The position numbers were made by a program, and so were the translations under genes. DNA of 64,000 nucleotides. Source: Pseudomonadota bacterium. Its GTDB lineage: Bacteria > Desulfobacterota > Binatia > Binatales > Binataceae. A model generated the notes under the pieces. It was not told the DNA's origin and did no database searches. It saw nothing but the letters and a program-made list of their open reading frames with translations. Below are positions 1-64,000 of the stretch, piece by piece (positions within the stretch are counted from its first letter, which is position 1; each line of letters begins with the position of its first letter). The stretch lies in NCBI GenBank assembly GCA_021323945.1, contig JAJPKA010000014.1, positions 124,001 to 188,000 on the forward strand. Direction: 5' to 3'.

Positions 1-733
1 CGCAGCTCAGCATCTCCTCCAGCAGAGGAAGCAGCCCGATTATCTCTCGAAGCGATGAAACTGTGTAATTCTTCCCGAGCTTCCTTGGTGTTTCAGGGTC
101 TCGGCTAATGAGGACGCCCGTCATCCCAGCTGCCGATGCCCCGGCCAGATCGAGGTGTTCTGAGTCGCCCACATGAACGGCTTCGGCTGCTCGCAGTCGA
201 TGCCTGGCCAGCGCGGCAGTGAACAGTCTGGCCGAAGGTTTGGCGTAGCCTGCTTCTGAAGAGATCGTGATCGAATCAAAACATGCACTCAGTTCCAGCC
301 CCCGCAGAATGCGGTACAAGCGGTAATCGAAATTGGAAATTACGCCAAGTATCAATCCCCGCTTGCGTAGGCTTCTCAAGGTCGCAATGGTCTCGGGATC
401 AGTGACCCAATGGGCTGGATCTGCAAAAAACTCGAACAGAAAGTTGAAGTAACTTGCGAAGTCGCTGAACTCGCCGAGCCCGGCGAAGGTCTTTGCGACC
501 AGCTCGCGCCACCACTCGCGTTCGAGGCGCCGCAGCTCGTCAGGTTGACGTCCGGGGCCAAAGGCTAGTGGTTGTGCCTCTCTGAAGGCTCGGCGAAAAG
601 CCGCATCAACGACCTCCGGGGTGGTTATGACGCCGTACCGTCGAGCCTCTCTCGCGTACGTCTCCCCGACCGCCTCACGGGTGTGGAACAACGTACCGGC
701 TGCATCAAAAAATACAGCTTTGATTCGTGCCAT
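1..733 (-). CDS. HAD superfamily hydrolase, REG-2-like (3' end outside window)
   Basis: The reverse strand is open from an ATG at 733 to the window edge, giving at least 244 residues; the C-terminus lies outside, which explains its absence from the ORF track. HAD motifs appear in order: motif I VFFDAAGTL near residue 10 (nucleophile Asp), motif II as VISN, motif III Lys in AKPSARLF, and motif IV VGDSEHLDLAG. The usual second Asp, two residues after the nucleophile, is Ala, as in REG-2-like and dehalogenase-type members, so classic phosphatase chemistry is not assured. Substrate unknown. It is transcribed divergently from the exporter at 1043. The family is clear, the reaction is not. Confidence 0.85.
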   Translation of the reverse strand, partial: MARIKAVFFDAAGTLFHTREAVGETYAREARRYGVITTPEVVDAAFRRAFREAQPLAFGPGRQPDELRRLEREWWRELVAKTFAGLGEFSDFASYFNFLFEFFADPAHWVTDPETIATLRSLRKRGLILGVISNFDYRLYRILRGLELSACFDSITISSEAGYAKPSARLFTAALARHRLRAAEAVHVGDSEHLDLAGASAAGMTGVLISRDPETPRKLGKNYTVSSLREIIGLLPLLEEMLSC

Positions 734-1042
734 CGGTGTTTGCTCTCGCCGGAGCTCTGACTATACCGCGTTAAAAGTAGTCGATCGGCATAAAGCAGGG
801 AATCAGCTTTAAATTGCGGTCGCTTGCGCTGCTCCTTTGCAGGCGGCTTAATAGCGCTTTTTTCACGGTTTGGCGAGCACGACGGCAGCTAAGGCGCTAG
901 TTGCCCCGCTGTGGCTCCATGCGCGAGTGGAAATCAGGACCTCGTATGGCATATAAGGAGAACCTTGAAGAGAGATCACGCCGACTGAGGTCTATGCTCA
1001 GCGGAAAGGATCTGCTCCGCGAATGCGGACTCTTCGCGCACG
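734..1042. other. divergent intergenic region, no gene recognised
   Basis: About 310 bp between the divergent HAD hydrolase and MFS exporter genes. Short ORFs here (for example 897-1109 minus) have no recognisable family and look like chance. The stretch should carry promoters for both neighbours, but I could not pick convincing -35/-10 pairs or an operator. Confidence 0.5.
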
Positions 1043-2644
1043 ATGGCTGCCACCATCCCCACTGAGGCAGCGCGTCCGATAACGGCTGCGCATGCCGCTG
1101 AAGCCGCACGCAAGTGGATTGTCGCGGCTTCGGTCATCCTGTGCGCCGCTCTCGAAGTCCTGGACAGCTCAATTGTCAATGTAGCCTTGCCCCATATGCA
1201 GGGCAGCTTCGCGGCTGGTGTGGATGAAATTACCTGGGTGATCACGACCTATTTAGTGGCTGCCGGAATCATGATTCCGACTACGGGATGGATCGCGGGC
1301 CAGTTCGGGCGAAAACGCTACTTCCTAATTTCGATTATTACGTTCGTGATCGCGTCGGCGATGTGCGGGGCGGCTCAATCGCTGAACCAGATCGTGGTGT
1401 TCAGGTTCCTGCAGGGCATTGCGGGTGCAGCACTGCAGCCGCTCTCCCAGGCGATTTTGATGGAGACGTTTCCCCCTGAGGAGCAAACCCTGGCGATGGC
1501 TGTGTGGGGGATGGGCATGATGGTCGCGCCATTGCTGGGGCCGACAGTGGGCGGTTATATCACACTGAACTGGAACTGGCGCTGGAACTTCTATATTAAC
1601 GTGCCAACCGGAATTGCTGCGGCTTGTATGGTGAGCGCCTTTGTTCACGATCCCTCTTATCTAAAGCGACTCAAAGGTGCCGGCCGGGCGGACTGGGTTG
1701 GAATCATTTGCCTCATACTCGCGCTCGGCTTAGGCGAAGTCGTGATGGATCGCGGTGAGCGAGCGGACTGGTTTGCCACTGCGTGGGTGTGGTATTTCAG
1801 CATTATCGCGGCTGGGGCGTTTGGTACCCTCATCATTCATGAACTGCGTACCCCTCAGCCAATCGTTCAGTTCCGCCTCTTCAGAATCAAAAATTTCTCG
1901 CTTCCGACGGCACTGCTGATTACGTTGGTTTTTACCGCGTACGGCATGCAGATTCTCAATCCGATCTTCCTGCAGGATCTTTTGGGCTATACTTCGTGGC
2001 AGGCCGGACTATTGATGCTGCCGCGCGGGCTCGGCCTGACTGCTGCAATGTTTTTTCTCGGCGGTATTGCGCGACGGGGTTACGATACCCGTCCGCTGGT
2101 AGCGCTCGGCTTCATTCTCGTTGGTGTGGGACTGACGCTGCTTGGCGGCCTGAATCTGAACATGGCGGTTTGGAACTTTGTTTGGCCCACGGTTATTCAA
2201 GGAGTCGGGATGGGTCTGGTGTTTCCAAATTTGTCTGCCGCTGCGTTGAGTTCAATCCCGCGCGAGCAGATGGGCTACGCCACGAGTCTCTTTTCCATGA
2301 CGCGTAACGTCGGCGCTTCCATCGGAACTTCGGTGCTAACCACGCTGCTAGTCCGCCGGCAGCAAATACAGCAAAGCTACCTAGTTCAACATCTGTCCAT
2401 ATTCGAGGCGTGGCGGATAAGCCAGCAACCGGTGCGGATACCCGGGGCACCCCATTTCGACCTGAATCAGCTCGTGAACGGAAAACGCGGGCTCGCGATG
2501 ATTTATGGCGTGGTTCAGGCTCAGGCGATGATGCTTTCCTTAAACAATATTTATCGAACGTTGGCGGCCATAATGGTGGTTGGCTTGTTGTTATGCGTGA
2601 TGCTGCCTCGCCCGCAAAAGCAAACAGCGGCTGTCTCACACTGA
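1043..2644 (+). CDS. DHA2-family MFS multidrug exporter (EmrB/QacA type)
   Basis: A 533-residue inner-membrane protein of the 14-helix DHA2 drug:proton antiporter family. The family motif around helix 1 reads LDSSIVNVALP near residue 33. The loop 2-3 motif is GWIAGQFGRKRYFL. The motif C region is GPTVGGY, followed by NWRWNFYINVPTG, typical of EmrB. By family it should export hydrophobic toxic compounds using the proton gradient. No EmrA-like adaptor or TetR/MarR regulator gene is adjacent, so substrate and regulation are open. The ATG at 1043 lacks a strong Shine-Dalgarno, but no better in-frame start was seen. Length is normal for DHA2 proteins. Confidence 0.9.
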   Translation: MAATIPTEAARPITAAHAAEAARKWIVAASVILCAALEVLDSSIVNVALPHMQGSFAAGVDEITWVITTYLVAAGIMIPTTGWIAGQFGRKRYFLISIITFVIASAMCGAAQSLNQIVVFRFLQGIAGAALQPLSQAILMETFPPEEQTLAMAVWGMGMMVAPLLGPTVGGYITLNWNWRWNFYINVPTGIAAACMVSAFVHDPSYLKRLKGAGRADWVGIICLILALGLGEVVMDRGERADWFATAWVWYFSIIAAGAFGTLIIHELRTPQPIVQFRLFRIKNFSLPTALLITLVFTAYGMQILNPIFLQDLLGYTSWQAGLLMLPRGLGLTAAMFFLGGIARRGYDTRPLVALGFILVGVGLTLLGGLNLNMAVWNFVWPTVIQGVGMGLVFPNLSAAALSSIPREQMGYATSLFSMTRNVGASIGTSVLTTLLVRRQQIQQSYLVQHLSIFEAWRISQQPVRIPGAPHFDLNQLVNGKRGLAMIYGVVQAQAMMLSLNNIYRTLAAIMVVGLLLCVMLPRPQKQTAAVSH

Positions 2645-2693
2645 AGCCGTGAACTACCGAAAAGCGCAAAATATAAGTCGAACAGGTGAATTC

Positions 2694-3491
2694 CTAGGAC
2701 AACTTCTCCCGGCGCAGCTCGGAGACCGCTGCGGTCAGGCGAGGCAGGACTTGGCCGGTGGGGCCTCTCAAGCTTACGTCACAGATGTTGGTTATTTCAC
2801 TCTCGTAAAGGTTGACCTCGATTAGCTTCCCTCCGCGCTGCTTTACTTCAAGTGCGAATCCGGCGGCGGGATAAACCGTGGCCGAAGTGCCTGCTACGAG
2901 CACCAGGTCAGCCTGGGCGGCGTTCGTCATGCACTGCTCTAATACGTCAGGTGGAATTGGTTCTCCGAACGAGACGGTGTCGCTTTTCAGAATGCCTTCA
3001 CATCTGGGACACAGCGGAGGCAGCACCTCGAGGCTGATCTCTTCACTCTTGAACCGTGCATTGCAATCGATGCATCGAATCAGCTTCCAGTTCCCATGAA
3101 TTTCAGCTAATGCGCGATGTCCTGCCTGGCGATGGAGGTCGTCGACGTTTTGCGTGATCAGAAAGCGCAGAACTCCGATCGACTCGAGGGTAGCCAATGC
3201 AATGTGCCCTGGGTTGGGCTTGGCTATTCGCAGCGGGCGCCACAGCTCGTCATCCTGGCGACGGATGCGGTCTTCCCAGCCTTTTTTGGGATCCGCAAGA
3301 AAGAGCTGATAGCCATTCATCGGTGGCTCACCATACTTGGTCCACAGACCGCCAGGGCCGCGAAACGGCGGAATGCCACTTTCGACCGACATCCCGGCAC
3401 CCGTTAGAGCGATAGGATAACGCGCCTCGGTTAGCATCCGAGCAGCGGTCAGAATTTCTTCGTCTGACGCGATTCGGGTTTGCGCAGTCAT
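2694..3491 (-). CDS. NAD-dependent protein deacylase, Sir2/CobB family
   Basis: A 265-residue sirtuin, which removes acyl groups from protein lysines using NAD+. Visible elements are the NAD-binding GAGMSVESGIPPFRG (residues 31-45), TQNVDDLH (113-120), the catalytic His in EIHGN (His132), two zinc-binding CxxC pairs (140/143 and 161/164), and GTSATVYPAAG plus a downstream acidic/Asn segment for the ribose. The Tyr-x-x-Arg pair that marks desuccinylase-type sirtuins is not obvious in the segment after GYQLF, so acyl preference is undecided. It lies convergent to the exporter and 98 bp downstream of the thioredoxin-like gene on the same strand. The cobB name is plausible but not proven. Confidence 0.93.
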   Translation of the reverse strand: MTAQTRIASDEEILTAARMLTEARYPIALTGAGMSVESGIPPFRGPGGLWTKYGEPPMNGYQLFLADPKKGWEDRIRRQDDELWRPLRIAKPNPGHIALATLESIGVLRFLITQNVDDLHRQAGHRALAEIHGNWKLIRCIDCNARFKSEEISLEVLPPLCPRCEGILKSDTVSFGEPIPPDVLEQCMTNAAQADLVLVAGTSATVYPAAGFALEVKQRGGKLIEVNLYESEITNICDVSLRGPTGQVLPRLTAAVSELRREKLS

Positions 3492-3589
3492 AGCCTCTCT
3501 CGATTTGCTACAGCCGGACTACCTGAACAATGCCTTTCAGAGTTGAGCACATGAAAAATCACCACACCCGGCACGCCACCGCAGAGAGT

Positions 3590-4597
3590 TTAGAACGAGG
3601 GATTCTGCTCGACAACGCATGAAATGAAGGTGAAGGCGTACATCGCAACACCAGGATCCAGCACTCTCAGTCTGAGGCTTCCAGATAAAACGGAGCGATT
3701 TGCTACCAGGTTATACATTCGTGGCCGGTCCACGTCGATGAAGTAATGCCCATTTAGCGGCCTGACGTCGGCACCGGGAAGCTGCTCTGCCCCCATCAAA
3801 AGCTCGACGCGCGCCGGGCTTTTCGCGCCGGGCGCCATCACGAGGTTGACATCCATCGCCGTGTAACGAAGCAACAACTTAGCGCCAGGTGCTGCCGCCC
3901 TGGAGTATTCCTCGCCAACGCACCATCGGCCAACAAGATAGGCAGCACCCTCGACATAGCGTCCCGGGTCGGCATAGTCGAAAGTCTTGTCCCGCGCTAC
4001 ACCGCCCGGATTGCCAAATTGGCCCCGCGTGTATCCGAGGTAGAGTTCGGGTGTGACGCGATAGCAGACCGCGCCGGGGATGTCGCTTTCCCGGAGGGGT
4101 TTCATCAGGTCGGGAAGTTGAGCCAGCGGGTCGAGCTCTTTGAGGAGTTTTTGAATCTGTTTTTCGGTGTCCTGATAAAGACCCTCGCCGAAATGGTAAT
4201 AGCGCAGCCGGCCTTCAAGATCGATCAGATACTTCGCCGGCCAATAGCGATTCGAATACGCTTGCCAAATTGAATAGTTGTTATCGAGCACTATCGGGTA
4301 GTCGAGTGCAAATTCCGCGATCGCCTCACACACGTGGGAGCGATTGTGAGCGAAGGTGAATTCGGGTGCATGTACACCGATAATTACCAAACCTTTCCCT
4401 GCATAGCGGCGATGCCATTCACGGACATATGGCAAAGTCCGAATGCAGTTGACACAGGTATAATCCCAGAAATCGAGCAACGCGACGCGGTGGCCTCTCA
4501 ATTGCGCCAATTGGATAGGTCCGCCCTGGATCCACTCGCCACCCTGTAGTTCCGGCGCCAGAATAGTCTCGTTTATCTGTGGCATCGTGTCACCCAT
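3590..4597 (-). CDS. thioredoxin-like protein with DipZ-type C-terminal domain
   Basis: A 335-residue protein. The N-terminal half is a TlpA/thioredoxin-like fold with the redox motif WDYTCVNC (Cys48 and Cys51 from the first ATG), followed by IIGVHAPEF. The C-terminal ~170 residues are beta-rich and match the layout of the soluble half of mycobacterial DipZ, where a thioredoxin domain precedes a carbohydrate-binding-module-like domain. The CcdA-like membrane half of DipZ is absent and I see no signal peptide, so it may act in the cytoplasm. A second ATG four codons in (4585) is an equally possible start. Substrate unknown; domain assignment is from recognition of the family. Confidence 0.8.
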   Translation of the reverse strand: MGDTMPQINETILAPELQGGEWIQGGPIQLAQLRGHRVALLDFWDYTCVNCIRTLPYVREWHRRYAGKGLVIIGVHAPEFTFAHNRSHVCEAIAEFALDYPIVLDNNYSIWQAYSNRYWPAKYLIDLEGRLRYYHFGEGLYQDTEKQIQKLLKELDPLAQLPDLMKPLRESDIPGAVCYRVTPELYLGYTRGQFGNPGGVARDKTFDYADPGRYVEGAAYLVGRWCVGEEYSRAAAPGAKLLLRYTAMDVNLVMAPGAKSPARVELLMGAEQLPGADVRPLNGHYFIDVDRPRMYNLVANRSVLSGSLRLRVLDPGVAMYAFTFISCVVEQNPSF

Positions 4598-4824
4598 CAG
4601 CTCGACGAACCAAGCTGCGGTGTTCAGCTGCTATTGTCAACCCGTCCTCGCAACACCAGGCGGGAGCCGGGTCGCACTTTCGATTAGCCTTTGCTCCATG
4701 ACCGTCGCACAGTATCATACCGCAATTGAAGCCTATAGCCGGGTGCGATCCGGGATTGATTGGCGCGTGTGAGGAGCTGCGATTCAAAGGTATGACGCGA
4801 TACGAATCGCTCGGAGCAACGGCA

Positions 4825-5259
4825 ATGAGTACTCAAGTCAAGGTAGTTGAGGTAACCGAACGCTCTCAGATGCAGCAGGCTTGGATGATTCGGCGCCTTG
4901 TTTTTATCGACGAACAAGGTGTGCCAGCAGAGATCGAACTGGATGCGGATGACGCGATCGCATTTCACGCTCTTGCCTTAGACGGCACGGTACCAGTGGG
5001 TTGTGGCCGCCTGGTGGTACGCGACGGATTGGCGAAGATAGGACGGATGGCGGTGCTGCGCGAGCGCCGTGGTCAGGGGATCGGGAGAAGTATCCTGACT
5101 TTCCTCATGGATCGCGCCCGCCAGCAGGGATTTGCGCGAGCGGTTTTGCATGCACAGCTTAGCGCTGAAGGCTTTTATTTAAAAAATGGCTTTCTGCCTG
5201 AAGGGGAAATTTTTGAAGAGGCCGGCATTCCCCATCGCCGGATGTCCTGTCAACTGTGA
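4825..5259 (+). CDS. GNAT family N-acetyltransferase
   Basis: A 144-residue acyltransferase of the GCN5-related family, probably transferring acetyl from acetyl-CoA to an unknown amine. The acetyl-CoA pyrophosphate-binding motif is RRGQGIG, preceded by the GRMAVL strand; HAQLSAEGFYLKNGF forms the usual C-terminal part, resembling the ElaA/YjcF branch. The ORF track starts at 4726. I prefer the ATG at 4825 because GGAG lies at a good distance before it and the family fold starts here (VKVVEV, followed by IRRLVFIDEQGVP). It is divergent from the thioredoxin-like gene. Confidence 0.85.
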   Translation: MSTQVKVVEVTERSQMQQAWMIRRLVFIDEQGVPAEIELDADDAIAFHALALDGTVPVGCGRLVVRDGLAKIGRMAVLRERRGQGIGRSILTFLMDRARQQGFARAVLHAQLSAEGFYLKNGFLPEGEIFEEAGIPHRRMSCQL

Positions 5260-5499
5260 AACCCTGATCAGTTGCCCCCGCATTTGCACAACCTTGAAAG
5301 GTCACGTTTAATTCCGTTCTCGGTTGAAGGGTGGTTTGCCACATTGCGAGGTTGGGACGAGAACAATTGCTAGTCGCAGGTATCGCCTAGCGCCGCCGCG
5401 GCGTTGCGAGAAAAGCCCGCTGCCTGCTTCATTCCTGCGGCCTCCAGTCCCCAAGGGTGCTCTGAATCCGGCAAGCCGCTACCACTCCGCTGTTTGACT

Positions 5500-6915
5500 A
5501 TGCTGATTGTTTTAGGCGGGAAGCTGACGTTAACTAGCTTCACTGCGTTTTTGTTGTGGTTGCTTGTCACCGTCCTTTTGGCTGGCTGCGGCACCATTCC
5601 CAACGCTGAGCAGCTCATCAAGGAAAAGGCGCTGCACCTGGTGCATCCTCGATTCGTTGGCCCTCACGGCTCACTTACCAGAGAACAAGGACGAAAGATT
5701 ATCGCGCAGATCCAGCGCCATCAGCAAACACCAACCGATATTCTGCAACGCCACATCGGGTTCGAGCAGGCGATCAGCGACGTACCGTTGGTGGTGGGAA
5801 ACAAGGTCACGCTACTTAAGAATGCCAGCGCGGCATACCCTGCGATGTTGAACGCGATCCACAACGCCCACGATACCATCAACCTGGAGATGTACATTCT
5901 GTCCGACGGGAAAGTTGGACAGATGTTTGCCGACGCCCTAATCGAACGTTCCCGCCACGGGGTAAAAGTCAATGTGATTTATGACAGCGTCGGGTCGCTC
6001 GACACCTCTGCCAGTTTCTTTGACAAACTGAGTTCAAACGGTATTGCCCTCGTCGCATTCAATCCGCTGAGTCCTTTCGAGGCCAGGCACTGGTCGCTGA
6101 GCAAACTGACGCACCGGGATCATCGCAAGCTGCTGATAATCGACGGGCGGATCGCTTTTACGGGCGGCATCAATATCTCGGATGTCTATGCGAGTGGTCT
6201 GCGCGGTGAAAAACCCAGCACGCCATCTGCCTACTGGCGCGATACCGATATCGAGGTCGAGGGGCCGGCGGTGGCGGAATTTCAGAAGCTATTTATGAGC
6301 AACTGGTCTCAAGAGGGTGGTATTGTGTTGGACCGGCGTCGCTATTTTCCGCCAGTTCCGGCCCAAGGTCGGCAGATTGTGCGAGTAATTGGCAGCGTTC
6401 CTCAGCAATCTCCGTTGATCTATGTCGATCTGATCTCGGCACTGGTTAACTCCGAGACTAACGTCTACATCACCGATGCGTACTTTGCCCCGGACCGTCA
6501 GATGCGGCATGCGATCAGAGATGCCGCCCGGCGCGGAGTGGATGTGCGGTTACTTCTGCCGAGCCAAAGCGATGAACCATTGATTGTCTCAGCGCAGCGC
6601 GCGCACTATCGCGAGCTGCTCCAGGCGGGAGTCAAGATCTATGAATGGCGTGGCAAGATGCTACATGCAAAGACCGCGACAATTGATGGCGTTTGGTCGA
6701 CAGTCGGGACGTCAAACCTGGATTGGTGGAGTATCGCGCGCGATAACGAGGTCAACGTGGTCGTTCTCGGTCACGAGTTCGGTGACGAAATGAATTTAAT
6801 GTTTAAGAATGATCTGGAGGATTCCGAGCCGATTCAACTCGAGCAATGGGAACGGCGACCGCTGCTGGAACGTCTTCGCGAAGATTTCGCCCGCCTAGTT
6901 GAGCCCTTGCTCTAG
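5500..6915 (+). CDS. phospholipase D-family lipoprotein, cardiolipin synthase-like
   Basis: A 471-residue protein with two PLD (HKD) active-site motifs: HRKLLIID at about residue 208 and HAKTATID at about residue 389. This is the pattern of bacterial cardiolipin synthases of the ClsB/ClsC type, which join or exchange phosphatidyl groups. Starting at the ATG at 5500 gives a hydrophobic segment ending in the lipobox LLAGC, so the product should be a lipid-anchored envelope protein; the 32 extra residues of the track start (5404) spoil that signal. Its stop codon shares a CTAG with the convergent hydrolase stop at 6912. Exact substrate is inferred from the family only. Confidence 0.85.
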   Translation: MLIVLGGKLTLTSFTAFLLWLLVTVLLAGCGTIPNAEQLIKEKALHLVHPRFVGPHGSLTREQGRKIIAQIQRHQQTPTDILQRHIGFEQAISDVPLVVGNKVTLLKNASAAYPAMLNAIHNAHDTINLEMYILSDGKVGQMFADALIERSRHGVKVNVIYDSVGSLDTSASFFDKLSSNGIALVAFNPLSPFEARHWSLSKLTHRDHRKLLIIDGRIAFTGGINISDVYASGLRGEKPSTPSAYWRDTDIEVEGPAVAEFQKLFMSNWSQEGGIVLDRRRYFPPVPAQGRQIVRVIGSVPQQSPLIYVDLISALVNSETNVYITDAYFAPDRQMRHAIRDAARRGVDVRLLLPSQSDEPLIVSAQRAHYRELLQAGVKIYEWRGKMLHAKTATIDGVWSTVGTSNLDWWSIARDNEVNVVVLGHEFGDEMNLMFKNDLEDSEPIQLEQWERRPLLERLREDFARLVEPLL

Positions 6916-7751
6916 TGAGAGTTTACAAAATGCGCCGCCGCGAATCGCTCGAGCTCTCGGGCCAAGGCCCTCGGCGCTTCCAGGGGCAGATGGTGGTGCG
7001 AGTTCGCAACTGTGACTAGTTCGACCTTGGGGTTCAGGCCGCGCGCCAGCTCTGCCGCTGACGCTGTCATGATCCGACTGTGTTCAGCTCTGACCAAGAG
7101 GAGCGGAACCCGCACGTGTGCGATCGCCGAGATGACATCGACTCCATCACTTCCAAAAAAACTCTGCCGATCGAACTTCATCGTATAGCTGCCGTTCGTG
7201 GTGAGTTGAATACTATGCTCCGCGATCTCCTCAAGAAGCGCAGGCGCGATCACTCCTTCGTTCGGCATCAGGCGGAACCTGGCCTTGGCGGTGGCCAGGT
7301 CCGGGTAGTAAATAGTCGGAATTGCTTTTAGTCGCCTGAGATATCGATTACGTGTCGGCGTCGAAGTGACCGCTATGTCAATAGCCACCGCCGCCCGGAC
7401 CAGTGCATCATAACGCGACAAAAATTCCAAAACGGCAATTCCACCCATACTGTGGCCTGCCACGATGGCGCCTTGGCTACCGGTCGCGGTGATGAAGCGA
7501 GCCAGGTCATCCGCATAATCTGCAGGTGAGTATCGTGGAGGCTTAACCCATTCGCTGTCACCATGCCCTCTCAGATCAAGTGCCAATACGCGGATTTCGT
7601 GCCCGGTCAGCGCCTGTACCGTTGGTTTCCACCACCAAGCGTTCGCGCAGTTGCCATGCAGCAAGATCAGCGCGCGAGCGGCGGTTGGATTCCATTCGAG
7701 ATAATGAAGGCGTGGAGATCCGCTTAAGAGACGGCTGGCCGGCCCGCTCAT
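6912..7751 (-). CDS. alpha/beta hydrolase, first of a tandem pair
   Basis: A 279-residue alpha/beta-hydrolase-fold protein. The oxyanion region is LLHGNCANAWWW, the nucleophile elbow is GHSMGG, LDLRGHGDS is the usual conserved strand, and the catalytic His probably sits in the unusual run NSHHHLPL near the C-terminus. No signal peptide is seen. Its start overlaps the stop of the upstream hydrolase (7748) by 4 bp, so the two are very probably translationally coupled. The pair share layout and the SHHH motif, suggesting an old tandem duplication. Substrate unknown. Confidence 0.88.
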   Translation of the reverse strand: MSGPASRLLSGSPRLHYLEWNPTAARALILLHGNCANAWWWKPTVQALTGHEIRVLALDLRGHGDSEWVKPPRYSPADYADDLARFITATGSQGAIVAGHSMGGIAVLEFLSRYDALVRAAVAIDIAVTSTPTRNRYLRRLKAIPTIYYPDLATAKARFRLMPNEGVIAPALLEEIAEHSIQLTTNGSYTMKFDRQSFFGSDGVDVISAIAHVRVPLLLVRAEHSRIMTASAAELARGLNPKVELVTVANSHHHLPLEAPRALARELERFAAAHFVNSH

Positions 7752-8566
7752 CTCACCAGTTGACCGAGGAACTCTTTAAGCACAGCAATTAACCCTGACG
7801 GATTATCCAGTAAGACGTGATGATGAGAGTCGGCGACGCCGGCAAAATTACCTCGTGGCATTCTTTGCGCTATGCGCTGTCCGTAATCCAATGGCATCGG
7901 ACTTGCGGCAGGCCGGACGTAAAGCGCAGGACAGGAAATTGCCGGCAATAGGGGCCATGCATCGATCGGCTCGCGCAACATGGTTCTGCGGTCCATTTTA
8001 TGAACCCATTTGCCGTCGCTTTCCTGGCGAAACGAATTCAGGGCGATGTGGCGCAATACTTCCGGCGTCGCTATCGTCTTATCGGGCAGCGTGCGAAAGG
8101 CCGCCACCGCAGCTTCCAGTGAGTCGAATCGACGCGATGGGCGCTCGGCCATTTGCTTCAGGGCCGCCTTGGCCGAAATTGGGTAGGTAGCGGGACTGTC
8201 AATAGCGGCAATTGCGCGGACCGTCGCGCTATGCGTTCCAGCATAGACCAGAACGTTGTGGCCACCCATCGAATGCCCTACCAGTACTGGCGGGCCCAGA
8301 TCCCAGGTGGTGATGATATGATACAGATCCGCGATATAATGCCGAGTGCCATAAGCCCAATCGGTGGTCCAGGGACTGTCACCATGACCACGCTGGTCAA
8401 GTGCCATTACATGAAAGTCTTCGGTAAATGCCGGCGCAACGAAGTCCCACCAATGGGCGTGCGCTGAACCACCATGAAGAAACAAAAGCGGCGGGCGTCC
8501 ACGACCACCATAGTCAAGACAATGCAGGAGCAAGTTATCGCTGGCCCGAAAGCGAATACTATCCAT
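7748..8566 (-). CDS. alpha/beta hydrolase, second of a tandem pair
   Basis: A 272-residue alpha/beta hydrolase, paralogous to the downstream gene. It shows FLHGGSAHAHWW (oxyanion), ALDQRGHGDS, the nucleophile elbow GHSMGG and a C-terminal DSHHHVLLDNP that should hold the catalytic His. It is the promoter-proximal gene of the two-gene unit. The ATG at 8566 lies close to the start of the divergent TPR gene, so both promoters must sit in or beside a very short shared region. Esterase, lactonase and carbon-carbon hydrolase activities are all possible; nothing in the context chooses between them. Confidence 0.88.
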   Translation of the reverse strand: MDSIRFRASDNLLLHCLDYGGRGRPPLLFLHGGSAHAHWWDFVAPAFTEDFHVMALDQRGHGDSPWTTDWAYGTRHYIADLYHIITTWDLGPPVLVGHSMGGHNVLVYAGTHSATVRAIAAIDSPATYPISAKAALKQMAERPSRRFDSLEAAVAAFRTLPDKTIATPEVLRHIALNSFRQESDGKWVHKMDRRTMLREPIDAWPLLPAISCPALYVRPAASPMPLDYGQRIAQRMPRGNFAGVADSHHHVLLDNPSGLIAVLKEFLGQLVR

Positions 8567-8599
8567 AGCTGCCAGTATTCAAGAGGCTTCGCCGAGCTC

Positions 8600-9286
8600 G
8601 TGCAACCTCCCCCCAGCCGATGCAATGAGCAACCGAAAAATTTCGCTAAAACCGTCGCGTACAGTCGTGGTCTTGGCTGCGCCTTGATGGTCTGCGCACT
8701 GATGGCCGTGACCACCTCGGTCTTTGCTCCATCAAGTCTGGGCGCCGCGCCGGTCGGTCCGACATCACTGCCGCCGGCGGGCGATTCGGGCTCGTATGCG
8801 GCTGGCGCGAACAGTGTCAAAGCCCACGATCTGGTTTCTGCAGCGATTAACATGACCGACAGTGAACGCGCGGTGAAGCTACTGTGGCAGGCAACTGAGC
8901 TTGATCCGACGCTGGAAGAACCCTACATGTATTTGGCCTTATATTACAATTCGCGCTCGCAGTTCGACCGCGTCGTCCAGGTTTACCAGAAACTACTGAA
9001 GTACCAACCGCGAGAGACCACGGCGTACATCAATATCGGCGAAGCCTACATGTCATTTTCGCCTCCGAGATTCGATTCCGCATTGCCATACTATCTCAAG
9101 GCCCTGCAACTTGATCCCAACAATGCGTTTGCCGCGTTAAGAGTCGGAGAAGTTTACGCGCAGAAGGGCGACCCGTACCGCGAACAGGCGCTTCGCTACC
9201 TGAACCTCGCCCGCAGCGACCGGTCCAGAAATCCAACCGCGGCCGCCGAAGCCGACAAGGTCTTACGAGAGATGGGCGCCTCGTAA
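8600..9286 (+). CDS. exported tetratricopeptide repeat protein
   Basis: A roughly 228-residue TPR protein, probably exported, acting as a protein-interaction scaffold of unknown partner. The N-terminus has positive residues then a hydrophobic stretch (LGCALMVCALMAV), a plausible signal peptide with cleavage near FAPSSLGAA. At least three TPR-like units follow, containing LLWQATELDPTLEEPYMYLA, KLLKYQPRETTAYINIGEAY and ALQLDPNNAFAALRVGEVYA. The track start at 8474 would overlap the divergent hydrolase by 93 bp. The GTG at 8600, preceded by AAGAGG at a rather long distance, avoids this and gives a better signal peptide. Start confidence is moderate. Confidence 0.75.
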   Translation: MQPPPSRCNEQPKNFAKTVAYSRGLGCALMVCALMAVTTSVFAPSSLGAAPVGPTSLPPAGDSGSYAAGANSVKAHDLVSAAINMTDSERAVKLLWQATELDPTLEEPYMYLALYYNSRSQFDRVVQVYQKLLKYQPRETTAYINIGEAYMSFSPPRFDSALPYYLKALQLDPNNAFAALRVGEVYAQKGDPYREQALRYLNLARSDRSRNPTAAAEADKVLREMGAS

Positions 9287-9405
9287 GGCTACGGACCGGT
9301 GCGACGAGTCCAACCGGGACTTCGGGCATCCATCCCCTGCGGCTCGCAGACACTATTTTTTTAAACGCATCGGGTCCGGAACGTGCCGATCAAGCGCCAG
9401 ACTCC

Positions 9406-12281
<2,876 letters not shown>

Positions 12282-12389
12282 CTAAAAACCCCGGTCGTGG
12301 GGCGCCCCCTTGAAAATATGCAGGATCTCGCGCTCGCGAAAGCTCTCCGACCCTTGGTAGCGCGGCTGCAGAAAACCGCGCTGACCGCG

Positions 12390-13763
12390 TCAGGCCGTCC
12401 CATCGAGCTGGTTCATTCGGGCAAGGACTCGGCTGCGCACGGGCTCGTCCCACAGATCGGTCAGCGGGCGCGCCAGACCAACCACTTCGACGAGAATTCT
12501 GTGAATCTCGACATCCTCAGCCGTAATCTGGTCGAGGGTAGTGAAGTAGCGGAGAATCTCCTGCGGTACTGGCGGACGAGCTCCGGTTGTCTGTGGAAAG
12601 GCAAAGTCAAGATTTGCCGCCAGGGTCCACGGTGTGCTGATGACATCCGCGGCCTTTGGGAAGAAGACGTTGGCAATACCGTCCAAGCCATCGGGCGACT
12701 CTGCCCGCTCGGCCAAGATAGTCTGAAGAGCTTGCGCCTGTAACGCTGCTGAGCTCATTCCTTGGCCGTATACCGGATTGAAACTGCTAATCGCATCACC
12801 CAGGACCAGAAAACGTTCAGGGAATGATTTCAGTCGTTCATAATGGCGCAGGACGCTGGTTGGAAAACGAAAATGGGCGATCGGTTCAATTCGTTCCGCG
12901 TGCTTGATGACATCGTATATTCTGGGTGCCGGGAGGGCTTCGGCGAATGCCATAAAGCCGGCATGGTCACGTGGCGGGTAGTCGTGGAATCGACCGCCTA
13001 AACTTACCAGCCAGGTATCATTTTCGATCCGCGCTAGCGCACCACCACGTGTGTAATGCGGGGGTGGTCCAACCACAAACGAAAACGGACTCAGATCACC
13101 ATCGTGGTCGCGGATATGAAATTTGGTGCTGGAATACGCGAAATCTACTCCAATAATGGTTTCCTCGGGGGCGCTAAATCCCAGCTCGTTCAGCCATCGA
13201 GGCGCACGGGAACCACGCCCGCCGCAGTCTACAACCAGATCGCACATGAGCGACCGCGGTTCTCCTTCAAGCTTGTAAAAGACGCCTTCGACATGGCCGC
13301 GATGGGCGATTAGATGCTCGACTTGCGCATCACACTGCGCACTCACGTTGGGTAACGTCAGGGTGCACTGACGCAGGCAGTGTTCCAGGAGCGCACGGCT
13401 TTGCCCGAACAGCTGCAGGCCGAGATCGCGGGGTTCCCGAACCGTCCCGGTAAGTGAAAATGCCACGCCGTCGGGGCGATAGACTGGAAAGTCCCGGGTC
13501 AATCGCAATGGCACCGCGCCCATTTGCGAAAGCTTTTCGCAGAAACCGGGATACAAGGCCGCCAATACTCGAATACCGCCGACTTGGACCGCATGCAGAT
13601 GGTGGGCTTGAGGCGTCGACCTGTGGACCGCGGGATGCGGCTCGATATGGTCTCGTTCCAAAATTGTAACTTGAGCAAAATAGTCCGCCAAAACGCGCGC
13701 AGCGATCAGTCCGGCAATGCTTCCGCCCACTACGATTGCGTGGTCGCCGAGCCGCCTGCTCAT
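12390..13763 (-). CDS. FAD-dependent monooxygenase/oxidoreductase
   Basis: A 457-residue flavoprotein of the PHBH/UbiH-like group. It shows the N-terminal dinucleotide-binding motif VVGGSIAGLIAARVL, a middle strand ending VVDCGGRGS, and the second FAD motif LGDAISSFNPVYGQGM. Such enzymes hydroxylate or otherwise oxidise aromatic, polyketide or isoprenoid substrates; relatives annotated as halogenase- or geranylgeranyl-reductase-like share these motifs, so substrate and chemistry stay open. The ATG at 13763 is clearly better than the track start at 13856, having GAGGAG seven bases upstream and the FAD motif starting at once. It lies 89 bp downstream of purH on the same strand. Confidence 0.85.
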   Translation of the reverse strand: MSRRLGDHAIVVGGSIAGLIAARVLADYFAQVTILERDHIEPHPAVHRSTPQAHHLHAVQVGGIRVLAALYPGFCEKLSQMGAVPLRLTRDFPVYRPDGVAFSLTGTVREPRDLGLQLFGQSRALLEHCLRQCTLTLPNVSAQCDAQVEHLIAHRGHVEGVFYKLEGEPRSLMCDLVVDCGGRGSRAPRWLNELGFSAPEETIIGVDFAYSSTKFHIRDHDGDLSPFSFVVGPPPHYTRGGALARIENDTWLVSLGGRFHDYPPRDHAGFMAFAEALPAPRIYDVIKHAERIEPIAHFRFPTSVLRHYERLKSFPERFLVLGDAISSFNPVYGQGMSSAALQAQALQTILAERAESPDGLDGIANVFFPKAADVISTPWTLAANLDFAFPQTTGARPPVPQEILRYFTTLDQITAEDVEIHRILVEVVGLARPLTDLWDEPVRSRVLARMNQLDGTA

Positions 13764-13852
13764 AGAGCTCTCCTCTTCCAAGTCGAGATCGCCAGAACTT
13801 TGAGTATACCTTCGCGACCGTCGGGCTCGGAGCGTCGGCACGGACCAGATGG

Positions 13853-15409
13853 TCAATGCCGGAAGTGACGTACCCCGGTAAAGACCATTGCTAACCCATA
13901 CCTGTCCGCGGCCTCGATGACTTCCGGGTCGCGAGTCGAACCGCCGGGCTGCGCGATCGCGGTTGCACCCGCTTGGGCCGCCAAGGTTGGGCCATCGGCA
14001 AATGGGAAGAGTGCTTCGGAGACCAGCACCGAGCCGACCAGTGACACTCCCAATCGCGCGGCTTTTTCGCGGGCTGAATAGACTGGATCAATCCGCGAAG
14101 TTGCCCCGCCGCCGACTGCCAGCGTGCGATCTTCCGCTACAAAAGCAATCGCATTGGATTTGAGATGCTTACAGACGCGAATCCCGAAGTTCATTGCTCG
14201 TAATTCTGCTTCAGTCGGAGAGCGCCGCGTTACCACGCGGGCTTGATGCGCATCCTCGATCCGTAAATCGGGTGTCTGGACCAGGAGCCCTCCCACCACT
14301 TTTTTTATATCGAGCTCATCTCGACTAACTGCCTCGGGTCGGAACCTCATAATCCGACGGTTGCGCTTCTTGCGCAAAAAATCGAGCACCCCTGGTGCGA
14401 AGTCCGGGCCGATCAGAATCTCAGTGAAAAGTTCATCCACCGCTTGAGCAAATTTGAGATCCCATCGCTGGTTGGTAATTATGATGCCCCCGAAAGGGGA
14501 GTCAGGATCGGTTGCCAACGCCTTGCGCCAGGCACTCTCCAATGTCGTCCCGACTCCCACGCCACATGGCGTGTTATGTTTGAGGATGGCAACGACAGCC
14601 TGCTGATAATCGCCGAAATCGAGCATCAGGTTAATCGCCGAGCTGATGTCCAATACGTTGTTGAAGGAAAGTTCGCGTCCATGCAGTTGTTCGGCGATTT
14701 GCGGGAAATTTCCATATAGTGCGCCGATTTGATGCGGGTTTTCACCATAGCGCAGCATTTGCGCGCGGTTCAAGGCAATGCTGAACGTTTCGGCGAGCGA
14801 TGACGCTTCGCCCACTGCACCAAGCCAGTTCGAAATTGCACTATCATAGGCTGTTACCCGGGCAAACGCCTTGCGCATCAGATGCCATCTGGTAGTCGCC
14901 GAGATGGCTCCATCGTTGTCGTTCAGCTCGCGGATGATGCTCGGGTAATCAGTTGGATCCACGACAACGACCACGTTCGAGTAATTCTTGGCAGCGGCGC
15001 GAACCAGGGCGGGACCACCGATGTCTATATTTTCAATGGCAACTTCGAGCGGGACGTTTGGGTCGGCAACGACCCTTTCAAATGGATAGAAATTGACGAC
15101 GACCAGGTCGATTGGTACAAGATCGTGTTCCTTCATCTGGCGCTGGTCACCGGGTTCACAGCGTCGCGCAAGGATGCCGCCGTGAATTTTTGGATGTAGA
15201 GTTTTAACTCGACCGCCGAGTATTTCGGGAAAGCCGGTGAATTGCTCGACCGCCGTTACCGGGATGGATGCGGCTTCAAGTGCTGCCTTGGTTCCACCCG
15301 TTGCAATTAGTTCAACCCCGTGACGGATTAGGGTCTGAGCCAGATCGACTAGGGCGGTTTTATCGGAAACACCCAACAATGCGCGCGCGAGCTTGATGTG
15401 ATCGGTCAT
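13853..15409 (-). CDS. purH: bifunctional AICAR formyltransferase / IMP cyclohydrolase
   Basis: A 518-residue enzyme carrying the last two steps of de novo IMP synthesis. The N-terminal cyclohydrolase (MGS-like) domain has ELIATGGT and TLHPKIHGGILARR. The C-terminal formyltransferase domain has LRYGENPHQ, KHNTPCGVG and the family-typical ending VFTGVRHFRH. Length is normal. The gene starts at an ATG without a strong ribosome site. No other purine gene is adjacent; downstream is the FAD monooxygenase and upstream, 83 bp away, alr. Confidence 0.97.
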   Translation of the reverse strand: MTDHIKLARALLGVSDKTALVDLAQTLIRHGVELIATGGTKAALEAASIPVTAVEQFTGFPEILGGRVKTLHPKIHGGILARRCEPGDQRQMKEHDLVPIDLVVVNFYPFERVVADPNVPLEVAIENIDIGGPALVRAAAKNYSNVVVVVDPTDYPSIIRELNDNDGAISATTRWHLMRKAFARVTAYDSAISNWLGAVGEASSLAETFSIALNRAQMLRYGENPHQIGALYGNFPQIAEQLHGRELSFNNVLDISSAINLMLDFGDYQQAVVAILKHNTPCGVGVGTTLESAWRKALATDPDSPFGGIIITNQRWDLKFAQAVDELFTEILIGPDFAPGVLDFLRKKRNRRIMRFRPEAVSRDELDIKKVVGGLLVQTPDLRIEDAHQARVVTRRSPTEAELRAMNFGIRVCKHLKSNAIAFVAEDRTLAVGGGATSRIDPVYSAREKAARLGVSLVGSVLVSEALFPFADGPTLAAQAGATAIAQPGGSTRDPEVIEAADRYGLAMVFTGVRHFRH

Positions 15410-15492
15410 GGGAATCTGTAGGCAGTTAGCGCCAGGCCTTAGTTGCGCTCATAGTTTTTCGAGTCCGACGAGTAATGATCGACGCTGGTAAT

Positions 15493-16635
15493 TTACGTGC
15501 GATAAATGCGCGGCACGCGCCTGCCGACCGTGCATAACATTTCGTAAGAGATGGTCTGGGCCAGGCGAGCGACGTCGTTCACACTGATCATCGCCTCGCC
15601 GGTGCCACCCCAGAGAATCACTTCGTCGCCAACCCTGGCGTCGGGCACGTCGGTCAGATCAATCATGGTCAAATCCATGCAGATGGCGCCGACCACTGGG
15701 GCTCGCCGTCCGCGCACCAAAACCTCGCCCCCCATCTGCAATCCTCGCCGGTAACCATCCGCGTATCCTACGGGAAGTACACCAATCGTACTTGCGCGGG
15801 AAGTGATGAACGTATGGCCATAACTAACCCCACAGCCGGCTGGCACTCGCTTTAGTTGCATTAGACGCGTCTTGAACGTCATCACGGGCCTCAGTTCGAC
15901 ACGCTCGCGAACGGCGTGCACCGGCGGTAAGCCGTAAAGTGCCAGCCCGGGGCGCATCAGTTCAAAATGAGCATCAGGCCGCAAAATCATCGCCGCTGAA
16001 TTCGACACATGATTGAGGCGCAAGTCAAAACCAGCCTCCCGCAAGGCCCCGAGCGCACGTCGGAAAATGACCAATTGTTGCTCGGTGACGGGACTGGTCG
16101 GGTCACCGGCATTGGCCAAGAGCGTAAACAGACCTTCCAAGCGCAAGCTACGAGCCTCGCGAAGCGCGTCGGCGGCACGTTCGAGATCACTTGGCAGGAT
16201 GCCGAGACGGGTTGCGCCAGTGTCGAGCTTAAGATGAACCGGAAACTCACGCCGGCCCAACCGTTCGGCGGCCCGATCAAGCGGTTCAATGACGGAGAGG
16301 TCGAAAATCGGAGCGATGAGATCGAGCTCGACAATCAGCTCAGCTTGCTCGGCGAAGAAACCGCCCAGCAGATAGATGCGCTCGCTGATGCCTGCGGCGC
16401 GCAACTCAGCCGCTTCCTCGAGGCTGGCGATCGCGAAATGGCGACATCCCTCATCGCGCAGCGCGCGTGCAACCTGTACCGCACCGTGGCCATACGCATC
16501 GGCCTTGATGACTGCCATTATCTTGGCGCCATTGGCAAACTCAGTGAGCGACCGATAGTTTGCCCGCAATGCCCGCAAATCGATTTCGGCGACGGTTGGC
16601 CGCCCCAATACCCCACCTAGCTGAGCCGCTGCCAT
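15493..16635 (-). CDS. alr: alanine racemase
   Basis: A 380-residue PLP enzyme that makes D-alanine for peptidoglycan. The PLP lysine is in KADAYGHGA near the N-terminus and the second catalytic base, Tyr, is in GVSYGHTF; EIDLRALRANYRSL is the usual family start and the C-terminus VGRRVPRIY is typical. The ORF track begins at a GTG (16656). The ATG at 16635 is favoured because GGGGGAG lies 8 nt upstream of it. It is divergent from the thiamine operon. Confidence 0.96.
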   Translation of the reverse strand: MAAAQLGGVLGRPTVAEIDLRALRANYRSLTEFANGAKIMAVIKADAYGHGAVQVARALRDEGCRHFAIASLEEAAELRAAGISERIYLLGGFFAEQAELIVELDLIAPIFDLSVIEPLDRAAERLGRREFPVHLKLDTGATRLGILPSDLERAADALREARSLRLEGLFTLLANAGDPTSPVTEQQLVIFRRALGALREAGFDLRLNHVSNSAAMILRPDAHFELMRPGLALYGLPPVHAVRERVELRPVMTFKTRLMQLKRVPAGCGVSYGHTFITSRASTIGVLPVGYADGYRRGLQMGGEVLVRGRRAPVVGAICMDLTMIDLTDVPDARVGDEVILWGGTGEAMISVNDVARLAQTISYEMLCTVGRRVPRIYRT

Positions 16636-16776
16636 TGCCTTTTCTCCCCCGCCCACAAGCCTGGTCGCGCCAGTTCGCTTTGGTGATTATCATCCGATGG
16701 CGCCGGTTGCCGCGCAAACACAGGCTGGCCTGATTATCGACTTTGCTCCACAGGCGGCGCGCAAATGAAAGGTTTT

Positions 16777-16806
16777 TTGACTCTGTCATGGAAGGAATGC
16801 TATAAA
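16777..16806 (+). promoter_or_regulatory. predicted sigma70-type promoter of the thi operon
   Basis: TTGACT (16777-16782), an 18-bp spacer and TATAAA (16801-16806) lie a few bases before the TPP riboswitch, at the distance expected for a leader promoter. Assigned by eye from consensus match; no transcript data. Confidence 0.6.
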
Positions 16807-16811
16807 AAATT

Positions 16812-16900
16812 ATCGGCTGGGGGTGTGCGCACAGCACTGAGAACTCGTCAAGAGGACCCCTCGAACCTGATCCGGGTAATGCCGGCGTAGGGAAGCCAGG
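16812..16900 (+). promoter_or_regulatory. TPP riboswitch (THI element)
   Basis: This leader carries the conserved THI-element blocks in order: GGGGGTG on the 5' side, CACTGAGA, ACCCCTCGAACCTGATC, then GGGTAATGCCGGCGTAGGGA. GGCT at the 5' end can pair with AGCC at the 3' end to close P1. The element binds thiamine pyrophosphate and normally lowers expression when TPP is abundant. It stands directly before thiS-thiG-thiE, as expected. Boundaries are approximate. Confidence 0.96.
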
Positions 16901-16931
16901 CTCGACGCTCTCCGAGATTGGTTCGCGTACG

Positions 16932-16966
16932 AAAGCCGCTTCCTCGGTATTGCACGGCGCGGCTTT
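16932..16966 (+). promoter_or_regulatory. hairpin in riboswitch expression platform before thiS
   Basis: AAAGCCGC (16932-16939) is perfectly complementary to GCGGCTTT (16959-16966), which ends only 4 nt before the thiS ATG at 16971. When formed, the stem would bury the region where a Shine-Dalgarno should lie. This suggests translational control by the TPP riboswitch; a terminator is less likely because no U-run follows. The pairing is seen directly; the mechanism is inference. Confidence 0.6.
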
Positions 16967-16970
16967 ATCC

Positions 16971-17195
16971 ATGACGAGCGATTCAGACCAGGGTTTCTCA
17001 ATCGAGCTCAATGGCGAGCCATTTCCAATTGGCGACGATACCAGGCTGGTTGCGCTTATAGAACGGCTCAAACTGCGGCGCGGCCGCATCGCCATCGAGC
17101 TGAACCAATCGGTAGTGCCCAAAGCCGACTGGGAGGGTGTTCGACTAAAACCCGGCGACAAGCTTGAGATCGTAAATTTCGTTGGGGGCGGTTGA
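16971..17195 (+). CDS. thiS: sulfur carrier protein ThiS
   Basis: A 74-residue ubiquitin-like sulfur carrier for thiazole formation. Its C-terminus ends in VNFVGGG, supplying the Gly-Gly that is thiocarboxylated, and the beta-grasp pattern ELNGEPF, IAIELNQSVVPK, LKPGDKLEIV is typical. The track start (16950, TTG) falls inside the regulatory hairpin. The ATG at 16971 matches family length. It is the first gene of thiS-thiG-thiE. No thiF, thiO or thiH lies in this window, so activation and the glycine-imine source come from elsewhere. Confidence 0.93.
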   Translation: MTSDSDQGFSIELNGEPFPIGDDTRLVALIERLKLRRGRIAIELNQSVVPKADWEGVRLKPGDKLEIVNFVGGG

Positions 17196-17323
17196 CGGTT
17201 CTGAGCAGGCCGGGGCGCGGACGCTGAGCCTTCCAGATCCTTCGGCCGCCTTTTCGGTGTAGGAACCCGCTTCATTTGCGTTCCACTCGCAAACGATCTG
17301 GGCTATGCGTCTTGGAGAACAAA

Positions 17324-18103
17324 ATGGTCAAGGATGAGCCCTTCGTACTCGCTGGCCGGACCTTTAAGTCACGTCTCATTATTGGAACCGGCAAGTATCG
17401 TGATTTCGCCGAAACCAAAGCTGCGCTCGAAGAAAGCGGAGCGGAGATCGTCACGGTGGCCGTGAGGCGAGTTAATATCACGGATCCCAACCGAGAGAAC
17501 CTGCTCGATTACATCGACCCCCGCAAGTATCAGATCCTTCCCAATACCGCCGGCTGCTATACGGTCGAGGAGGCCGTCCGCACCTGCCGACTGGCGCGTG
17601 AAGCCGGGGTGGGGGACATGGTGAAGCTCGAGGTTATTGGAGACCAGGCGACACTGTTCCCGGACGTTCCCGCAACAATTGAAGCAGCCAGAATTTTGGT
17701 TAAGGAAGGTTTTAAGGTTCTCCCGTATATCACTGACGATCCGGTTGCGTGTCTCAAGCTTGCCGAAATCGGTTGCGCCGCGGTAATGCCCTTGGCCGCG
17801 CCAATAGGCTCCGGGATGGGTATCCGAAATCCGTACAATCTGAGAATCATCCTCGAACAAGCGCGGGTACCGGTCATCGTCGATGCCGGGGTCGGAACCG
17901 CTTCAGATGCCTCGGAGGCGATGGAACTCGGCTGCGATGGCTTGCTTGTCAATTCGGCGATAGCAGGAGCAAAAGACCCGATCGCAATGGCCCGGGCGAT
18001 GCGACTGGCGGTCGAGGCGGGCCGCTTGGCATATCTGGCTGGTCGGATCGAGACTAAACTCTACGCGACGGCATCCAGTCCGCTTACGGGCCTTATTCGC
18101 TAG
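17324..18103 (+). CDS. thiG: thiazole synthase ThiG
   Basis: A 259-residue TIM-barrel enzyme that builds the thiazole phosphate of thiamine from deoxyxylulose phosphate, dehydroglycine and ThiS thiocarboxylate. It shows [10 protein letters not shown] near the N-terminus, the Schiff-base lysine in MVKLEVIGD, and the phosphate-binding end [21 protein letters not shown]. The ATG at 17324 is chosen over 17276 because GGAG lies 8 nt upstream. It sits 128 bp after thiS and 4 bp before thiE. Confidence 0.96.
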
Positions 18104-18107
18104 CCAA

Positions 18108-18788
18108 ATGCCAGAGTCGCAGGTGGCCCCACGGTTTCGCATCTACCTCATAACGGATCGGAAACTCGCAGCAGGCGCCGGGGGATTGGCGGCCGCCGTT
18201 AAAGCAGCCCTGGAAGGTGCAGCGGAACTCGAACCGCCAGGGGCTGTCGCCGTTCAGTTGCGTGAAAAGGACCTCGAAGCGCGCGAGCTCTACGAGCTTG
18301 CACTCGCCCTCAAATCGGTTTGCCAGCGGTTTGGGGCTCCGCTGTTGGTCAACGACCGCCTTGATGTCGCCCTCGCAGCAGGTGCCGACGGAGTCCATCT
18401 GTCATCCACTTCATTTACAGTACCTGATGCACGAACGCTGCTCGGGAGCGGGCGGTTAATCGGGGTTTCCACTCATAGCGTCGAAGAGGTGTCGGCGGCC
18501 GCGACGGCTGGAGCCGATTTTGCCGTTTTCGGACCCGTCTATGCTCCCCTCTCGAAAGGTTCCTATGGCGCGTCAAAGGGTTTGGACGCACTCAAGGCTG
18601 CTGTGAGAGCGACTCACGGTATGCCCTTGTACGCGCTGGGCGGTATGAACGTCTCAAGAGCCGCCGAAATCGCTGAGCTGGCATCTGTTGAGCGACCGTG
18701 TGGGGTGGCGACGATTGGTGCTGTCTTCGGTTCGGCCGATCCGGCAGCTGCTGTGCGAAGTCTATTGCGTTCATTCAACCTGCGATAG
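18108..18788 (+). CDS. thiE: thiamine phosphate synthase
   Basis: A 226-residue enzyme that joins HMP pyrophosphate with thiazole phosphate to give thiamine phosphate. It has YLITDRKL at the start, VQLREKDL, the substrate-binding VNDRLDVALAAGADGVHL, DFAVFGPVY and the C-terminal phosphate loop ALGGMN. Only 4 nt separate it from thiG, so translation is probably coupled. It closes the riboswitch-controlled operon. Confidence 0.95.
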   Translation: MPESQVAPRFRIYLITDRKLAAGAGGLAAAVKAALEGAAELEPPGAVAVQLREKDLEARELYELALALKSVCQRFGAPLLVNDRLDVALAAGADGVHLSSTSFTVPDARTLLGSGRLIGVSTHSVEEVSAAATAGADFAVFGPVYAPLSKGSYGASKGLDALKAAVRATHGMPLYALGGMNVSRAAEIAELASVERPCGVATIGAVFGSADPAAAVRSLLRSFNLR

Positions 18789-18849
18789 AGTGGGAAGCGT
18801 GCGGCGATGCCGTACGAAGAGCGCTAACAGATCGTGATGGACAGCGCCG

Positions 18850-20034
18850 TTAACGCGCGTTGTTGTAAGTCTTGTCAGCCGCCATCAGGGCAGCCCCGCG
18901 GGCGATTTCCATCCCTTGGGCCGATAAGGCTGCTTCGAGGGCATTGAGGACAAGCATCACGTTTTCACGCCGTGAAGACTCTCCCATGAGGCCGATCCGC
19001 CAGATCTTGCCTTTCAAGGGGCCGAGGCCAGCCCCGATTTCGAGGTTGAAGGTCCGCAGCAGCTCCCCGCGAAGCCGTGCGTCATCGATTCCGTCCGGCA
19101 CACGGACCGCGGCCAGCTGAGGCAAGCGATGGCCGGGCTGTGCGGCCAGTTCCAGTCCCATCGCCACAATCCCGGCTTGCAGTGCAGCCGCGTTGGCCGC
19201 GTGACGTTTGAAACGCGCCTCGAGCCCCTCCTCGACTATGATCCTGAGCGCTTCATATATCGCGTAATTCATCGAAATCGGAGCGGTGTGGTGATAGAGC
19301 CGGTCCGGGCCCCAGTAACGCTCGATCATGGAGAGATCAAAGTACCATGAGCGGCACTTGCGCTTGCGAGCCCGGATTGTTTGCATCGCACGCTCGCTGA
19401 AAGTAACCGGCGCGAGGCCCGGGGGAGCGCCGATGCCCTTTTGGCTGCAGCTATAACAGGCGTCGATTTGCCACCGATCGATCTCGACCGGCACGCAGCC
19501 GAGCGACGTGACCGCGTCCATGAGCACCAATGCGCCATAGCGATGGGCCATCACACCCAGCTCCTCGACGGGTTGATAGACGCCGGTTGAAGTCTCGGCC
19601 TGCACCACCGCCAGCAGCTTCGGACGGCGCGCCTGACGAAGCGCAGCCTCAAGCCGGTCGGGCTCGACGATGCGGCCCCATTCCGCGTCGACTCGACAAA
19701 CTTTCGCTCCGAGGCGGTGGGCGGCGTCGGCGAGTCGTTCGCCAAATGCTCCGTTGACTCCAACGATCACTTCGTCGTCATCTTCGATGAGATTGGCGAG
19801 AGCGGTTTCCATTCCCGCCGAGCCCGTCCCCGAAACCGGAAAGGTGATTTCGTTGTCCGTCTGAAAAACAATACGCAGCAGCTTTTTGATATCCTCCATC
19901 ACGCGTACAAAATCGGGATCGAGGTGACCCACGACCGGCGACAGCATCGCCTTCATCACCCGCGGGTGCACATTGGAGGGGCCTGGGCCTAACAGTACGC
20001 GGGCTGACGGTTGCAACTCGGGAAACGAAATCAC
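18850..20034 (-). CDS. class V PLP aminotransferase, alanine/serine-glyoxylate type
   Basis: A 394-residue fold-type I, class V aminotransferase. It shows LLGPGPSNVHPRV at the N-terminus, SGTGSAGMETAL for PLP phosphate contact, MDAVTSLG with the PLP-binding Asp, and the Schiff-base lysine in SCSQKGIGAPPG. These features match alanine- or serine-glyoxylate aminotransferases, which turn glyoxylate into glycine. The start is a GTG with GAGAGGA upstream. The glcD-like gene diverges from the same short region, supporting a shared glyoxylate role. Relatives with other substrates (2-aminoethylphosphonate, purine-derived ureidoglycine) cannot be excluded. Confidence 0.88.
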   Translation of the reverse strand: MISFPELQPSARVLLGPGPSNVHPRVMKAMLSPVVGHLDPDFVRVMEDIKKLLRIVFQTDNEITFPVSGTGSAGMETALANLIEDDDEVIVGVNGAFGERLADAAHRLGAKVCRVDAEWGRIVEPDRLEAALRQARRPKLLAVVQAETSTGVYQPVEELGVMAHRYGALVLMDAVTSLGCVPVEIDRWQIDACYSCSQKGIGAPPGLAPVTFSERAMQTIRARKRKCRSWYFDLSMIERYWGPDRLYHHTAPISMNYAIYEALRIIVEEGLEARFKRHAANAAALQAGIVAMGLELAAQPGHRLPQLAAVRVPDGIDDARLRGELLRTFNLEIGAGLGPLKGKIWRIGLMGESSRRENVMLVLNALEAALSAQGMEIARGAALMAADKTYNNAR

Positions 20035-20170
20035 TGAAGTCCTCTCTTCTGGCGCTGAACTCAGCTTGGCGAAATCGTTCGTTAAGCGCCGATGGATGGC
20101 CTATTAATAGCCCGCTCGGTGGCGGGGGAAAAGCGGTCGTCACCTTCCAGCTGTGCTAAAGTGCGAATTG

Positions 20171-21619
20171 ATGGAAGCCGCGCCCGAAGCACGGATCGAC
20201 TCAAAGCTTATCGCTGAGCTATCTGAGATAGTGGGTCATGATGGCCTAACTTCTCGCCCAACTGAACTCAAAGTTTATGAGTGCGACGGCTGGACCCTGA
20301 AAAAGGCCGCACCCGACGTTCTGGTGCGTCCTCGCACGACTGATGAAGTGAGTGCCGTGCTCAAGCTGCTGTATCGCCGCGGCCTTGCATTTGTGCCTCG
20401 TGGTGCGGGTACTGGTTTGTCGGGCGGATGTCTGCCGCTGAACGCCCCGGTGATGATTTGCACCTCCCGGATGAACCGGGTCTTGGTAATTGACGTGATG
20501 AATCGCCGAATCGAGGTGCAAAGCGGGGTGGTTAACCTGCACGTGACGAACGCGGTCAAAGGGCAGGGCTATTTCTATGCACCCGATCCTTCATCCCAGG
20601 TGGCGTGCACGATTGGCGGTAACATCGCCGAAAATTCCGGCGGGCCGCATACCCTTAAATATGGGGTTACAACCAATCACGTCCTGGGCCTCGAACTGGT
20701 CTTGCCCGACGGTGAAGTAGTCGAACTCGGCGGCCCGGTCGACGAACAATGCGGCTATGACTTGGTGGGGGCTGTGGTCGGCTCCGAAGGTACCACAGGA
20801 ATCGTGACTCGGGCGACGTTGCGGCTGATGCGCGAGCCCGAAGCCCATCGCACCCTGCTGGGAGTGTTTGATGATGTTGATGCGGCGACACGGGCTGTTT
20901 CGGCAATAATCGCAGCCGGTATTATTCCGGGCGCGATCGAAATGATTGACCAGATTATCATTCGTGCGGTCGAAGCGGCATTTCACGCCGGCTTGCCGCA
21001 AGACGCGGGCGCCGTGCTGATTGTCGAAGTCGACGGGATTCCCGCTGCAATGGATCAGCAGGGCCAACGGCTCGGGGAACTCATGCGCGCGGCGGGGGCA
21101 CGGGCGGTGCGCATCGCTCGCGATGAGAATGAAAGGGCGATGCTGTGGAAAGCGCGCAAGCGCGCGTTCGGGGCGGTCGGCCGTCTGGCACCGAATTACG
21201 CGACTCAGGACGGTGTCGTCCCGCGGACGCGGCTGCCGGATATCCTGCGCGAAATTGCCGCGATCAGCCGCCGCTATCAACTCGCAATCGGCAATGTCTT
21301 TCATGCCGGCGACGGCAATATTCATCCGATTCTGCTGTATGACGAGCGCGACAGTGATCAGGTCCGCCGCGCGATTGACGCTGGTCGTGACATCCTCAAG
21401 GCCTGCGTTGCAATGGGCGGTAGCCTGACCGGCGAACATGGCATTGGGGTCGAAAAACTAGCTGAGATGCCAATCATGTTTGCGCCTGAAGACCTGATGG
21501 TGATGGCGGAATTGAGGCGAGTGTTCGATCCGCAGCAGCGGTCAAATCCAAACAAGGCCATCCCGACTCCTGGCGTTTGTGTTGAGGTGACGACTCCACG
21601 CCGTCAGGTGCCTGTATGA
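20171..21619 (+). CDS. glcD: FAD-linked oxidase, glycolate oxidase subunit GlcD-like
   Basis: A roughly 482-residue VAO-family flavoprotein. The N-terminal FAD-binding domain holds PRGAGTGLSGGCLP and GGNIAENSGGPHTLKYGVT; the C-terminal FAD-oxidase domain ends with GNVFHAGDGNIHP and GEHGIGVEKL. In glycolate dehydrogenase this subunit oxidises glycolate to glyoxylate with GlcE and the Fe-S protein GlcF; neither partner is in this window, and D-lactate or D-2-hydroxyglutarate dehydrogenases share the fold. The opposite-strand glyoxylate aminotransferase favours glycolate. The ATG at 20171 is preferred over the GTG at 20153; neither has a strong ribosome site. Confidence 0.85.
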   Translation: MEAAPEARIDSKLIAELSEIVGHDGLTSRPTELKVYECDGWTLKKAAPDVLVRPRTTDEVSAVLKLLYRRGLAFVPRGAGTGLSGGCLPLNAPVMICTSRMNRVLVIDVMNRRIEVQSGVVNLHVTNAVKGQGYFYAPDPSSQVACTIGGNIAENSGGPHTLKYGVTTNHVLGLELVLPDGEVVELGGPVDEQCGYDLVGAVVGSEGTTGIVTRATLRLMREPEAHRTLLGVFDDVDAATRAVSAIIAAGIIPGAIEMIDQIIIRAVEAAFHAGLPQDAGAVLIVEVDGIPAAMDQQGQRLGELMRAAGARAVRIARDENERAMLWKARKRAFGAVGRLAPNYATQDGVVPRTRLPDILREIAAISRRYQLAIGNVFHAGDGNIHPILLYDERDSDQVRRAIDAGRDILKACVAMGGSLTGEHGIGVEKLAEMPIMFAPEDLMVMAELRRVFDPQQRSNPNKAIPTPGVCVEVTTPRRQVPV

Positions 21620-21955
21620 AGCCGCTTCTGTAAAGCGCGGGTGCCATCGCTGTAGAGCGTGCGCCGGATCGGGCTGTTCATACCTGACAGCCCGATCAAT
21701 TGCCTCGTATCGATTGTGGTGGTTATCTCCTGAGTTGGGGGAGTTGGCTTGCTTGCAAGCGGATTCAACCGGGTCAGTGATCGGCTGGCGAATTTTGGCG
21801 GTGGCCCGGTAGCTGCCCCTCCGAAAAAAGCCTGTCAGCGTTAGCGTGCCCGATATGGACGACCGTTGCGGCGTACCGTTGGCTTACCAGTTGCTTCTAC
21901 CGGACCATGGCTGCTTGCTCGTAAGCGAAGGCCGGAGGTGGAGGCTGGACGAACC
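21620..21955 (+). other. intergenic region between glcD and dnaG, with an inverted repeat
   Basis: About 335 bp with no convincing gene. A perfect 10-bp inverted repeat, GATCGGGCTG / CAGCCCGATC with an 11-nt loop, lies at 21667-21697, about 50 bp after the glcD stop. It could end glcD transcription but has no T-run after it. A 10-bp palindrome GCTTGCAAGC follows further on. The upstream codons of the dnaG track ORF (from 21866) are likely untranslated. Confidence 0.45.
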
Positions 21956-23710
21956 ATGATCCGCTTTACTGACGCCCAAATCGAAGAGGTGCGATCACGT
22001 GCCGATATCATCGAAATCATCGGCAGTCATATCCGCTTGCGGCGCACGGGACGCAACTTCGTCGGCCTCTGCCCTTTTCACAGTGAAAAGACCCCATCGT
22101 TCACCGTCAGCGCCGATCGCGGTTTCTATCATTGCTTTGGGTGCGGAGCAGGCGGGACTGTGTTCGACTTTCTGATGAAGATCGAGGGCCTGACTTTTCC
22201 GGAAGCCGTACAATCCCTCGCCAAGCGCTACCACATCGCGCTGCCTCCTCGAAACCTCGGACGGTCCGACGAGGGACGGGCAGCATTGTTCGCTGCCAAC
22301 CAGGCCGCCGCCGAGTTTTATGCATCGGTGCTGTGGAATACCAGCGACGGCGAGACGGCACGCGATTATCTCAAGCAACGTGGGGTGGCCGGCGAGACAG
22401 CACGAGCTTTTATGCTTGGATTCGCACCACCCAGACCGAGTAGCCTCGCTGCTTTTCTGCACAAGCGGGGCTTGCTTCAGGCCGCTCAGCGGGTGGGGCT
22501 AACCCGGCGAGATCAGAGCGGAACCTTTTACGATATGTTCCGCAATCGTCTGATGTTCCCGATCCGAGATGGGCAAGGGCGAGTCATTGCTTTTGGTGGA
22601 CGGGTGCTCGACCTGCGCCTGCCCAAATACATCAACTCCCCGGAATCAGCGCTGTACTCAAAGGGTCGAGCGCTTTACGGCCTTTATGAAGCGCGTGGGG
22701 CGGTGAGCAAGGCCGACCGCGTAATCGTCGTCGAAGGTTATATCGATGTGATCACATTAGCGCAGGCCGGTTTCAGGGAGACCGTGGCTACCCTCGGAAC
22801 CGCCCTGACCCCGGATCAGCTGCGGCTGCTCGCCCGGTATACGCGCAACATCCTGGCGTGCTTCGACGGCGACGAAGCGGGCCGCAAGGCGTCGTTACGC
22901 GCCCTGGACAGCTTTCTGCAAGCAGACTTGCTCGGTCGAGGTGTGTTCATTCCACCTGGATATGATCCTGATACGCTGCTTCAGGAGCGCGGTAAGGATT
23001 ATTTCGGCAAACTCCTCGAGCGGTCTGAGCTGCTCATTGAAATGTTCTTGCGAGAACAGGCCCGGCTCGCCCCACGCGGACGTGCGAGCACCGATGCTCG
23101 CGCGCGCATCTTGGCAAAGGTTGCCGACAAACTCCAGCTTATCAAGGACGATGAACTTCAGTTCAATCTCCTCGTGCGCCAGGCGGTCGACCTGATCGGG
23201 TTCACTGAGCGTGAGGAGGCGATATTACGTCGTGCTGGTCGAAGCAAAATGGGCACGCGAGAGCAAGCGGCCATCATGTCGCAACAGATCGGAACACTCG
23301 ATGCCGGCCTGCAAGCGCAGCTGGGGTTAATTGCACTCGCTTTGCGTTTTCCGCAGCTGCGCCAACCGTTGAGTTCGTCTTCCGCTTTGTTCGTCGATGC
23401 AAGGCTCGCAGCTCTGCTCGATGAAATTTGCGCCACGAACGAACCGGGTACCGCCTTGGAGGTTGGGGTCAGTGCGCGGCTTGATGAGCGGGAGCGTGGA
23501 TGGTTCAGCAGGATTATGGTTGACTCTGTTCCTGATGAGCTCACAGGTGCGACTTCGCTGATGAACGATTATCTGCGCGCGTTGAATCAACGCAGACGAG
23601 GTACGGAAATAGCTGAGTTGCGTCGAATCGCCTCGGCGACAGAAGGTGCGCAGGCCGTGGCTGCGGCTCAGGCAGTCATCGAGGCGCGCCGAGCGGCTGC
23701 TCGGCGCTAG
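21956..23710 (+). CDS. dnaG: DNA primase
   Basis: A 584-residue primase that makes RNA primers for replication. The N-terminal CHC2 zinc-binding domain reads LCPFHSEKTPSF and FYHCFGCGAGG. The Toprim catalytic core has VVEGYIDVITLAQAG and the metal site FDGDEAGRKA, with the C-terminal helicase-interaction domain following. The ATG at 21956 is used in place of the track start (21866) because MIRFTDAQIEEVR is the family N-terminus and GGAGG lies upstream. Unlike the common rpsU-dnaG-rpoD operon, neither rpsU nor rpoD is adjacent; a tRNA gene follows. Confidence 0.97.
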   Translation: MIRFTDAQIEEVRSRADIIEIIGSHIRLRRTGRNFVGLCPFHSEKTPSFTVSADRGFYHCFGCGAGGTVFDFLMKIEGLTFPEAVQSLAKRYHIALPPRNLGRSDEGRAALFAANQAAAEFYASVLWNTSDGETARDYLKQRGVAGETARAFMLGFAPPRPSSLAAFLHKRGLLQAAQRVGLTRRDQSGTFYDMFRNRLMFPIRDGQGRVIAFGGRVLDLRLPKYINSPESALYSKGRALYGLYEARGAVSKADRVIVVEGYIDVITLAQAGFRETVATLGTALTPDQLRLLARYTRNILACFDGDEAGRKASLRALDSFLQADLLGRGVFIPPGYDPDTLLQERGKDYFGKLLERSELLIEMFLREQARLAPRGRASTDARARILAKVADKLQLIKDDELQFNLLVRQAVDLIGFTEREEAILRRAGRSKMGTREQAAIMSQQIGTLDAGLQAQLGLIALALRFPQLRQPLSSSSALFVDARLAALLDEICATNEPGTALEVGVSARLDERERGWFSRIMVDSVPDELTGATSLMNDYLRALNQRRRGTEIAELRRIASATEGAQAVAAAQAVIEARRAAARR

Positions 23711-23750
23711 ACTATGGCCGAAACTGCACCTGCTGTCTCATTAGCAGCCC

Positions 23751-23779
23751 TTAAATTACTGCGGTTAACCTGCTATGGT
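23751..23779 (+). promoter_or_regulatory. candidate promoter of the tRNA gene
   Basis: TTAAAT (23751-23756), a 17-bp spacer and an extended -10 TGcTATGGT (hexamer 23774-23779) lie about 25 bp before the tRNA 5' end. The -35 match is weak, the extended -10 is better. By-eye call only. Confidence 0.4.
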
Positions 23780-23804
23780 AAATTGATGCCTCATGAGTTC
23801 CTAC

Positions 23805-23880
23805 GGGCCCATAGCTCAGCCAGGTTCAGAGCTGCCGGCTCATAACCGGCTGGTCCCAGGTTCAAATCCTGGTGGGCCCA
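23805..23880 (+). tRNA. tRNA with CAU anticodon (elongator Met or lysidine-type Ile)
   Basis: A 76-nt cloverleaf. The acceptor stem pairs GGGCCCA with TGGGCCC, with A as discriminator; the D arm starts TAGCTCAG; the anticodon stem GCCGG/CCGGC holds loop CTCATAA with anticodon CAT; the T arm has GGTTCAAATCC. The 3' CCA is not encoded. G1-C72 pairing argues against initiator tRNA. CAU is used by elongator Met and by Ile2 after lysidine modification; I cannot settle which, since that needs model scoring (for example TFAM or comparison with TilS substrates). Confidence 0.97.
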
Positions 23881-23970
23881 TTCGTTTCGTGTCAGTAGCC
23901 CGGAAGCCGGCCCCCTTACAATCACCCCGGTTGATGCGCCGTGCTCGCCGGTCGATTCGCGGAGGATGCA

Positions 23971-24693
23971 TTGCGTGAAGAAATAGCCCGCCTAATGAGT
24001 CTTCAGGCGATTGATCGCGAATTGCGTGGCCTTGAGCAAGCGCTCGCCTCAGTCGCCGGAAAGGTCGAGCAGCTGCGGCTCGAGCTCGAAAAGCAACAGT
24101 CGGAATTAGATCGTCTCACCAGCGAGGAGCAACAAAGCGCACTGCTGAGACGTCAGCTGGAAAAGGAACTGGCGGAGGGGGAAGCCAGAATTCGCAACAA
24201 GCGCATGCGGTTGGGCCAGGCACGCAACGACAAGGAGATGCAGGCGCTTACACATGAAGTCGAGACCCAAAAGGAAGCCAATCAGCGCTTCGAAGCCGAA
24301 TTATTGAGCTTGATGGAAGCGTCCGAACCGCGCACCGCACGGATCGCCGAGCTCACCCCATCCGTCGAGCGGCTGAGCGCCGAGCTGAGCGAAGCTGAAA
24401 AAGAAATCGCAAGTCAGGTTGAAGACCTCAAGATATCGATCGCCAAACAGCGCCTGGAGCGCGATATGATGGCAGCCAATCTGGAACGCACCCTGCTCCA
24501 GCGCTACGAGATGATCTTCCAGCGTCGCAACGGACTGGCGGTGGCCGAGGCTCGCAGCGGCACCTGTCAGGGTTGCCGAATGCGGCTACCGCCCCAATTG
24601 TACAACCAGATTCAACGCCACGATTCAATTCATTTCTGTCCCAATTGCCAACGCATTCTTTATCACGAGGGTGAAGGCGAGCGGCATGCCTGA
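23971..24693 (+). CDS. coiled-coil protein with C4 zinc ribbon (COG1579)
   Basis: About 240 residues. Residues ~1-180 are a long antiparallel coiled coil rich in Glu, Leu, Arg and Gln; the C-terminal ~50 residues are a zinc ribbon with CQGC and CPNC. This is the COG1579 layout, a widespread family of unsettled function suggested to act in nucleic-acid or secretion-related processes. Start choice: a TTG at 23971 has GGAGG five bases upstream, better than the GTG at 23941 used in the ORF track. It lies just after the tRNA and dnaG, a common neighbourhood for this family in deltaproteobacterial-type genomes. Confidence 0.85.
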   Translation: MREEIARLMSLQAIDRELRGLEQALASVAGKVEQLRLELEKQQSELDRLTSEEQQSALLRRQLEKELAEGEARIRNKRMRLGQARNDKEMQALTHEVETQKEANQRFEAELLSLMEASEPRTARIAELTPSVERLSAELSEAEKEIASQVEDLKISIAKQRLERDMMAANLERTLLQRYEMIFQRRNGLAVAEARSGTCQGCRMRLPPQLYNQIQRHDSIHFCPNCQRILYHEGEGERHA

Positions 24694-25447
24694 AGGCAGC
24701 GGACTTACTCGACATTAGCGACGCCCCAGGCCGCTCGAATCCCCCGACACGCCGCGCACGACAGGCGCAAAGACGCCCACGGACTTCGGATGCGTGGGTT
24801 TGCGCGGACACAATAGTATGCGACCGGGCCAGCACCTGATTGACCAGGCCGTAGCTCGGCCTCCAAACCCGACGTAACAGTCACCGTTTGTACTATCCGG
24901 AGGTGCTCTGCGTTATATGCCCGTGGCGCTGTAGCTTAGAGCGACCAACAGAACGCATCTCCATTGAAGTTTCCCAGACCCTTGTTCGTAATACGTTCTG
25001 GTTGTACCCGGTGATGACTAATTACAGTCGATTTTGGCCAATTACTGCTCGTGGTTTTGAACGCGGACATGGCGATCGTGGTGTCGGGTCAGAATGGACG
25101 AGAGTTGAGGCGTCGGCGAGCGCGTAGAAGGATGGTTTCGCCACGGTTGAAGCACGCCGAAGCTTGATAATGCGACACGTCTTTTAGCCAGGTCGAGTCC
25201 TGGACCCAGGGTGAAACGCCATTGGTAAGCGACAAGTGCGGGTCCCAGGCTGTAACCAGACCGGTCTTGACACGAGCTTTTCCGGCGCAATCCAATCGCT
25301 GGAGTCATGAAGTCATAGCCGAAAGTCTCGAGCCGTCACGCTTAGCAGTTGCAGCCTGAGGCTACGAACACTTATTCGCGAGTCATCACGCTGTTACACT
25401 GGTACATTAGATCCGCGAAATCTCCTTATTTCCTCACGGGTCCTGTC
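24694..25447. other. 750-bp intergenic region, no gene or RNA recognised
   Basis: The longest gene-poor stretch in the window. ORFs of 62-90 codons occur on both strands (24888-25127 plus, 25042-25308 and 25089-25295 minus), but none shows a known family, a good ribosome site or consistent codon use. I looked for RNase P RNA, which often follows COG1579 genes, and did not find its conserved GAGGAAAGTCC block on either strand; tmRNA and SRP RNA signatures are also absent. It could be a decayed gene or an unrecognised RNA. Confidence 0.5.
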
Positions 25448-26467
25448 ATGCGCTTGAGCGATTTGGATTATGAATTGCCCCCCGAACTGATCGCGCAGCA
25501 GCCCCTCGAGCAACGCGAACAGGCGCGGTTGATGATAGTGGAGCGTCGATCTGGCAGGATTGACCATTCGCGCTTTTACAAACTCCCGGGGGAATTGCGA
25601 GAAGGCGATCTTCTGGTCATGAACGATACGCGCGTCATCCCGGCTCGGCTGGCCGCGCGTAAACAATCAGGCGGATCTGTTGAACTGCTAATGGTAAGGC
25701 CGGTGGAGCAGGGAGCTGGCCGCTGGGAGGCTCTTATGCGGGCGCATCGCCCGCCGCGCGTTGGTACCCTCTTGCTGCTTGAGGCAGGGCATGCGCTAAG
25801 AGTGGTCGCTCAGACCAAGCCCGGACGAGTACTGCTGGAGAGTGCCGATTCGACATCGATCGAGGAGATCCTGGCGACCTCGGGCACGCTCGCGCTGCCA
25901 CACTATATCCGCCGGCCTTCGACCAGCGCCGACCTGACCGCATACCAGACGGTGTATGGGAGCAAACCGGGCGCGATTGCGGCACCCACCGCTGGCATTC
26001 ATTTCACTCCCGAGCTGCTTCATGAGCTCGAACAAGCTGGAATTCACACCACCTTCATAACCTTGCATATCGGTCCAGGCACGTTCACGCCCCTACGCAC
26101 ACAGGAAGTGGAAAGTCATTCAATGGAGGCGGAATGGTATACAATTCCGAGTTCAGGGTTGCAGGCAATTGAGCTTACACGTCGGACCGGCGGGCGGGTG
26201 GTGGCGGTCGGCACGAGTACGGTACGCGCGCTCGAATCGTACGCGATCACTGGGGACCAGGAGGGTTTTACCGGCCTATTCATCTTTCCCGGGTTTCGAT
26301 TCAAGCTGGTCGACGCGATGGTGACGAATTTCCATTTGCCTCGCAGCACGGTTTTGGCGCTCGTGATGGCACTGGGGGGGCGCGAATTGATTCTGCAGGC
26401 TTATGCTGAGGCAATTCGTCATCGATACCGATTTCTCAGTTATGGTGACGCCATGCTGGTACTTTGA
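25448..26467 (+). CDS. queA: tRNA preQ1(34) S-adenosylmethionine ribosyltransferase-isomerase
   Basis: A 339-residue enzyme that adds the ribosyl part of SAM to preQ1 in tRNA, giving epoxyqueuosine. Family landmarks are the start MRLSDLDYELPPELIAQQP, LVMNDTRVIPARL, IAAPTAGIHFTPELL, LHIGPGTFTP and MVTNFHLPRSTVLALV. The ATG at 25448 replaces the track start (25349) because it matches the family N-terminus exactly. It is followed 18 bp later by tgt, the preceding step of queuosine synthesis, so the two form one unit. No preQ1 riboswitch was recognised in front. Confidence 0.97.
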   Translation: MRLSDLDYELPPELIAQQPLEQREQARLMIVERRSGRIDHSRFYKLPGELREGDLLVMNDTRVIPARLAARKQSGGSVELLMVRPVEQGAGRWEALMRAHRPPRVGTLLLLEAGHALRVVAQTKPGRVLLESADSTSIEEILATSGTLALPHYIRRPSTSADLTAYQTVYGSKPGAIAAPTAGIHFTPELLHELEQAGIHTTFITLHIGPGTFTPLRTQEVESHSMEAEWYTIPSSGLQAIELTRRTGGRVVAVGTSTVRALESYAITGDQEGFTGLFIFPGFRFKLVDAMVTNFHLPRSTVLALVMALGGRELILQAYAEAIRHRYRFLSYGDAMLVL

Positions 26468-26485
26468 GAGTACTCCCGTTTGTCA

Positions 26486-27625
26486 ATGAACTCGCCAATC
26501 CGTTTCGAGATTCGAGCGACCGATGGCGCTGCGCGCTGCGGCACACTGATTACCTCACACGGGTCGCTGACCACCCCAGCATTCATGCCGGTTGGCACCC
26601 GGGCCACGGTCAAAGCGATGTCGCCGGACGAATTAGGTGCCATGGGGTATCGGTTGATTCTGGCCAACGCGTACCATCTGGCACTTCGCCCGGGAGCCGA
26701 ACTTATCGAGAAAATGGGGGGGTTGGCGCAATTCATGGGCTTTAAGGGAGCGGTACTTACCGACTCCGGTGGCTTTCAAGCCATGAGCCTGGCGCGGATC
26801 AGCTCGATCGGGCTCGACGGGATCAATTTCCGTTCCCATGTGGACGGTTCGACTTTGATGCTGACGCCCGAGACAGCCGTGCAAATCCAGGAAAAGCTCG
26901 GGGCTGATATCATGATGGCACTGGACGAATGTACGCCGTACCCGGTTGATTACCATCGGGCGGAATCCTCGCTCGAACTGACGGCGAGGTGGGCACAGCG
27001 ATGCATTGCCGCGCGTCGTAACCCAACTCAGGCGTTATTCGGCATCGTCCAGGGCAGTATCTTTTCCGACTTGAGGTGCCGCAGTGCGCGACAGATAACT
27101 GCTTTGCCATTCGACGGCTTTGCGGTCGGCGGTCTGTCCGTCGGAGAGCCTAAATCGGCGATGCTGGAGATGGCTGCCCTGTCAGCATCGATGCTTCCCG
27201 CAGACCGACCTCGTTACCTTATGGGAGTGGGCACACCTGCCGATATCCTTGCGGCGATCGCGATGGGATTTGATCTGTTCGATTGCGTAATGCCAACCCG
27301 CAATGGGCGCAACGGCTGCGCTTTTACCAGTGAAGGCCGAATTTCGATCAAGCAGGCGATCTACGCGCGTGATCCTCGGCCGCTCGATCCGCGGTGCGAT
27401 TGCCGACCGTGCCAGCATTTTTCGCGCGCTTATTTACGCCATCTGTACATGGCCGGCGAAATTCTGGCCGCGCGAGCATTAACCGAACACAATCTGTTTT
27501 TTTATTCGCGCTTGATGCAAGAAGCGCAGGCTGCTATCGCTTCGCAAACCTATCAGGCGTTCGCAACTTACTTGCTGAACCGGCTCAATCAGTCGAATGA
27601 TCGAGCAGACGGGTTTGAGACGTAA
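26486..27625 (+). CDS. tgt: tRNA-guanine transglycosylase
   Basis: A 379-residue enzyme that exchanges guanine-34 for preQ1 in tRNAs with GUN anticodons. It shows the base-binding LTDSGGFQAMSL, GIVQGS, the GFAVGGLSVGEP loop, the nucleophilic Asp in DCVMPTRNGRNG and the zinc site CDCRPC with a following His. The start is the ATG at 26486; the track uses a TTG two codons earlier. It sits between queA and yajC, 2 bp before yajC, matching the widespread queA-tgt-yajC-secD order. Confidence 0.97.
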   Translation: MNSPIRFEIRATDGAARCGTLITSHGSLTTPAFMPVGTRATVKAMSPDELGAMGYRLILANAYHLALRPGAELIEKMGGLAQFMGFKGAVLTDSGGFQAMSLARISSIGLDGINFRSHVDGSTLMLTPETAVQIQEKLGADIMMALDECTPYPVDYHRAESSLELTARWAQRCIAARRNPTQALFGIVQGSIFSDLRCRSARQITALPFDGFAVGGLSVGEPKSAMLEMAALSASMLPADRPRYLMGVGTPADILAAIAMGFDLFDCVMPTRNGRNGCAFTSEGRISIKQAIYARDPRPLDPRCDCRPCQHFSRAYLRHLYMAGEILAARALTEHNLFFYSRLMQEAQAAIASQTYQAFATYLLNRLNQSNDRADGFET

Positions 27626-27627
27626 CG

Positions 27628-27993
27628 ATGCTATTCGAAGCCGAAGCATGGGCCCAATCGACGCCACCGGCTGCTCCAGCTCAGTCCTTTTGGGAGCAGT
27701 TGGCGACCAATCCGGTTGTCCCGATCATCTTGATTTTCGCCGTAATGTATTTTTTGCTTATCCGGCCGCAAACCAAAAAAGCGCGAGACCATCAAAAGAT
27801 GTTGGCGGGACTGAAACGCAACGATGAGGTTGTAACTACCGGGGGGCTGGTGGGCAGGATCGCCGAGCTCAGTGACAAATTGGTCACGCTTGAAATTGCA
27901 CCAAATGTACGAGTACGCATCGAACGCAACCAGATCGCCGCAATCTCCAATTACGGGAGAATGCCACGGCGAGAAAAAGGGGAGCAGTCCTGA
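27628..27993 (+). CDS. yajC: preprotein translocase subunit YajC
   Basis: A 121-residue inner-membrane accessory of the Sec translocon. It has one N-terminal membrane segment (VVPIILIFAVMYFLLI) followed at once by RPQTKKARDHQKMLAGLKRNDEV, the YajC signature, and a small beta domain (VVTTGGLVGRI). An Ala/Pro-rich tail of ~20 residues precedes the membrane segment. It follows tgt by 2 bp and precedes secD by 30 bp. Confidence 0.94.
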   Translation: MLFEAEAWAQSTPPAAPAQSFWEQLATNPVVPIILIFAVMYFLLIRPQTKKARDHQKMLAGLKRNDEVVTTGGLVGRIAELSDKLVTLEIAPNVRVRIERNQIAAISNYGRMPRREKGEQS

Positions 27994-28023
27994 ACGACTG
28001 CCGACCCCTGAAGCATTGCGAAG

Positions 28024-29682
28024 ATGGAAGGCGCGACTCAGAATCCAATCACGATAGTCACCTTGTTGGCTTTGGCAGGAGTCTTTTTGTGGCTCCATTT
28101 TACCGGTGGGAGCGGAAAACTTCGGCTATGGCTGGCCGGTGCGTTGGTGGTTGCCGCTCTCGTTCTCTTGTTGCCAAGTCTGCAGCTCAATTTGCCAGGC
28201 TGGTTGCAACCATTGAATTCGCTGCCAAAAATTCAGCTCGGCCTTGACCTTCAGGGAGGTACCCATCTGTTACTCGAAGTAAAACTCGAAGATGCGGTTA
28301 AAACCTCTTTGCGCCGGCGTGGTGATGATATTCAAAGGGAAGCCAAAGACAACAAGTTGACTCCGCCGCAGATTAGCCAAAATGCCGACGGGTCACTGCT
28401 AATCAAGCTGGTGAGGCCGGCGGAAGCAAGCGCCTTTCAAGACCTGATGAGCCGGGCGTTTTCTGATCTTACCTTGGCTCCCGCGCCCAACCAGCCAGGT
28501 GCATACGTGGCCAAATTCACCCCGCCGGAGGCTGCCCAGGTCCGTTCGAACGCGATGGATCAAGCGCTGGAAACGATTCGCAACCGCATCGATCAGCTCG
28601 GGGTGCGGGAGACGACCGTCGCCCGCGAAGGGGACAACGACATTCTCGTTCAGTTGCCGGGTATCCAAGATCCCGAGCGTGCTAAAGAGCTGATCGGAAA
28701 AACTGCGGTGCTTCAGTTCAAGCTGCTCGACGATAAGCATTCGGTGTCTGACGCCCTTCGCCAAGGGCCTCCGCCCGGAGATGAAATTTTGTATGGGCCG
28801 CCACAGGCGGGAGGTCCCACGCCCTATCTCGTGGAGTCGCCGGTGTTGATGACGGGTGACGTCGTGACCGATGCGCGGGTTCGCGAAGGCGGCCGGATTG
28901 AGGGTCCCTATGTCGAGGTTCGATTGAACCGACGCGGTACTGAAATCTTCGCGGCACTTACCTCGCAGAACGTGGGCCGCAATCTCGCCATCGTGCTGGA
29001 CAACACGGTTTACTCGGCGCCGGTCATCAAGGAGCCGATTCCCGGTGGTGATGTGCAAATTACTGGAAATTTCTCGTTCGAAGAAGCTCACAATCTGGCC
29101 ATCGTGCTGCGGTCGGGGTCATTGCCGGCACCGGTTGAAATTATCGAGGAGCGCACGGTGGGGCCGTCGTTGGGGCGTGATTCGATTCGGCAGGGTGAGT
29201 TGTCATTCGTTGTGGGCGCTATCGCGGTCCTGGCCTTTATGGCCATCTATTACAATGGCGCAGGGTTACTGGCTGATTTCGGCCTCATTCTCAATATCTT
29301 GTTGCTGATATGCGTAATGGCGGCGCTTCAGGCGACCTTGACCCTGCCGGGTATTGCCGGAATCGTCCTGACCCTTGGGATGTCAGTTGACGCGAACGTG
29401 CTGGTGAACGAACGGATGCGCGAAGAGCTCCGCGCCGGGAAATCTCCGCGCGAGGCAGTCAAGATTGGTTATGAGCGGGCATGGTCCGCGATCCGGGATT
29501 CCAATATCTCAACGTTCGTTGCTGGCCTGATTCTGTTCCAATTTGGAACAGGCCCGGTCAAGGGCTTTGCAGTAACCCTATGTGTCGGAGTATTAACCGG
29601 CGTCTTCTCCTGTTTCGTGGCAACTCGTGCGTGGTACGACTGGAAAATCTCTGTGAGAAGATTGAGCACAATCAGCGTGTAA
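28024..29682 (+). CDS. secD: protein translocase subunit SecD
   Basis: A 552-residue, six-helix inner-membrane protein that uses the proton gradient to help pull exported proteins across the Sec channel. It shows IQLGLDLQGGTHLLLEV near the N-terminus, the large periplasmic P1 domain with RNRIDQLGVRETTV, and the C-terminal membrane region with ILTLGMSVDANVLVNERMREEL. Two hydrophobic segments lie near the N-terminus; the first helix of the family plus an extra leading one would fit. secF, nearly always next to or fused with secD, does not follow, and the next gene is an unrelated HTH protein 197 bp on. Confidence 0.95.
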   Translation: MEGATQNPITIVTLLALAGVFLWLHFTGGSGKLRLWLAGALVVAALVLLLPSLQLNLPGWLQPLNSLPKIQLGLDLQGGTHLLLEVKLEDAVKTSLRRRGDDIQREAKDNKLTPPQISQNADGSLLIKLVRPAEASAFQDLMSRAFSDLTLAPAPNQPGAYVAKFTPPEAAQVRSNAMDQALETIRNRIDQLGVRETTVAREGDNDILVQLPGIQDPERAKELIGKTAVLQFKLLDDKHSVSDALRQGPPPGDEILYGPPQAGGPTPYLVESPVLMTGDVVTDARVREGGRIEGPYVEVRLNRRGTEIFAALTSQNVGRNLAIVLDNTVYSAPVIKEPIPGGDVQITGNFSFEEAHNLAIVLRSGSLPAPVEIIEERTVGPSLGRDSIRQGELSFVVGAIAVLAFMAIYYNGAGLLADFGLILNILLLICVMAALQATLTLPGIAGIVLTLGMSVDANVLVNERMREELRAGKSPREAVKIGYERAWSAIRDSNISTFVAGLILFQFGTGPVKGFAVTLCVGVLTGVFSCFVATRAWYDWKISVRRLSTISV

Positions 29683-29879
29683 TGGCATATTTGAGTCTAA
29701 ATTAGTAGGTTTACACGAAAAGTCAAAAAATTTGTTCGGGAAGAGACATTCACGATGTTGATCGGGCAATCGATGCCGTTAAGCTATGTGCAGAACGGAT
29801 CGTCGTTGCTTACCATGATTGATTGACCGGATCGCTCAGAACCTCGAGCGCGATGCCGGGCTAGGTGGGGCGGATCAAG

Positions 29880-30074
29880 ATGGCCGATAAGGACGATATC
29901 CTGCTCAATTCTCGGGAGGTCGCATTCTTGCTCGACCTCAGCCCTGACACGGTCAACGAACTCGCGCGCCGCAACATCCTGCCAGGATTCAAAAAGGGCC
30001 GGCAGTGGCGTTTTCGCAAGCGTGACATCGCTTCGTTCAAACGGCATCTTCGGGGTGTCAGCGCTGCAGCCTGA
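29880..30074 (+). CDS. excisionase/MerR-type helix-turn-helix protein
   Basis: A 64-residue DNA-binding protein. The motif LNSREVAFLLDLSPDTVNELARRNILPGFK followed by WRFRKRDIASFKRH is the standard HTH_17/excisionase-like winged helix: helix-turn-helix, then a Gly-Arg-Gln-Trp-Arg-Phe wing. Such stand-alone domains act as small regulators or as recombination directionality factors; no integrase is next to it, so a regulator is more likely. The ATG at 29880 is preferred over the GTG at 29865. The target is unknown, possibly the genes that follow. Confidence 0.8.
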   Translation: MADKDDILLNSREVAFLLDLSPDTVNELARRNILPGFKKGRQWRFRKRDIASFKRHLRGVSAAA

Positions 30075-30140
30075 AACCGGTTCTCCGCCCGAGCAAGCCG
30101 ATACGCGCATCAATCCGAGACTGTTGCCGAGGTCGAACGA

Positions 30141-30758
30141 ATGGCAGAGCCGCACCAGAGCCGTGTCTACTCTGATCTATCTTACCTCTACGATTCTATC
30201 TTTGGACGGGCTTTTGTCGATCACGAACAGCAGATAATCGAATCGCTGAGTTTCCGGCCCGGCCAACAGGTGCTAGAGGTTGGTGTCGGGACCGGGATAT
30301 CTCTAGGCGCCTATCCTCCCTACGTTCGAGTCATCGGGATCGATCCTTCCGAGGACATGCTGGCCCATGCAATCGCCAAGGTTCAGAGCAATGGTGCGGG
30401 TCATATCGAACTGCGCAAAGGTGACGCCCAGCAGCTTGAATTTCCCGAAAACAGCTTTGATTGGGTGACCTCGTTTCACGTGATGACAGTGGTTCCCGAT
30501 CCCCGCAAAATGATGGATGAGATGGTGCGGGTCTGTAAGCCAGGTGGCCGGATCGTGCTCGTCAGCCATTTTGCCAGCCGCAACCCTTTTCTCTATTTGA
30601 TGGGCAGCATTATCAATCCGATAACCAAATTGTTAGGCTGGACCACCCGGCTGCGGGCCTCTGATGTCCTCGATGGGCAAAGCATTACGGTGGAGCGCCA
30701 CGAGCCGCTCAATCGCCTTTCGGTCCATTACGCGATAGTTGCCCGCAAAAATAGTTAG
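30141..30758 (+). CDS. SAM-dependent methyltransferase, PmtA-like
   Basis: A 205-residue class I methyltransferase. SAM-binding motif I is VLEVGVGTG, motif II contains IGIDPSEDML, and GDAQQLEFPENSFDWV is the acidic-aromatic region. The N-terminal SRVYSDLSYLYDSIFGRAF closely resembles bacterial phosphatidylethanolamine N-methyltransferases of the Rhodobacter PmtA group, which make phosphatidylcholine. GAGGT lies 8 nt before the ATG. Membrane-lipid methylation is likely by resemblance, yet other small-molecule substrates are possible. Confidence 0.78.
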   Translation: MAEPHQSRVYSDLSYLYDSIFGRAFVDHEQQIIESLSFRPGQQVLEVGVGTGISLGAYPPYVRVIGIDPSEDMLAHAIAKVQSNGAGHIELRKGDAQQLEFPENSFDWVTSFHVMTVVPDPRKMMDEMVRVCKPGGRIVLVSHFASRNPFLYLMGSIINPITKLLGWTTRLRASDVLDGQSITVERHEPLNRLSVHYAIVARKNS

Positions 30759-30765
30759 TCGGGCA

Positions 30766-31512
30766 ATGTGCCGTGCGTTTAGGAGCGGGTTCGAAGCGAC
30801 TTTCCTGGCAGCATTGCTGATTGTTGCCCAGGTTAAGATTGCTTATGGTGGTTCGCCAGATCCTGCACAATCCCTTGGGGCAATCACTGGGTCGGTCATC
30901 TACGAAGGTATCGTACCTCGTCCAAAGCTATTAACAGTCACCAAAGATCCCGAGATCTGCGGCACGAAGCCCGTTTATGACCAGTCCTTGATTGTTGGAG
31001 CCGAGCACGGTTTGGCCAATACCGTGGTCGCGGCTTCCGGACCCGTAAACTCTGCTGCGGCGAAACCTATCACGGTGCGATTTGACCAAAAGGGCTGTCA
31101 GTATATACCGCACGTAGCCGTCTTTCCGGCAGGTAGCACCGTCATGATACTCAATTCTGATGGGATTCTGCACAACATCCACACGCTGTCGACCATCAAT
31201 CCTCCGCTGGACATCGCTCAGCCGGGATTCAAGAAGGAGATACGGGTGACAATCGCAAAGCCGGAGACAATCAAAGTTACTTGCGACGCTCATAACTGGA
31301 TGGAAGGTTGGTGGTATGTGACCAACACGCCCTACTATACGCTGACCGATCGTACCGGCCATTACGTGCTTCGAGATCTTCCACCGGGTCGCTACACGGT
31401 GAAATTCTGGCACGAGCGGCTTGGCTCGCATTCAGAACCGATCGTTGTCAAACCGGGACAATCAACTACCCTTGATTTCGCTTTCAAACCTGTCACGAAT
31501 CGGGGTTCATAA
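30766..31512 (+). CDS. secreted cupredoxin-like / carboxypeptidase-regulatory-like protein
   Basis: About 248 residues with an N-terminal signal peptide (FLAALLIVAQVKIAYGG). The middle region resembles a plastocyanin-like fold: HNIHT supplies one His and CDAHNWMEGW supplies the Cys, His and Met expected of a type 1 copper site. The C-terminal ~60 residues (GHYVLRDLPPGRYTVKFWHE) match a carboxypeptidase regulatory-like beta domain. Probably a periplasmic electron carrier or copper protein; the partner is unknown. The ATG at 30766 starts 7 bp after the methyltransferase stop, so the two are likely co-transcribed. Confidence 0.78.
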   Translation: MCRAFRSGFEATFLAALLIVAQVKIAYGGSPDPAQSLGAITGSVIYEGIVPRPKLLTVTKDPEICGTKPVYDQSLIVGAEHGLANTVVAASGPVNSAAAKPITVRFDQKGCQYIPHVAVFPAGSTVMILNSDGILHNIHTLSTINPPLDIAQPGFKKEIRVTIAKPETIKVTCDAHNWMEGWWYVTNTPYYTLTDRTGHYVLRDLPPGRYTVKFWHERLGSHSEPIVVKPGQSTTLDFAFKPVTNRGS

Positions 31513-31536
31513 ATCTCTAAACGCCGGGGCTCTAAA

Positions 31537-31896
31537 ATGATCAAGCGTTTCGACACCCTTGAGGTAACGACGACGGACCTCGACGACGCGGCGGCGATTT
31601 ACCAAGGCAATTTTGACTTCCATGTTCAAAAGCACGGCGATGAGGCGACGATCGAGGTCGGGGACGCGCGGATCCGACTAAGGTCGGTTGTCACAGGGGC
31701 CGATTCGGAGATGAATGCTGGCGAAGGACTGGCGGCAATCTGGCTCGAAACGGACGATCTAGACTCCTTGGCGAATAAGATGAAGGCGGCGAAGCTTAAA
31801 GTGAGCGAGATTCGCGTGCAAGGTAATCGGCGAATCCTCACGGTGGATCCCGCGTCGGCTAACATGGTGCCGCTTTATATCTTTCAGCGGCTGTGA
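31537..31896 (+). CDS. VOC/glyoxalase-fold protein
   Basis: A 119-residue single vicinal-oxygen-chelate module: a beta-alpha-beta-beta-beta pattern is repeated in DTLEVTTTDLDDAAAIYQGNF and AIWLETDDLDSLANKMKAA, with the closing strand LTVDPASANMVPLYIF. Obvious metal-binding His/Glu residues of glyoxalase I are not complete, so it may bind a ligand instead of catalysing. It lies 24 bp after the copper-protein gene. Its last 138 bp overlap, on the opposite strand, the 3' end of the acyltransferase gene. Confidence 0.75.
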   Translation: MIKRFDTLEVTTTDLDDAAAIYQGNFDFHVQKHGDEATIEVGDARIRLRSVVTGADSEMNAGEGLAAIWLETDDLDSLANKMKAAKLKVSEIRVQGNRRILTVDPASANMVPLYIFQRL

Positions 31897-32658
31897 TGCC
31901 ACAGCTCGGCAGGCTAACTCGAAAGCGGCGCTGACCTCGGCCTGCAACCGTTTAGTCAACTCTCGGCGCGCGTTTGTCCCAAAACCTGAAGTCGCAATCG
32001 GTTGACCCAGCACCAGGCGGATTCGCCGTCTGGGAAGTGCAAATTTAGCACCCCGCGGCATTACGTCGCCGGTGCCACTGATCGCCATGGGCACGCACGG
32101 AAGCTTGGTTGCAATCGCCAGCCATGCGGCGCCGTGGTTGAAGTCGTGTATTCGGTTATCGTTGAACCGGTGTCCTTCAGCGAACACGCAGATGCTATAG
32201 CCCTGCTTCACGACAGCAATTGCACGACGAATCGCCTTTCCGCCGCTCGCTCTGTCAATCACAATGTTTTGTGACCGCTCCATCGTAAAACCGATGAGCG
32301 GCACCTTCTTGATCTCCCGCTTGGCTAAAAACCGCATCTCGCGCGGGATCAACAAAAAAACCGCAAGGATATCGAACAGGCTCTGATGGTTGGAGACGAG
32401 GATGAAGGATTCGAGATCTTTGAGATGCTCGAGGCCAACGACCTCTACCGACAGAGCAAAAGTCTTGAAGATACACCACGCCCACAATCTGAAGATGGGG
32501 CTGCACAGGTGCCCATTTGCAAATAAGCTAGCGAGAGCGGTCGGGCCGAGCAGAAGCGCTGTGTAAAGCAGGGAAAGCAGGGTGGCAACGATTCCCCATA
32601 AGCGCTCGAGTAAGGAAGGCGCGCGCGAATCTGGCCGATCTACCTCCCTTGACCCCAT
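31759..32658 (-). CDS. 1-acyl-glycerol-3-phosphate acyltransferase family protein (PlsC-like)
   Basis: A 299-residue membrane-associated acyltransferase. The catalytic motif is SNHQSLFD (HxxxxD), followed by the acceptor-binding region FAEGHRFNDNRIHDF, where the usual EGTR appears as EGHR, and VPMAISGTGDVMP. It begins with a hydrophobic segment (VATLLSLLYTALLLGPTALASLF). By family it acylates lysophosphatidic acid or another lysolipid. The last ~46 residues are encoded antisense to the VOC gene and lie beyond the conserved domain. No strong ribosome site was noted. Confidence 0.85.
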   Translation of the reverse strand: MGSREVDRPDSRAPSLLERLWGIVATLLSLLYTALLLGPTALASLFANGHLCSPIFRLWAWCIFKTFALSVEVVGLEHLKDLESFILVSNHQSLFDILAVFLLIPREMRFLAKREIKKVPLIGFTMERSQNIVIDRASGGKAIRRAIAVVKQGYSICVFAEGHRFNDNRIHDFNHGAAWLAIATKLPCVPMAISGTGDVMPRGAKFALPRRRIRLVLGQPIATSGFGTNARRELTKRLQAEVSAAFELACRAVASQPLKDIKRHHVSRRGIHREDSPITLHANLAHFKLRRLHLIRQGV

Positions 32659-32709
32659 AATTGCGCAATCAGTCGTATTGGGAAGGCTAATTGGGCGAAA
32701 TCGTATGAT

Positions 32710-33558
32710 CTATCCCGCCTGTTCGATTTTATAAGCGGAACCCTCCGAGCCAGCGATCTTGATTCGTTTCATCATCGGAACGGCCAGCGACGCCAGTGCG
32801 AGCAGCACCAAAATCCCTTGGGCGGCAAGGGTCTCGACCGTGGGATAAAATCCCAGCATAGGTAAGGCCGGAACATGGCTGACGAAGGTCGTGCTGATGA
32901 CGCCAGACTCCTGGAAGCTGGCAATTCCCTGACCGACGAAGACGACAGCCAAGGCATAGAGTAAAACCGAGGTAACAGTGAACACAGGTCCGATCGGAAC
33001 CAGGAAGGTGACCTTGCGCAGCCCTAGAAAAATAACGACTAGAGCCGCACCTCCAGCTATCAAGCCGACAACAATCGCGTGCCGCTCTGCAGTTTCGGTT
33101 GCGCCAGCCATCAGCGCTTGAAAAAACACGATGGTCTCGGCGCCCTCGCGCATCACTGCGACGAATGCGGTAAGGCCAAGCGCCAGTGACGGGCCGTCGC
33201 TGTGGCGAATGGCCTCGACTTGCGTGCCGATAAAGTTCTTCCATTGTCGCGCCTGGCTCTTCGACGTCATCCAGGAGCTGACGTAAAAAAGCGTCGCGAC
33301 CGCGAGTAGCTGAAAAATCCCTTCGAGTGTGTCGCTGGTATTATCGCCAAGTACGTGCTGAACCGCCCAAGCCAGTGCCGTGCTGCATAACAGTGCTATG
33401 AAAGCGCCGACATAGATGTCACGGGTACGCTTCTCATGCCCAGCCTGGCGAACGGCGGCAAGTAAGGTAACTATGACCAGGAGCGCTTCGAGACCTTCGC
33501 GGAGAAGAATTCCAGACGAATAGAGCAGATAGGGAATAGCTGTGCTAGTTGAAAACAT
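32710..33558 (-). CDS. FTR1/EfeU-family iron permease
   Basis: A 282-residue, seven-helix inner-membrane iron transporter. Both iron-binding REXXE motifs are present: REGLE in helix 1 and REGAE in helix 4. In EfeUOB-type or yeast Ftr1 systems it moves Fe3+ after oxidation of Fe2+. No EfeO, EfeB or multicopper-oxidase gene adjoins it, although a copper-protein candidate is ~1.2 kb away. A perfect Fur-type palindrome lies 22 bp before the ATG, so repression by iron is very likely. Confidence 0.93.
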   Translation of the reverse strand: MFSTSTAIPYLLYSSGILLREGLEALLVIVTLLAAVRQAGHEKRTRDIYVGAFIALLCSTALAWAVQHVLGDNTSDTLEGIFQLLAVATLFYVSSWMTSKSQARQWKNFIGTQVEAIRHSDGPSLALGLTAFVAVMREGAETIVFFQALMAGATETAERHAIVVGLIAGGAALVVIFLGLRKVTFLVPIGPVFTVTSVLLYALAVVFVGQGIASFQESGVISTTFVSHVPALPMLGFYPTVETLAAQGILVLLALASLAVPMMKRIKIAGSEGSAYKIEQAG

Positions 33559-33579
33559 CAGCGCGGCTCGCCGAGACGA

Positions 33580-33600
33580 AATTGAGAATTATTCTCAATT
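33580..33600. promoter_or_regulatory. Fur-type operator upstream of the iron permease
   Basis: A perfect inverted repeat with 10-bp arms AATTGAGAAT / ATTCTCAATT around one central T. Its TGAGAAT-x-ATTCTCA core matches the iron-box class (7-1-7) recognised by Fur family proteins. It lies 22 bp before the FTR1 start, in promoter position. Binding is inferred from sequence and gene context; it may also serve the plus-strand gene at 33755. Confidence 0.75.
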
Positions 33601-33754
33601 CGACACTAGCCAACGGCATCGAATCTTGTCAACTGAAATTTCCAGCTGGAGCTGTCTCAACCGCCTTGTCGCTGCGAAAGCTCATGTGTACGCTCAAAAA
33701 TGCACGGACGATTAGGGCGCAGCCATATACGGCTTGGGGATCAGTGCCGTAGTT

Positions 33755-34114
33755 ATGCGTTGTAGCTATTGCCAGAGCCGGGCAGGGCTTCTACGCAAAG
33801 TCTGTTCCCGATGTGCTACGGTCGTTGAGATCGTTAAGCAATCGGCGGGTCGAATGGGTTGGACGGAATTGATCGATACGTTTGCCGCCGCCGGTCTGAG
33901 TAAAACCGAAGTTGATCGCGTTTTGGATGCTGAAATTGAAGCTGCTCCAACTCTGCGCGATTGGCTTACGTCGCATATGGCCAACGAGTTGATGAGGAGC
34001 CTTGGAATGCCTGGACGCCAGTCACCGGAAGATGTGCGCCGCGTCCGCCTTGGTTTGGCTTCCAGCGCACAAGGAACCTGGACCTCGGCTGACAAGCCCC
34101 CTAGAGGCAATTGA
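33755..34114 (+). CDS. hypothetical protein with N-terminal double CxxC zinc motif
   Basis: A 119-residue protein not recognised. It starts MRCSYCQSRAGLLRKVCSRC, two CxxC pairs that could bind zinc, followed by a mainly helical region (WTELIDTFAAAGLSKTEVDRVLD). The C-terminal ~35 residues look disordered. The ATG at 33755 places the first CxxC at the N-terminus and is preferred over 33734. It diverges from the FTR1 gene and precedes hbd by about 100 bp on the same strand. Confidence 0.6.
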   Translation: MRCSYCQSRAGLLRKVCSRCATVVEIVKQSAGRMGWTELIDTFAAAGLSKTEVDRVLDAEIEAAPTLRDWLTSHMANELMRSLGMPGRQSPEDVRRVRLGLASSAQGTWTSADKPPRGN

Positions 34115-34212
34115 AGTGTGCGGAGACGGGGTAGCGTTCAGCCAAATTGCCGAATGGCTGCAGGTTCCGGACGAAGCGGGTTGAAAACCGTCAATAGATT
34201 GGGGAGTGTTGG

Positions 34213-35103
34213 ATGAGCCTGGAGACGCTGGGGATTATCGGTGCGGGGCAAATGGGGTCAGGTATTGCCCAAGTCGCCGCGCAAGCGGGACTCAAAGTCC
34301 TCCTCAACGACATTTCCGAGGAGATGATTAGTCGCGGGCGGCGAACTATCGAACGTAGCCTCGATCGTATGATCCAGCGCGGGCGCATCGAGCCCGACGA
34401 ACGCAACCAAATCCTGCGCCGAATCGAGGTTACCACCAATCTGAGCGATTTGGCCGTCACTGACTTTATTATCGAGGCGGTGGTCGAAGACGAAGACGCT
34501 AAAATCGCACTGTTTCAAAAGCTCGACCGTATTTGTCCCCAGGAGGTGATCTTCGCCTCCAATACCTCCTCGATTTCGATAACTCGTATGGGAGCGCGCA
34601 CCAGTCGCGCCGACCGCTTCATCGGGATGCACTTCATGAACCCGGTGCCGGCTATGCGACTGGTCGAAATTATCCGCGGTCTGGCGACCTCTCCCGAAAC
34701 CTACGATATCACTCGCCAGCTTGCTCAGCGGCTGGGGAAAGAGACGATGACCGCCGAGGATTTCCCAGGGTTTATCGTCAATCGCATCTTGCTCCCAATG
34801 CTGAACGAAGCGATTTACACGCTTTATGAAGGTGTCGGTGGCGTGCGCGATATCGACATGGCGATGAGGCTTGGTACCAATCAACCCATGGGACCGCTCG
34901 AATTGGCTGACCTGATTGGACTCGACACCTGTCTGGCAATCATGGAGGTGATGCACCGGGTCTTCGGTGATGACAAGTATCGACCATGTCCCTTGCTTAA
35001 AAAATATGTCGACGCGGGCTACCTCGGGCGTAAAGTAGGGCGGGGCTTTTATAAGTACGACTCTCAAGGGAATCCAATCCCGCCAGCGGCCGCGGCGAGA
35101 TAG
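34213..35103 (+). CDS. hbd: 3-hydroxyacyl-CoA (3-hydroxybutyryl-CoA) dehydrogenase
   Basis: A 296-residue single-function enzyme that oxidises or forms 3-hydroxybutyryl-CoA with NAD(P). It has the nucleotide motif GIIGAGQMGSGIAQ, SNTSSISIT, the catalytic His in GMHFMNPVPAMRLVEI, and the C-terminal domain with GFIVNRILLPMLNEA and DKYRPCPLLKKYVDAGYLGRKVGRGFY. GGGGAG lies 7 nt before the ATG. Lack of a fused enoyl-CoA hydratase separates it from FadB. The pathway (beta-oxidation, butyrate or polyhydroxybutyrate) is not shown by neighbours. Confidence 0.95.
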   Translation: MSLETLGIIGAGQMGSGIAQVAAQAGLKVLLNDISEEMISRGRRTIERSLDRMIQRGRIEPDERNQILRRIEVTTNLSDLAVTDFIIEAVVEDEDAKIALFQKLDRICPQEVIFASNTSSISITRMGARTSRADRFIGMHFMNPVPAMRLVEIIRGLATSPETYDITRQLAQRLGKETMTAEDFPGFIVNRILLPMLNEAIYTLYEGVGGVRDIDMAMRLGTNQPMGPLELADLIGLDTCLAIMEVMHRVFGDDKYRPCPLLKKYVDAGYLGRKVGRGFYKYDSQGNPIPPAAAAR

Positions 35104-35189
35104 AAAGGAAATCGCGAGTCGTCGAGGGGCATGTCGGGTCGTCCGGCGCGATTGATGAACGCGTAAGGCTGAACAGGGAGATTTGCACG

Positions 35190-35423
35190 ATGCCCGTAAA
35201 GGCTTTCATCCTGATTGATACTTCGCCCGGGAAAGCACGCGAAGTTGCGCAAAAGCTTCGGCAGGTGCCAGGCGTCTCCGCCGCTCACGCGGTAACCGGT
35301 CCGCACGATATAATCGCCATAGCAGAAGCGAGCGACGTTTCTTCCCTGGGTGCACTGGTCGTGCAAAAGATTCAAAGTATTGTGGGTGTAAGCCGCAGCC
35401 TCACATCAATCGTTGCGGATTGA
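35190..35423 (+). CDS. stand-alone Lrp/AsnC ligand-binding (RAM) domain protein
   Basis: A 77-residue protein consisting only of the alpha-beta RAM/ACT-like domain that follows the HTH in Lrp regulators: AFILIDTSPGKAREVAQKLRQVPGVSAAHAVTGPHDIIAIAEA and a final strand LTSIVAD. No DNA-binding part exists, so it may sense small molecules or modulate a full-length Lrp. GGGAG lies 9 nt before the ATG. It follows hbd by 86 bp. Confidence 0.85.
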   Translation: MPVKAFILIDTSPGKAREVAQKLRQVPGVSAAHAVTGPHDIIAIAEASDVSSLGALVVQKIQSIVGVSRSLTSIVAD

Positions 35424-35484
35424 CAGAAGGGATTCGCCGATGCCGAGTGACCGAGCCGTAATGGCACAGAAGTTGTTCAACATT

Positions 35485-35571
35485 GAGAGGTACAACCTCT
35501 CCCGACTGTCTGGTCGGGTGCTCGGGGAACGATGCGCGCTCAGAGCGGAGCGTGCCCCCACCTGGATGGGG
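35485..35571 (+). other. run of strong hairpins in the intergenic region before greA
   Basis: Within the ~260-bp gap between the RAM protein gene and greA are several perfect short stems in series: GAGAGGT/ACCTCTC (35485-35501), CCCGAC/GTCGGG (35501-35518), an imperfect stem around CGCTC/GAGCG, and CCCCA/TGGGG (35556-35571). Such density suggests a structured leader or small RNA, but it matches no riboswitch or RNA family that I know. No ORF here looks real. Confidence 0.4.
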
Positions 35572-35683
35572 CGCAGGAGGTGAGGCCAAACATTGGACGC
35601 AGCTTCAAAAGGCGCTCAGAAAGGCCGCGTCAGCGCCCCAAATTCTTTTTAAGCAAGTTCGTGTTCTTTAGGAAGTGATATTC

Positions 35684-36184
35684 ATGGCTGAGTTACCTGT
35701 AGTTACACGGCTGCGCAAAGAGATGGACACGCTAAAGCGTGAACTGACGGTGGACTTGCCAAAAGAGCTGGAACGGGCTCGTGCCCACGGTGACCTCTCG
35801 GAAAATGCAGAATGGGCAATGGCAAAGCAGCGCCAGGAGTTCCTGCGCGTACGACTGTCGAACCTCGAGGCACGCATCGCGGAGCTTTCGATGATTAATC
35901 TGGAATCGATTCCGCGCGACACGGTAGGTCTGGGCAGCAAGGTCGAACTCGAGGACCTCGACGAAGGTGGCGTGGTTGAGTACGAGATTGTAGTGCCCGA
36001 AGAAGTGGATGGCAGTCAAAACAAAATCTCTCTCTCCTCGCCGTTGGGCCGTGCCTTGATTGGAAAGTCGCGTGACGATGACATTGAAGTGCAGACCCCC
36101 CGCGGCAAGCGTTCTTACCTCGTTCGCCGTTTGACAACTCTGCACGAATTGATGGCTGCGGAAAATGGCCAGCGCCAGGACTGA
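35684..36184 (+). CDS. greA: transcription elongation factor GreA
   Basis: A 166-residue factor that rescues backtracked RNA polymerase by stimulating transcript cleavage. The N-terminal coiled coil has LRKEMDTLKRELTVDLPKEL and the acidic tip loop GDLSENAEW; the C-terminal FKBP-like domain contains ISLSSPLGRALIGKSRDD. Length is typical. The ATG at 35684 has AGGAAG at good spacing and is preferred over the GTG at 35675. It converges with polX, with a terminator-like repeat between. Confidence 0.95.
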   Translation: MAELPVVTRLRKEMDTLKRELTVDLPKELERARAHGDLSENAEWAMAKQRQEFLRVRLSNLEARIAELSMINLESIPRDTVGLGSKVELEDLDEGGVVEYEIVVPEEVDGSQNKISLSSPLGRALIGKSRDDDIEVQTPRGKRSYLVRRLTTLHELMAAENGQRQD

Positions 36185-36186
36185 TT

Positions 36187-36222
36187 CGGTCAGGCAGGCC
36201 CTCGCCGAAGGAAACCTGACCG
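36187..36222. terminator. candidate bidirectional terminator between greA and polX
   Basis: A perfect 8-bp inverted repeat CGGTCAGG / CCTGACCG with a 20-nt loop fills the 47-bp gap between the converging greA and polX stop codons. No clear T-run follows on either strand, so factor-independent strength is uncertain. Confidence 0.45.
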
Positions 36223-36231
36223 TCGCGCCGT

Positions 36232-37941
36232 TTATCGGCGTCGCAGGCGTAGTTCTTCGAGCGGACGCGTATTGAGGATGTCTGCAGCTGCGAGCCATCC
36301 ACGGCGGGCCTGGCTGATGCCGTAGTGCAGCAGGCTGAAGCCGCGTGTCGAATGCGCGTCACTCGACACGACAAGCCGGACTCCTGCGTGCTTCGCCGCC
36401 AGGCATGCCGTGTCGTTTAGGTCGAGGCGCTCGGGCTGCGAGTTAACCTCTAACGCGCAGCCTTCTTCCCGAGCCACGTGCATGATCTCGCTCGCCTCGA
36501 AACTGCTCGGTACGCGATGGCCGAGGATTCGGCCGGTCGGATGGCCGATCACGTCGACATTCCGATTGCGGATCGCGCGCACCATTCGACGCGTCATCTC
36601 GCCTGTCTCCATATCGAGCTTCGAATGGACAGATGCCACTACCCAATCCAGCTCTCGCAGGACTTCATCGGGCAAATCCAGCGAGCCATCTTCGAGAATG
36701 TCAACCTCGATCCCACGCAGGATCCTGAGGCCGTTTAGACGAGCTGTCACCGCTTCGATCTCGCGCCATTGCTCGCGCAGGCGAGCCGGATCCAAACCGT
36801 GAACCATGGCGAGACGTTGAGAATGGTCAGTCACGGCGAAGTACTCGAGGCCAGCAGCCTCAGCGGCTTTTGCCATTTCTTCAATCGAAGCCCGCCCGTC
36901 AGTCCAATCGGAATGGGTGTGGAGGTCGCCACGCAAGTCTGCGACCTCAACCAGTTCCGGCAAATTGCCGGCGCGGGCGGCATCTATCTCACCACGATCC
37001 TCGCGTAATTCCGGTGGAACCCATGATAAGCCCAGGCGATTGTAAACTTCCTCTTCTTCGCGCCCCGCAATCGCTTCGCCGCCCCGATAGAGTCCATATT
37101 CGTTAAGCAACAACCCTTGGCTCTGGGCGATCCGTCGCAAATGAATACAATGGGCCTGGGAACCGGTGAAATACACTAACGCGGCACCCCAACTTGACTC
37201 AGGTACCACTCTAAGGTCGACTTGGAACCCGCTATTCAAAACGGCGCTTGCGCGAGTATCGCCGGAGCCTAAAGCCTTGATCACCGCAGGACAGCAAAAA
37301 AAGCGTTCAATGACAGCCTGTGGATTGTCGGAGGCTGCGAGAACATCCAAGTCACCGACCGTTTCGCGACGTCGCCGGAAACTGCCAGCTATTTCGAGTC
37401 GCACGACGGCAGGGCAAGCGCGCATATGATCGACCACAGCTTCGGCGATCGTCGACGCTTCGGCATAGGTAATGCGGTTGCGCTGGCCTGAGCCCGGCTC
37501 GTGCAAAAGTGCTTCGAGCAGGCGCTGCTCGATTTTCGGACCGAAGCCACGGATAGTACGGAGTTGTCCTGCTTCGATCGCCCGTCTCAAGTCATCCCGA
37601 TCGCGCACCTTAAGGCGGTCGGCGAGCAGCTTTATTCGTCGAGGCCCCAGTGCCGGCAAGTTCTTTAGTTCCAACAGGCCTCTCGGAAAGTTGCGCATCA
37701 GCTCGATCCGGAGCGGGAGATCGCCAGTCTCGATGATAGTTGCCAACTTATCGGCCAGATCGCTGCCGAAACCGGGTATTTCCCTGAGACGCTCGCGCGG
37801 CAACTCCGATAAGGGCACGGGAAAATCGTTCACCGTACGAGCTGCGTTGCGATAGGCTCGAACCCGGAAGAAATTTTCGCCCGCGAGCTCGAGCATATCA
37901 GCGACATCATCGAAAATTCGTGCGATTTGTTCGTTACGCAT
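36232..37941 (-). CDS. polX: DNA polymerase X family protein with PHP domain
   Basis: A 569-residue bacterial PolX, a gap-filling repair polymerase with a fused 3'-5' exonuclease. The N-terminal HhH region has IPGFGSDLADKL and IRGFGPKIEQRLLEAL. The polymerase palm reads EIAGSFRRRRETVGDLDVL (GSxRR with the metal-binding DxD). The C-terminal PHP domain has DLHTHSDWTDGRASIEEM, AVTDHS, GIEVDIL, VVASVHS, IGHPTGRI and VVSSDAH. Length is typical. It is convergent with greA and divergent from the SCO gene. Confidence 0.95.
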   Translation of the reverse strand: MRNEQIARIFDDVADMLELAGENFFRVRAYRNAARTVNDFPVPLSELPRERLREIPGFGSDLADKLATIIETGDLPLRIELMRNFPRGLLELKNLPALGPRRIKLLADRLKVRDRDDLRRAIEAGQLRTIRGFGPKIEQRLLEALLHEPGSGQRNRITYAEASTIAEAVVDHMRACPAVVRLEIAGSFRRRRETVGDLDVLAASDNPQAVIERFFCCPAVIKALGSGDTRASAVLNSGFQVDLRVVPESSWGAALVYFTGSQAHCIHLRRIAQSQGLLLNEYGLYRGGEAIAGREEEEVYNRLGLSWVPPELREDRGEIDAARAGNLPELVEVADLRGDLHTHSDWTDGRASIEEMAKAAEAAGLEYFAVTDHSQRLAMVHGLDPARLREQWREIEAVTARLNGLRILRGIEVDILEDGSLDLPDEVLRELDWVVASVHSKLDMETGEMTRRMVRAIRNRNVDVIGHPTGRILGHRVPSSFEASEIMHVAREEGCALEVNSQPERLDLNDTACLAAKHAGVRLVVSSDAHSTRGFSLLHYGISQARRGWLAAADILNTRPLEELRLRRR

Positions 37942-38046
37942 GTCAACGCCGATGAAATGGCTCAGCGCGAGACTGCGCCGACATCAGGTACTCTCTCACA
38001 ATGTTAGCCGGAAGTGTTAAAGATCGTAGAGTGGGTTAGAGCAGAA

Positions 38047-38706
38047 ATGGGAAAGCCGTCTGGATTCATTCAAACTATCTGGAGCTGGCCGCGGCTGACA
38101 GCCGGGGTCATAATCGCCTTAGCTGTCGCGGCAAACGCGTGTAACAGTAACACTAGCACGGCGAGAGCTCCGGCGACTGGCGATGGCGACTGTTTTCTTA
38201 ATGTCAAGCTGACCGACCAGCATGGTCGGCCCTTCTCCCTGGCCTCGCTTCGCGGACGCGCGGTGCTCTTCGACTTCTTCTATACGACGTGTCCCGGACC
38301 ATGCCTGGTACTGACCGCGAGGATGCGTTCGATAGCGGAGAGGCTGGACGGAAGCCTGGGCGCTAAAATCGCTTTCGTGTCGGTTACGGTTGACCCTGAA
38401 GTTGACACCCCACAGCGCTTGCTCGCCTACGCACGTGAACAACGAGCTGAGCGTAAGGGGTGGATATTCTTGACTGGAGCACCGGGCGAGATCGACCGGC
38501 TCATGAGGTGTTTCAGGCTCATCCGTCGGCACGAACCTGACGGCTCGGTCGACCATGTCCTAGAATTCTTTCTCGTCGGACCCGATGGTCGACTCCGCTA
38601 TCAATATCTCGCCTCGCAGGTCAATTCGGAAAGGATCGCAGATGACCTGGAACGAGCCGCCGGCTGGGGTTTAGCGCGGAATGAGAAGGCGACCGCTGCT
38701 GACTAG
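38047..38706 (+). CDS. SCO1/SenC-family copper chaperone
   Basis: A 219-residue, membrane- or lipid-anchored thioredoxin-fold protein. The copper-binding pair is in TTCPGPC and the third ligand is the His in SVDHVLEFFLVGP. These proteins deliver copper to the CuA site of cytochrome oxidase or act as thiol reductants. The N-terminal hydrophobic stretch (LTAGVIIALAVAANAC) ends in a possible though weak lipobox. The ATG at 38047 is chosen over the GTG at 38014. Oxidase genes are not in the window. Confidence 0.9.
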   Translation: MGKPSGFIQTIWSWPRLTAGVIIALAVAANACNSNTSTARAPATGDGDCFLNVKLTDQHGRPFSLASLRGRAVLFDFFYTTCPGPCLVLTARMRSIAERLDGSLGAKIAFVSVTVDPEVDTPQRLLAYAREQRAERKGWIFLTGAPGEIDRLMRCFRLIRRHEPDGSVDHVLEFFLVGPDGRLRYQYLASQVNSERIADDLERAAGWGLARNEKATAAD

Positions 38707-38789
38707 CTTGTTGATCGCTGTCTTGGAGTGTGCCGACTCAGTCGGGTGAATCGACGCCTAGCCCGCCAACCCCGGCCTACGCCATTAAG

Positions 38790-39221
38790 CTACTTACGCT
38801 TTGACTTGCGACCCTTGGCTGATGCAAGCGCCGTACGTCGGTGTGCAGCAGCGGTTCGCGCTTGACGAGAAAGGGCCTGATGCGAGCCAGCTTGGCGGCT
38901 TTCACGCTTAAGCGCCTTTTTGATCGCAGTTGATCTCTTTGACGATGGCGGGTGGGGGTGTTTGGCGGCTTCGCTGTCGCGCTCGGCCTTTCGGCTAGTC
39001 GCAGCCGAGGTCCGAGCAGGATCTGGCGGCGGCAACTTTATGCCCGCGCGACGCGCCTTTGACAACCCAATCGCTATCGCTTGCTTGGCGGAACGCGCCC
39101 CATGTTTACCTTTACGAAGGTGCTCAATTTCTTCACGAACGAACTCACCAGCCTGGGTTGTCGGCGCTTTACCTTTGGTCGCATCCTTGCGGGCGCGGCG
39201 TAACGTCTCTCGCTCGGGCAT
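38790..39221 (-). CDS. lysine/arginine/alanine-rich DUF6496-like protein
   Basis: A 143-residue, very basic protein. The first ~60 residues (KGKAPTTQAGEFVREEIEHL, then SAKQAIAIGLSKARRAG) match the DUF6496-type domain, a small helical module common in soil bacteria. The rest is a low-complexity Lys/Arg/Ala/Ser tail like histone H1 or AlgP tails, so nucleic-acid binding is a fair guess. The ATG at 39221 has AAGGAG 8 nt upstream, much better than the track start (39260). Confidence 0.75.
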   Translation of the reverse strand: MPERETLRRARKDATKGKAPTTQAGEFVREEIEHLRKGKHGARSAKQAIAIGLSKARRAGIKLPPPDPARTSAATSRKAERDSEAAKHPHPPSSKRSTAIKKALKRESRQAGSHQALSRQARTAAAHRRTALASAKGRKSKRK

Positions 39222-39347
39222 TTGTTTGCTCCTTGTCCGGATCAACGATTTTTTAGGCACCGGACGCAGTGATGAACTGCTCCTGGTGGAGCGACTCTAA
39301 TAGAGAAAGTGCAAACTCGATACCATAAATGGCTGCTCTGATTACGA

Positions 39348-40007
39348 TCAACGGACGTTTGAGCCAGAATTTAAAACGCACGCCCGTCGATAATCTTCGG
39401 GCGTGTTGACGTTTAGAAAGCTCCGAAGGTCGGAATCAAATCGCCGCAATTCGGCTTCTTCAGGCCTGTAAGCCGTTAGTGCCGCGGTTATCAGAGTGAG
39501 ACGACGTTCACCTGATGCCAGCTTCGCTTGGATTAGTGGGCCAGCAGCCGTCCGATAGAAGGCCAAAAGAGGCTGAGGCAAGCCGCCGACAGTCGGGATA
39601 ACGGCATCGAAGTCTTTCAACATCTCGTATAGACCCCGCACAAGTTCCATCTGAAGTAACGGCACGTCGCAGGAGCACACGAAAGCCGCGTCGCTTTGTA
39701 TCGCAGCAAGGCCACGCACGATTGCCACTGCGGCTCCCTCGTGAGGTCGTTCGTCGCGCAACAATCGGACCAAGGGCATGTTTCGCACGAGCGACTCGAT
39801 TGCAAAATTTTCAGACCGAGCCGGTGCCCCAATCAGGAGGATTTCATCAAAAGCAGTGGCGAGTTCACCGACGATGTTCTCCAGAATGGTGGCTGTGCCA
39901 AACCTCAAGGTCGCCTTGGGCTTGCCCATTCGGCGGCTTCGACCTCCGGCCAAAACAATCGCGCTAGCCCGGATCAAAGGCTGTTTGACGGATGACGCAG
40001 GACTCAC
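39348..40007 (-). CDS. mobA: molybdenum cofactor guanylyltransferase MobA
   Basis: A 219-residue nucleotidyltransferase that joins GMP to molybdopterin to give the MGD cofactor. The GTP-binding signature IVLAGGRSRRMGKPKATLRFG is complete, the metal-binding Asp is in VCSCDVPLL, and FLNVNTPEDY is the usual C-terminal end. It starts with a GTG. No other Mo-cofactor or molybdoenzyme gene is nearby. The sibling activity MocA (CTP) is a less likely reading. Confidence 0.9.
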   Translation of the reverse strand: MSPASSVKQPLIRASAIVLAGGRSRRMGKPKATLRFGTATILENIVGELATAFDEILLIGAPARSENFAIESLVRNMPLVRLLRDERPHEGAAVAIVRGLAAIQSDAAFVCSCDVPLLQMELVRGLYEMLKDFDAVIPTVGGLPQPLLAFYRTAAGPLIQAKLASGERRLTLITAALTAYRPEEAELRRFDSDLRSFLNVNTPEDYRRACVLNSGSNVR

Positions 40008-40142
40008 GAGCTCAACCGTCCCTAATGTGGCTCAGCCGGCTATCTTTGTAAGCCTAAGAAACATCTCGCATGTTTCCGCTCTTCAAGGAATATTGGGAGC
40101 CATGCGACCTCTCGACTTTGTGGCGATTCGCATGAGGCCGGT

Positions 40143-42839
40143 ATGCTGGGCTCGAAAGTGACGGTTAAGCGAACACCGCTTATTGCGCAGTATCTTAGCA
40201 TTAAGGAGAAAGTACCAGACGCTATCCTGTTTTTCCGGTTGGGCGACTTCTATGAAATGTTTTTCGAGGATGCCGAAATCGGGGCTCGCGTTCTCGATCT
40301 TCAGCTGACCTCGCGGTCAAAGGACGGCGCCCCACTGTGTGGCGTCCCGTACCATTCCGCCGAACCGTACATCGCCAAGCTGCTGAGAGCCGGCTATAAG
40401 GTTGCAATTTGCGAGCAAACCGGCCTGGAGGCGACGGCGGCTGAGACCAAGCTACAGACCGCTCGTGCCCATAGCGCAGAGGCAGCCGCAATGGACACGA
40501 AGCGTTTGCCAGCTGACCGACGGGCTGCGCTTGACAACAAAAGAACCGCTCTGCGCGGTCTGATGCCACGAAAAGTGGTGCGAATAATTACGCCCGGTAC
40601 CGTCGGCGAAGAAATGGTCCTGGTCGCAGACCAGAAGAATTTTCTGGTTGCGCTTGCCCCGGACGATAGGGATTGTGCACTGGCAGCAGTGGATGTTTCC
40701 ACCGGGGAATTTCTCATCACCAAGCTCGGGTTGCCGTTTGTGGCTGAAGAGCTGGCTCGTCTAAGTCCTCGCGAAATCATAATCCCACAGGATTCTCCGC
40801 CGATTCGTTCTATTTGCCTGAAGCTGAAGTTGCCGACCAGCGAACTATCCAGCGCTACTTATCAGGTCGATCGCGCACGCGAGGCTCTTAGTCGGCATTT
40901 CGGCGCCACCTACGACTTGGAGCCGCCATCAGTTTGTGCGGCCGGTGCAGCGGTTATTTACCTGGAAGACAACTTCGGCTCCGATCTGGCGCATCTTCGG
41001 CTACCGAGGTTGTACCGGGCGGCCGAATATATGCTGGTCGACGAGACTACTCGCCAGCATCTCGAACTAATTTCGTCCAGCGATGGCACCCGCGCCGGTT
41101 CCTTGCTTTCGATTCTCGACGAGACCTTGACCCCTGTCGGTGCTCGCACATTGGCTAACTGGATCGTCTACCCATTAATGAATCTGGAGGCTATCCGTGC
41201 GCGTCACGACGCCGTTGAAGAGCTATTCGAGAGCGACTTGAGCGGCGCGATGGCGGATGCGCTGAAGCGTATTGGTGACCTCGAACGCCTCGCCGGTCGG
41301 ATCGGCAGCCTCCGCGCCTCACCTCGGGATGTGCTGAAACTTGCGCGCGCGCTCGAAGCCACCATAACTCTGAAAGCAGTGGTCAGTACCAGTCGTAGTA
41401 AATTGCTTCAGGAAATCGCAGACCGACTTCGGCCTCAACCTGGCCTGATTCACCAGATAGACGCGATGCTCAGCGACGAGCCACCCGTCAACGTACGGGA
41501 TGGAGATACCATACGGCCTGGTTTCAACCCAGAAGTAGACGAACTGCGTACTCTGGCGCGCGATGCTCGCAGCGTAATCGCTCAGTTGGAAGCATCTGAA
41601 CGTGAACGCACTCGCATCCCATCACTTAAAATCAGATATAACCAGGTCTTCGGTTACTACATCGAGATCACCCGAGCATATCGCGAGCGCGTTCCCGCTG
41701 ACTACGAGCGCAAACAGACGCTGGTCGGAGCTGAGCGCTTTACGACCCCGAGTTTGAAAGAGCTGGAGCACAAGATCCTCAGCGCCGAAGCCGGGCTGAA
41801 AGAGCTCGAGGCACGGCTGTTTAACAAGTTGCTGCGTGAACTGGCTACCTATTGTGTCGCAATCGCCGATAGCGCGACCGCGGTGGGCGAATTCGATGCG
41901 CTCCGCTCGCTCGCGTTAGTCGCGCGCCGGCGTGGGTATGTACGTCCACAAGTTGACGCCGGCCTGGCACTTACCATCCGCGATGGCCGCCATGCGGTAC
42001 TCGAAGCCGGCATGAACCCTGGGGCATTCGTTCCTAATGACTTCGCGGCAGATCCCACAGAGCGTCAGCTGCTGCTGATCACCGGCCCCAACATGGCAGG
42101 CAAGTCCACTTACCTGCGCCAGCTCGCCCTGATTGTGATCATGGCTCAGATGGGAAGTTTTGTTCCTGCGACGGAGGCCCGGCTTGGCCTGACGGACCGG
42201 GTCCTAACACGTATCGGAGCTCGCGACGAGCTGCGCCGCGGAGAGTCCACCTTTATGGTCGAAATGCGAGAGACGGCGCGGCTGTTAGAAGGGTTAACCG
42301 AGCACAGCCTGCTGCTGCTCGATGAGGTGGGACGCGGCACGAGCACTTTCGATGGGCTGGCAATAGCTTGGGCGATTGCAGAGTACTTGCATGATTCGAC
42401 GCAAGCTAAAGTGGTTTTTGCCACTCATTTTCATGAACTGACAGAGCTTGCGCGGACTCGTCCCCGCGTCAAGAATCTCAGCATGGCGGTGCGGGAGTGG
42501 GGTGACGAGGTAATCTTTTTGCGGCGTGTCGTCGAGGGTGCCGCCAGCCGCAGTTATGGAATCGAGGTCGCGCGCCTGGCGGGACTACCCGCCACGGTAA
42601 TCGCGCGCGCCCGGGAAATTCTTAACAACCTTGAACGGGAACAGTTGGACGAGAGTGGCAGGGCGCGCCTGGCCCGACCGCGCAGCCGCGGGGACGCAAC
42701 GCAACTGAATCTGTTTGCTCCGATCGAGTCTCGTCTCGTTAGCGAACTGCTGGCGCTTGACGTTGAAAGGATGACGCCGGTCGCGGCGCTAAACACACTT
42801 GCCACGCTGATTGAGCGCCTGCGGCGAGAGAAACGGTAG
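40143..42839 (+). CDS. mutS: DNA mismatch repair protein MutS
   Basis: An 898-residue mismatch-binding ATPase. The mismatch-recognition domain has FFRLGDFYEMFFEDA; the connector, lever and clamp domains follow; the ATPase has Walker A LITGPNMAGKSTYLRQ, the signature region RRGESTFMVEM and Walker B SLLLLDEVGRGTSTFDGLAIA. After CEQTG there are about 38 extra, Ala/Arg/Lys-rich residues before VRIITPGT compared with usual MutS proteins. GAGG precedes the ATG by 5 nt. It leads the mutS-amiC-glnD run, with amiC 8 bp downstream; mutL is not here. Confidence 0.96.
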   Translation: MLGSKVTVKRTPLIAQYLSIKEKVPDAILFFRLGDFYEMFFEDAEIGARVLDLQLTSRSKDGAPLCGVPYHSAEPYIAKLLRAGYKVAICEQTGLEATAAETKLQTARAHSAEAAAMDTKRLPADRRAALDNKRTALRGLMPRKVVRIITPGTVGEEMVLVADQKNFLVALAPDDRDCALAAVDVSTGEFLITKLGLPFVAEELARLSPREIIIPQDSPPIRSICLKLKLPTSELSSATYQVDRAREALSRHFGATYDLEPPSVCAAGAAVIYLEDNFGSDLAHLRLPRLYRAAEYMLVDETTRQHLELISSSDGTRAGSLLSILDETLTPVGARTLANWIVYPLMNLEAIRARHDAVEELFESDLSGAMADALKRIGDLERLAGRIGSLRASPRDVLKLARALEATITLKAVVSTSRSKLLQEIADRLRPQPGLIHQIDAMLSDEPPVNVRDGDTIRPGFNPEVDELRTLARDARSVIAQLEASERERTRIPSLKIRYNQVFGYYIEITRAYRERVPADYERKQTLVGAERFTTPSLKELEHKILSAEAGLKELEARLFNKLLRELATYCVAIADSATAVGEFDALRSLALVARRRGYVRPQVDAGLALTIRDGRHAVLEAGMNPGAFVPNDFAADPTERQLLLITGPNMAGKSTYLRQLALIVIMAQMGSFVPATEARLGLTDRVLTRIGARDELRRGESTFMVEMRETARLLEGLTEHSLLLLDEVGRGTSTFDGLAIAWAIAEYLHDSTQAKVVFATHFHELTELARTRPRVKNLSMAVREWGDEVIFLRRVVEGAASRSYGIEVARLAGLPATVIARAREILNNLEREQLDESGRARLARPRSRGDATQLNLFAPIESRLVSELLALDVERMTPVAALNTLATLIERLRREKR

Positions 42840-42847
42840 GCCACGCC

Positions 42848-44299
42848 GTGAGCGAAGCGATCCAGACCAAGGCTCGGACATTTGTTAACGGGTTTTGTGC
42901 TCACGCTCTTGGCGTATTACGTCTCCTGAGTATTGCCGCTGCTCTTGTGCGGGTTGACCCCGCCGATGCTGCAACCATAGACAGGTGTTCCCTCCAGTCG
43001 ATTGGCGACGTGTGTGAACTCGAATGTCACATGCAAGGAAACCCTCCTAAGTGGCACATAGAGACGCACGGTCAGGAGCTCTGGGTGGACCTTCGGCACT
43101 CACGCGTAAGTCCCACGATGGTTCCCCTGGCAGCAACGGGTTCGTCCGTCCTTAGCCACGTCACCATTCGTGAACTCGAGCGTGGTCGGGTCCGGCTCGC
43201 CATCCGAGTCCGGGGAGAGGTCGATTACGCCTTAGCGGAAATGCCACAGGTGTTAGTAGTGAGGTTGGCGATATCTGGTCGGGAACCGAATTTAGCTGAG
43301 CCGTTGTTGCGCGAGCTCGAGCGCACGCGTCGATTGTCCGCGACCCAGCCCGGGTCAAGATCCAGAACTGACCATGCGGTCCCTGGGAGGGCCGGCGCAA
43401 CTGAGCAGAGTCTCGAAATGCCAACGGCGACGCCGTTACTGAATCGGCCGGCAACGACGCAATGGACCCGTGCCACGCTCAGTTTGAATTCCCCACCAAT
43501 TCCCCCGAACCGCCCTGCGGATGCAACTTCCTCTCGCCCCGAGATGCTGGCAACTGTACAGCAGCCCACCAGTGACACCAGCGCCCTTGCGGGGTTTGGC
43601 TCTCATGAAAGGCCCACGGTTATGATTGACCCGGGGCATGGCGGTTTCGACCCGGGCGCGCGATCGGTCGATGGCGTCAGCGAGAAAACTATTGCGCTGG
43701 TTATCGCGCGGCGGCTGGCTGCTGCGCTAAGCGCACGAGGGGTCAACGCGGAACTGACGCGAAACGATGATACCTTTGTCAGCCTCGGCCAACGCACACG
43801 TCTGGCCAACCACGCTCATGCGGATTTATTTGTTTCAATCCACCTCAATTCGGGTCCGGATCGCGAGACCAGCGGCATTGAGACCTATTACTTGAACAAC
43901 ACGACCGACCGCGCGACCATTCGGCTGGCGCAGATTGAAAACGGCACGGACTATGGCGCCGGTAGTCAGCCCAACCTAGACTACATCCTGGCGAATCTGC
44001 AGCAGGATTATAAGGCGCACGAATCCGCGTCGCTCGCGCGCATGATCGAGTCCGAGGTTCCGGCCAGCGTCAATGCTATTATGGGCACAAAACTAAGATC
44101 TTTGGGGGCCAAAAGAGGCCCTTTCTACGTACTGGTCGGTGCGGAGATGCCGTCGGTGTTAATCGAGTGCGGTTTTCTCTCCAATCCCCGAGAAGTACAA
44201 TTCCTGGTTAACCCGGATTATCAACAAGCCCTAGCTGATGGAATCGCTGCTGCCATACTGCGCTACTTTAGCGCCGACGCGGCGGTGGGAAATCTGTGA
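42848..44299 (+). CDS. amiC: N-acetylmuramoyl-L-alanine amidase with AMIN domain (AmiC-like)
   Basis: A 483-residue periplasmic cell-wall hydrolase that cuts the bond between muramic acid and the peptide stem. It has a hydrophobic leader, an AMIN targeting domain (WVDLRHSRVSPTMV) near residues 40-140, a Pro/Thr-rich linker, and a C-terminal zinc amidase_3 domain with MIDPGHGGFDPGA, VSIHLNSGP, and the catalytic Glu in SVLIECGFLSNPREV. Starts with GTG 8 bp after mutS; its stop overlaps the glnD start. The role is daughter-cell separation by family analogy. Confidence 0.93.
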   Translation: MSEAIQTKARTFVNGFCAHALGVLRLLSIAAALVRVDPADAATIDRCSLQSIGDVCELECHMQGNPPKWHIETHGQELWVDLRHSRVSPTMVPLAATGSSVLSHVTIRELERGRVRLAIRVRGEVDYALAEMPQVLVVRLAISGREPNLAEPLLRELERTRRLSATQPGSRSRTDHAVPGRAGATEQSLEMPTATPLLNRPATTQWTRATLSLNSPPIPPNRPADATSSRPEMLATVQQPTSDTSALAGFGSHERPTVMIDPGHGGFDPGARSVDGVSEKTIALVIARRLAAALSARGVNAELTRNDDTFVSLGQRTRLANHAHADLFVSIHLNSGPDRETSGIETYYLNNTTDRATIRLAQIENGTDYGAGSQPNLDYILANLQQDYKAHESASLARMIESEVPASVNAIMGTKLRSLGAKRGPFYVLVGAEMPSVLIECGFLSNPREVQFLVNPDYQQALADGIAAAILRYFSADAAVGNL

Positions 44300-47052
44300 A
44301 CGCACCCCCACAGGCGGAAGCAGCTGAGATCGAATCGGCAATCGTGCAGGCCTTGCTTGCCGGCACTCGTCCAGGAGATCTGGCGCGCGAATATGTCAAG
44401 AGCAAACGCGCGGAGCTGTTTGAGCGGCACCAGGCCGGAGCGGGGGGGCTCGAAATTGTTCACGATTTTGCGGCGGCGATGGACCGTCTGCTGGGAGCGC
44501 TGTTCACTTATGCGGACAAAAGCCAGGCAAAGCGCTTTCCGCGCCTCCATCAGCGCCTAACGGTTATTGCACGCGGTGGGTACGGACGTGCTGAACTGAA
44601 TCCATACTCTGATATCGACCTTCTGTTCCTCCACGACTACAAACCGGGTCCCTATCTCGAAGTGGTAACCGAGACCATGCTGCATGCGCTGTGGGATGCC
44701 GGTTTGGTCATTGGTTATTCGGTTCGCAACGTTGCCGAGAGCATCAAGATGGCGGCCGCGGATCTTAAGGAAAAAACCGCCATTCTGGACGCACGTTTCC
44801 TCGCTGGCGATGAGGAGCTCTATCGGCGATTTGAGCATTCACTAATCAGCGAAGTACTCAATCGGGACCAGCAGAGCTTCTTCCGAGCCAAGCTGGAAGA
44901 GAGCCGCGAGCGCCACAAACACTACGGCGATTCGGTTTATTTGCTTGAACCTCAATTGAAAGAGGGCGAAGGCGGTCTGCGCGACCTACACACCGCCCTG
45001 TGGCTGGCCAAGGTCAAGTACAAGGTTCAGTCATTGGGTGAGCTGGTACAGCGCGCGATCATCACTCAACCCGAACTGCAGGAGGTAACGGAGGCGCAGG
45101 ATTTCCTGCTCAGGCTGCGCAATGCACTGCATTTCCTCAGCCAACGTCACACCGATCAGCTCACGTTCGAGTTCCAGGAACAGATCGCCCCGAGCCTCGG
45201 CTTCAGGGAGATCGACGGGCTGCCCGCCAGTGCCCACTTGATGCGAGCATATTATCAGCAGGCAAGCGCGATTTTGCGCTTCTCGGAGGGACTGATTGCG
45301 CGGGTGACCGATGATTTAGCAGCGTCGCGTTTCTTTCGTCGGGTGCCCGGCAGACAAATTCGGCCCGGCGTCCTGATTCAGGGACGCGTTCTGGGAATTG
45401 CCGACTCCCAGCTATTCAGACGCGAGCCCATCAATCTTATTACGATTTTCGCCGATTGCCAGGCTCACGGCGTCGAGCTTTCCGGCAATACTTACCAGCT
45501 GATCCGCGACAATCTCGGGCTGATTGACGACCAGATGCGCCAAATGCCCGAGGTGGGCGCCGCTCTGATGAATATTCTAGCGACGCGTAACCGGGTTGCT
45601 GACACGTTGGAAGCAATGCACAGGGCGGGCGTGTTAGGCGCCTTAATTCCCGAATTCGGCAACCTCTACGCTCGCGTCCTCCATGACCTCTATCATATCT
45701 ACACCGTCGACCGGCATTCGCTGGCAGCAGTGCGCGAATTGGAAAAGCTGCGGGCCGGTGAGTTTAAAGACAGCAATCCGCTGCTCACTGAGGTCGCCCG
45801 CGAATACGATGCTCTGCCGCTCGTTTTTCTTGCCCTGCTTCTACACGATATCGGCAAGGGGCATGGTCACGACCATCATGAGCGCGGCGCTCTGCTTGCC
45901 ACCGACGTCTGCCGGCGACTGGGGCGCAACAGCGAGGAAACCGACTTGGTGCGGTTCCTGGTGCACGAGCATCTGACGATGTCGCAGGTGGCGCAAAAGG
46001 GCGATGTCAATGACGATCGCACGGTGGCGGACTTTGCCCGTTTGGTCGGCTCGATCGATCGGCTCAAGGCCTTGTATCTGCTCACTTTCGCCGACATGCG
46101 CGCGGTGGCGCCCAGTGTTTACAACAATTGGCGCGACATGCTTCTGAGCGACCTTTACATGAAAACCCTCAGGGTGCTGGAGCACGGTGATCGAGAGGCG
46201 GTTGATCCCGAGCGGCGACTGGCTTTGGTCAAGATGGGGGTTCGGGCACGGCTCTGCGCCAGCGGCGCGCGCTCGCAGGAAATTTCGAACTTTCTTAACC
46301 TGATGCCAGAACGCTACTTCTTGACGGTGCCCGAAACTGACATTGCCACGCATTTTGAGGTAATGCGGGCATTTAACGAGAAGCGCCTAGTCTGCCGCCA
46401 TCGACATTTCCCGGATCGCGAGTTCAGCGAGTTTATCGTGGTGACCACCGATGAACCCGGGCTTTTTTGTAAGATCGCCGGCGTCCTCACCGCTAACTAC
46501 CTCAATATCCTCTCCGCCCGCATCACAACGCGTGCTGACGCTGTCGCGCTCGATGTCTTCCACGTCTCTCATTTGCAAGGGGCGCAAACCTTGGCGATGG
46601 AAGAAGACAGATGGCTTCGAGTGGAGCACGACCTCGAACGCGTTCTTAAGGGCGAGCAGGAGATAGCCGACTTGGTCGCCAGCACTCAACGCTCGCGCCT
46701 TGGCGGGCGAAAATTCGTCCGCCGGGTACCGACCGAGATAACGATTGACAATCGCTCATCGGAAAAATTCACGGTCGTCGACGTGTTCACGCAGGACCGC
46801 GTTGGGCTGCTGTTCGCCGTCACCTACGCACTTTTTCAGCTGGGTTACATCATTCATCTAGCCCGGATCTCGACCAACGCGGACCAGGCGTTGGACGTGT
46901 TCTATATCAGCGACCGCGCTGGTCAGAAGATCGTCGAGATCGAGCGGATGAAAGCCCTGCGGTCAGCCCTGCTTGAGCGGCTCGAAGAAGAACCGCTTAA
47001 CTCGCAAAGCTATAGCGACCGCTCGATCGCGGGGAACTCCGAAGCCGGCTAA
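44296..47052 (+). CDS. glnD: [protein-PII] uridylyltransferase / uridylyl-removing enzyme
   Basis: A 918-residue bifunctional nitrogen sensor that uridylylates PII proteins when nitrogen is short and removes UMP when glutamine is high. Domains in order: nucleotidyltransferase with GGYGRAELNPYSDIDLLFLHD, the GlnD helical linker, an HD hydrolase with LLHDIGKGHGHDH, and two C-terminal ACT domains (FCKIAGVLTANYLNILSARI and VGLLFAVTYALFQLGYIIHL). The start is a GTG overlapping the amiC stop by 4 bp. No PII gene (glnB/glnK) is in the window. Confidence 0.95.
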   Translation: MNAPPQAEAAEIESAIVQALLAGTRPGDLAREYVKSKRAELFERHQAGAGGLEIVHDFAAAMDRLLGALFTYADKSQAKRFPRLHQRLTVIARGGYGRAELNPYSDIDLLFLHDYKPGPYLEVVTETMLHALWDAGLVIGYSVRNVAESIKMAAADLKEKTAILDARFLAGDEELYRRFEHSLISEVLNRDQQSFFRAKLEESRERHKHYGDSVYLLEPQLKEGEGGLRDLHTALWLAKVKYKVQSLGELVQRAIITQPELQEVTEAQDFLLRLRNALHFLSQRHTDQLTFEFQEQIAPSLGFREIDGLPASAHLMRAYYQQASAILRFSEGLIARVTDDLAASRFFRRVPGRQIRPGVLIQGRVLGIADSQLFRREPINLITIFADCQAHGVELSGNTYQLIRDNLGLIDDQMRQMPEVGAALMNILATRNRVADTLEAMHRAGVLGALIPEFGNLYARVLHDLYHIYTVDRHSLAAVRELEKLRAGEFKDSNPLLTEVAREYDALPLVFLALLLHDIGKGHGHDHHERGALLATDVCRRLGRNSEETDLVRFLVHEHLTMSQVAQKGDVNDDRTVADFARLVGSIDRLKALYLLTFADMRAVAPSVYNNWRDMLLSDLYMKTLRVLEHGDREAVDPERRLALVKMGVRARLCASGARSQEISNFLNLMPERYFLTVPETDIATHFEVMRAFNEKRLVCRHRHFPDREFSEFIVVTTDEPGLFCKIAGVLTANYLNILSARITTRADAVALDVFHVSHLQGAQTLAMEEDRWLRVEHDLERVLKGEQEIADLVASTQRSRLGGRKFVRRVPTEITIDNRSSEKFTVVDVFTQDRVGLLFAVTYALFQLGYIIHLARISTNADQALDVFYISDRAGQKIVEIERMKALRSALLERLEEEPLNSQSYSDRSIAGNSEAG

Positions 47053-47095
47053 TTGTTGGACGCGAGAGGCGGTCATAGTTCTGGGACGGTGGAGC

Positions 47096-48118
47096 GTGGA
47101 TTTGGTGGCGGATGAAAAAGGACCGGCCGGCGAATGGGATCGGCTCATTGATCAATATCTGATTCGGCAGACGGTCGAGCGCGGCTTGAGTCGCAATTCG
47201 CTCGAGGCCTATGCTCGCGACCTGAAGGATTTCCAGAACTTTTGCGGTAGGCACCACATAGCGGTAAAGGACCTCGACCGCCGGGTGATCACGGCTTATC
47301 TGGAAGACCTGGCGGCGCGCATGTTCGCGGCAGCGAGCCAGCGCCGCCGCCTGGCTGCCGTTCGCGGGTTCGTTCGTGACTTAATCGAACAAGGTGTTCT
47401 GGACCACGATCCCTGCCGCAGCCTTAAGCTTCGTCCACACGAGCGCGCTCTGCCTCGCACTCTGAGTCCCAAAGATATTGAGTTGCTTCTGGAGGCGATT
47501 GATGGACGTACGCTACGCGGGTTGCGAGACCGTGCGATGCTCGAAGTGGCGTACGGCTGCGGGCTCCGTGTTTCAGAATTGGTCGGCCTGCGATTGGACC
47601 AGGTAGATCTCGCCGCCAAAGTTCTGATTGTTTTCGGCAAAGGCGGCAAAGAACGAGTCGTACCGCTCGGGGCAGCGGCCGTCAGAGCGATAACGACCTA
47701 TCTGGCCGCGCGTCGGAAAATGGTGCAAGCGCGCGCGCCAGCCGACCGAGGCCGTAAAACGGATCCGGTGCTGCGCCCCACTTCGGCGCTGTTCATCACC
47801 CGATTAGGGCGCCCGATGACACGTCAGGGCTTCTTCAAGGCTCTCAAAGGATGGGCCGCATCTGACGAACGACTGTCCTGGATAACACCCCATACGCTGC
47901 GGCATTGCTTCGCTACTCACCTGTTGGAAGGAGGTGCGGATTTGCGCGCGGTACAGGAGATGCTGGGCCATAGTGATATATCCACTACGCAGCTCTATAC
48001 TCATTTATCTCGGGCACAATTGCGCAAGGTCCACCGTACGTATCATCCGCGAAGTCGCAGCAGCGGGTTAAAGCCCGTCCCGGGGCACAGTTGTCCGACC
48101 GGCGGTGGGCGCGAGTGA
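47096..48118 (+). CDS. xerD: site-specific tyrosine recombinase, XerD-like
   Basis: About 340 residues. An N-terminal SAM-like core-binding domain (LIDQYLIRQTVERGLSRNSL) precedes the catalytic domain with Arg in CGLRVSELVGL, the Lys hairpin GKGGKERVVPLG, HTLRHCFATHLLEGGADLR, LGHSDISTTQLYTHL (His and nucleophile Tyr). GADLR and LGHSDISTTQ favour XerD over XerC. It resolves chromosome dimers at dif with a partner. The track start (46973) overlaps glnD; GTG codons at 47096 or 47105 (GGAG at 10 nt) are the realistic starts. Confidence 0.92.
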   Translation: MDLVADEKGPAGEWDRLIDQYLIRQTVERGLSRNSLEAYARDLKDFQNFCGRHHIAVKDLDRRVITAYLEDLAARMFAAASQRRRLAAVRGFVRDLIEQGVLDHDPCRSLKLRPHERALPRTLSPKDIELLLEAIDGRTLRGLRDRAMLEVAYGCGLRVSELVGLRLDQVDLAAKVLIVFGKGGKERVVPLGAAAVRAITTYLAARRKMVQARAPADRGRKTDPVLRPTSALFITRLGRPMTRQGFFKALKGWAASDERLSWITPHTLRHCFATHLLEGGADLRAVQEMLGHSDISTTQLYTHLSRAQLRKVHRTYHPRSRSSGLKPVPGHSCPTGGGRE

Positions 48119-48145
48119 TGACTGACCCGCGGTGAGCAACCGTCG

Positions 48146-48796
48146 ATGACGAGAACCGATAGCCTGAAACTTTGCGCAACGATCCTTATATGGGGAATAC
48201 CCACGGTTATAGCCATTGTCTTTCATGAGGTGATGCATGGCAGAGTGGCACTGGCTTTCGGCGATAATACCGCAGCCGACGCGGGGCGGCTCAGCTTTAA
48301 TCCGCTCAAGCACATCGACCCGTTCGGCACCATTGGCTTGCCAGCGCTGCTGATTTTCCTAAACCTGCCCGTGTTCGGTTATGCCAAGCCCGTACCGGTC
48401 GACTTTCGCCGCCTCTATCCGAAACGACTGGGAATGGTGGCGGTGGCAGCAGCCGGGCCGCTCACCAACCTGACTCTGGCCGTTGTTAGCGCGATCCTTT
48501 TCCATTTTCTGGCTAACCTGTCTTCGACCACTCTGACTGCCTACTTCGTGTCCCGGCTGTTGTCAGTGTCAGTTGGTGTCAACGTGATGTTGGCGTTTTT
48601 CAATCTATTGCCGTTATTACCACTGGACGGTGGGCGAGTGTTGGTTGGGGTGATGCCTCCAATGTGGGCGCACATATACGCGCGGCTGGAGCGCTACGGC
48701 TTTGTCCTGCTGTTTTTGTTGCTCTACACAGATTGGTTTGAACAGCTAATCTCGCCGATTATCGGGACTATGACGCGGGTCTTACTACGCCTGTAG
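48146..48796 (+). CDS. site-2 protease family (M50) membrane zinc metalloprotease
   Basis: A 216-residue, mostly hydrophobic protein with about five to six membrane segments. The zinc site is HEVMH (HExxH) in helix 1 and the third ligand is in LLPLDGGRVL; NPLKHIDPFGTI and FGYAKPVPVD are typical of the short M50B group without PDZ domains. Substrate unknown; relatives are often found beside scpA-scpB, as here. GGTGAG lies 9 nt before the ATG. Confidence 0.9.
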   Translation: MTRTDSLKLCATILIWGIPTVIAIVFHEVMHGRVALAFGDNTAADAGRLSFNPLKHIDPFGTIGLPALLIFLNLPVFGYAKPVPVDFRRLYPKRLGMVAVAAAGPLTNLTLAVVSAILFHFLANLSSTTLTAYFVSRLLSVSVGVNVMLAFFNLLPLLPLDGGRVLVGVMPPMWAHIYARLERYGFVLLFLLLYTDWFEQLISPIIGTMTRVLLRL

Positions 48797-48803
48797 AGTG
48801 ATT

Positions 48804-49643
48804 ATGGAAGTGACTGCAATAAGCGGGGAAGTCGGCGCGCCTAACTCCGAGCCGGATATGCAACTGCGTTTCCGGTTACCGATCTATGAGGGGCCTCTGG
48901 ATCTGTTGCTGCATTTGATTAAGCGTGCCGAGCTCGACCCGCAGGATGTGACGGCCAGCATTATAACCGAACAATACCTCGAATATCTGAATTTGATGCA
49001 GGAGCTTAACCTGGATATTGCTGGCGAATACCTGGTGATGGCCGCAACTCTGCTGCTGATTAAGTCGTTTACGCTTTTGCCTCATCCGCAGAGCGACGAC
49101 AATGAGGAAGCTGAAGAGCTGAAGCAGGACCTGGTGGAACGCCTGCTCGAGTATCAGCGCTATCGCGAAGCAGCTGCCAAACTGGCGGAGCGTCCACTCC
49201 TGGGACGCGACGTCTTTGCCGCACCACGTCAAGCCCTGCCCGAGGACAGCACTCCCCGTCTACCCCGTACAGCCTCGATCTTCGACCTGGTCCACGCGAT
49301 GGCGTCTGTGTTGAGGCGGCTGGCAGACCGAATCCCGCAGACACTCACCCTGCGCGATATACCCGTTGCCCGCTGCATTCCCCGCGTGCTGGCCGCATTG
49401 GAGGATGGTGCGAGAATCGAGTTCATTTGCCTGTTCGACGACCTCAACGATCGCGCCTTGATGATCGCAACCTTTCTTGCCTTGCTGGAGCTGATTCGTC
49501 GCGGTGAAGTGAGTGCATCACAGGATCAGCCGTGGGGACCTATTTATCTGTGCCGTGGCCCGCGGTTTGGCAGGCCAGCTGTCCTCGACCGAGACAATGC
49601 GGCCGAGCCGATCGCCGGCCAAGACACAATTAACAATCGCTGA
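48804..49643 (+). CDS. scpA: segregation and condensation protein A
   Basis: A 279-residue kleisin subunit of the SMC-ScpAB condensin. The N-terminal SMC-binding part reads FRLPIYEGPLDLLLHLIKRAELD, followed by LDIAGEYLVMAATLLLIKSFTLLP; the winged-helix C-terminus (FLALLELIRRGEV) contacts the other SMC head. The ATG at 48804 is preferred to the GTG at 48798. It is followed about 20 bp later by scpB; smc itself is not in this window. Confidence 0.95.
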   Translation: MEVTAISGEVGAPNSEPDMQLRFRLPIYEGPLDLLLHLIKRAELDPQDVTASIITEQYLEYLNLMQELNLDIAGEYLVMAATLLLIKSFTLLPHPQSDDNEEAEELKQDLVERLLEYQRYREAAAKLAERPLLGRDVFAAPRQALPEDSTPRLPRTASIFDLVHAMASVLRRLADRIPQTLTLRDIPVARCIPRVLAALEDGARIEFICLFDDLNDRALMIATFLALLELIRRGEVSASQDQPWGPIYLCRGPRFGRPAVLDRDNAAEPIAGQDTINNR

Positions 49644-49664
49644 CATATGTTGGTGAGAACGTAC

Positions 49665-50438
49665 ATGCCGCCCCGCGAAAGCAACCCGACAGCATTTGAC
49701 ACCGAAACCGGCGCCAAACCGGCGGCGGACAATGCTTCAGAGTCGCAACCCGGCCAGGCTGGCGAGTCGGTCTGGGCTGAAGAACGGCTGATGTCCGTGC
49801 TTGAAAGCCTGCTGTTTGCCGCCGGCGAACCGGTGACCCTGTCGCAGCTTGCCAACGCGCTTGACGAAGTACCGCGAGAGCGCATTCGCAAATCGTTGAA
49901 TGCGCTGGCGACGCGCTACGCTGACGCCGGACGCGGGATAATGCTCGAGGAAATTGCGGGTGGCTATCAACTGCGTACTCGTAGTGAACATGCGGTCTAT
50001 GTGCGACGGCTGTTGTCAGCCAAACCGCCCCGACTGAGTCGGCCGATTCTCGAGACACTCGCTGTGGTTGCTTATCGGCAGCCGGTCACGCGTCCTGAGA
50101 TTGAACAGCTGCGGGGGGTGGATAGCGGGGCCGTGCTCGATACGCTACTCGAACGCAACCTGATCAAGGTCGCCGGACGCAAGGAAGCTCCCGGACGCCC
50201 GCTTATGTACGTGACCACGTCGGAATTCCTCGAACTGTTCAGTTTGAAGGACCTCGAGGAATTGCCAAATCTGGAAGAGTTTCGCGAAATCGAGAATTTT
50301 CGCGCGACTCAGACCGATGAGCAGACTCCCAGCCCGCAAGCACGCGCCGACGCCCGCGAATCCCCAGGCGAGCTCACCGCTTCAGATAATGAAACAGTAG
50401 TCCCAGCTATCGAAAAGACATCCCCATCCGATGAGTGA
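49665..50438 (+). CDS. scpB: segregation and condensation protein B
   Basis: A 257-residue condensin accessory made of two winged-helix domains: VLESLLFAAGEPVTLSQLANAL and ILETLAVVAYRQPVTRPEIEQLRGVDSGAV, then KEAPGRPLMYVTTSEFLELF. The first ~25 and last ~40 residues are polar and probably disordered. The ATG at 49665 has GGTGAG at 8-9 nt, whereas the track ATG at 49647 has none. It forms an operon with scpA and ends the conserved run. Confidence 0.94.
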   Translation: MPPRESNPTAFDTETGAKPAADNASESQPGQAGESVWAEERLMSVLESLLFAAGEPVTLSQLANALDEVPRERIRKSLNALATRYADAGRGIMLEEIAGGYQLRTRSEHAVYVRRLLSAKPPRLSRPILETLAVVAYRQPVTRPEIEQLRGVDSGAVLDTLLERNLIKVAGRKEAPGRPLMYVTTSEFLELFSLKDLEELPNLEEFREIENFRATQTDEQTPSPQARADARESPGELTASDNETVVPAIEKTSPSDE

Positions 50439-50481
50439 ACTGACCTGGCAACTTGGACCAGAGAGAAAGGCGCCGCTTTCG

Positions 50482-51477
50482 TCACGGAACCCGCCGAATT
50501 GTACCTTCCTGACGTGAGCAACTGAACTCCAGGGCCTTCCACGCGACTGCCGCTCCCCGTTCGACGGCTCCACCGATGGTGATTCTACCGTTTGAAGCCG
50601 CCAGTCTTGCGTTGGCTTCATTGGCTAAGCCCTGTCCGATAGTGATTGAGCCGGCGATTGAGGTGATTTTGGCTTCGCCGGCCTGTTCGATTTTCCCACC
50701 GATCGTAACATCGTCATGGGCCATCGCCGTCAGTTTTGAACGCGGGCCCAAATTGTCAAGAAGGTGGATGCTCTTGCCGGCGGTAACCACCGCCACGACC
50801 CGATTTTGGTTCATCGTGCCGATACTGACTGTGCCTCTGAGCGAGATGACATCCAGGTTGGCCTCCTCGCTAATCGTACCCGCGATCGTAACGTCCCACT
50901 GGGCGGTGATTTTGGCGCTTGAATTCTGCCCGACGTCACCGTCGATCTGCACGACGCTTCCCGGAGTCAACTCACTTTCGCTGCGGTAAGTTTGCGTAAT
51001 AGGGTCGATTTCGGGCGCTGCCGAGGTAATCGTAACACGCGCGCGCTCGGCTATCGCGTGGCAAATTAACACGTCACCACCCGATTGAATCTGGACGATC
51101 GAGTGCGGGCCGATGCCCTCTTGGATCCTCACTCCCTTTGCGGCCTTAAGCGTCGCCTGAACACCTTCCCCGATGCGGCCAGCAATATTGATCGTCCCAT
51201 AGCGACTTTCGAGAGTTACTTTGCAGTTAGCCAGTATCCTGTCCAGCGTCAGATCGCCGTCTGTCACGTGCTCGACGATCTCCTCGACGGGAGAGGTGGA
51301 CTTAGCCGGTTCGATGTGGGGCCGTCGACGGTTTTGGAAGATTGAACGTCCCAGCGGCCGCCACGGACGATTCAAAAAGGCAAATAACTCCCGTGTCGTT
51401 CGCGTCACCGACGGTTCGGAATGGTGATTTGAGGGCTTGAACTGTGCCTTGACTGCCTGCGTGTTTTCGCTGGCCAT
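50482..51477 (-). CDS. repeat protein of predicted right-handed beta-helix type, function unknown
   Basis: About 331 residues, not recognised as a named family. After ~70 polar, basic residues, the rest is a regular series of short beta-strand pairs about 20 residues apart, each built like xVTIAGTISEEANLDVIS, DVTIGGKIEQAGEAKITS, SITIGQGLANEANARLAA and RITIGGAVERGAAVAWKA. This Thr-Ile-Gly / Ala-Xxx-Leu ladder predicts a beta-helix or bactofilin-like polymer. No signal peptide. The ATG at 51477 is preferred to a GTG at 51507. It converges with scpB. Confidence 0.65.
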   Translation of the reverse strand: MASENTQAVKAQFKPSNHHSEPSVTRTTRELFAFLNRPWRPLGRSIFQNRRRPHIEPAKSTSPVEEIVEHVTDGDLTLDRILANCKVTLESRYGTINIAGRIGEGVQATLKAAKGVRIQEGIGPHSIVQIQSGGDVLICHAIAERARVTITSAAPEIDPITQTYRSESELTPGSVVQIDGDVGQNSSAKITAQWDVTIAGTISEEANLDVISLRGTVSIGTMNQNRVVAVVTAGKSIHLLDNLGPRSKLTAMAHDDVTIGGKIEQAGEAKITSIAGSITIGQGLANEANARLAASNGRITIGGAVERGAAVAWKALEFSCSRQEGTIRRVP

Positions 51478-51819
51478 ATGTTGTTCCAGACCACCACGCA
51501 GCAACACATATGCCTATTTCTCGCCAAGCTCTCCTGCAGCGCGCGGCGCTGATTCATTGTGCCACACTACGTTGGTTTCGGCCGCTTTTCGACTGAAACG
51601 ACATGACTTTGATAACTATAAGTGAACAAAGATACAGTCCGACTGCCGCTTGCTTAAACATTGCTGAAGATGCGCGCAGATGAGACATTTACATCGAAAG
51701 TGTGTTATTTGACGATTCGGTATGAATCACATACCCGACTCATACCCTTCCAGATTAAGTGAGTCATCTTTAATTATCGTCTATCGTCGTCAATTCTTTC
51801 TCGCAGTCTGCGAACTGCT
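51478..51819. other. AT-richer intergenic region upstream of the repeat protein
   Basis: About 340 bp without a convincing gene between the minus-strand CmcJ-like gene and the repeat-protein gene. It is clearly richer in A and T than its surroundings. A perfect inverted repeat GGTATG-AATCA-CATACC lies at 51719-51735, a possible operator, and an imperfect repeat (CATATGTTG versus CAACACATATG) spans the start-codon region of the repeat gene. No promoter was fixed with confidence. Confidence 0.4.
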
Positions 51820-52611
51820 TCATTGCCCTTCAGAGATGAAAAAGGCGATGGTTCGTACCTCTATGCTCTGGCGGGGACGCGCATCAGGCGGGCTCTGCGG
51901 GTCGTCGAACGAAGTATGAGCGGTGAAGCGTGCTCGCCCATCACACCTTGAATCGAAACACTTGAACAATAGCACCTCGGTCGTCTTCATATCAGCAAAA
52001 TAAAACCACCTATGACGCGGACTGAAATTGAAAAGGTAAACCTCATGTTTGACGCCCTCCTCGGTGGGCACCAGGTCCTCTTCGCGGATGCTCCGCGCGT
52101 CACATATAGCCAGGGGAGATTCCTCTACCGGACCATCAATGGGTCGCCAAACGTTAATCAGTCCATAGTGCGACTTGAGTAATGTGTTAGCTTCCGTACC
52201 CAGGTACAGGCGGATTCGCTCGGGCGAGGACTTCTGCGTATAATCGTCGTGAACAACCTTGACCGGCTCCCGCACCCAACTCAATCGCTGACGCGCGCTT
52301 GCACTAGAACGCAAGTCGTGCTCGAACGCCACGACCTTGGTTGCGCCGGTAACTCCTCTGACCAGCTGCTCGACTTCCCGGTAGTAGAGCGTGCGCACCT
52401 GTGACTGATCGTAGAAATTAGAGACGGCGGTACCGCATCGTTCGAGTTGGAATCCCTGAACATCGAGCGACAAGGAATCAGCCAAGGGCCGCGCGTCATG
52501 GATCGAGACTAGACGGTGGCCCTCGGGGCTGGCGTAATTAAGTCGCGCCTGAACAGACCTGAGGGTTTTCTCACACTCGCTCAGCTTACCTGAATCGGAA
52601 CCGGTTGGCAT
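51820..52611 (-). CDS. CmcJ/NvfI (GA4 desaturase)-family oxidoreductase
   Basis: A 263-residue protein of the family named after CmcJ of cephamycin synthesis and fungal NvfI, iron/2-oxoglutarate-type enzymes. Family blocks visible: VVAFEHDLR, VHDDYT, INVWRPIDGPVEESPLAICD, LFNFSPRHRWFYFADM, EVLLFKCFDSRCDG and ARFTAHTSFDDPQSP, ending PRQSIEVRTIAF. The His and Asp residues in VHDDYT and AHTSFDDP are the likely metal ligands. GAGGGG lies 6 nt before the ATG. It follows the SMP-30 gene by 38 bp, so the two are probably co-expressed; substrate unknown. Confidence 0.8.
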   Translation of the reverse strand: MPTGSDSGKLSECEKTLRSVQARLNYASPEGHRLVSIHDARPLADSLSLDVQGFQLERCGTAVSNFYDQSQVRTLYYREVEQLVRGVTGATKVVAFEHDLRSSASARQRLSWVREPVKVVHDDYTQKSSPERIRLYLGTEANTLLKSHYGLINVWRPIDGPVEESPLAICDARSIREEDLVPTEEGVKHEVYLFNFSPRHRWFYFADMKTTEVLLFKCFDSRCDGRARFTAHTSFDDPQSPPDARPRQSIEVRTIAFFISEGQ

Positions 52612-52649
52612 GATTGCCCCTCAACGGCGAAGCGGCCCACGGAAATCAG

Positions 52650-53555
52650 TTATCGCTGATGGTACAGCGGGTGACCGTGGAAATTGGTATGGACACGGCT
52701 GAAGTGATCACCTTCGAGATTCGCGAAATACAAATCCTGCAAGCCGGGTCCGCCGAAAGCGCAATTGGTTGGGAAAAAGAGCTTCTCGCCTTTGGGATCA
52801 TCGATAAGCGTGCTCCATTTCCCGTTGGTATCCACTTGGATAATCTGATGTGCCGGTGCCATTTTGCCGTCACGGATGAACGCAGGTAGGGTGACAAAGA
52901 GCGTGCCGTCGGCAGCAAAAGCCATGCCGTCGGGCAAGGCGGGAAAATCTCGAGAATATACCTCGGGTTTTCCCCAGGAACCGTCCTTCCTGATAGGAAT
53001 GCGCAGGCAATCGTGGCGGGTCGACTCCAAAACGTAAACCGCTTCCTCTTTTGGGTCGATAGCCGTGCCATTGGCGAGATAGATGCCGGTTGCCACAATC
53101 TCACTCGTGCCGTTCCTACGAATGCAGACAACCGCGCCATTGGGCTCAGGGTGGGCCATCTCGGAGAGGACACTATTGATGTCGCGGGTGCTCGAATTAG
53201 AAACGTAGAGGTTGCCGTCGGCATCATAAGTAGCAAAATTGGGCAAGGTCAAAGGCAAATCCCTGACCCGGTCAGCAATCATTGAAACCTGGCCACTTGG
53301 ACTCACCTTCATCATCGCCTTTTTGCCCAGATCGCAATAGACGAGATTGCCCTGGCGGTCCATTGTGATGCCGTTAGGAATGGAACCGGCGGGCAGCGAG
53401 CAAAGTTCACTAACTTGTCCGTCGGGGGACACCCGATAAATGATGCCGTTGCGGCCACCCCCGTACACGTAGTTCTGTTTATCGATCACAACTCCTTCGG
53501 CCTTGAGGACGCCACGCCCGAAAATCTCGACCTGATCGAGTGAATATGTTGCCAT
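52650..53555 (-). CDS. SMP-30/gluconolactonase/LRE-family protein
   Basis: A 301-residue six-bladed beta-propeller. Blade-type repeats include AEGVVIDKQNYVYGG, PNGITMDRQGNLVYCD, YDADGNLYVSNSS and PDGMAFAADGTLFV, with the calcium/metal-site Glu and Asn residues expected of lactonases (SIPNGITMD, LANGTAIDP). These enzymes hydrolyse sugar or other lactones. GGGAGAGG stands directly before the ATG. It is first in a two-gene unit with the CmcJ-like oxidoreductase; this pairing hints at an oxidation-then-lactone step, which is inference. Confidence 0.88.
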   Translation of the reverse strand: MATYSLDQVEIFGRGVLKAEGVVIDKQNYVYGGGRNGIIYRVSPDGQVSELCSLPAGSIPNGITMDRQGNLVYCDLGKKAMMKVSPSGQVSMIADRVRDLPLTLPNFATYDADGNLYVSNSSTRDINSVLSEMAHPEPNGAVVCIRRNGTSEIVATGIYLANGTAIDPKEEAVYVLESTRHDCLRIPIRKDGSWGKPEVYSRDFPALPDGMAFAADGTLFVTLPAFIRDGKMAPAHQIIQVDTNGKWSTLIDDPKGEKLFFPTNCAFGGPGLQDLYFANLEGDHFSRVHTNFHGHPLYHQR

Positions 53556-53901
53556 AAACCTCTCCCCGTTCGGCTTTACGTTTGAGCCCCTCAGCGCTGA
53601 ACCAAGCTTGAGTCACTGAGCTGCTGTCTCGCAGGTTTTGGGAAAAGCGTCAAGGCCTGCCAAACCCAAGGTCGCAACCGGAGGCGCAATACTTTGCCCG
53701 CTATCTCCAGTGTCGTGCTAGCTGATAGTTATTATCATTACGACTGGCTGTCTAAGCTGATTGATCTTGTGCTTTGATTAATTCAATAAGTTTAATTCTG
53801 TACGTACTCATTGTTGCTTGCCTTAACCATTACCTACAGATAGAGTTTTTTGGACGGTGTAAAAGGAACCTGGCGATTCATCTACTGGTGGTTGGGGCAA
53901 A
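53556..53901 (+). other. divergent intergenic region between SMP-30 gene and cysC
   Basis: About 345 bp, AT-rich in its right half. It must carry promoters for both sides. TGATA-GTTAT-TATCA at 53723-53737 sits in a sequence sharing about 14 of 19 positions with the classical Fur box, though the flanking genes are not iron genes. ORFs here (for example 53774-54280) are shadows of cysC. No riboswitch was recognised. Confidence 0.4.
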
Positions 53902-54447
53902 ATGTCCGAAGGTTTTACTCTCTGGTTCACGGGTCTTTCCGGTGCCGGCAAGTCCACTTTGGCGAATCTGGTCGCGGGCGAATTACGACGTCGCGGCCAT
54001 CGCGTCGAAGTGCTTGACGGCGACGAGGTACGAACCAATCTGTCGAAAGGCTTGGGCTTCTCCAAAGAAGATCGCGACACTAATATTCGTCGGATCGGTT
54101 ACGTCTGTAAGCTGCTGGCTCGTAACGGGGTCATCGCGATTTCAGCTGCAATCTCACCATATCGTGAAGTCCGCGATGAGATCCGCAGGCAGCACGAGAG
54201 GTTTTTTGAGGTCTACGTCAAATGTCCGCTTGATACATTGGTCGAACGCGACGTCAAAGGGCTTTATCGTAAGGCATTGAAGGGCGAAATCGCCAATTTC
54301 ACCGGTGTCTCGGATCCCTACGAAGAACCATTCAGTCCTGAGCTCGTGATCGAAAGCAATCGAGAAACACCCCAACAAAGCCTCGAGCGCTTGCTGCAAA
54401 GCCTTGAGCAGGCCGGGTTGATCTTCGCTCAAGGAGCGGGCCGATGA
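53902..54447 (+). CDS. cysC: adenylylsulfate kinase
   Basis: A 181-residue enzyme that phosphorylates APS to PAPS. It has the P-loop [50 protein letters not shown] and the lid region [29 protein letters not shown] precedes the ATG. Its stop overlaps the sat start by 4 bp (ATGA), so the two sulfate-activation enzymes are translationally coupled. The later reductase steps are not in the window. Confidence 0.96.
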
Positions 54448-55622
54448 GTACGTTCAACAATGACCCGATTTCGCCACACGGCGGTCAGGAATTAGTTGAC
54501 CTCAGAGTGCCTGATTCGGAACGCGCGCAGATGCGCGTCTACGCGGAGAAGCTCCCGGTGGCGACACTAAACGCGCGGGACCTGGCTGACCTTGAAATGC
54601 TGGCTACGGGTGCTTTTTCACCGTTGACCGGCTACATGGGAGAAGCCGACTATCTGCGAAGTCGAGATGAAATGCGTTTGGCTTCGGGTACTCCATGGCC
54701 AATCCCGATCACCCTTGGGGTTGATGAAGCCACCGCACGAGGACTCGCTCGCGGCCAGGACGTCGCTCTCGCGGCCGAAAACGGTGACCGCATCGCAATT
54801 CTTAGAGTTACGGAGATCTACCAGGTCGACCGTCGCCGCGAGGCCGAAGCTGTGTTTGGTACCGCCGATGAGGCCCATCCGGGAGTAAGGAACGTTCTCG
54901 CGATGATGCCCTGGTGCTTGGGGGGGCGTGTAATGCTGTTCGAGGAGGTGCCCGGGCGCACCTTCCTGCAGTATCCCCGGGAGCCGCGGCAATGCCGCGC
55001 GCAATTCCGCACCAATGGTTGGCGGAAAATCGTCGCCTTTCAGACCCGCAATCCTACTCATCGTGCGCACGAATATATTCAGAAGGCGGCTTTGGAGATT
55101 TGCGACGGTCTTCTGCTCCATCCGCTTGTAGGTGAAACCAAGGATGATGACGTCCCCGCGGCTGTAAGGATGGAGACGTATGAACTGCTGCTTAAACTTT
55201 ACTATCCGCGGGGACGTGCGATGCTGGCGGTGATGCCGGCACATATGCGCTACGGAGGACCGCGTGAAGCCATTTTGCACGCGATAGTGCGCCGGAACTA
55301 TGGCTGCACACATTTCATCGTAGGGCGCGACCATGCCGGGGTCGGCAAGTACTACGGAAGCTACGACGCTCAGAAAATTTTCGACCGTTTCGACCCTGCT
55401 GAGATCGGAATCACGCCACTGACATTCGAAAATACCTTCTACTGCCGTCGATGTGGAGCGATGGCCTCATACAAGACCTGCCCCCATAGCGATGAGGACC
55501 GTTTGCTACTGTCAGGCACAAAGGTTCGGGAGATGCTGCGGCGTGGAGAATCGCCCCCGCCGGAGTTTACCCGCCCGGAAATTGCCGCGGTTTTGGTGCG
55601 GGCAATGAAGGAGACCAAATAG
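54444..55622 (+). CDS. sat: ATP sulfurylase (sulfate adenylyltransferase), single-subunit Sat
   Basis: A 392-residue enzyme that makes APS from ATP and sulfate. It shows [15 protein letters not shown], the catalytic [26 protein letters not shown] and a zinc-type segment [15 protein letters not shown] near the C-terminus, as in archaeal, Aquifex and sulfur-bacterial Sat. It lacks a fused APS-kinase domain, which is provided by cysC just upstream. Assimilation is the simple reading, since dissimilatory genes (aprAB, dsr) are not seen here. Confidence 0.96.
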
Positions 55623-55657
55623 ACCGCACCTGGAGTCGGCGCGTTATCCGCTCCGAC

Positions 55658-57208
55658 TTACGACTGGAAGAGGGGAAGGCCGGCCGACTGGGCAATCGGC
55701 GGACGCCCCCGCTCATAGATTAATTGGCCGCCAACGATTGTCGCTTCGACCGGTAAATTCATCAATTCGTTGGGTGTCATTCGCAACGGATCGGCAGGCA
55801 ACACGGCAAAATCGGCCAGCCGTCCGATCATGGTCTCGCCGGCGTTTAGACGGCTGAGCTCGGCGGCGCGACTTGTAAATAGGGTGAAGGCGGTGTCTAC
55901 TGACAGCCTTTCGTCCGGAGCAAGTTCGTAGCCTTCCAGCGAAACTCGCGCCGCAGCCGCCGCAATAGCGTGGAGCGGCTTGGCCGGAGTCACTGGAGCG
56001 TCTGTGGCGGCGGCAAGTTTAATCCCAGCCTGCAGCAGGCTTCGTCCCCGATAAAGGTACGGCACCAGGCCGGGTTCCCCGGCATATTTGGCGCCGCGGT
56101 AGTAGATGAAGCCGGGATTCGTCACAACCCAGGCACCGAGAGGCGCGATCTGCCGCAGATAATCCGGCGGAATCAGCCCGCCATGTTCGATTCTTATCGC
56201 GCTCCTGACGGGATGCGAAAGGTGTGGCCACGCTGCCTGGCAGGCGCGGAGCACCGCATCAAGCTCCTCGATCTCAGTAACATGGAAGGCGCAGTCAGCA
56301 CCCAGCGTCAGTGCTTCAACGATTGCGCGCGCCAACCTGCCAGGCTCCCACTGCGTTACATCCACAAACTTGATGCCTAACAGATGGAGGTTTCCAGCGG
56401 CCGCCAGCTTCTGCAGCTCGCCAAACTGGCGCAGATGCTCGGCTCCGACCATCAACGAAACGCGCTGCTTAATCGCACGATTGGCTACCAAGCCGGCGAA
56501 CGTAGCAATCTCCTGCTCGCCATTGCGAGCAGTGGCGTCAGTGAATGCCGTGATGCCGTTCGCGGCGAGTTCCTGACTGTAAAAACGCGCACGTGCTTCG
56601 AGTTCTGCGGCTGTGACCTTAGGTAGGCGATCCGTTAACCACTGCTCCATCCCTACCACCAAGCCGGTGAGTCTGCCGGTCGGGTCGCGCCACAGCCGGG
56701 CGCTTTGCGGCAGGGTCCTGTTCGCTGACTCCAGGCCCAAAGCAGCTATCGCACGCGAATTAAGCCAAGACGCGTGAAGCGTTTGGTGCCGCAACCGCAA
56801 CGGGTTTTTGGGGACGGCCTGATCAAGTTCTTCACGGGTCGGGCCGCGGCGTTCGCGGACCAGAGCCTCGTCGCAGCCGAAGGCTCTCAGCCAGTTTCCT
56901 GGCGGGGTTTTTGCGGCTGCGATCCGCAACTCTGCGAGTAGATCAGCGATGCTCCGGCAGCGAACGACCGAAAGTCCACTAGCAACGGCGGCGCCTTCCA
57001 TAAAGTGCTGATGGCAATCAATAAAGCCCGGAATCAGCACTCGGCCGCCGAGCGGTAGCATGTGGGTGCGCGGGCCGATGTGCGCTTTGACCGAATCATA
57101 AGGCCCGTACGCTATGATCCGGCCTTTGGACACAGCTATAGCATCGCTGCCCGGATAACCCACAACGACCCCCCCGTGGAGGAGGACGTCCGCCTGCTCA
57201 GCCCTCAT
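55658..57208 (-). CDS. amidohydrolase, YtcJ-like
   Basis: A roughly 516-residue metal-dependent hydrolase of the amidohydrolase superfamily. The composite beta domain starts with ADVLLHGGVVVGYPGSDAIAV, the metal motif is PGFIDCHQHF (HxH), and the barrel carries the later His/Asp residues in IRIEHGG and AAATDAPVTPAKPLHA. A C-terminal ADFAVLPADP closes the beta domain. Substrate unknown; such proteins hydrolyse amides, imides or lactams. The ATG at 57208 is favoured over the TTG at 57220. It lies convergent with sat. Confidence 0.87.
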   Translation of the reverse strand: MRAEQADVLLHGGVVVGYPGSDAIAVSKGRIIAYGPYDSVKAHIGPRTHMLPLGGRVLIPGFIDCHQHFMEGAAVASGLSVVRCRSIADLLAELRIAAAKTPPGNWLRAFGCDEALVRERRGPTREELDQAVPKNPLRLRHQTLHASWLNSRAIAALGLESANRTLPQSARLWRDPTGRLTGLVVGMEQWLTDRLPKVTAAELEARARFYSQELAANGITAFTDATARNGEQEIATFAGLVANRAIKQRVSLMVGAEHLRQFGELQKLAAAGNLHLLGIKFVDVTQWEPGRLARAIVEALTLGADCAFHVTEIEELDAVLRACQAAWPHLSHPVRSAIRIEHGGLIPPDYLRQIAPLGAWVVTNPGFIYYRGAKYAGEPGLVPYLYRGRSLLQAGIKLAAATDAPVTPAKPLHAIAAAAARVSLEGYELAPDERLSVDTAFTLFTSRAAELSRLNAGETMIGRLADFAVLPADPLRMTPNELMNLPVEATIVGGQLIYERGRPPIAQSAGLPLFQS

Positions 57209-57293
57209 CCGCCGCCCCAAAACCTCGCTGACGAGGATAATTGCCTCGCCCTTGTGCTCTTAAAATTCCAAGCCCAATTCAGCGTCCTGACAA

Positions 57294-57437
57294 TCAATCG
57301 GACGATGGCAAGGGCTTGGCTTCCTTGAGCTTCATCTCGCTGTCACAACATTCGAGAGATCCGGAACCTGCCTTATTGCACAAGACCTCGGTCCCGCACT
57401 TCTCACACATATACCGCTTACCCAATGCATTCGCCAT
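57294..57437 (-). CDS. desulforedoxin-like small metal-binding protein (missed by the ORF track)
   Basis: A 47-residue ORF found by reading the minus strand by hand: MANALGKRYMCEKCGTEVLC... ending PLPSSD and a TGA. CEKCGTEV and a later CC pair give the CxxC/CC pattern of the desulforedoxin N-terminal module of desulfoferrodoxin. AGGAG lies 9 nt before the ATG. I recognise this family as a widespread stand-alone small rubredoxin-like or zinc-ribbon protein in diverse soil and uncultured bacteria. It lies between the amidohydrolase and ygfZ, all on the minus strand. Metal and role are unknown. Confidence 0.85.
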   Translation of the reverse strand: MANALGKRYMCEKCGTEVLCNKAGSGSLECCDSEMKLKEAKPLPSSD

Positions 57438-57505
57438 CGCTGTTATTCTCCTGGTCCCTTAATTAGGATCTTCGACCGATATTATGAGCGAGGTCATGTA
57501 AATTT

Positions 57506-58519
57506 TCAGGTTCTGGCTATACGAGTTGAAAGAACATGGGACTGCGGTGGGAACGGCAGTTCGCACACCGTGGCTGCGAATATACCGCGGCGGTCGCTGA
57601 CCGATACCTTCGTCCCCGCGGGCCATGCGCTGTGGTGCAGAATCGCCAGTCCAATCGCTCCGTTTGTTGGTAACCGGGCGACGCTGCCCAAATGCCCTAC
57701 CTCTTTGTCGCCGAGCTTAACCACCGCACCCGGCTCTGGGTTTTCGGTACCTTCTATATAAAGACCGCATAGGCGTCGCTTTAGCGAGCCATGCGAGGTT
57801 GCGCGTTCGACAGTTTCCTGTCCGACGTAGCAGCCCTTGTTAAACGCGATAGCTGCCTCGAACCGAGCTTCGAGCGCCAAGGTGCGTTCATTGGTATCTG
57901 TGCCGACCGAAGCCAGACCATTTTCGATGCGGAGGACTTCCAGAGTCTCGGGATGCAAGCCACGCAGTCGTGGATTCAATTCGCGCAGGCGCTCGGCGAT
58001 TCTTGTCACGGCAGCGTCGTCTCCCAAAATGGTGAACGCATGCCCGCCGTAGCGCGGCAGATTTGCGACTCGAACATCGTTCTGTACCAAATGGCGCCAT
58101 GGTTTCAGGGTGTGCACGTCGTCGTCGAAGCAACTCGCAACGATTTCTCCCGAAGCAGGACCCTCGACGTCGAGCAGGGCAAGGTCGTCAAGTTCCTCAA
58201 ACTCGACGTCATCGGCGACCAGGAAGCGTTCGAGGTGCTGGCGCAAGATTGGCCAACGATTCCTGTCAAGCTCGAGCAGAAAAACCTCATCGAGTGCATA
58301 AATAAAGACGTAGGCAACGACGTGGGCGTGTTCGGTGAGAAAAAGCGCGGGCGCAAGGCCTCCCGGTGCCAGCTTCTTCACGTCAGCGCTAGACATGCCG
58401 TGCAAAAACGTGATCCGGTCGTCGCCGCTGACCCGCACGACAACACGGTTGTCAATCTTTCGCAGGCCTGCTCCGCAATGTATCGCTTCGTACTCCAGCT
58501 GCCGGTCTAGCTGATTCAT
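57506..58519 (-). CDS. ygfZ: folate-binding protein YgfZ
   Basis: A 337-residue protein of the GcvT-like fold that helps iron-sulfur cluster enzymes with a folate derivative. The signature KGCYVGQETVERATSHGSLKRRL is complete (KGCYxGQE), and SGDDRITFLHGMSSADVKKL is the typical N-terminal region. It lacks the second GcvT-type C-terminal domain length and is not next to gcvH or gcvP. It diverges from the cupin gene across a short gap. Confidence 0.93.
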   Translation of the reverse strand: MNQLDRQLEYEAIHCGAGLRKIDNRVVVRVSGDDRITFLHGMSSADVKKLAPGGLAPALFLTEHAHVVAYVFIYALDEVFLLELDRNRWPILRQHLERFLVADDVEFEELDDLALLDVEGPASGEIVASCFDDDVHTLKPWRHLVQNDVRVANLPRYGGHAFTILGDDAAVTRIAERLRELNPRLRGLHPETLEVLRIENGLASVGTDTNERTLALEARFEAAIAFNKGCYVGQETVERATSHGSLKRRLCGLYIEGTENPEPGAVVKLGDKEVGHLGSVARLPTNGAIGLAILHHSAWPAGTKVSVSDRRGIFAATVCELPFPPQSHVLSTRIART

Positions 58520-58609
58520 TCGAAACGCTGTCGGCGAGGATCTTGTACAGAATAAGACACCACAAGAGTCAAACTTAGCAGATCAAAAATGTAAGCCTCA
58601 ACGTTTACC

Positions 58610-58621
58610 CACGTGGGTAGC
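58610..58621. promoter_or_regulatory. 12-bp perfect palindrome in the ygfZ/cupin divergent region
   Basis: ACCCACGTGGGT, a perfect 12-bp palindrome with a CACGTG core, sits between the divergent ygfZ and cupin genes, 91 bp before the ygfZ start. It looks like an operator half-pair, but the protein is unknown and chance cannot be excluded in a GC-rich genome. Confidence 0.3.
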
Positions 58622-58796
58622 GCCGACTTCCAGGCTGACCAGGTTCAACGGGCCTCAAGGTATGTCGCGCAAGCTGCATGGTTGTAAAGGCGCGATAAGT
58701 GTAATAAGAGAGACGACTTCAGACCGTGGACCGGAGGATAGGGTGAGCATCAGTGAGCAGCGAAAGGGTCGAACTCCGTGCCCACCCCTAGTTGGA

Positions 58797-59120
58797 ATGA
58801 CCACGATTAGCATTGCTGACCAAGTTAGCCGGCTCAAAAACTCGCCTGAATGGGGCTCCCGCGACCGTCACTCTGTCGGTCTGGTGAGGAATCCTCCCCT
58901 CAATCTTATGCTTATGGTTCTCAAACAAGGGGCGCGCCTTCCCGAACATCGCACCTACGGTCCGATTGCGCTGCAAGTCGTCTCAGGTTCGATTCGTTTT
59001 GTCGCAGGCGCCGAGCGCGTTGTTTGCGCCGGCGAGTTGATTGCTCTGGACCGTAACATTAGCCACAGCCTGGAAGCGCTGGCTGAGAGTGTCATCATAC
59101 TTACTACCGTGCTCGACTAA
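58797..59120 (+). CDS. cupin-domain protein
   Basis: A 107-residue single cupin barrel. The pattern LPEHRTYGPIALQVVSGSIRFVAG, then VCAGELIALDRNISHSLEALAESVIILT, matches the two cupin motifs, with His/Glu residues partly conserved (HRT and SHSLEA), so a metal site is possible but not sure. The start at 58797 is the first ATG giving the domain alone; the track start (58662) adds 45 unusual residues. It converges with the glycosyltransferase gene. The function is unknown. Confidence 0.75.
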   Translation: MTTISIADQVSRLKNSPEWGSRDRHSVGLVRNPPLNLMLMVLKQGARLPEHRTYGPIALQVVSGSIRFVAGAERVVCAGELIALDRNISHSLEALAESVIILTTVLD

Positions 59121-59169
59121 TTGCCGCCGCTAATGGTCCGATGGGCCGCTCGGTTTGAGCCTGCAGGCT

Positions 59170-60312
59170 TTAGCTACGTATTGAAGACAATGGCCCATTG
59201 TCAAGAGCGTCGCGTTTGGCAGTGGATGCGCGCTGACTTTCAATGATAGCTAGATAAACCTTCTCGTATCGGTCCGCCATCTGTTCCACGGTGAAGCGCC
59301 GCTCAAATTCGTCACGGCAGGTTAGACGTGACAGCTTGTCAATTTTGTTTACCGCCTGAGCTAGTTCGTCGACCGTTTCGGCGATATAACCGGTCACACC
59401 GTGGCGCAGCACTTCAGGGACCGAGCCACACGGGCGGGCGAGTACCGGAGTCCCACAGGCTAACGCTTCTATCATGGCGAGACCGAAAGGCTCAGGCCAA
59501 TCGATGGAGAAGACGAGGCCGTATGCTCCACCCAGGAATTCGCTTTTTTCCGCATCACTGATCTCCCCGATGTATTCGATGTCAGGGGGGGCGAGGCGCG
59601 GTTTGATCACGGCCTCGAAGTACTCACGATCGAATTTGTCAACCTTGGCGGCGATCTTGAGTGGAATTCCGACTTTTCGCGCGACTTCGATCGCCATGTC
59701 CGGCCTTTTTTCCGGGGAGATTCTCCCCAAAAATGCCAGGTACTTGCCCGGACGAGGATTGAAGCGCAGCAGATCTCTCGGCAGACCGTGATGAATGGTC
59801 GCTACCCAATTCATGAACGGAAGGGGTTTTCGCTGAGATTCGCTGATCGAAACCAGCGGAACGGATCGATACCGTTGGTAGACTGGATGCAGTTCGGGAA
59901 TGTTTAGTCGGCCGTGCATGGTGGCGACGGTGGGTATCCCTGTCAGGTTGGCGAAAGCAAAGCTCCAGTAGTCGACATGCGTGTGAACAACATCGTAGCG
60001 GCCCAACCCACGCTCGTAGACGTCGCTGAGCATAGCGAACTGGAGCGACGCACCAAGTTCCGGTTTTCCTGCCAGGCGCAAGGCTTTTGGACATCCAGGC
60101 CAAAGCTTGGCTCGAGTCTTTGAGTCTCCCGAAGCGAACAGGGTAACATCGTGCCCGCGGCGCACTAATTCTTCAGTAAGATAGGAGACTACTCGTTCCG
60201 TGCCGCCGTACAACAGCGGCGGGATTCGCTCATACAGCGTTGCCACCTGTGCAATGCGCAGCGGCCGGCAGATACCTCCACGTCCATTTTCATTCTGACC
60301 GATCGTATCCAC
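59170..60312 (-). CDS. GT4-family glycosyltransferase
   Basis: A 380-residue GT-B retaining glycosyltransferase. N-terminal signs are QVATLYERIPPLLYGGTERVVSYL (acceptor loop GG) and ISESQR; the donor-binding C-terminal domain has LGRISPEKRPD and the GT4 signature EPFGLAMIEALACGTPVLA followed by GSVPEVL. It begins with a GTG with AGGAG 7 nt upstream. Substrate unknown; it may build a surface glycolipid or polysaccharide. The gene is isolated from other sugar genes. Confidence 0.92.
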   Translation of the reverse strand: MDTIGQNENGRGGICRPLRIAQVATLYERIPPLLYGGTERVVSYLTEELVRRGHDVTLFASGDSKTRAKLWPGCPKALRLAGKPELGASLQFAMLSDVYERGLGRYDVVHTHVDYWSFAFANLTGIPTVATMHGRLNIPELHPVYQRYRSVPLVSISESQRKPLPFMNWVATIHHGLPRDLLRFNPRPGKYLAFLGRISPEKRPDMAIEVARKVGIPLKIAAKVDKFDREYFEAVIKPRLAPPDIEYIGEISDAEKSEFLGGAYGLVFSIDWPEPFGLAMIEALACGTPVLARPCGSVPEVLRHGVTGYIAETVDELAQAVNKIDKLSRLTCRDEFERRFTVEQMADRYEKVYLAIIESQRASTAKRDALDNGPLSSIRS

Positions 60313-60610
60313 AGCGTGCTCCTGAGGCTGGTTGAAGGAGTTTTCGATTTTCAGCTGGCTACGTCACCAGGTTAAGTGACTAGTTGCGGCCATCGTGCCC
60401 TGTGTAACGAGTAAAGAGTTTAATCTTCAATTTTACCGTTTGCTCCCAACTGGACAGCTCTGTGAGGTTAATTTTTCTTCACAAGTCTTTAGGCAAAAAC
60501 TCAGCCAGAGGTGCTTTGCCGCCAAATGAACAGCATCTGAGCGGAAAAGACGAGTGATTAAAGGCGACGCTTACTTGATTGTGTGGGTCCTAACCAAACT
60601 GGAATAGAAA
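60313..60610. other. divergent intergenic region, GT4 gene and BON gene
   Basis: About 300 bp, AT-richer than the surroundings, with no gene. TTGATTGTGTGGGTCC lies close before the BON start and could be part of a promoter. I see no clear operator or RNA. Promoters for both divergent genes should be here. Confidence 0.4.
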
Positions 60611-61172
60611 ATGCTCCACCGTCTGGAGACGTTGACGAAATCAACCATCAATACACTTTTTGGTGTTGTTCCAAGTGTGATTTTGGCGATCGCAGTTGGC
60701 GGCACTCGCTCCGAAGCCGCTGCGTCCCGGGCTTTTTCATCTACGGCCGTCGCTGACACGGCAAGTAATCCCGAATCATGGCAGCAGGCTGCCGATCAAG
60801 CTCTGCAAAAAGCGGAAATCGCAACTGGGAAGGCATATGGCATACAGCGAAGTCGTGGAGGATTTAGAGGACTTCTCACTTGAAGCAAAAATAATGGCCA
60901 TGCTGCGCGAAAACAAGATTACGCGTGATTCCGATATTCATGTGCATGCTAACAATGGTATTGTGACGGTCAGCGGTCACATGGCCTCGCCCCAAAAGGC
61001 GCGCCAAGTCCAGTGCATCGTATCAAACGTCTATGGTGTTAAGGGTGTGAAGAATGCGCTTACGGCACCCAATGATGAGGTCACCGTGACGCGGTCTGCG
61101 GCGGATTCTGTGCAAGTGGCTCAGCCGTCGCCCAGCGGCACGGAGCCCGCTGAGAAATCGTCGGCTCCTTAA
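60611..61172 (+). pseudogene. BON-domain envelope protein split by a frameshift
   Basis: Two partly overlapping ORFs supply halves of one protein. The 5' frame (60611-60883) gives an N-terminal hydrophobic signal (NTLFGVVPSVILAIAVGG) and a helical piece ending ALQKAEIATGKAYG. The next frame, entered near 60837, gives a BON domain (DSDIHVHANNGIVTVSGHM, VSNVYGVKGVKNAL) and a polar tail. In intact BON proteins such helical stretches lead straight into the domain, so a 1-bp change near 60836-60842 (GCATATGGCATAC) is the likely cause. An ATG at 60837 could alternatively start a coupled leaderless BON protein. Phospholipid/membrane binding is the family role. Confidence 0.7.
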
Positions 61173-61245
61173 GGATTTGCGGCTGGCGAGTCATCCATTT
61201 GGGTAATCGTTCACTTAACCGACCAGTTTTAAGGAGAATCCAAAA

Positions 61246-61620
61246 ATGGCAGATAAAAACCTCTCGGAAGCGACCCAGAGCGCTGCGGCATCGGCTCGTC
61301 AGGCGGCAGCCGGCGCGCAGGAGTATGTTGGCAAAAGTGCAGACGCGGCTCGCGATTATGCCAGCAAAGGATATGAAACCGCGCGCCAGTACGCTGATAC
61401 GGCACGCGAGTATGCTACCAAAGGCTATGATGCAGCGCGCGAATACGCGAGCCAAGGCTACGAGGCCGCCCGCGAGTATGCCAATACCGGGATCGAGGTC
61501 GCGGGAAGGGTTAGCGATAATTTGTCCGAATTCGTACGCAAGGAACCGTGGATTGCTGTTGCGGCGGCGTTCGCGATTGGTTACGTCACTGCACGCATAT
61601 TGCGTCGCCTTTCAGTCTAG
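61246..61620 (+). CDS. YqjD/ElaB-like protein with hendecad repeats and C-terminal membrane anchor
   Basis: A 124-residue protein. Residues ~20-85 repeat units such as ARDYASKGYET, AREYATKGYDA, AREYASQGYEA and AREYANTGIEV, mostly 11 long with one 7-residue unit, giving an amphipathic helix or coiled coil as in LEA-like and apolipophorin-type proteins. The end EFVRKEPWIAVAAAFAIGYVTARILRRL is the DUF883/YqjD membrane anchor, linked in E. coli to ribosome binding. AAGGAG stands before the ATG. It lies in a row with the BON gene and a small membrane protein, suggesting a stress or stationary-phase unit. Confidence 0.8.
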   Translation: MADKNLSEATQSAAASARQAAAGAQEYVGKSADAARDYASKGYETARQYADTAREYATKGYDAAREYASQGYEAAREYANTGIEVAGRVSDNLSEFVRKEPWIAVAAAFAIGYVTARILRRLSV

Positions 61621-61718
61621 CTGCATCGATGCAGTTCGTGAGGTTCGCAGACCAGTGCGACTTCTGCTCGACTGGCGGTCGCTAATGTGTGGTCCCAACA
61701 CTCAAGAAGGGGCGCGTG

Positions 61719-61997
61719 ATGAGCCAGCCGGCAGTTGATAGGTTGCGCGACCAGGTCCCAGGCCGGGAACTAGACCGGACGCGGCCACCGCTGACGGAAC
61801 GTATCCGCGAACGGCCATTGTTTTCGCTTGGCGTGGCCAGCCTCATCGGCTTTGTCGTTGGCGGTGGCGCAGCCTCGCGCACGGGTGCCGCGACCCTGCT
61901 GCTAATCGCGCGAATCTGGGTGAGACGCGCGGCTACCGATGCGCTCGCCAATGTCATGGCAAGCGAACGCCTGCCCAAGCCGAAGGGCGCCCGCTGA
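61719..61997 (+). CDS. small membrane protein of unknown function
   Basis: A 92-residue protein. A polar, Arg-rich N-terminal half (DRLRDQVPGRELDRTRPPLTERIRERP) leads to one clear membrane segment (LFSLGVASLIGFVVGGGAASRTG) and a second hydrophobic stretch (AATLLLIARIWV), then a basic tail. I do not recognise it; position and layout recall YqjE/YqjK-type partners of YqjD. The ATG at 61719 has AAGGGG 7 nt upstream. Confidence 0.65.
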   Translation: MSQPAVDRLRDQVPGRELDRTRPPLTERIRERPLFSLGVASLIGFVVGGGAASRTGAATLLLIARIWVRRAATDALANVMASERLPKPKGAR

Positions 61998-62145
61998 GTC
62001 AGGAACTCGCCCCTCTTGAAGCAAATCGGTGGGATCCGCCGGTTTCGAACGACGTAATTACACCATCAACAATTAATATTGAATTGAATCTTGGGGCAAC
62101 CGCGTTTTTCCAGCCCGGTTCGCCAGACCACAGGATGGCAGGTGG

Positions 62146-62553
62146 CTAGCGATTTTTTGGTTTGCGCTTGTCGAGCAAAGTCGCGATCGCATTGACGAGC
62201 GGGTCAATCTTATAGGGCTTCCGGAGGAATGAATCGTAGCCGAGGCACCGTTCTTTGACGCTTTCCTCAGGCAATGCGCTGGTAACGATCACGGGAATCG
62301 AGGAGTATTCGGGGCTGGCAGCCAGTACTTTGAGCACCGCGGCACCGTCCATTACGGGCATCATCAGGTCGAGCACAATCAGTTCGGGTTTATTTTCCTG
62401 GACACGCATCAGTGCATCCCGCCCATTAAGTGCGGTTACTACTGAATAGCCAAGATCCGTCAGGATGAATTCGAGCACCTCGAGAACCCCGGCTTCGTCA
62501 TCGACGATGAGTATCGTCCTGCCGGCCGGATTGGAATCGAGGGGCTTCGCCAT
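62146..62553 (-). CDS. single-domain response regulator (CheY-like receiver)
   Basis: A 135-residue receiver domain with all phosphorylation residues visible: acidic pair in LIVDDEAGV, phospho-acceptor Asp in IVLDLMMPVMDG, Thr/Ser switch in IVTSALPEES and Lys in FLRKPYK. No output domain follows, so it must act through protein contacts. Its start lies 12 bp after the KaiC-family gene stop on the same strand, implying a shared operon and function. GGTGAGGA precedes the ATG. Confidence 0.93.
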   Translation of the reverse strand: MAKPLDSNPAGRTILIVDDEAGVLEVLEFILTDLGYSVVTALNGRDALMRVQENKPELIVLDLMMPVMDGAAVLKVLAASPEYSSIPVIVTSALPEESVKERCLGYDSFLRKPYKIDPLVNAIATLLDKRKPKNR

Positions 62554-62565
62554 TCCTCACCACCA

Positions 62566-64000
62566 TCACTTCTCGCGCAACTCCACAGGTGATGGGGTCG
62601 CGCGATACAGACCCGAGAGCAGCACTTCGGCACTGGCCGAATCCGGAGCGATCTCGATTCCCTGGCTAGTAATCGACAACTCGCGAAGATTAGAATCGAA
62701 GGCGCTGTCACGGACCTTTAGGATCGATAGCACCCTGGATAACTTTGCCCCGAGCTCAACAAAACGCAGTATGATGTGATTGTCCGTGGTGTCTGAGAGG
62801 CCGACCAACGGAGCGGTCATTGTCGGTCCTATAATTTCTACAGGCTCGGCCGTGCAGATCGTCGTGGTCCCCATTCGAGCCAAGGCCTCCGCCAAGGCGG
62901 CCAAAAATGGCTCCATGGGGCGAGAACGAAGCGCTTTCTTGAAGCCGCCCAAGCCGTCGAGCACCAGACGGCGCACCTTTCTACGACTAACTGCCTCTAG
63001 CAGCCGAGCCGCCAGCTCATCGAGTACCCATTCGGAGGGTGCTTGCCAAAGAATCTCAATGATACCCGCATCAAGTGCCTCGACGAAATGGGGGAACATT
63101 TGAGCTCTGGTACGGATCCGCGCCGGAGTCTCGTAGAATCCGAATAACAAACCAGGTTCGTTGCTATTTGCTTGGGCCAGGAAGTGGAGTCCCATCGTAG
63201 TTTTGCCGGTGCCCGATGGCCCCACTACCATCGTCAAAGTGCGCTCCGGAATGCCTCCTCCCATCATTGAATCCAAGCGCTCAATTCCGGACGAGACGCG
63301 CTTGAGGCGGACATCGTCGGCTGGCAAATTGCGCATTTGCGCCTCTAGCCTTGGATATACCGTGATACCGCCCACACCTATCTGATAATTGTGAACCCCC
63401 TCGAGATAGGAACTGCCGCGAAACTTTCGAATCTGGAGTTCGCGCATCATCCCACAATTGCACAAGGCGCCCGCAAGATTAATGACACCGTCGACCATGG
63501 TTTCTTCGGACGACGGTTTGACCTCAACAGGATTAACCAGTAGAAACACGCTGCAATCCGCTGCATCCGCGTGAGTCTGAAGCTGCTGCACAAAGACTTT
63601 CAGCTCTTCAGAGGAGTGGGCCGAATCAGACGCCGAGGCGAAGCCGTCGAGCACCAGGATCGTCGCCTGGCGCATCGCCACTTCGCGTCGAAGCAGATGT
63701 AATAATCCTGTCAGCCCATCGCTTTTCAAAGTTTTAAATCCACTGATATAGAAAATACCAGTTCCGACCATCCTTTCATCAAAAAAATCCAAGCCGCTCA
63801 GATTACGGAGCATACGCCCAACAGTTTCGGCCATAAGTGTGACGTACAAGACGCTGCTGCCTGCTCGTGCATGACAAAAGGATAGTTGGTTGCCAAAAAT
63901 GGTCTTACCCGTACCCGGAGCGCCTTCAACGATGTAGAGGCCGCCCCTGATAAAGCCACCTTGGAGGACTCTATCCAGTCCGTCGATTCCCGAAGTTAGC
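62566..64000 (-). CDS. two-domain KaiC-family ATPase (5' end outside window)
   Basis: The reading frame continues past the track start (63849) to the window edge, giving at least 478 residues. The first domain holds Walker A EGAPGTGKT, encoded around 63910, and the second holds VGPSGTGKTT at about 63210. Both domains carry RecA/KaiC features (SGIERLDSMMGGGIPE; LVLDGFAS and LVLDGLGG as Walker B strands). The usual KaiC catalytic glutamate pair is not obvious: the segments read TLMAETV and GFYETPAR. Related KaiC-like proteins work in stress, motility or phosphorelay signalling. It is followed by a lone response regulator. A circadian role should not be assumed. Confidence 0.85.
   Translation of the reverse strand, partial: LTSGIDGLDRVLQGGFIRGGLYIVEGAPGTGKTIFGNQLSFCHARAGSSVLYVTLMAETVGRMLRNLSGLDFFDERMVGTGIFYISGFKTLKSDGLTGLLHLLRREVAMRQATILVLDGFASASDSAHSSEELKVFVQQLQTHADAADCSVFLLVNPVEVKPSSEETMVDGVINLAGALCNCGMMRELQIRKFRGSSYLEGVHNYQIGVGGITVYPRLEAQMRNLPADDVRLKRVSSGIERLDSMMGGGIPERTLTMVVGPSGTGKTTMGLHFLAQANSNEPGLLFGFYETPARIRTRAQMFPHFVEALDAGIIEILWQAPSEWVLDELAARLLEAVSRRKVRRLVLDGLGGFKKALRSRPMEPFLAALAEALARMGTTTICTAEPVEIIGPTMTAPLVGLSDTTDNHIILRFVELGAKLSRVLSILKVRDSAFDSNLRELSITSQGIEIAPDSASAEVLLSGLYRATPSPVELREK

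Follow-up and report, generated by a model that had tools for sequence, protein, structure and literature searches.

Bactofilins form nucleotide-independent, non-polar filaments, and the exoproteins of two-partner secretion carry a signal peptide and a TPS domain and are encoded beside an FhaC-type transporter gene. The bactofilin fold is a right-handed β-helix of ~110 residues with unstructured tails, often with an N-terminal membrane-targeting sequence resembling MFSKKKK, which is widespread among bactofilins but not universal (PMC12448750). We analysed a window of 64,000 nucleotides in which a preliminary description had picked out a protein of ladder-like repeats as a possible bactofilin-like polymer or scaffold, and compared this protein with bactofilins, FapA-type solenoids and exported adhesins. 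We find it to be a new orphan within a fold class that is common and evolves easily.

The open reading frame lies on the minus strand at 50482–51477 and encodes 331 residues from an ATG start to a stop codon at 50482–50484; an in-frame GTG at 51507 is an alternative start that would add ten residues (MLLRGGLEQH). Its GC content at codon positions 1–3 (0.58/0.49/0.64) and codon adaptation index (0.73) agree with those of the neighbouring genes, whereas those of an antisense frame of 137 codons at 50576–50989 (0.47/0.54/0.67 and 0.66) do not, so that the frame originally read is the coding one. Upstream, and on the same strand, a 342-bp AT-rich gap separates it from a gene for a CmcJ/NvfI-family oxidoreductase (51820–52611, minus strand; NF041278, E=1e-81), beyond which lies an SMP-30/gluconolactonase-like (SGL-type) protein (PF08450). 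This pair (51820–53555) is divergent from the sulfate activation genes cysC and sat (53902–55622), an arrangement that is kept in a genome of the same genus, and the oxidoreductase has several homologous copies in some relatives. Rfam returned no RNA features for the region of the 331-residue gene. Elsewhere in the window, a 124-residue protein (61246–61620) has about five tandem, LEA-like repeats of the type A-x-x-Y-A-x-x-G-Y followed by a hydrophobic C terminus, and a response-regulator receiver protein adjoins a KaiC-like ATPase domain protein (62146–63849), the two resembling a signalling unit.

On its other side the gene does lie next to scpB (49647–50438, plus strand; PF04079, E=2.1e-56), as first described, with 43 bp between the two stop codons. 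The meaning attached to this adjacency is nevertheless unsupported: the genes are convergent, so that they are not co-transcribed, and the related genomes examined lack the 331-residue gene at this place. A functional link with scpAB is therefore rejected, and the position beside scpB is uninformative. The congeneric genome G001 retains gcvT, amidohydrolase, sat, cysC, SGL and CmcJ as a block in the same order, at 63–87% identity, but unrelated genes follow it and the 331-residue frame is absent there; the scpB gene of G001 is located at the end of a contig. Other members of the family that we checked have different genes beside scpB, including a DnaB-like helicase identified by eye. Together, these comparisons place the gene at a lineage-specific junction, where synteny breaks.

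The preliminary description had counted about ten ladder repeats of about 20 residues, and this holds. An N-terminal tail (residues 1–64; 51286–51477, this and all following parts on the minus strand), basic and predicted to be disordered, leads into a first partial rung (residues 65–85; 51223–51285), where both AlphaFold2 models place strands. Ten rungs then span residues 86–309 (50551–51222), as supported by autocorrelation, the model and a leave-one-out position-specific scoring matrix. Each rung is 20–22 residues long except rung 4, which reaches 40 through an inserted 20-residue loop (residues about 152–174; 50956–51024) modelled with low confidence. The consensus of a rung is roughly akItA.gdVtIgG.Ie..A, and in both the sequence and the predicted structure the rungs stack ladders of Val, Ile and Leu inside and turn at Gly, Asn and Asp positions. 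Capping strands at the C terminus (residues 310–331; 50485–50550) are long in the model, with pLDDT falling from ~87 to 75 at the end. At lags 19–22 the BLOSUM autocorrelation reaches −0.31, whereas shuffled sequences average −0.64 (s.d. 0.095; z about 3.5), and the best six of 65 lags (61, 60, 20, 21, 40 and 41) are multiples of 20–21, so the periodicity is above chance. In the leave-one-out test, 6 of the 10 rungs reached the 1-in-12,886 level against other proteins of the window, a somewhat optimistic figure since the register was set by hand. Direct repeats within the gene at the DNA level are short, poor and almost gone, indicating that the rungs have diverged and are not the product of a recent expansion.

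Structure prediction, which had been proposed as a check on the suggested β-helix, returned a solenoid in two AlphaFold2 runs. The single full-length sequence gave a pLDDT of 59.7 with C-terminal rungs above 90, whereas residues 64–331 gave a regular solenoid with a mean pLDDT of 71.6, a pTM of 0.65 and C-terminal rungs at about 90. In the trimmed model, strands recur every 20–21 residues along most of the chain, with a break at the rung-4 loop, although confidence in the solenoid's N-terminal half is only moderate. Foldseek found no match at E≤0.001 in the PDB or among viral models; the best PDB matches, all above this threshold, were mostly β-helices with TM scores of at most 0.40. Pfam, NCBIfam and PHROGs were likewise searched for a known domain covering the repeats, and none was found, nor any catalytic or secretion domain. 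Regular stacked rungs of ~20 residues with strands in every one, as seen in prediction and statistics alike, make assignment to the β-solenoid class fairly secure. The claim that the protein lacks a signal peptide also proved correct, the highest 19-residue hydropathy within the first 64 residues being −0.17. These residues have a pI of 11.8 and a net charge of about +7, and a stretch around residues 25–46 (TRELFAFLNRPWRPLGRSIF) would be amphipathic if helical. That the protein is both a solenoid and cytoplasmic we consider very probable.

Relatives were sought widely. Among 148 genomes of the class, one of them from the same genus, and again among 395 genomes sampled from the phylum, the protein matched only itself. 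Neither peptide patterns run against GTDB contigs, which detect close relatives only, nor a pattern-based scan of IMG/VR, nor tblastn against phages revealed a relative. A degenerate two-rung DNA pattern, likewise limited to close relatives, also found nothing in any of the GTDB contigs, although it fixes one Asp codon that is not used here and so would miss the 331-residue gene itself. A two-rung profile built from the protein's own repeats recovered only the protein itself in relatives, plus one marginal match (E=0.008). In a search of 57 relatives, one match to residues 7–65 (E=0.005) contained an internal stop and was judged to be due to chance. The gene thus looks like an ORFan, restricted to one species as far as is visible in the collections searched.

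What, then, is this protein? It is not a bactofilin. A predicted β-helix, a disordered tail and the lack of a signal peptide would suit a highly diverged member of that family, yet a Pfam scan to E=10 does not list the bactofilin A/B domain (PF04519), the same profile finds three other genes of this genome at E≤1.2e-22 with the 331-residue gene not among them, and hhalign against those three bactofilins gives a probability of 0.3% over 23 columns. The N terminus reads MASENTQ, or MLLRGGLEQH from the GTG, and not MFSKKKK, and in place of a compact helix of ~110 residues there is a predicted solenoid of ~270 with one substantial tail only. Profile, hhalign, targeting sequence and length all being against family membership, this reading is hardly credible, and 'bactofilin-like' survives only as a loose analogy. 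A minimal FapA-type solenoid protein is very unlikely too. FapA (PF03961) is the sole Pfam match, in three stretches with E=0.045, and shares a repeated β-strand motif, but its score of 13.8 bits falls short of the 31-bit cut-off, the other FapA-related profiles gave no match, and the PF03961 profile is equally weak on other loci of the same genome and in 13 of 14 control genomes, where a single match exceeds the cut-off. We therefore rejected this identity as resting on a sub-threshold, non-specific profile; our literature search on FapA solenoids led no further than the Fap amyloid of Pseudomonas, an unrelated system, and similar topics. A more serious rival is that the protein is a remnant of an exported β-helical adhesin of the filamentous-haemagglutinin or autotransporter passenger type, stranded after the loss of signal, secretion domain and transporter. 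The sole sequence matches in any collection, from tblastn against plasmids, are weak and fall on Rhizobium hemagglutinin-repeat proteins, one of which has a locus that also holds an FhaC-type transporter gene, and the best PDB match of the trimmed model is the TibA autotransporter passenger (4q1q; probability 0.69, E=0.088, TM 0.37). However, the Rhizobium matches are of 21–25% identity on biased, repetitive sequence; a phmmer match to one such protein (L042) has a score and a bias correction of about equal size, and we attribute it to a repeat composition that the two share; and any right-handed helix fits passenger repeats. The N terminus is not hydrophobic, a Pfam scan of the protein finds no TPS domain, no transporter gene is present among the flanking genes of the window, and a search of the host genome for PF05860, run without a positive control, found none. 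The basic tail and C-terminal cap, moreover, resemble those of a complete small protein. We consider this origin unlikely, though by no means negligible.

The other serious rival is that no function is under selection: the gene would be an ORFan, either evolving quickly or newly acquired, that is neutral or in decay at a rearrangement junction. This would explain the lack of relatives in genomes of the class and phylum, the synteny break with its adjoining AT-rich gap, and the absence of a promoter-like site on the gene's strand in the scanned region. The frame is intact, however, its codon use is host-like, and the ladder has been kept although the rungs have diverged and the DNA-level repeats are nearly gone, suggesting that the fold has long been under selection; we regard this reading as rather unlikely. 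A scaffold or polymer function is the leading, though weak, guess. The gene would encode a cytoplasmic single-chain β-solenoid of about 11–12 rungs that serves as a passive rod or scaffold, associating with itself end to end or binding partners along its flat faces, while the basic disordered tail might hold it to an acidic surface such as the inner membrane or nucleic acid. In favour of such a scaffold are the strand spacing in the two models, the periodicity and coding-type codon use, together with the basic tail and the lack of signal peptide, catalytic and secretion domains. Against it, the lack of homologues leaves no conservation by which a surface or a function could be backed, the gene has neither a partner nor a conserved operon around it, and confidence in the N-terminal half of the model is moderate, with no solved structure matching at E≤0.001. 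The complete scheme, a lineage-specific cytoplasmic solenoid scaffold tethered by a basic tail, is accordingly tentative. A more far-reaching reading, in which a solenoid unrelated in sequence to bactofilins builds, in a genome that has three of them, a cytoplasmic filament or scaffold that needs no nucleotide and is peculiar to the lineage, is doubtful. Were the protein to polymerise, a β-helix cytoskeletal element would have arisen independently of the bactofilins; on present evidence, it is another ORFan whose fold is very common and easily evolved.

In comparison with known systems, the protein shares with filamentous-haemagglutinin and autotransporter passengers a β-helical ladder of ~20 residues and weak tblastn and Foldseek matches, and differs in that signal peptide, secretion domain and transporter partner are all missing, with no structural match at the threshold applied. 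With bactofilins (PF04519, IPR007607) it shares a β-helix, a disordered tail, the lack of a signal peptide and a probably cytoplasmic location. The host genome already has three ordinary bactofilins, at G000:C15:13864-14151, G000:C14:39902-40189 and G000:C8:126314-126598 (L008–L010), and two or three are present in most of the relatives checked. The first of the three, which starts with MALFNKE and comes close to the known membrane-targeting motif, directly precedes frames resembling ATP synthase b/b' subunits. Set beside these, the 331-residue protein may possibly work in a bactofilin-like manner, with a solenoid ~2.5 times longer than the bactofilin domain of about 110 residues.

Follow-up and report, generated by a model that had tools for sequence, protein, structure and literature searches.

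A KaiC-like ATPase gene followed by a dedicated stand-alone receiver gene: a near-invariant pair with an optional histidine kinase

The KaiC-like ATPase gene at the edge of the window (the whole stretch of 64,000 nucleotides analyzed) and the receiver gene behind it belong to a clade in which the ATPase gene was followed by a receiver gene of one family in 78 of the 79 assessable loci. With a probability of about 0.6, the two genes constitute a bicistronic KaiC/receiver unit outside the clock, in which an ATP-loaded ring would serve as a switch or scaffold without catalytic base and would be directly coupled to the receiver. The kaiC-receiver arrangement as such has been known since 2011 as a heterogeneous third context of kaiC genes (PMC3164672). 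To this the present analysis adds that, in one clade, the pair is nearly invariant, the receivers form a dedicated family, a kinase is optional and both ATPase domains have lost the first Glu; none of these points was found reported in a literature search that did not include Makarova 2017 and Terrettaz 2023.

Results

The ATPase gene (62566..64000, minus strand) encodes a two-domain KaiC-family protein of 486 aa and is cut by the window edge, the last 26 bases at its 5' end lying beyond it. On the contig extended beyond the window (L002), the complete ORF was located at L002:2567-4027, with the ATG start codon at L002:4027, equivalent to window base 64026. The KaiC stop and the receiver start are separated by 12 bp in the sequence (62554..62565, minus strand), and the stand-alone receiver gene (62146..62553, minus strand) encodes a single-domain response regulator of 135 aa without an output domain. 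The earlier note had given both ORFs with the correct order, strand and spacing. The first clear gene upstream of the ATPase gene was divergent and came after about 0.95 kb, and the genes downstream of the receiver were on the plus strand; therefore, the two genes appear to stand alone as a bicistron. Extension of the contig upstream, a check proposed in the earlier note, revealed no histidine kinase, kaiA or kaiB gene adjoining the pair. A search of the window genome (G000, 95.5% complete) with PF07689 gave no KaiB match, and the control search was positive in Synechococcus elongatus. The terminator scan returned no more matches than chance and the promoter scan nothing usable.

Two plus-strand genes convergent with the pair were observed at 60696-61172 and 61246-61620. 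They encode a protein with a BON domain and a phasin-like one in which Y-A-rich segments are repeated, and resemble genes for envelope or stress proteins. A common stress-gene neighborhood was rejected, since these BON and phasin-like genes were absent near the KaiC genes of relatives. Some sphingomonad and rhizobial KaiC copies had a LigD or universal stress protein gene beside them. Outside the window, L002:8446-15292 carried genes for an integrase and for toprim/primase-like and helicase-like proteins, with a GC content of 0.61-0.65 beside a region of 0.52. These genes probably belong to an integrated element some 4 kb away from the KaiC gene.

A GTDB scan with two peptide patterns detected 80 loci and, together with the window and two close homologues, 81 remained after duplicate removal. 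In 76 loci the receiver domain began at -6 to +45 bp relative to the KaiC stop, and a receiver was confirmed in two more (L018 and L068). Two loci, L055 and L076, were left out of the 79 assessable ones as their contigs end too early, and the sole true exception was L051, a Ktedonobacteraceae MAG with no receiver after KaiC. From this spacing across relatives we infer that the KaiC and receiver genes are co-transcribed. The pair was distributed in at least five phyla, namely Pseudomonadota, Myxococcota, Chloroflexota, Bdellovibrionota and Planctomycetota. In the two closest homologues, both in the window's family (64% and 61%), the receiver started 8-17 bp after KaiC. A receiver also followed KaiC in 8/8 plasmid loci, which had not been chosen by motif, and six of these receivers were annotated as 'response regulator'. 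The conservation across genomes on which the earlier note had made its proposal depend was thus found, and the pair is not absent from relatives.

Individual loci showed other arrangements. A tandem KaiC-receiver-KaiC was detected in a Bdellovibrionales MAG (L055:4083-7533), two tandem receivers followed KaiC on a Paraburkholderia plasmid (L109:4953-5777), and in one MAG the KaiC reading frame was in two parts (L018:5995-7449), reflecting a frameshift or an assembly error. No KaiC-receiver fusion was confirmed; in L068, L086 and L088, the long ORFs that overlap were readings of another frame.

At this level of similarity, the KaiC-like gene was identified in only 3 of 148 genomes of the window's class. 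In the KaiC tree, the window lineage grouped with the copy of the alphaproteobacterial Rhodopila, and the clade around them was made up of Alphaproteobacteria and some Gammaproteobacteria. KaiC-like copies were also present on 27 PLSDB plasmids, 13 of which were predicted to be conjugative or mobilizable. Tree placement, scarcity in the class and plasmid copies together suggest horizontal acquisition of the KaiC-like gene. As to a phage origin, no match was found in phages, and a defense system was rejected because the matches in PADLOC, to P-loops and receivers, were all weak.

The window receiver matched Pfam Response_reg (E 2.4e-22) and no other domain. The acidic pair D19/E20, the phospho-acceptor D62 (62368..62370, minus strand; 100% in 76 paired receivers) and K112 were conserved in the paired family. 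With their own HMM the paired receivers scored mostly 122-156 bits, while receivers away from KaiC genes scored at most 84. The low-scoring paired receivers were a truncated ORF call (73), the tandem second copy of L109 (109) and the extra copy of L055 (90). By this separation of scores, the paired receivers are one specific family with all phosphorylation residues. The distances of KaiC and receiver correlated with r = 0.85, and the pairwise correlations among KaiC, receiver and kinase were 0.85-0.90, all of these values being uncorrected for species history.

The ATPase matched the Pfam KaiC model (PF06745, E 4.7e-58) in two stretches. Its AlphaFold2 model, based on an alignment of 65 sequences, had a mean pLDDT of 92 and gave a full-length match to full-length PDB KaiC chains (TM about 0.8, 22-27% identity); both the HMM search and the structure prediction suggested in the earlier note therefore agreed with a KaiC fold. 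The clock KaiC models scored far below their curated cut-offs on the 477 aa of the ATPase inside the window (TIGR02655, 117.7 vs 546; NF006799, 179.9 vs 408).

Motif conservation was counted over the 81 clade members, and all motif coordinates of the ATPase refer to the minus strand. G35, P37, G38, G40, K41 and T42 were invariant in the CI Walker A motif GAPGTGKT (residues 35-42, 63901..63924), while the CII Walker A motif GPSGTGKT (residues 269-276, 63199..63222) had K275 in 81/81 and T276 in 77/81, with Ser in the other 4. The inter-subunit fingers were K201 and R203 in CI (63418..63426; KaiC K224/R226), both present in 81/81, and K437 and R439 in CII (62710..62718; KaiC K457/R459), present in 79/79 ungapped members. 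In KaiC these trans Lys/Arg fingers have catalytic roles, and of each EE pair the first Glu (E77 and E318) serves as catalytic base and the second (E78 and E319) as Mg ligand (PMC2777353).

The observation in the earlier note that these paired glutamates are reduced to one in both domains was upheld, with AE in CI and YE in CII. In CI the register was given by profile alignment to EE-type KaiC, which placed a one-residue insertion before the replaced Glu; the first Glu was lost and the second was kept as E67 (63826..63828, KaiC E78 position), the E77 position being Ala (window motif MAETV). The CI motif of the clade was L-[A/S/V]-E, with Glu in 81/81 preceded by Ala (64), Ser (10), Val (6) or Gly (1), a conservation that was partly selected for, since one of the two scan patterns covers this motif. 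Eight plasmid loci obtained by whole-protein tblastn carried the same CI motif. The CII motif lies outside the scan patterns and its register is direct. It read F-[Y/H/F..]-E in the clade and YETPAR in the window, the retained E299 (63130..63132, KaiC E319 position) being Glu in 77/81 (3 Asp, 1 gap). The E318 position was Tyr in the window and Tyr (43), His (13), Phe (7) or others in the clade, and no Glu was seen there in the 81 members. By alignment, the residue lost in both domains is the one at the published catalytic base position, and the nucleotide site is retained.

S411-D412 (62791..62796) aligned with the KaiC phosphosites S431-T432 in the alignment to PDB KaiC. Position 411 was Ser in 53/81 members and position 412 was Ala, Ser, Pro or Asp, therefore, the phosphosites are not conserved. 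Since the catalytic base is missing in both rings, ATP hydrolysis by the window protein would probably be slow or nearly nil, and KaiC-type autophosphorylation would be absent. E394, which was Glu in 71/81 and sits in the strand where KaiC CI has E183, could replace the lost base, so that CII might still hydrolyze ATP.

A kinase gene was located directly upstream of KaiC in 40 of the 81 loci. Among the 39 upstream kinases scanned, HATPase_c was detected in 39/39 and HisKA in 31/39, and PAS or receiver domains occurred in single members only. In the homologue with 61%, the gene of a 270-aa HisKA-HATPase kinase overlapped the KaiC start by 4 bp, and the closest relative with full context displayed the order kinase-KaiC-receiver with genes overlapping or 8 bp apart. 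In the sphingomonads, the gene found in its place was kinase-like, encoded a PAS domain and lay downstream of the receiver, as read from the sequence; a sphingomonad plasmid copy of it was annotated 'PAS domain S-box protein'. Polyangium had a convergent kinase near the pair, and no kinase was found near the pair in Tardiphaga, Myxococcaceae, Dictyobacter and the window. On the KaiC tree, kinase presence required at least 8-9 changes. The linked kinases formed a family of their own, with 252-373 bits compared with at most 236 for other kinases. No kinase elsewhere in the window genome was clearly the linked one, as the best of 12 kinase matches reached 236 bits and the linked kinases at least 252. 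A degraded upstream kinase gene at the window locus was also rejected; six-frame tblastn and HMM searches of L002 bases 3951-5050 gave nothing significant. Judged by gene content, KaiC and receiver are the fixed core and the kinase is the variable part.

Discussion

De Luca et al. (2011) described a third kaiC context, in which kaiC is often followed by a receiver gene and has zero or one conserved phosphosite (PMC3164672). The window pair falls within this description, with its receiver 12 bp after kaiC and at most one conserved phosphosite (S411). The single-domain receiver after KaiC, the poor phosphosites and the lack of an adjoining kaiB are common to both. The third context, compared here by description and not by residues, was treated as a diverse leftover group (PMC3164672), whereas the present clade has a near-invariant receiver of a specific family and has lost the first catalytic Glu in both domains.

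Cyanobacterial KaiC (KaiC1) with SasA-RpaA shares with the clade the two-domain fold, the P-loops, the trans fingers and the link to a kinase and a receiver, but the clade lacks the EE pair and conserved phosphosites, and the window genome gave no KaiB match. RpaA carries a DNA-binding domain, whereas the receiver of the present pair stands alone. The Ramlibacter-type kaiC + Nt-HK, the second context, also combines a KaiC-like gene with a two-component kinase, but there the kinase is downstream, has a KaiB/SasA-like N-terminus and is not accompanied by a lone receiver (PMC3164672). Coupling of a KaiC ATPase, physically or functionally, to a receiver domain is likewise seen in the archaeal KaiC-REC fusions, restricted to six genera of Methanosarcinaceae (PMC5847659), and, as far as it is cited there, in the proposal of KaiC as a hub (Makarova et al., 2017). 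The archaeal fusions are one gene, whereas the bacterial pair consists of two separate genes. Environmental Pseudomonas also have KaiC-like proteins that are non-clock relatives of KaiC (Terrettaz et al., 2023), with roles in stress resistance and biofilm as cited in PMC11832031. In the present clade, the genus is represented by Pseudomonas mosselii L049, which has the order kinase-KaiC-receiver.

We propose that both genes form one bicistronic signaling unit of a widespread non-clock KaiC clade. The ATPase would most likely be a KaiC-type ATP-loaded double ring, presumably hexameric, to judge from the KaiC fold of the model and from the two P-loops and the trans Lys/Arg fingers kept in the alignment. 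Its role would be that of a nucleotide-dependent switch or scaffold, with direct contact probably coupling its state to the adjoining receiver. Such direct coupling is favored since KaiC and receiver are constant while the kinase is swapped or lost. The receiver would be phosphorylated by the neighboring kinase where one is encoded, and in the window genome probably by a kinase encoded elsewhere. Once phosphorylated, the receiver would then act on the ring and would not serve solely as its output.

The earlier note had proposed a signaling unit distinct from the KaiABC clock with the receiver as output of the ATPase. The separate unit stood, in line with the five phyla, the frequent kinase and the lack of a KaiB match, and conservation beyond chance supports it. 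The output role may apply, but kinases vary around a constant pair, which fits an input or a subunit at least as well; from the gene arrangements we lean slightly towards the receiver as input. A narrower version, which we hold tentatively and at less than even odds, is that the base-less ATP-binding double ring changes state when its dedicated phosphorylated receiver docks, with no clock-like autokinase and as a module that distant phyla have in common and that plasmids carry. The upstream kinases, mostly without a recognized sensor domain, would fit the opposite direction, from KaiC to kinase to receiver as in SasA-RpaA, in which the ring would read its nucleotide state and gate the sensor-less kinase, and the receiver would be the output. 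Such a relay would also suit the tight kinase-KaiC-receiver order of the closest relative with full context and the separate family of linked kinases. However, about half of the loci, including the window, have kept the receiver without an adjoining kinase, and no other kinase of the window genome scores within the linked family; we consider the relay rather unlikely.

It is highly improbable that the protein is a KaiC-type timer, either hourglass or clock, running slow ATP hydrolysis and phosphorylation cycles. The fold and the oligomer-interface residues are those of KaiC, but the catalytic-base Glu is missing in both domains, the phosphosites are not conserved, and KaiB had no match in the window genome. 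For KaiCs unable to phosphorylate two residues, de Luca et al. (2011) concluded likewise (PMC3164672). Two unrelated genes lying side by side by chance can practically be dismissed, being already contradicted by the adjacency across phyla (78/79 and 8/8) and by a receiver family of its own.

To our knowledge, KaiC relatives occur across bacteria and archaea, mostly without known function. The present clade is a clean test case with its constant two-gene core and optional kinase. It shows the catalytic base, the phosphosites and KaiB to be dispensable, in contrast to the P-loops, the trans fingers, a single Glu in each ring and the receiver, and it thus opens an approach to the question of what KaiC rings that do not keep time are for.

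Other KaiC types were observed in the window's class. In L008:1-2955 and L006:1-2934, the gene after a second KaiC type encoded a kinase whose N-terminal domain is unusual. This arrangement is similar to the KaiC + Nt-HK context (PMC3164672), and one of these KaiC copies belongs to the window's genus. Another KaiC type, with the CI motif GEP, had directly before it the gene of a small protein, about 145-180 aa long and apparently conserved (L012:875-1309, L013:3009-3446 and L005:947-1492), and in L012 and L013 a kinase followed KaiC.
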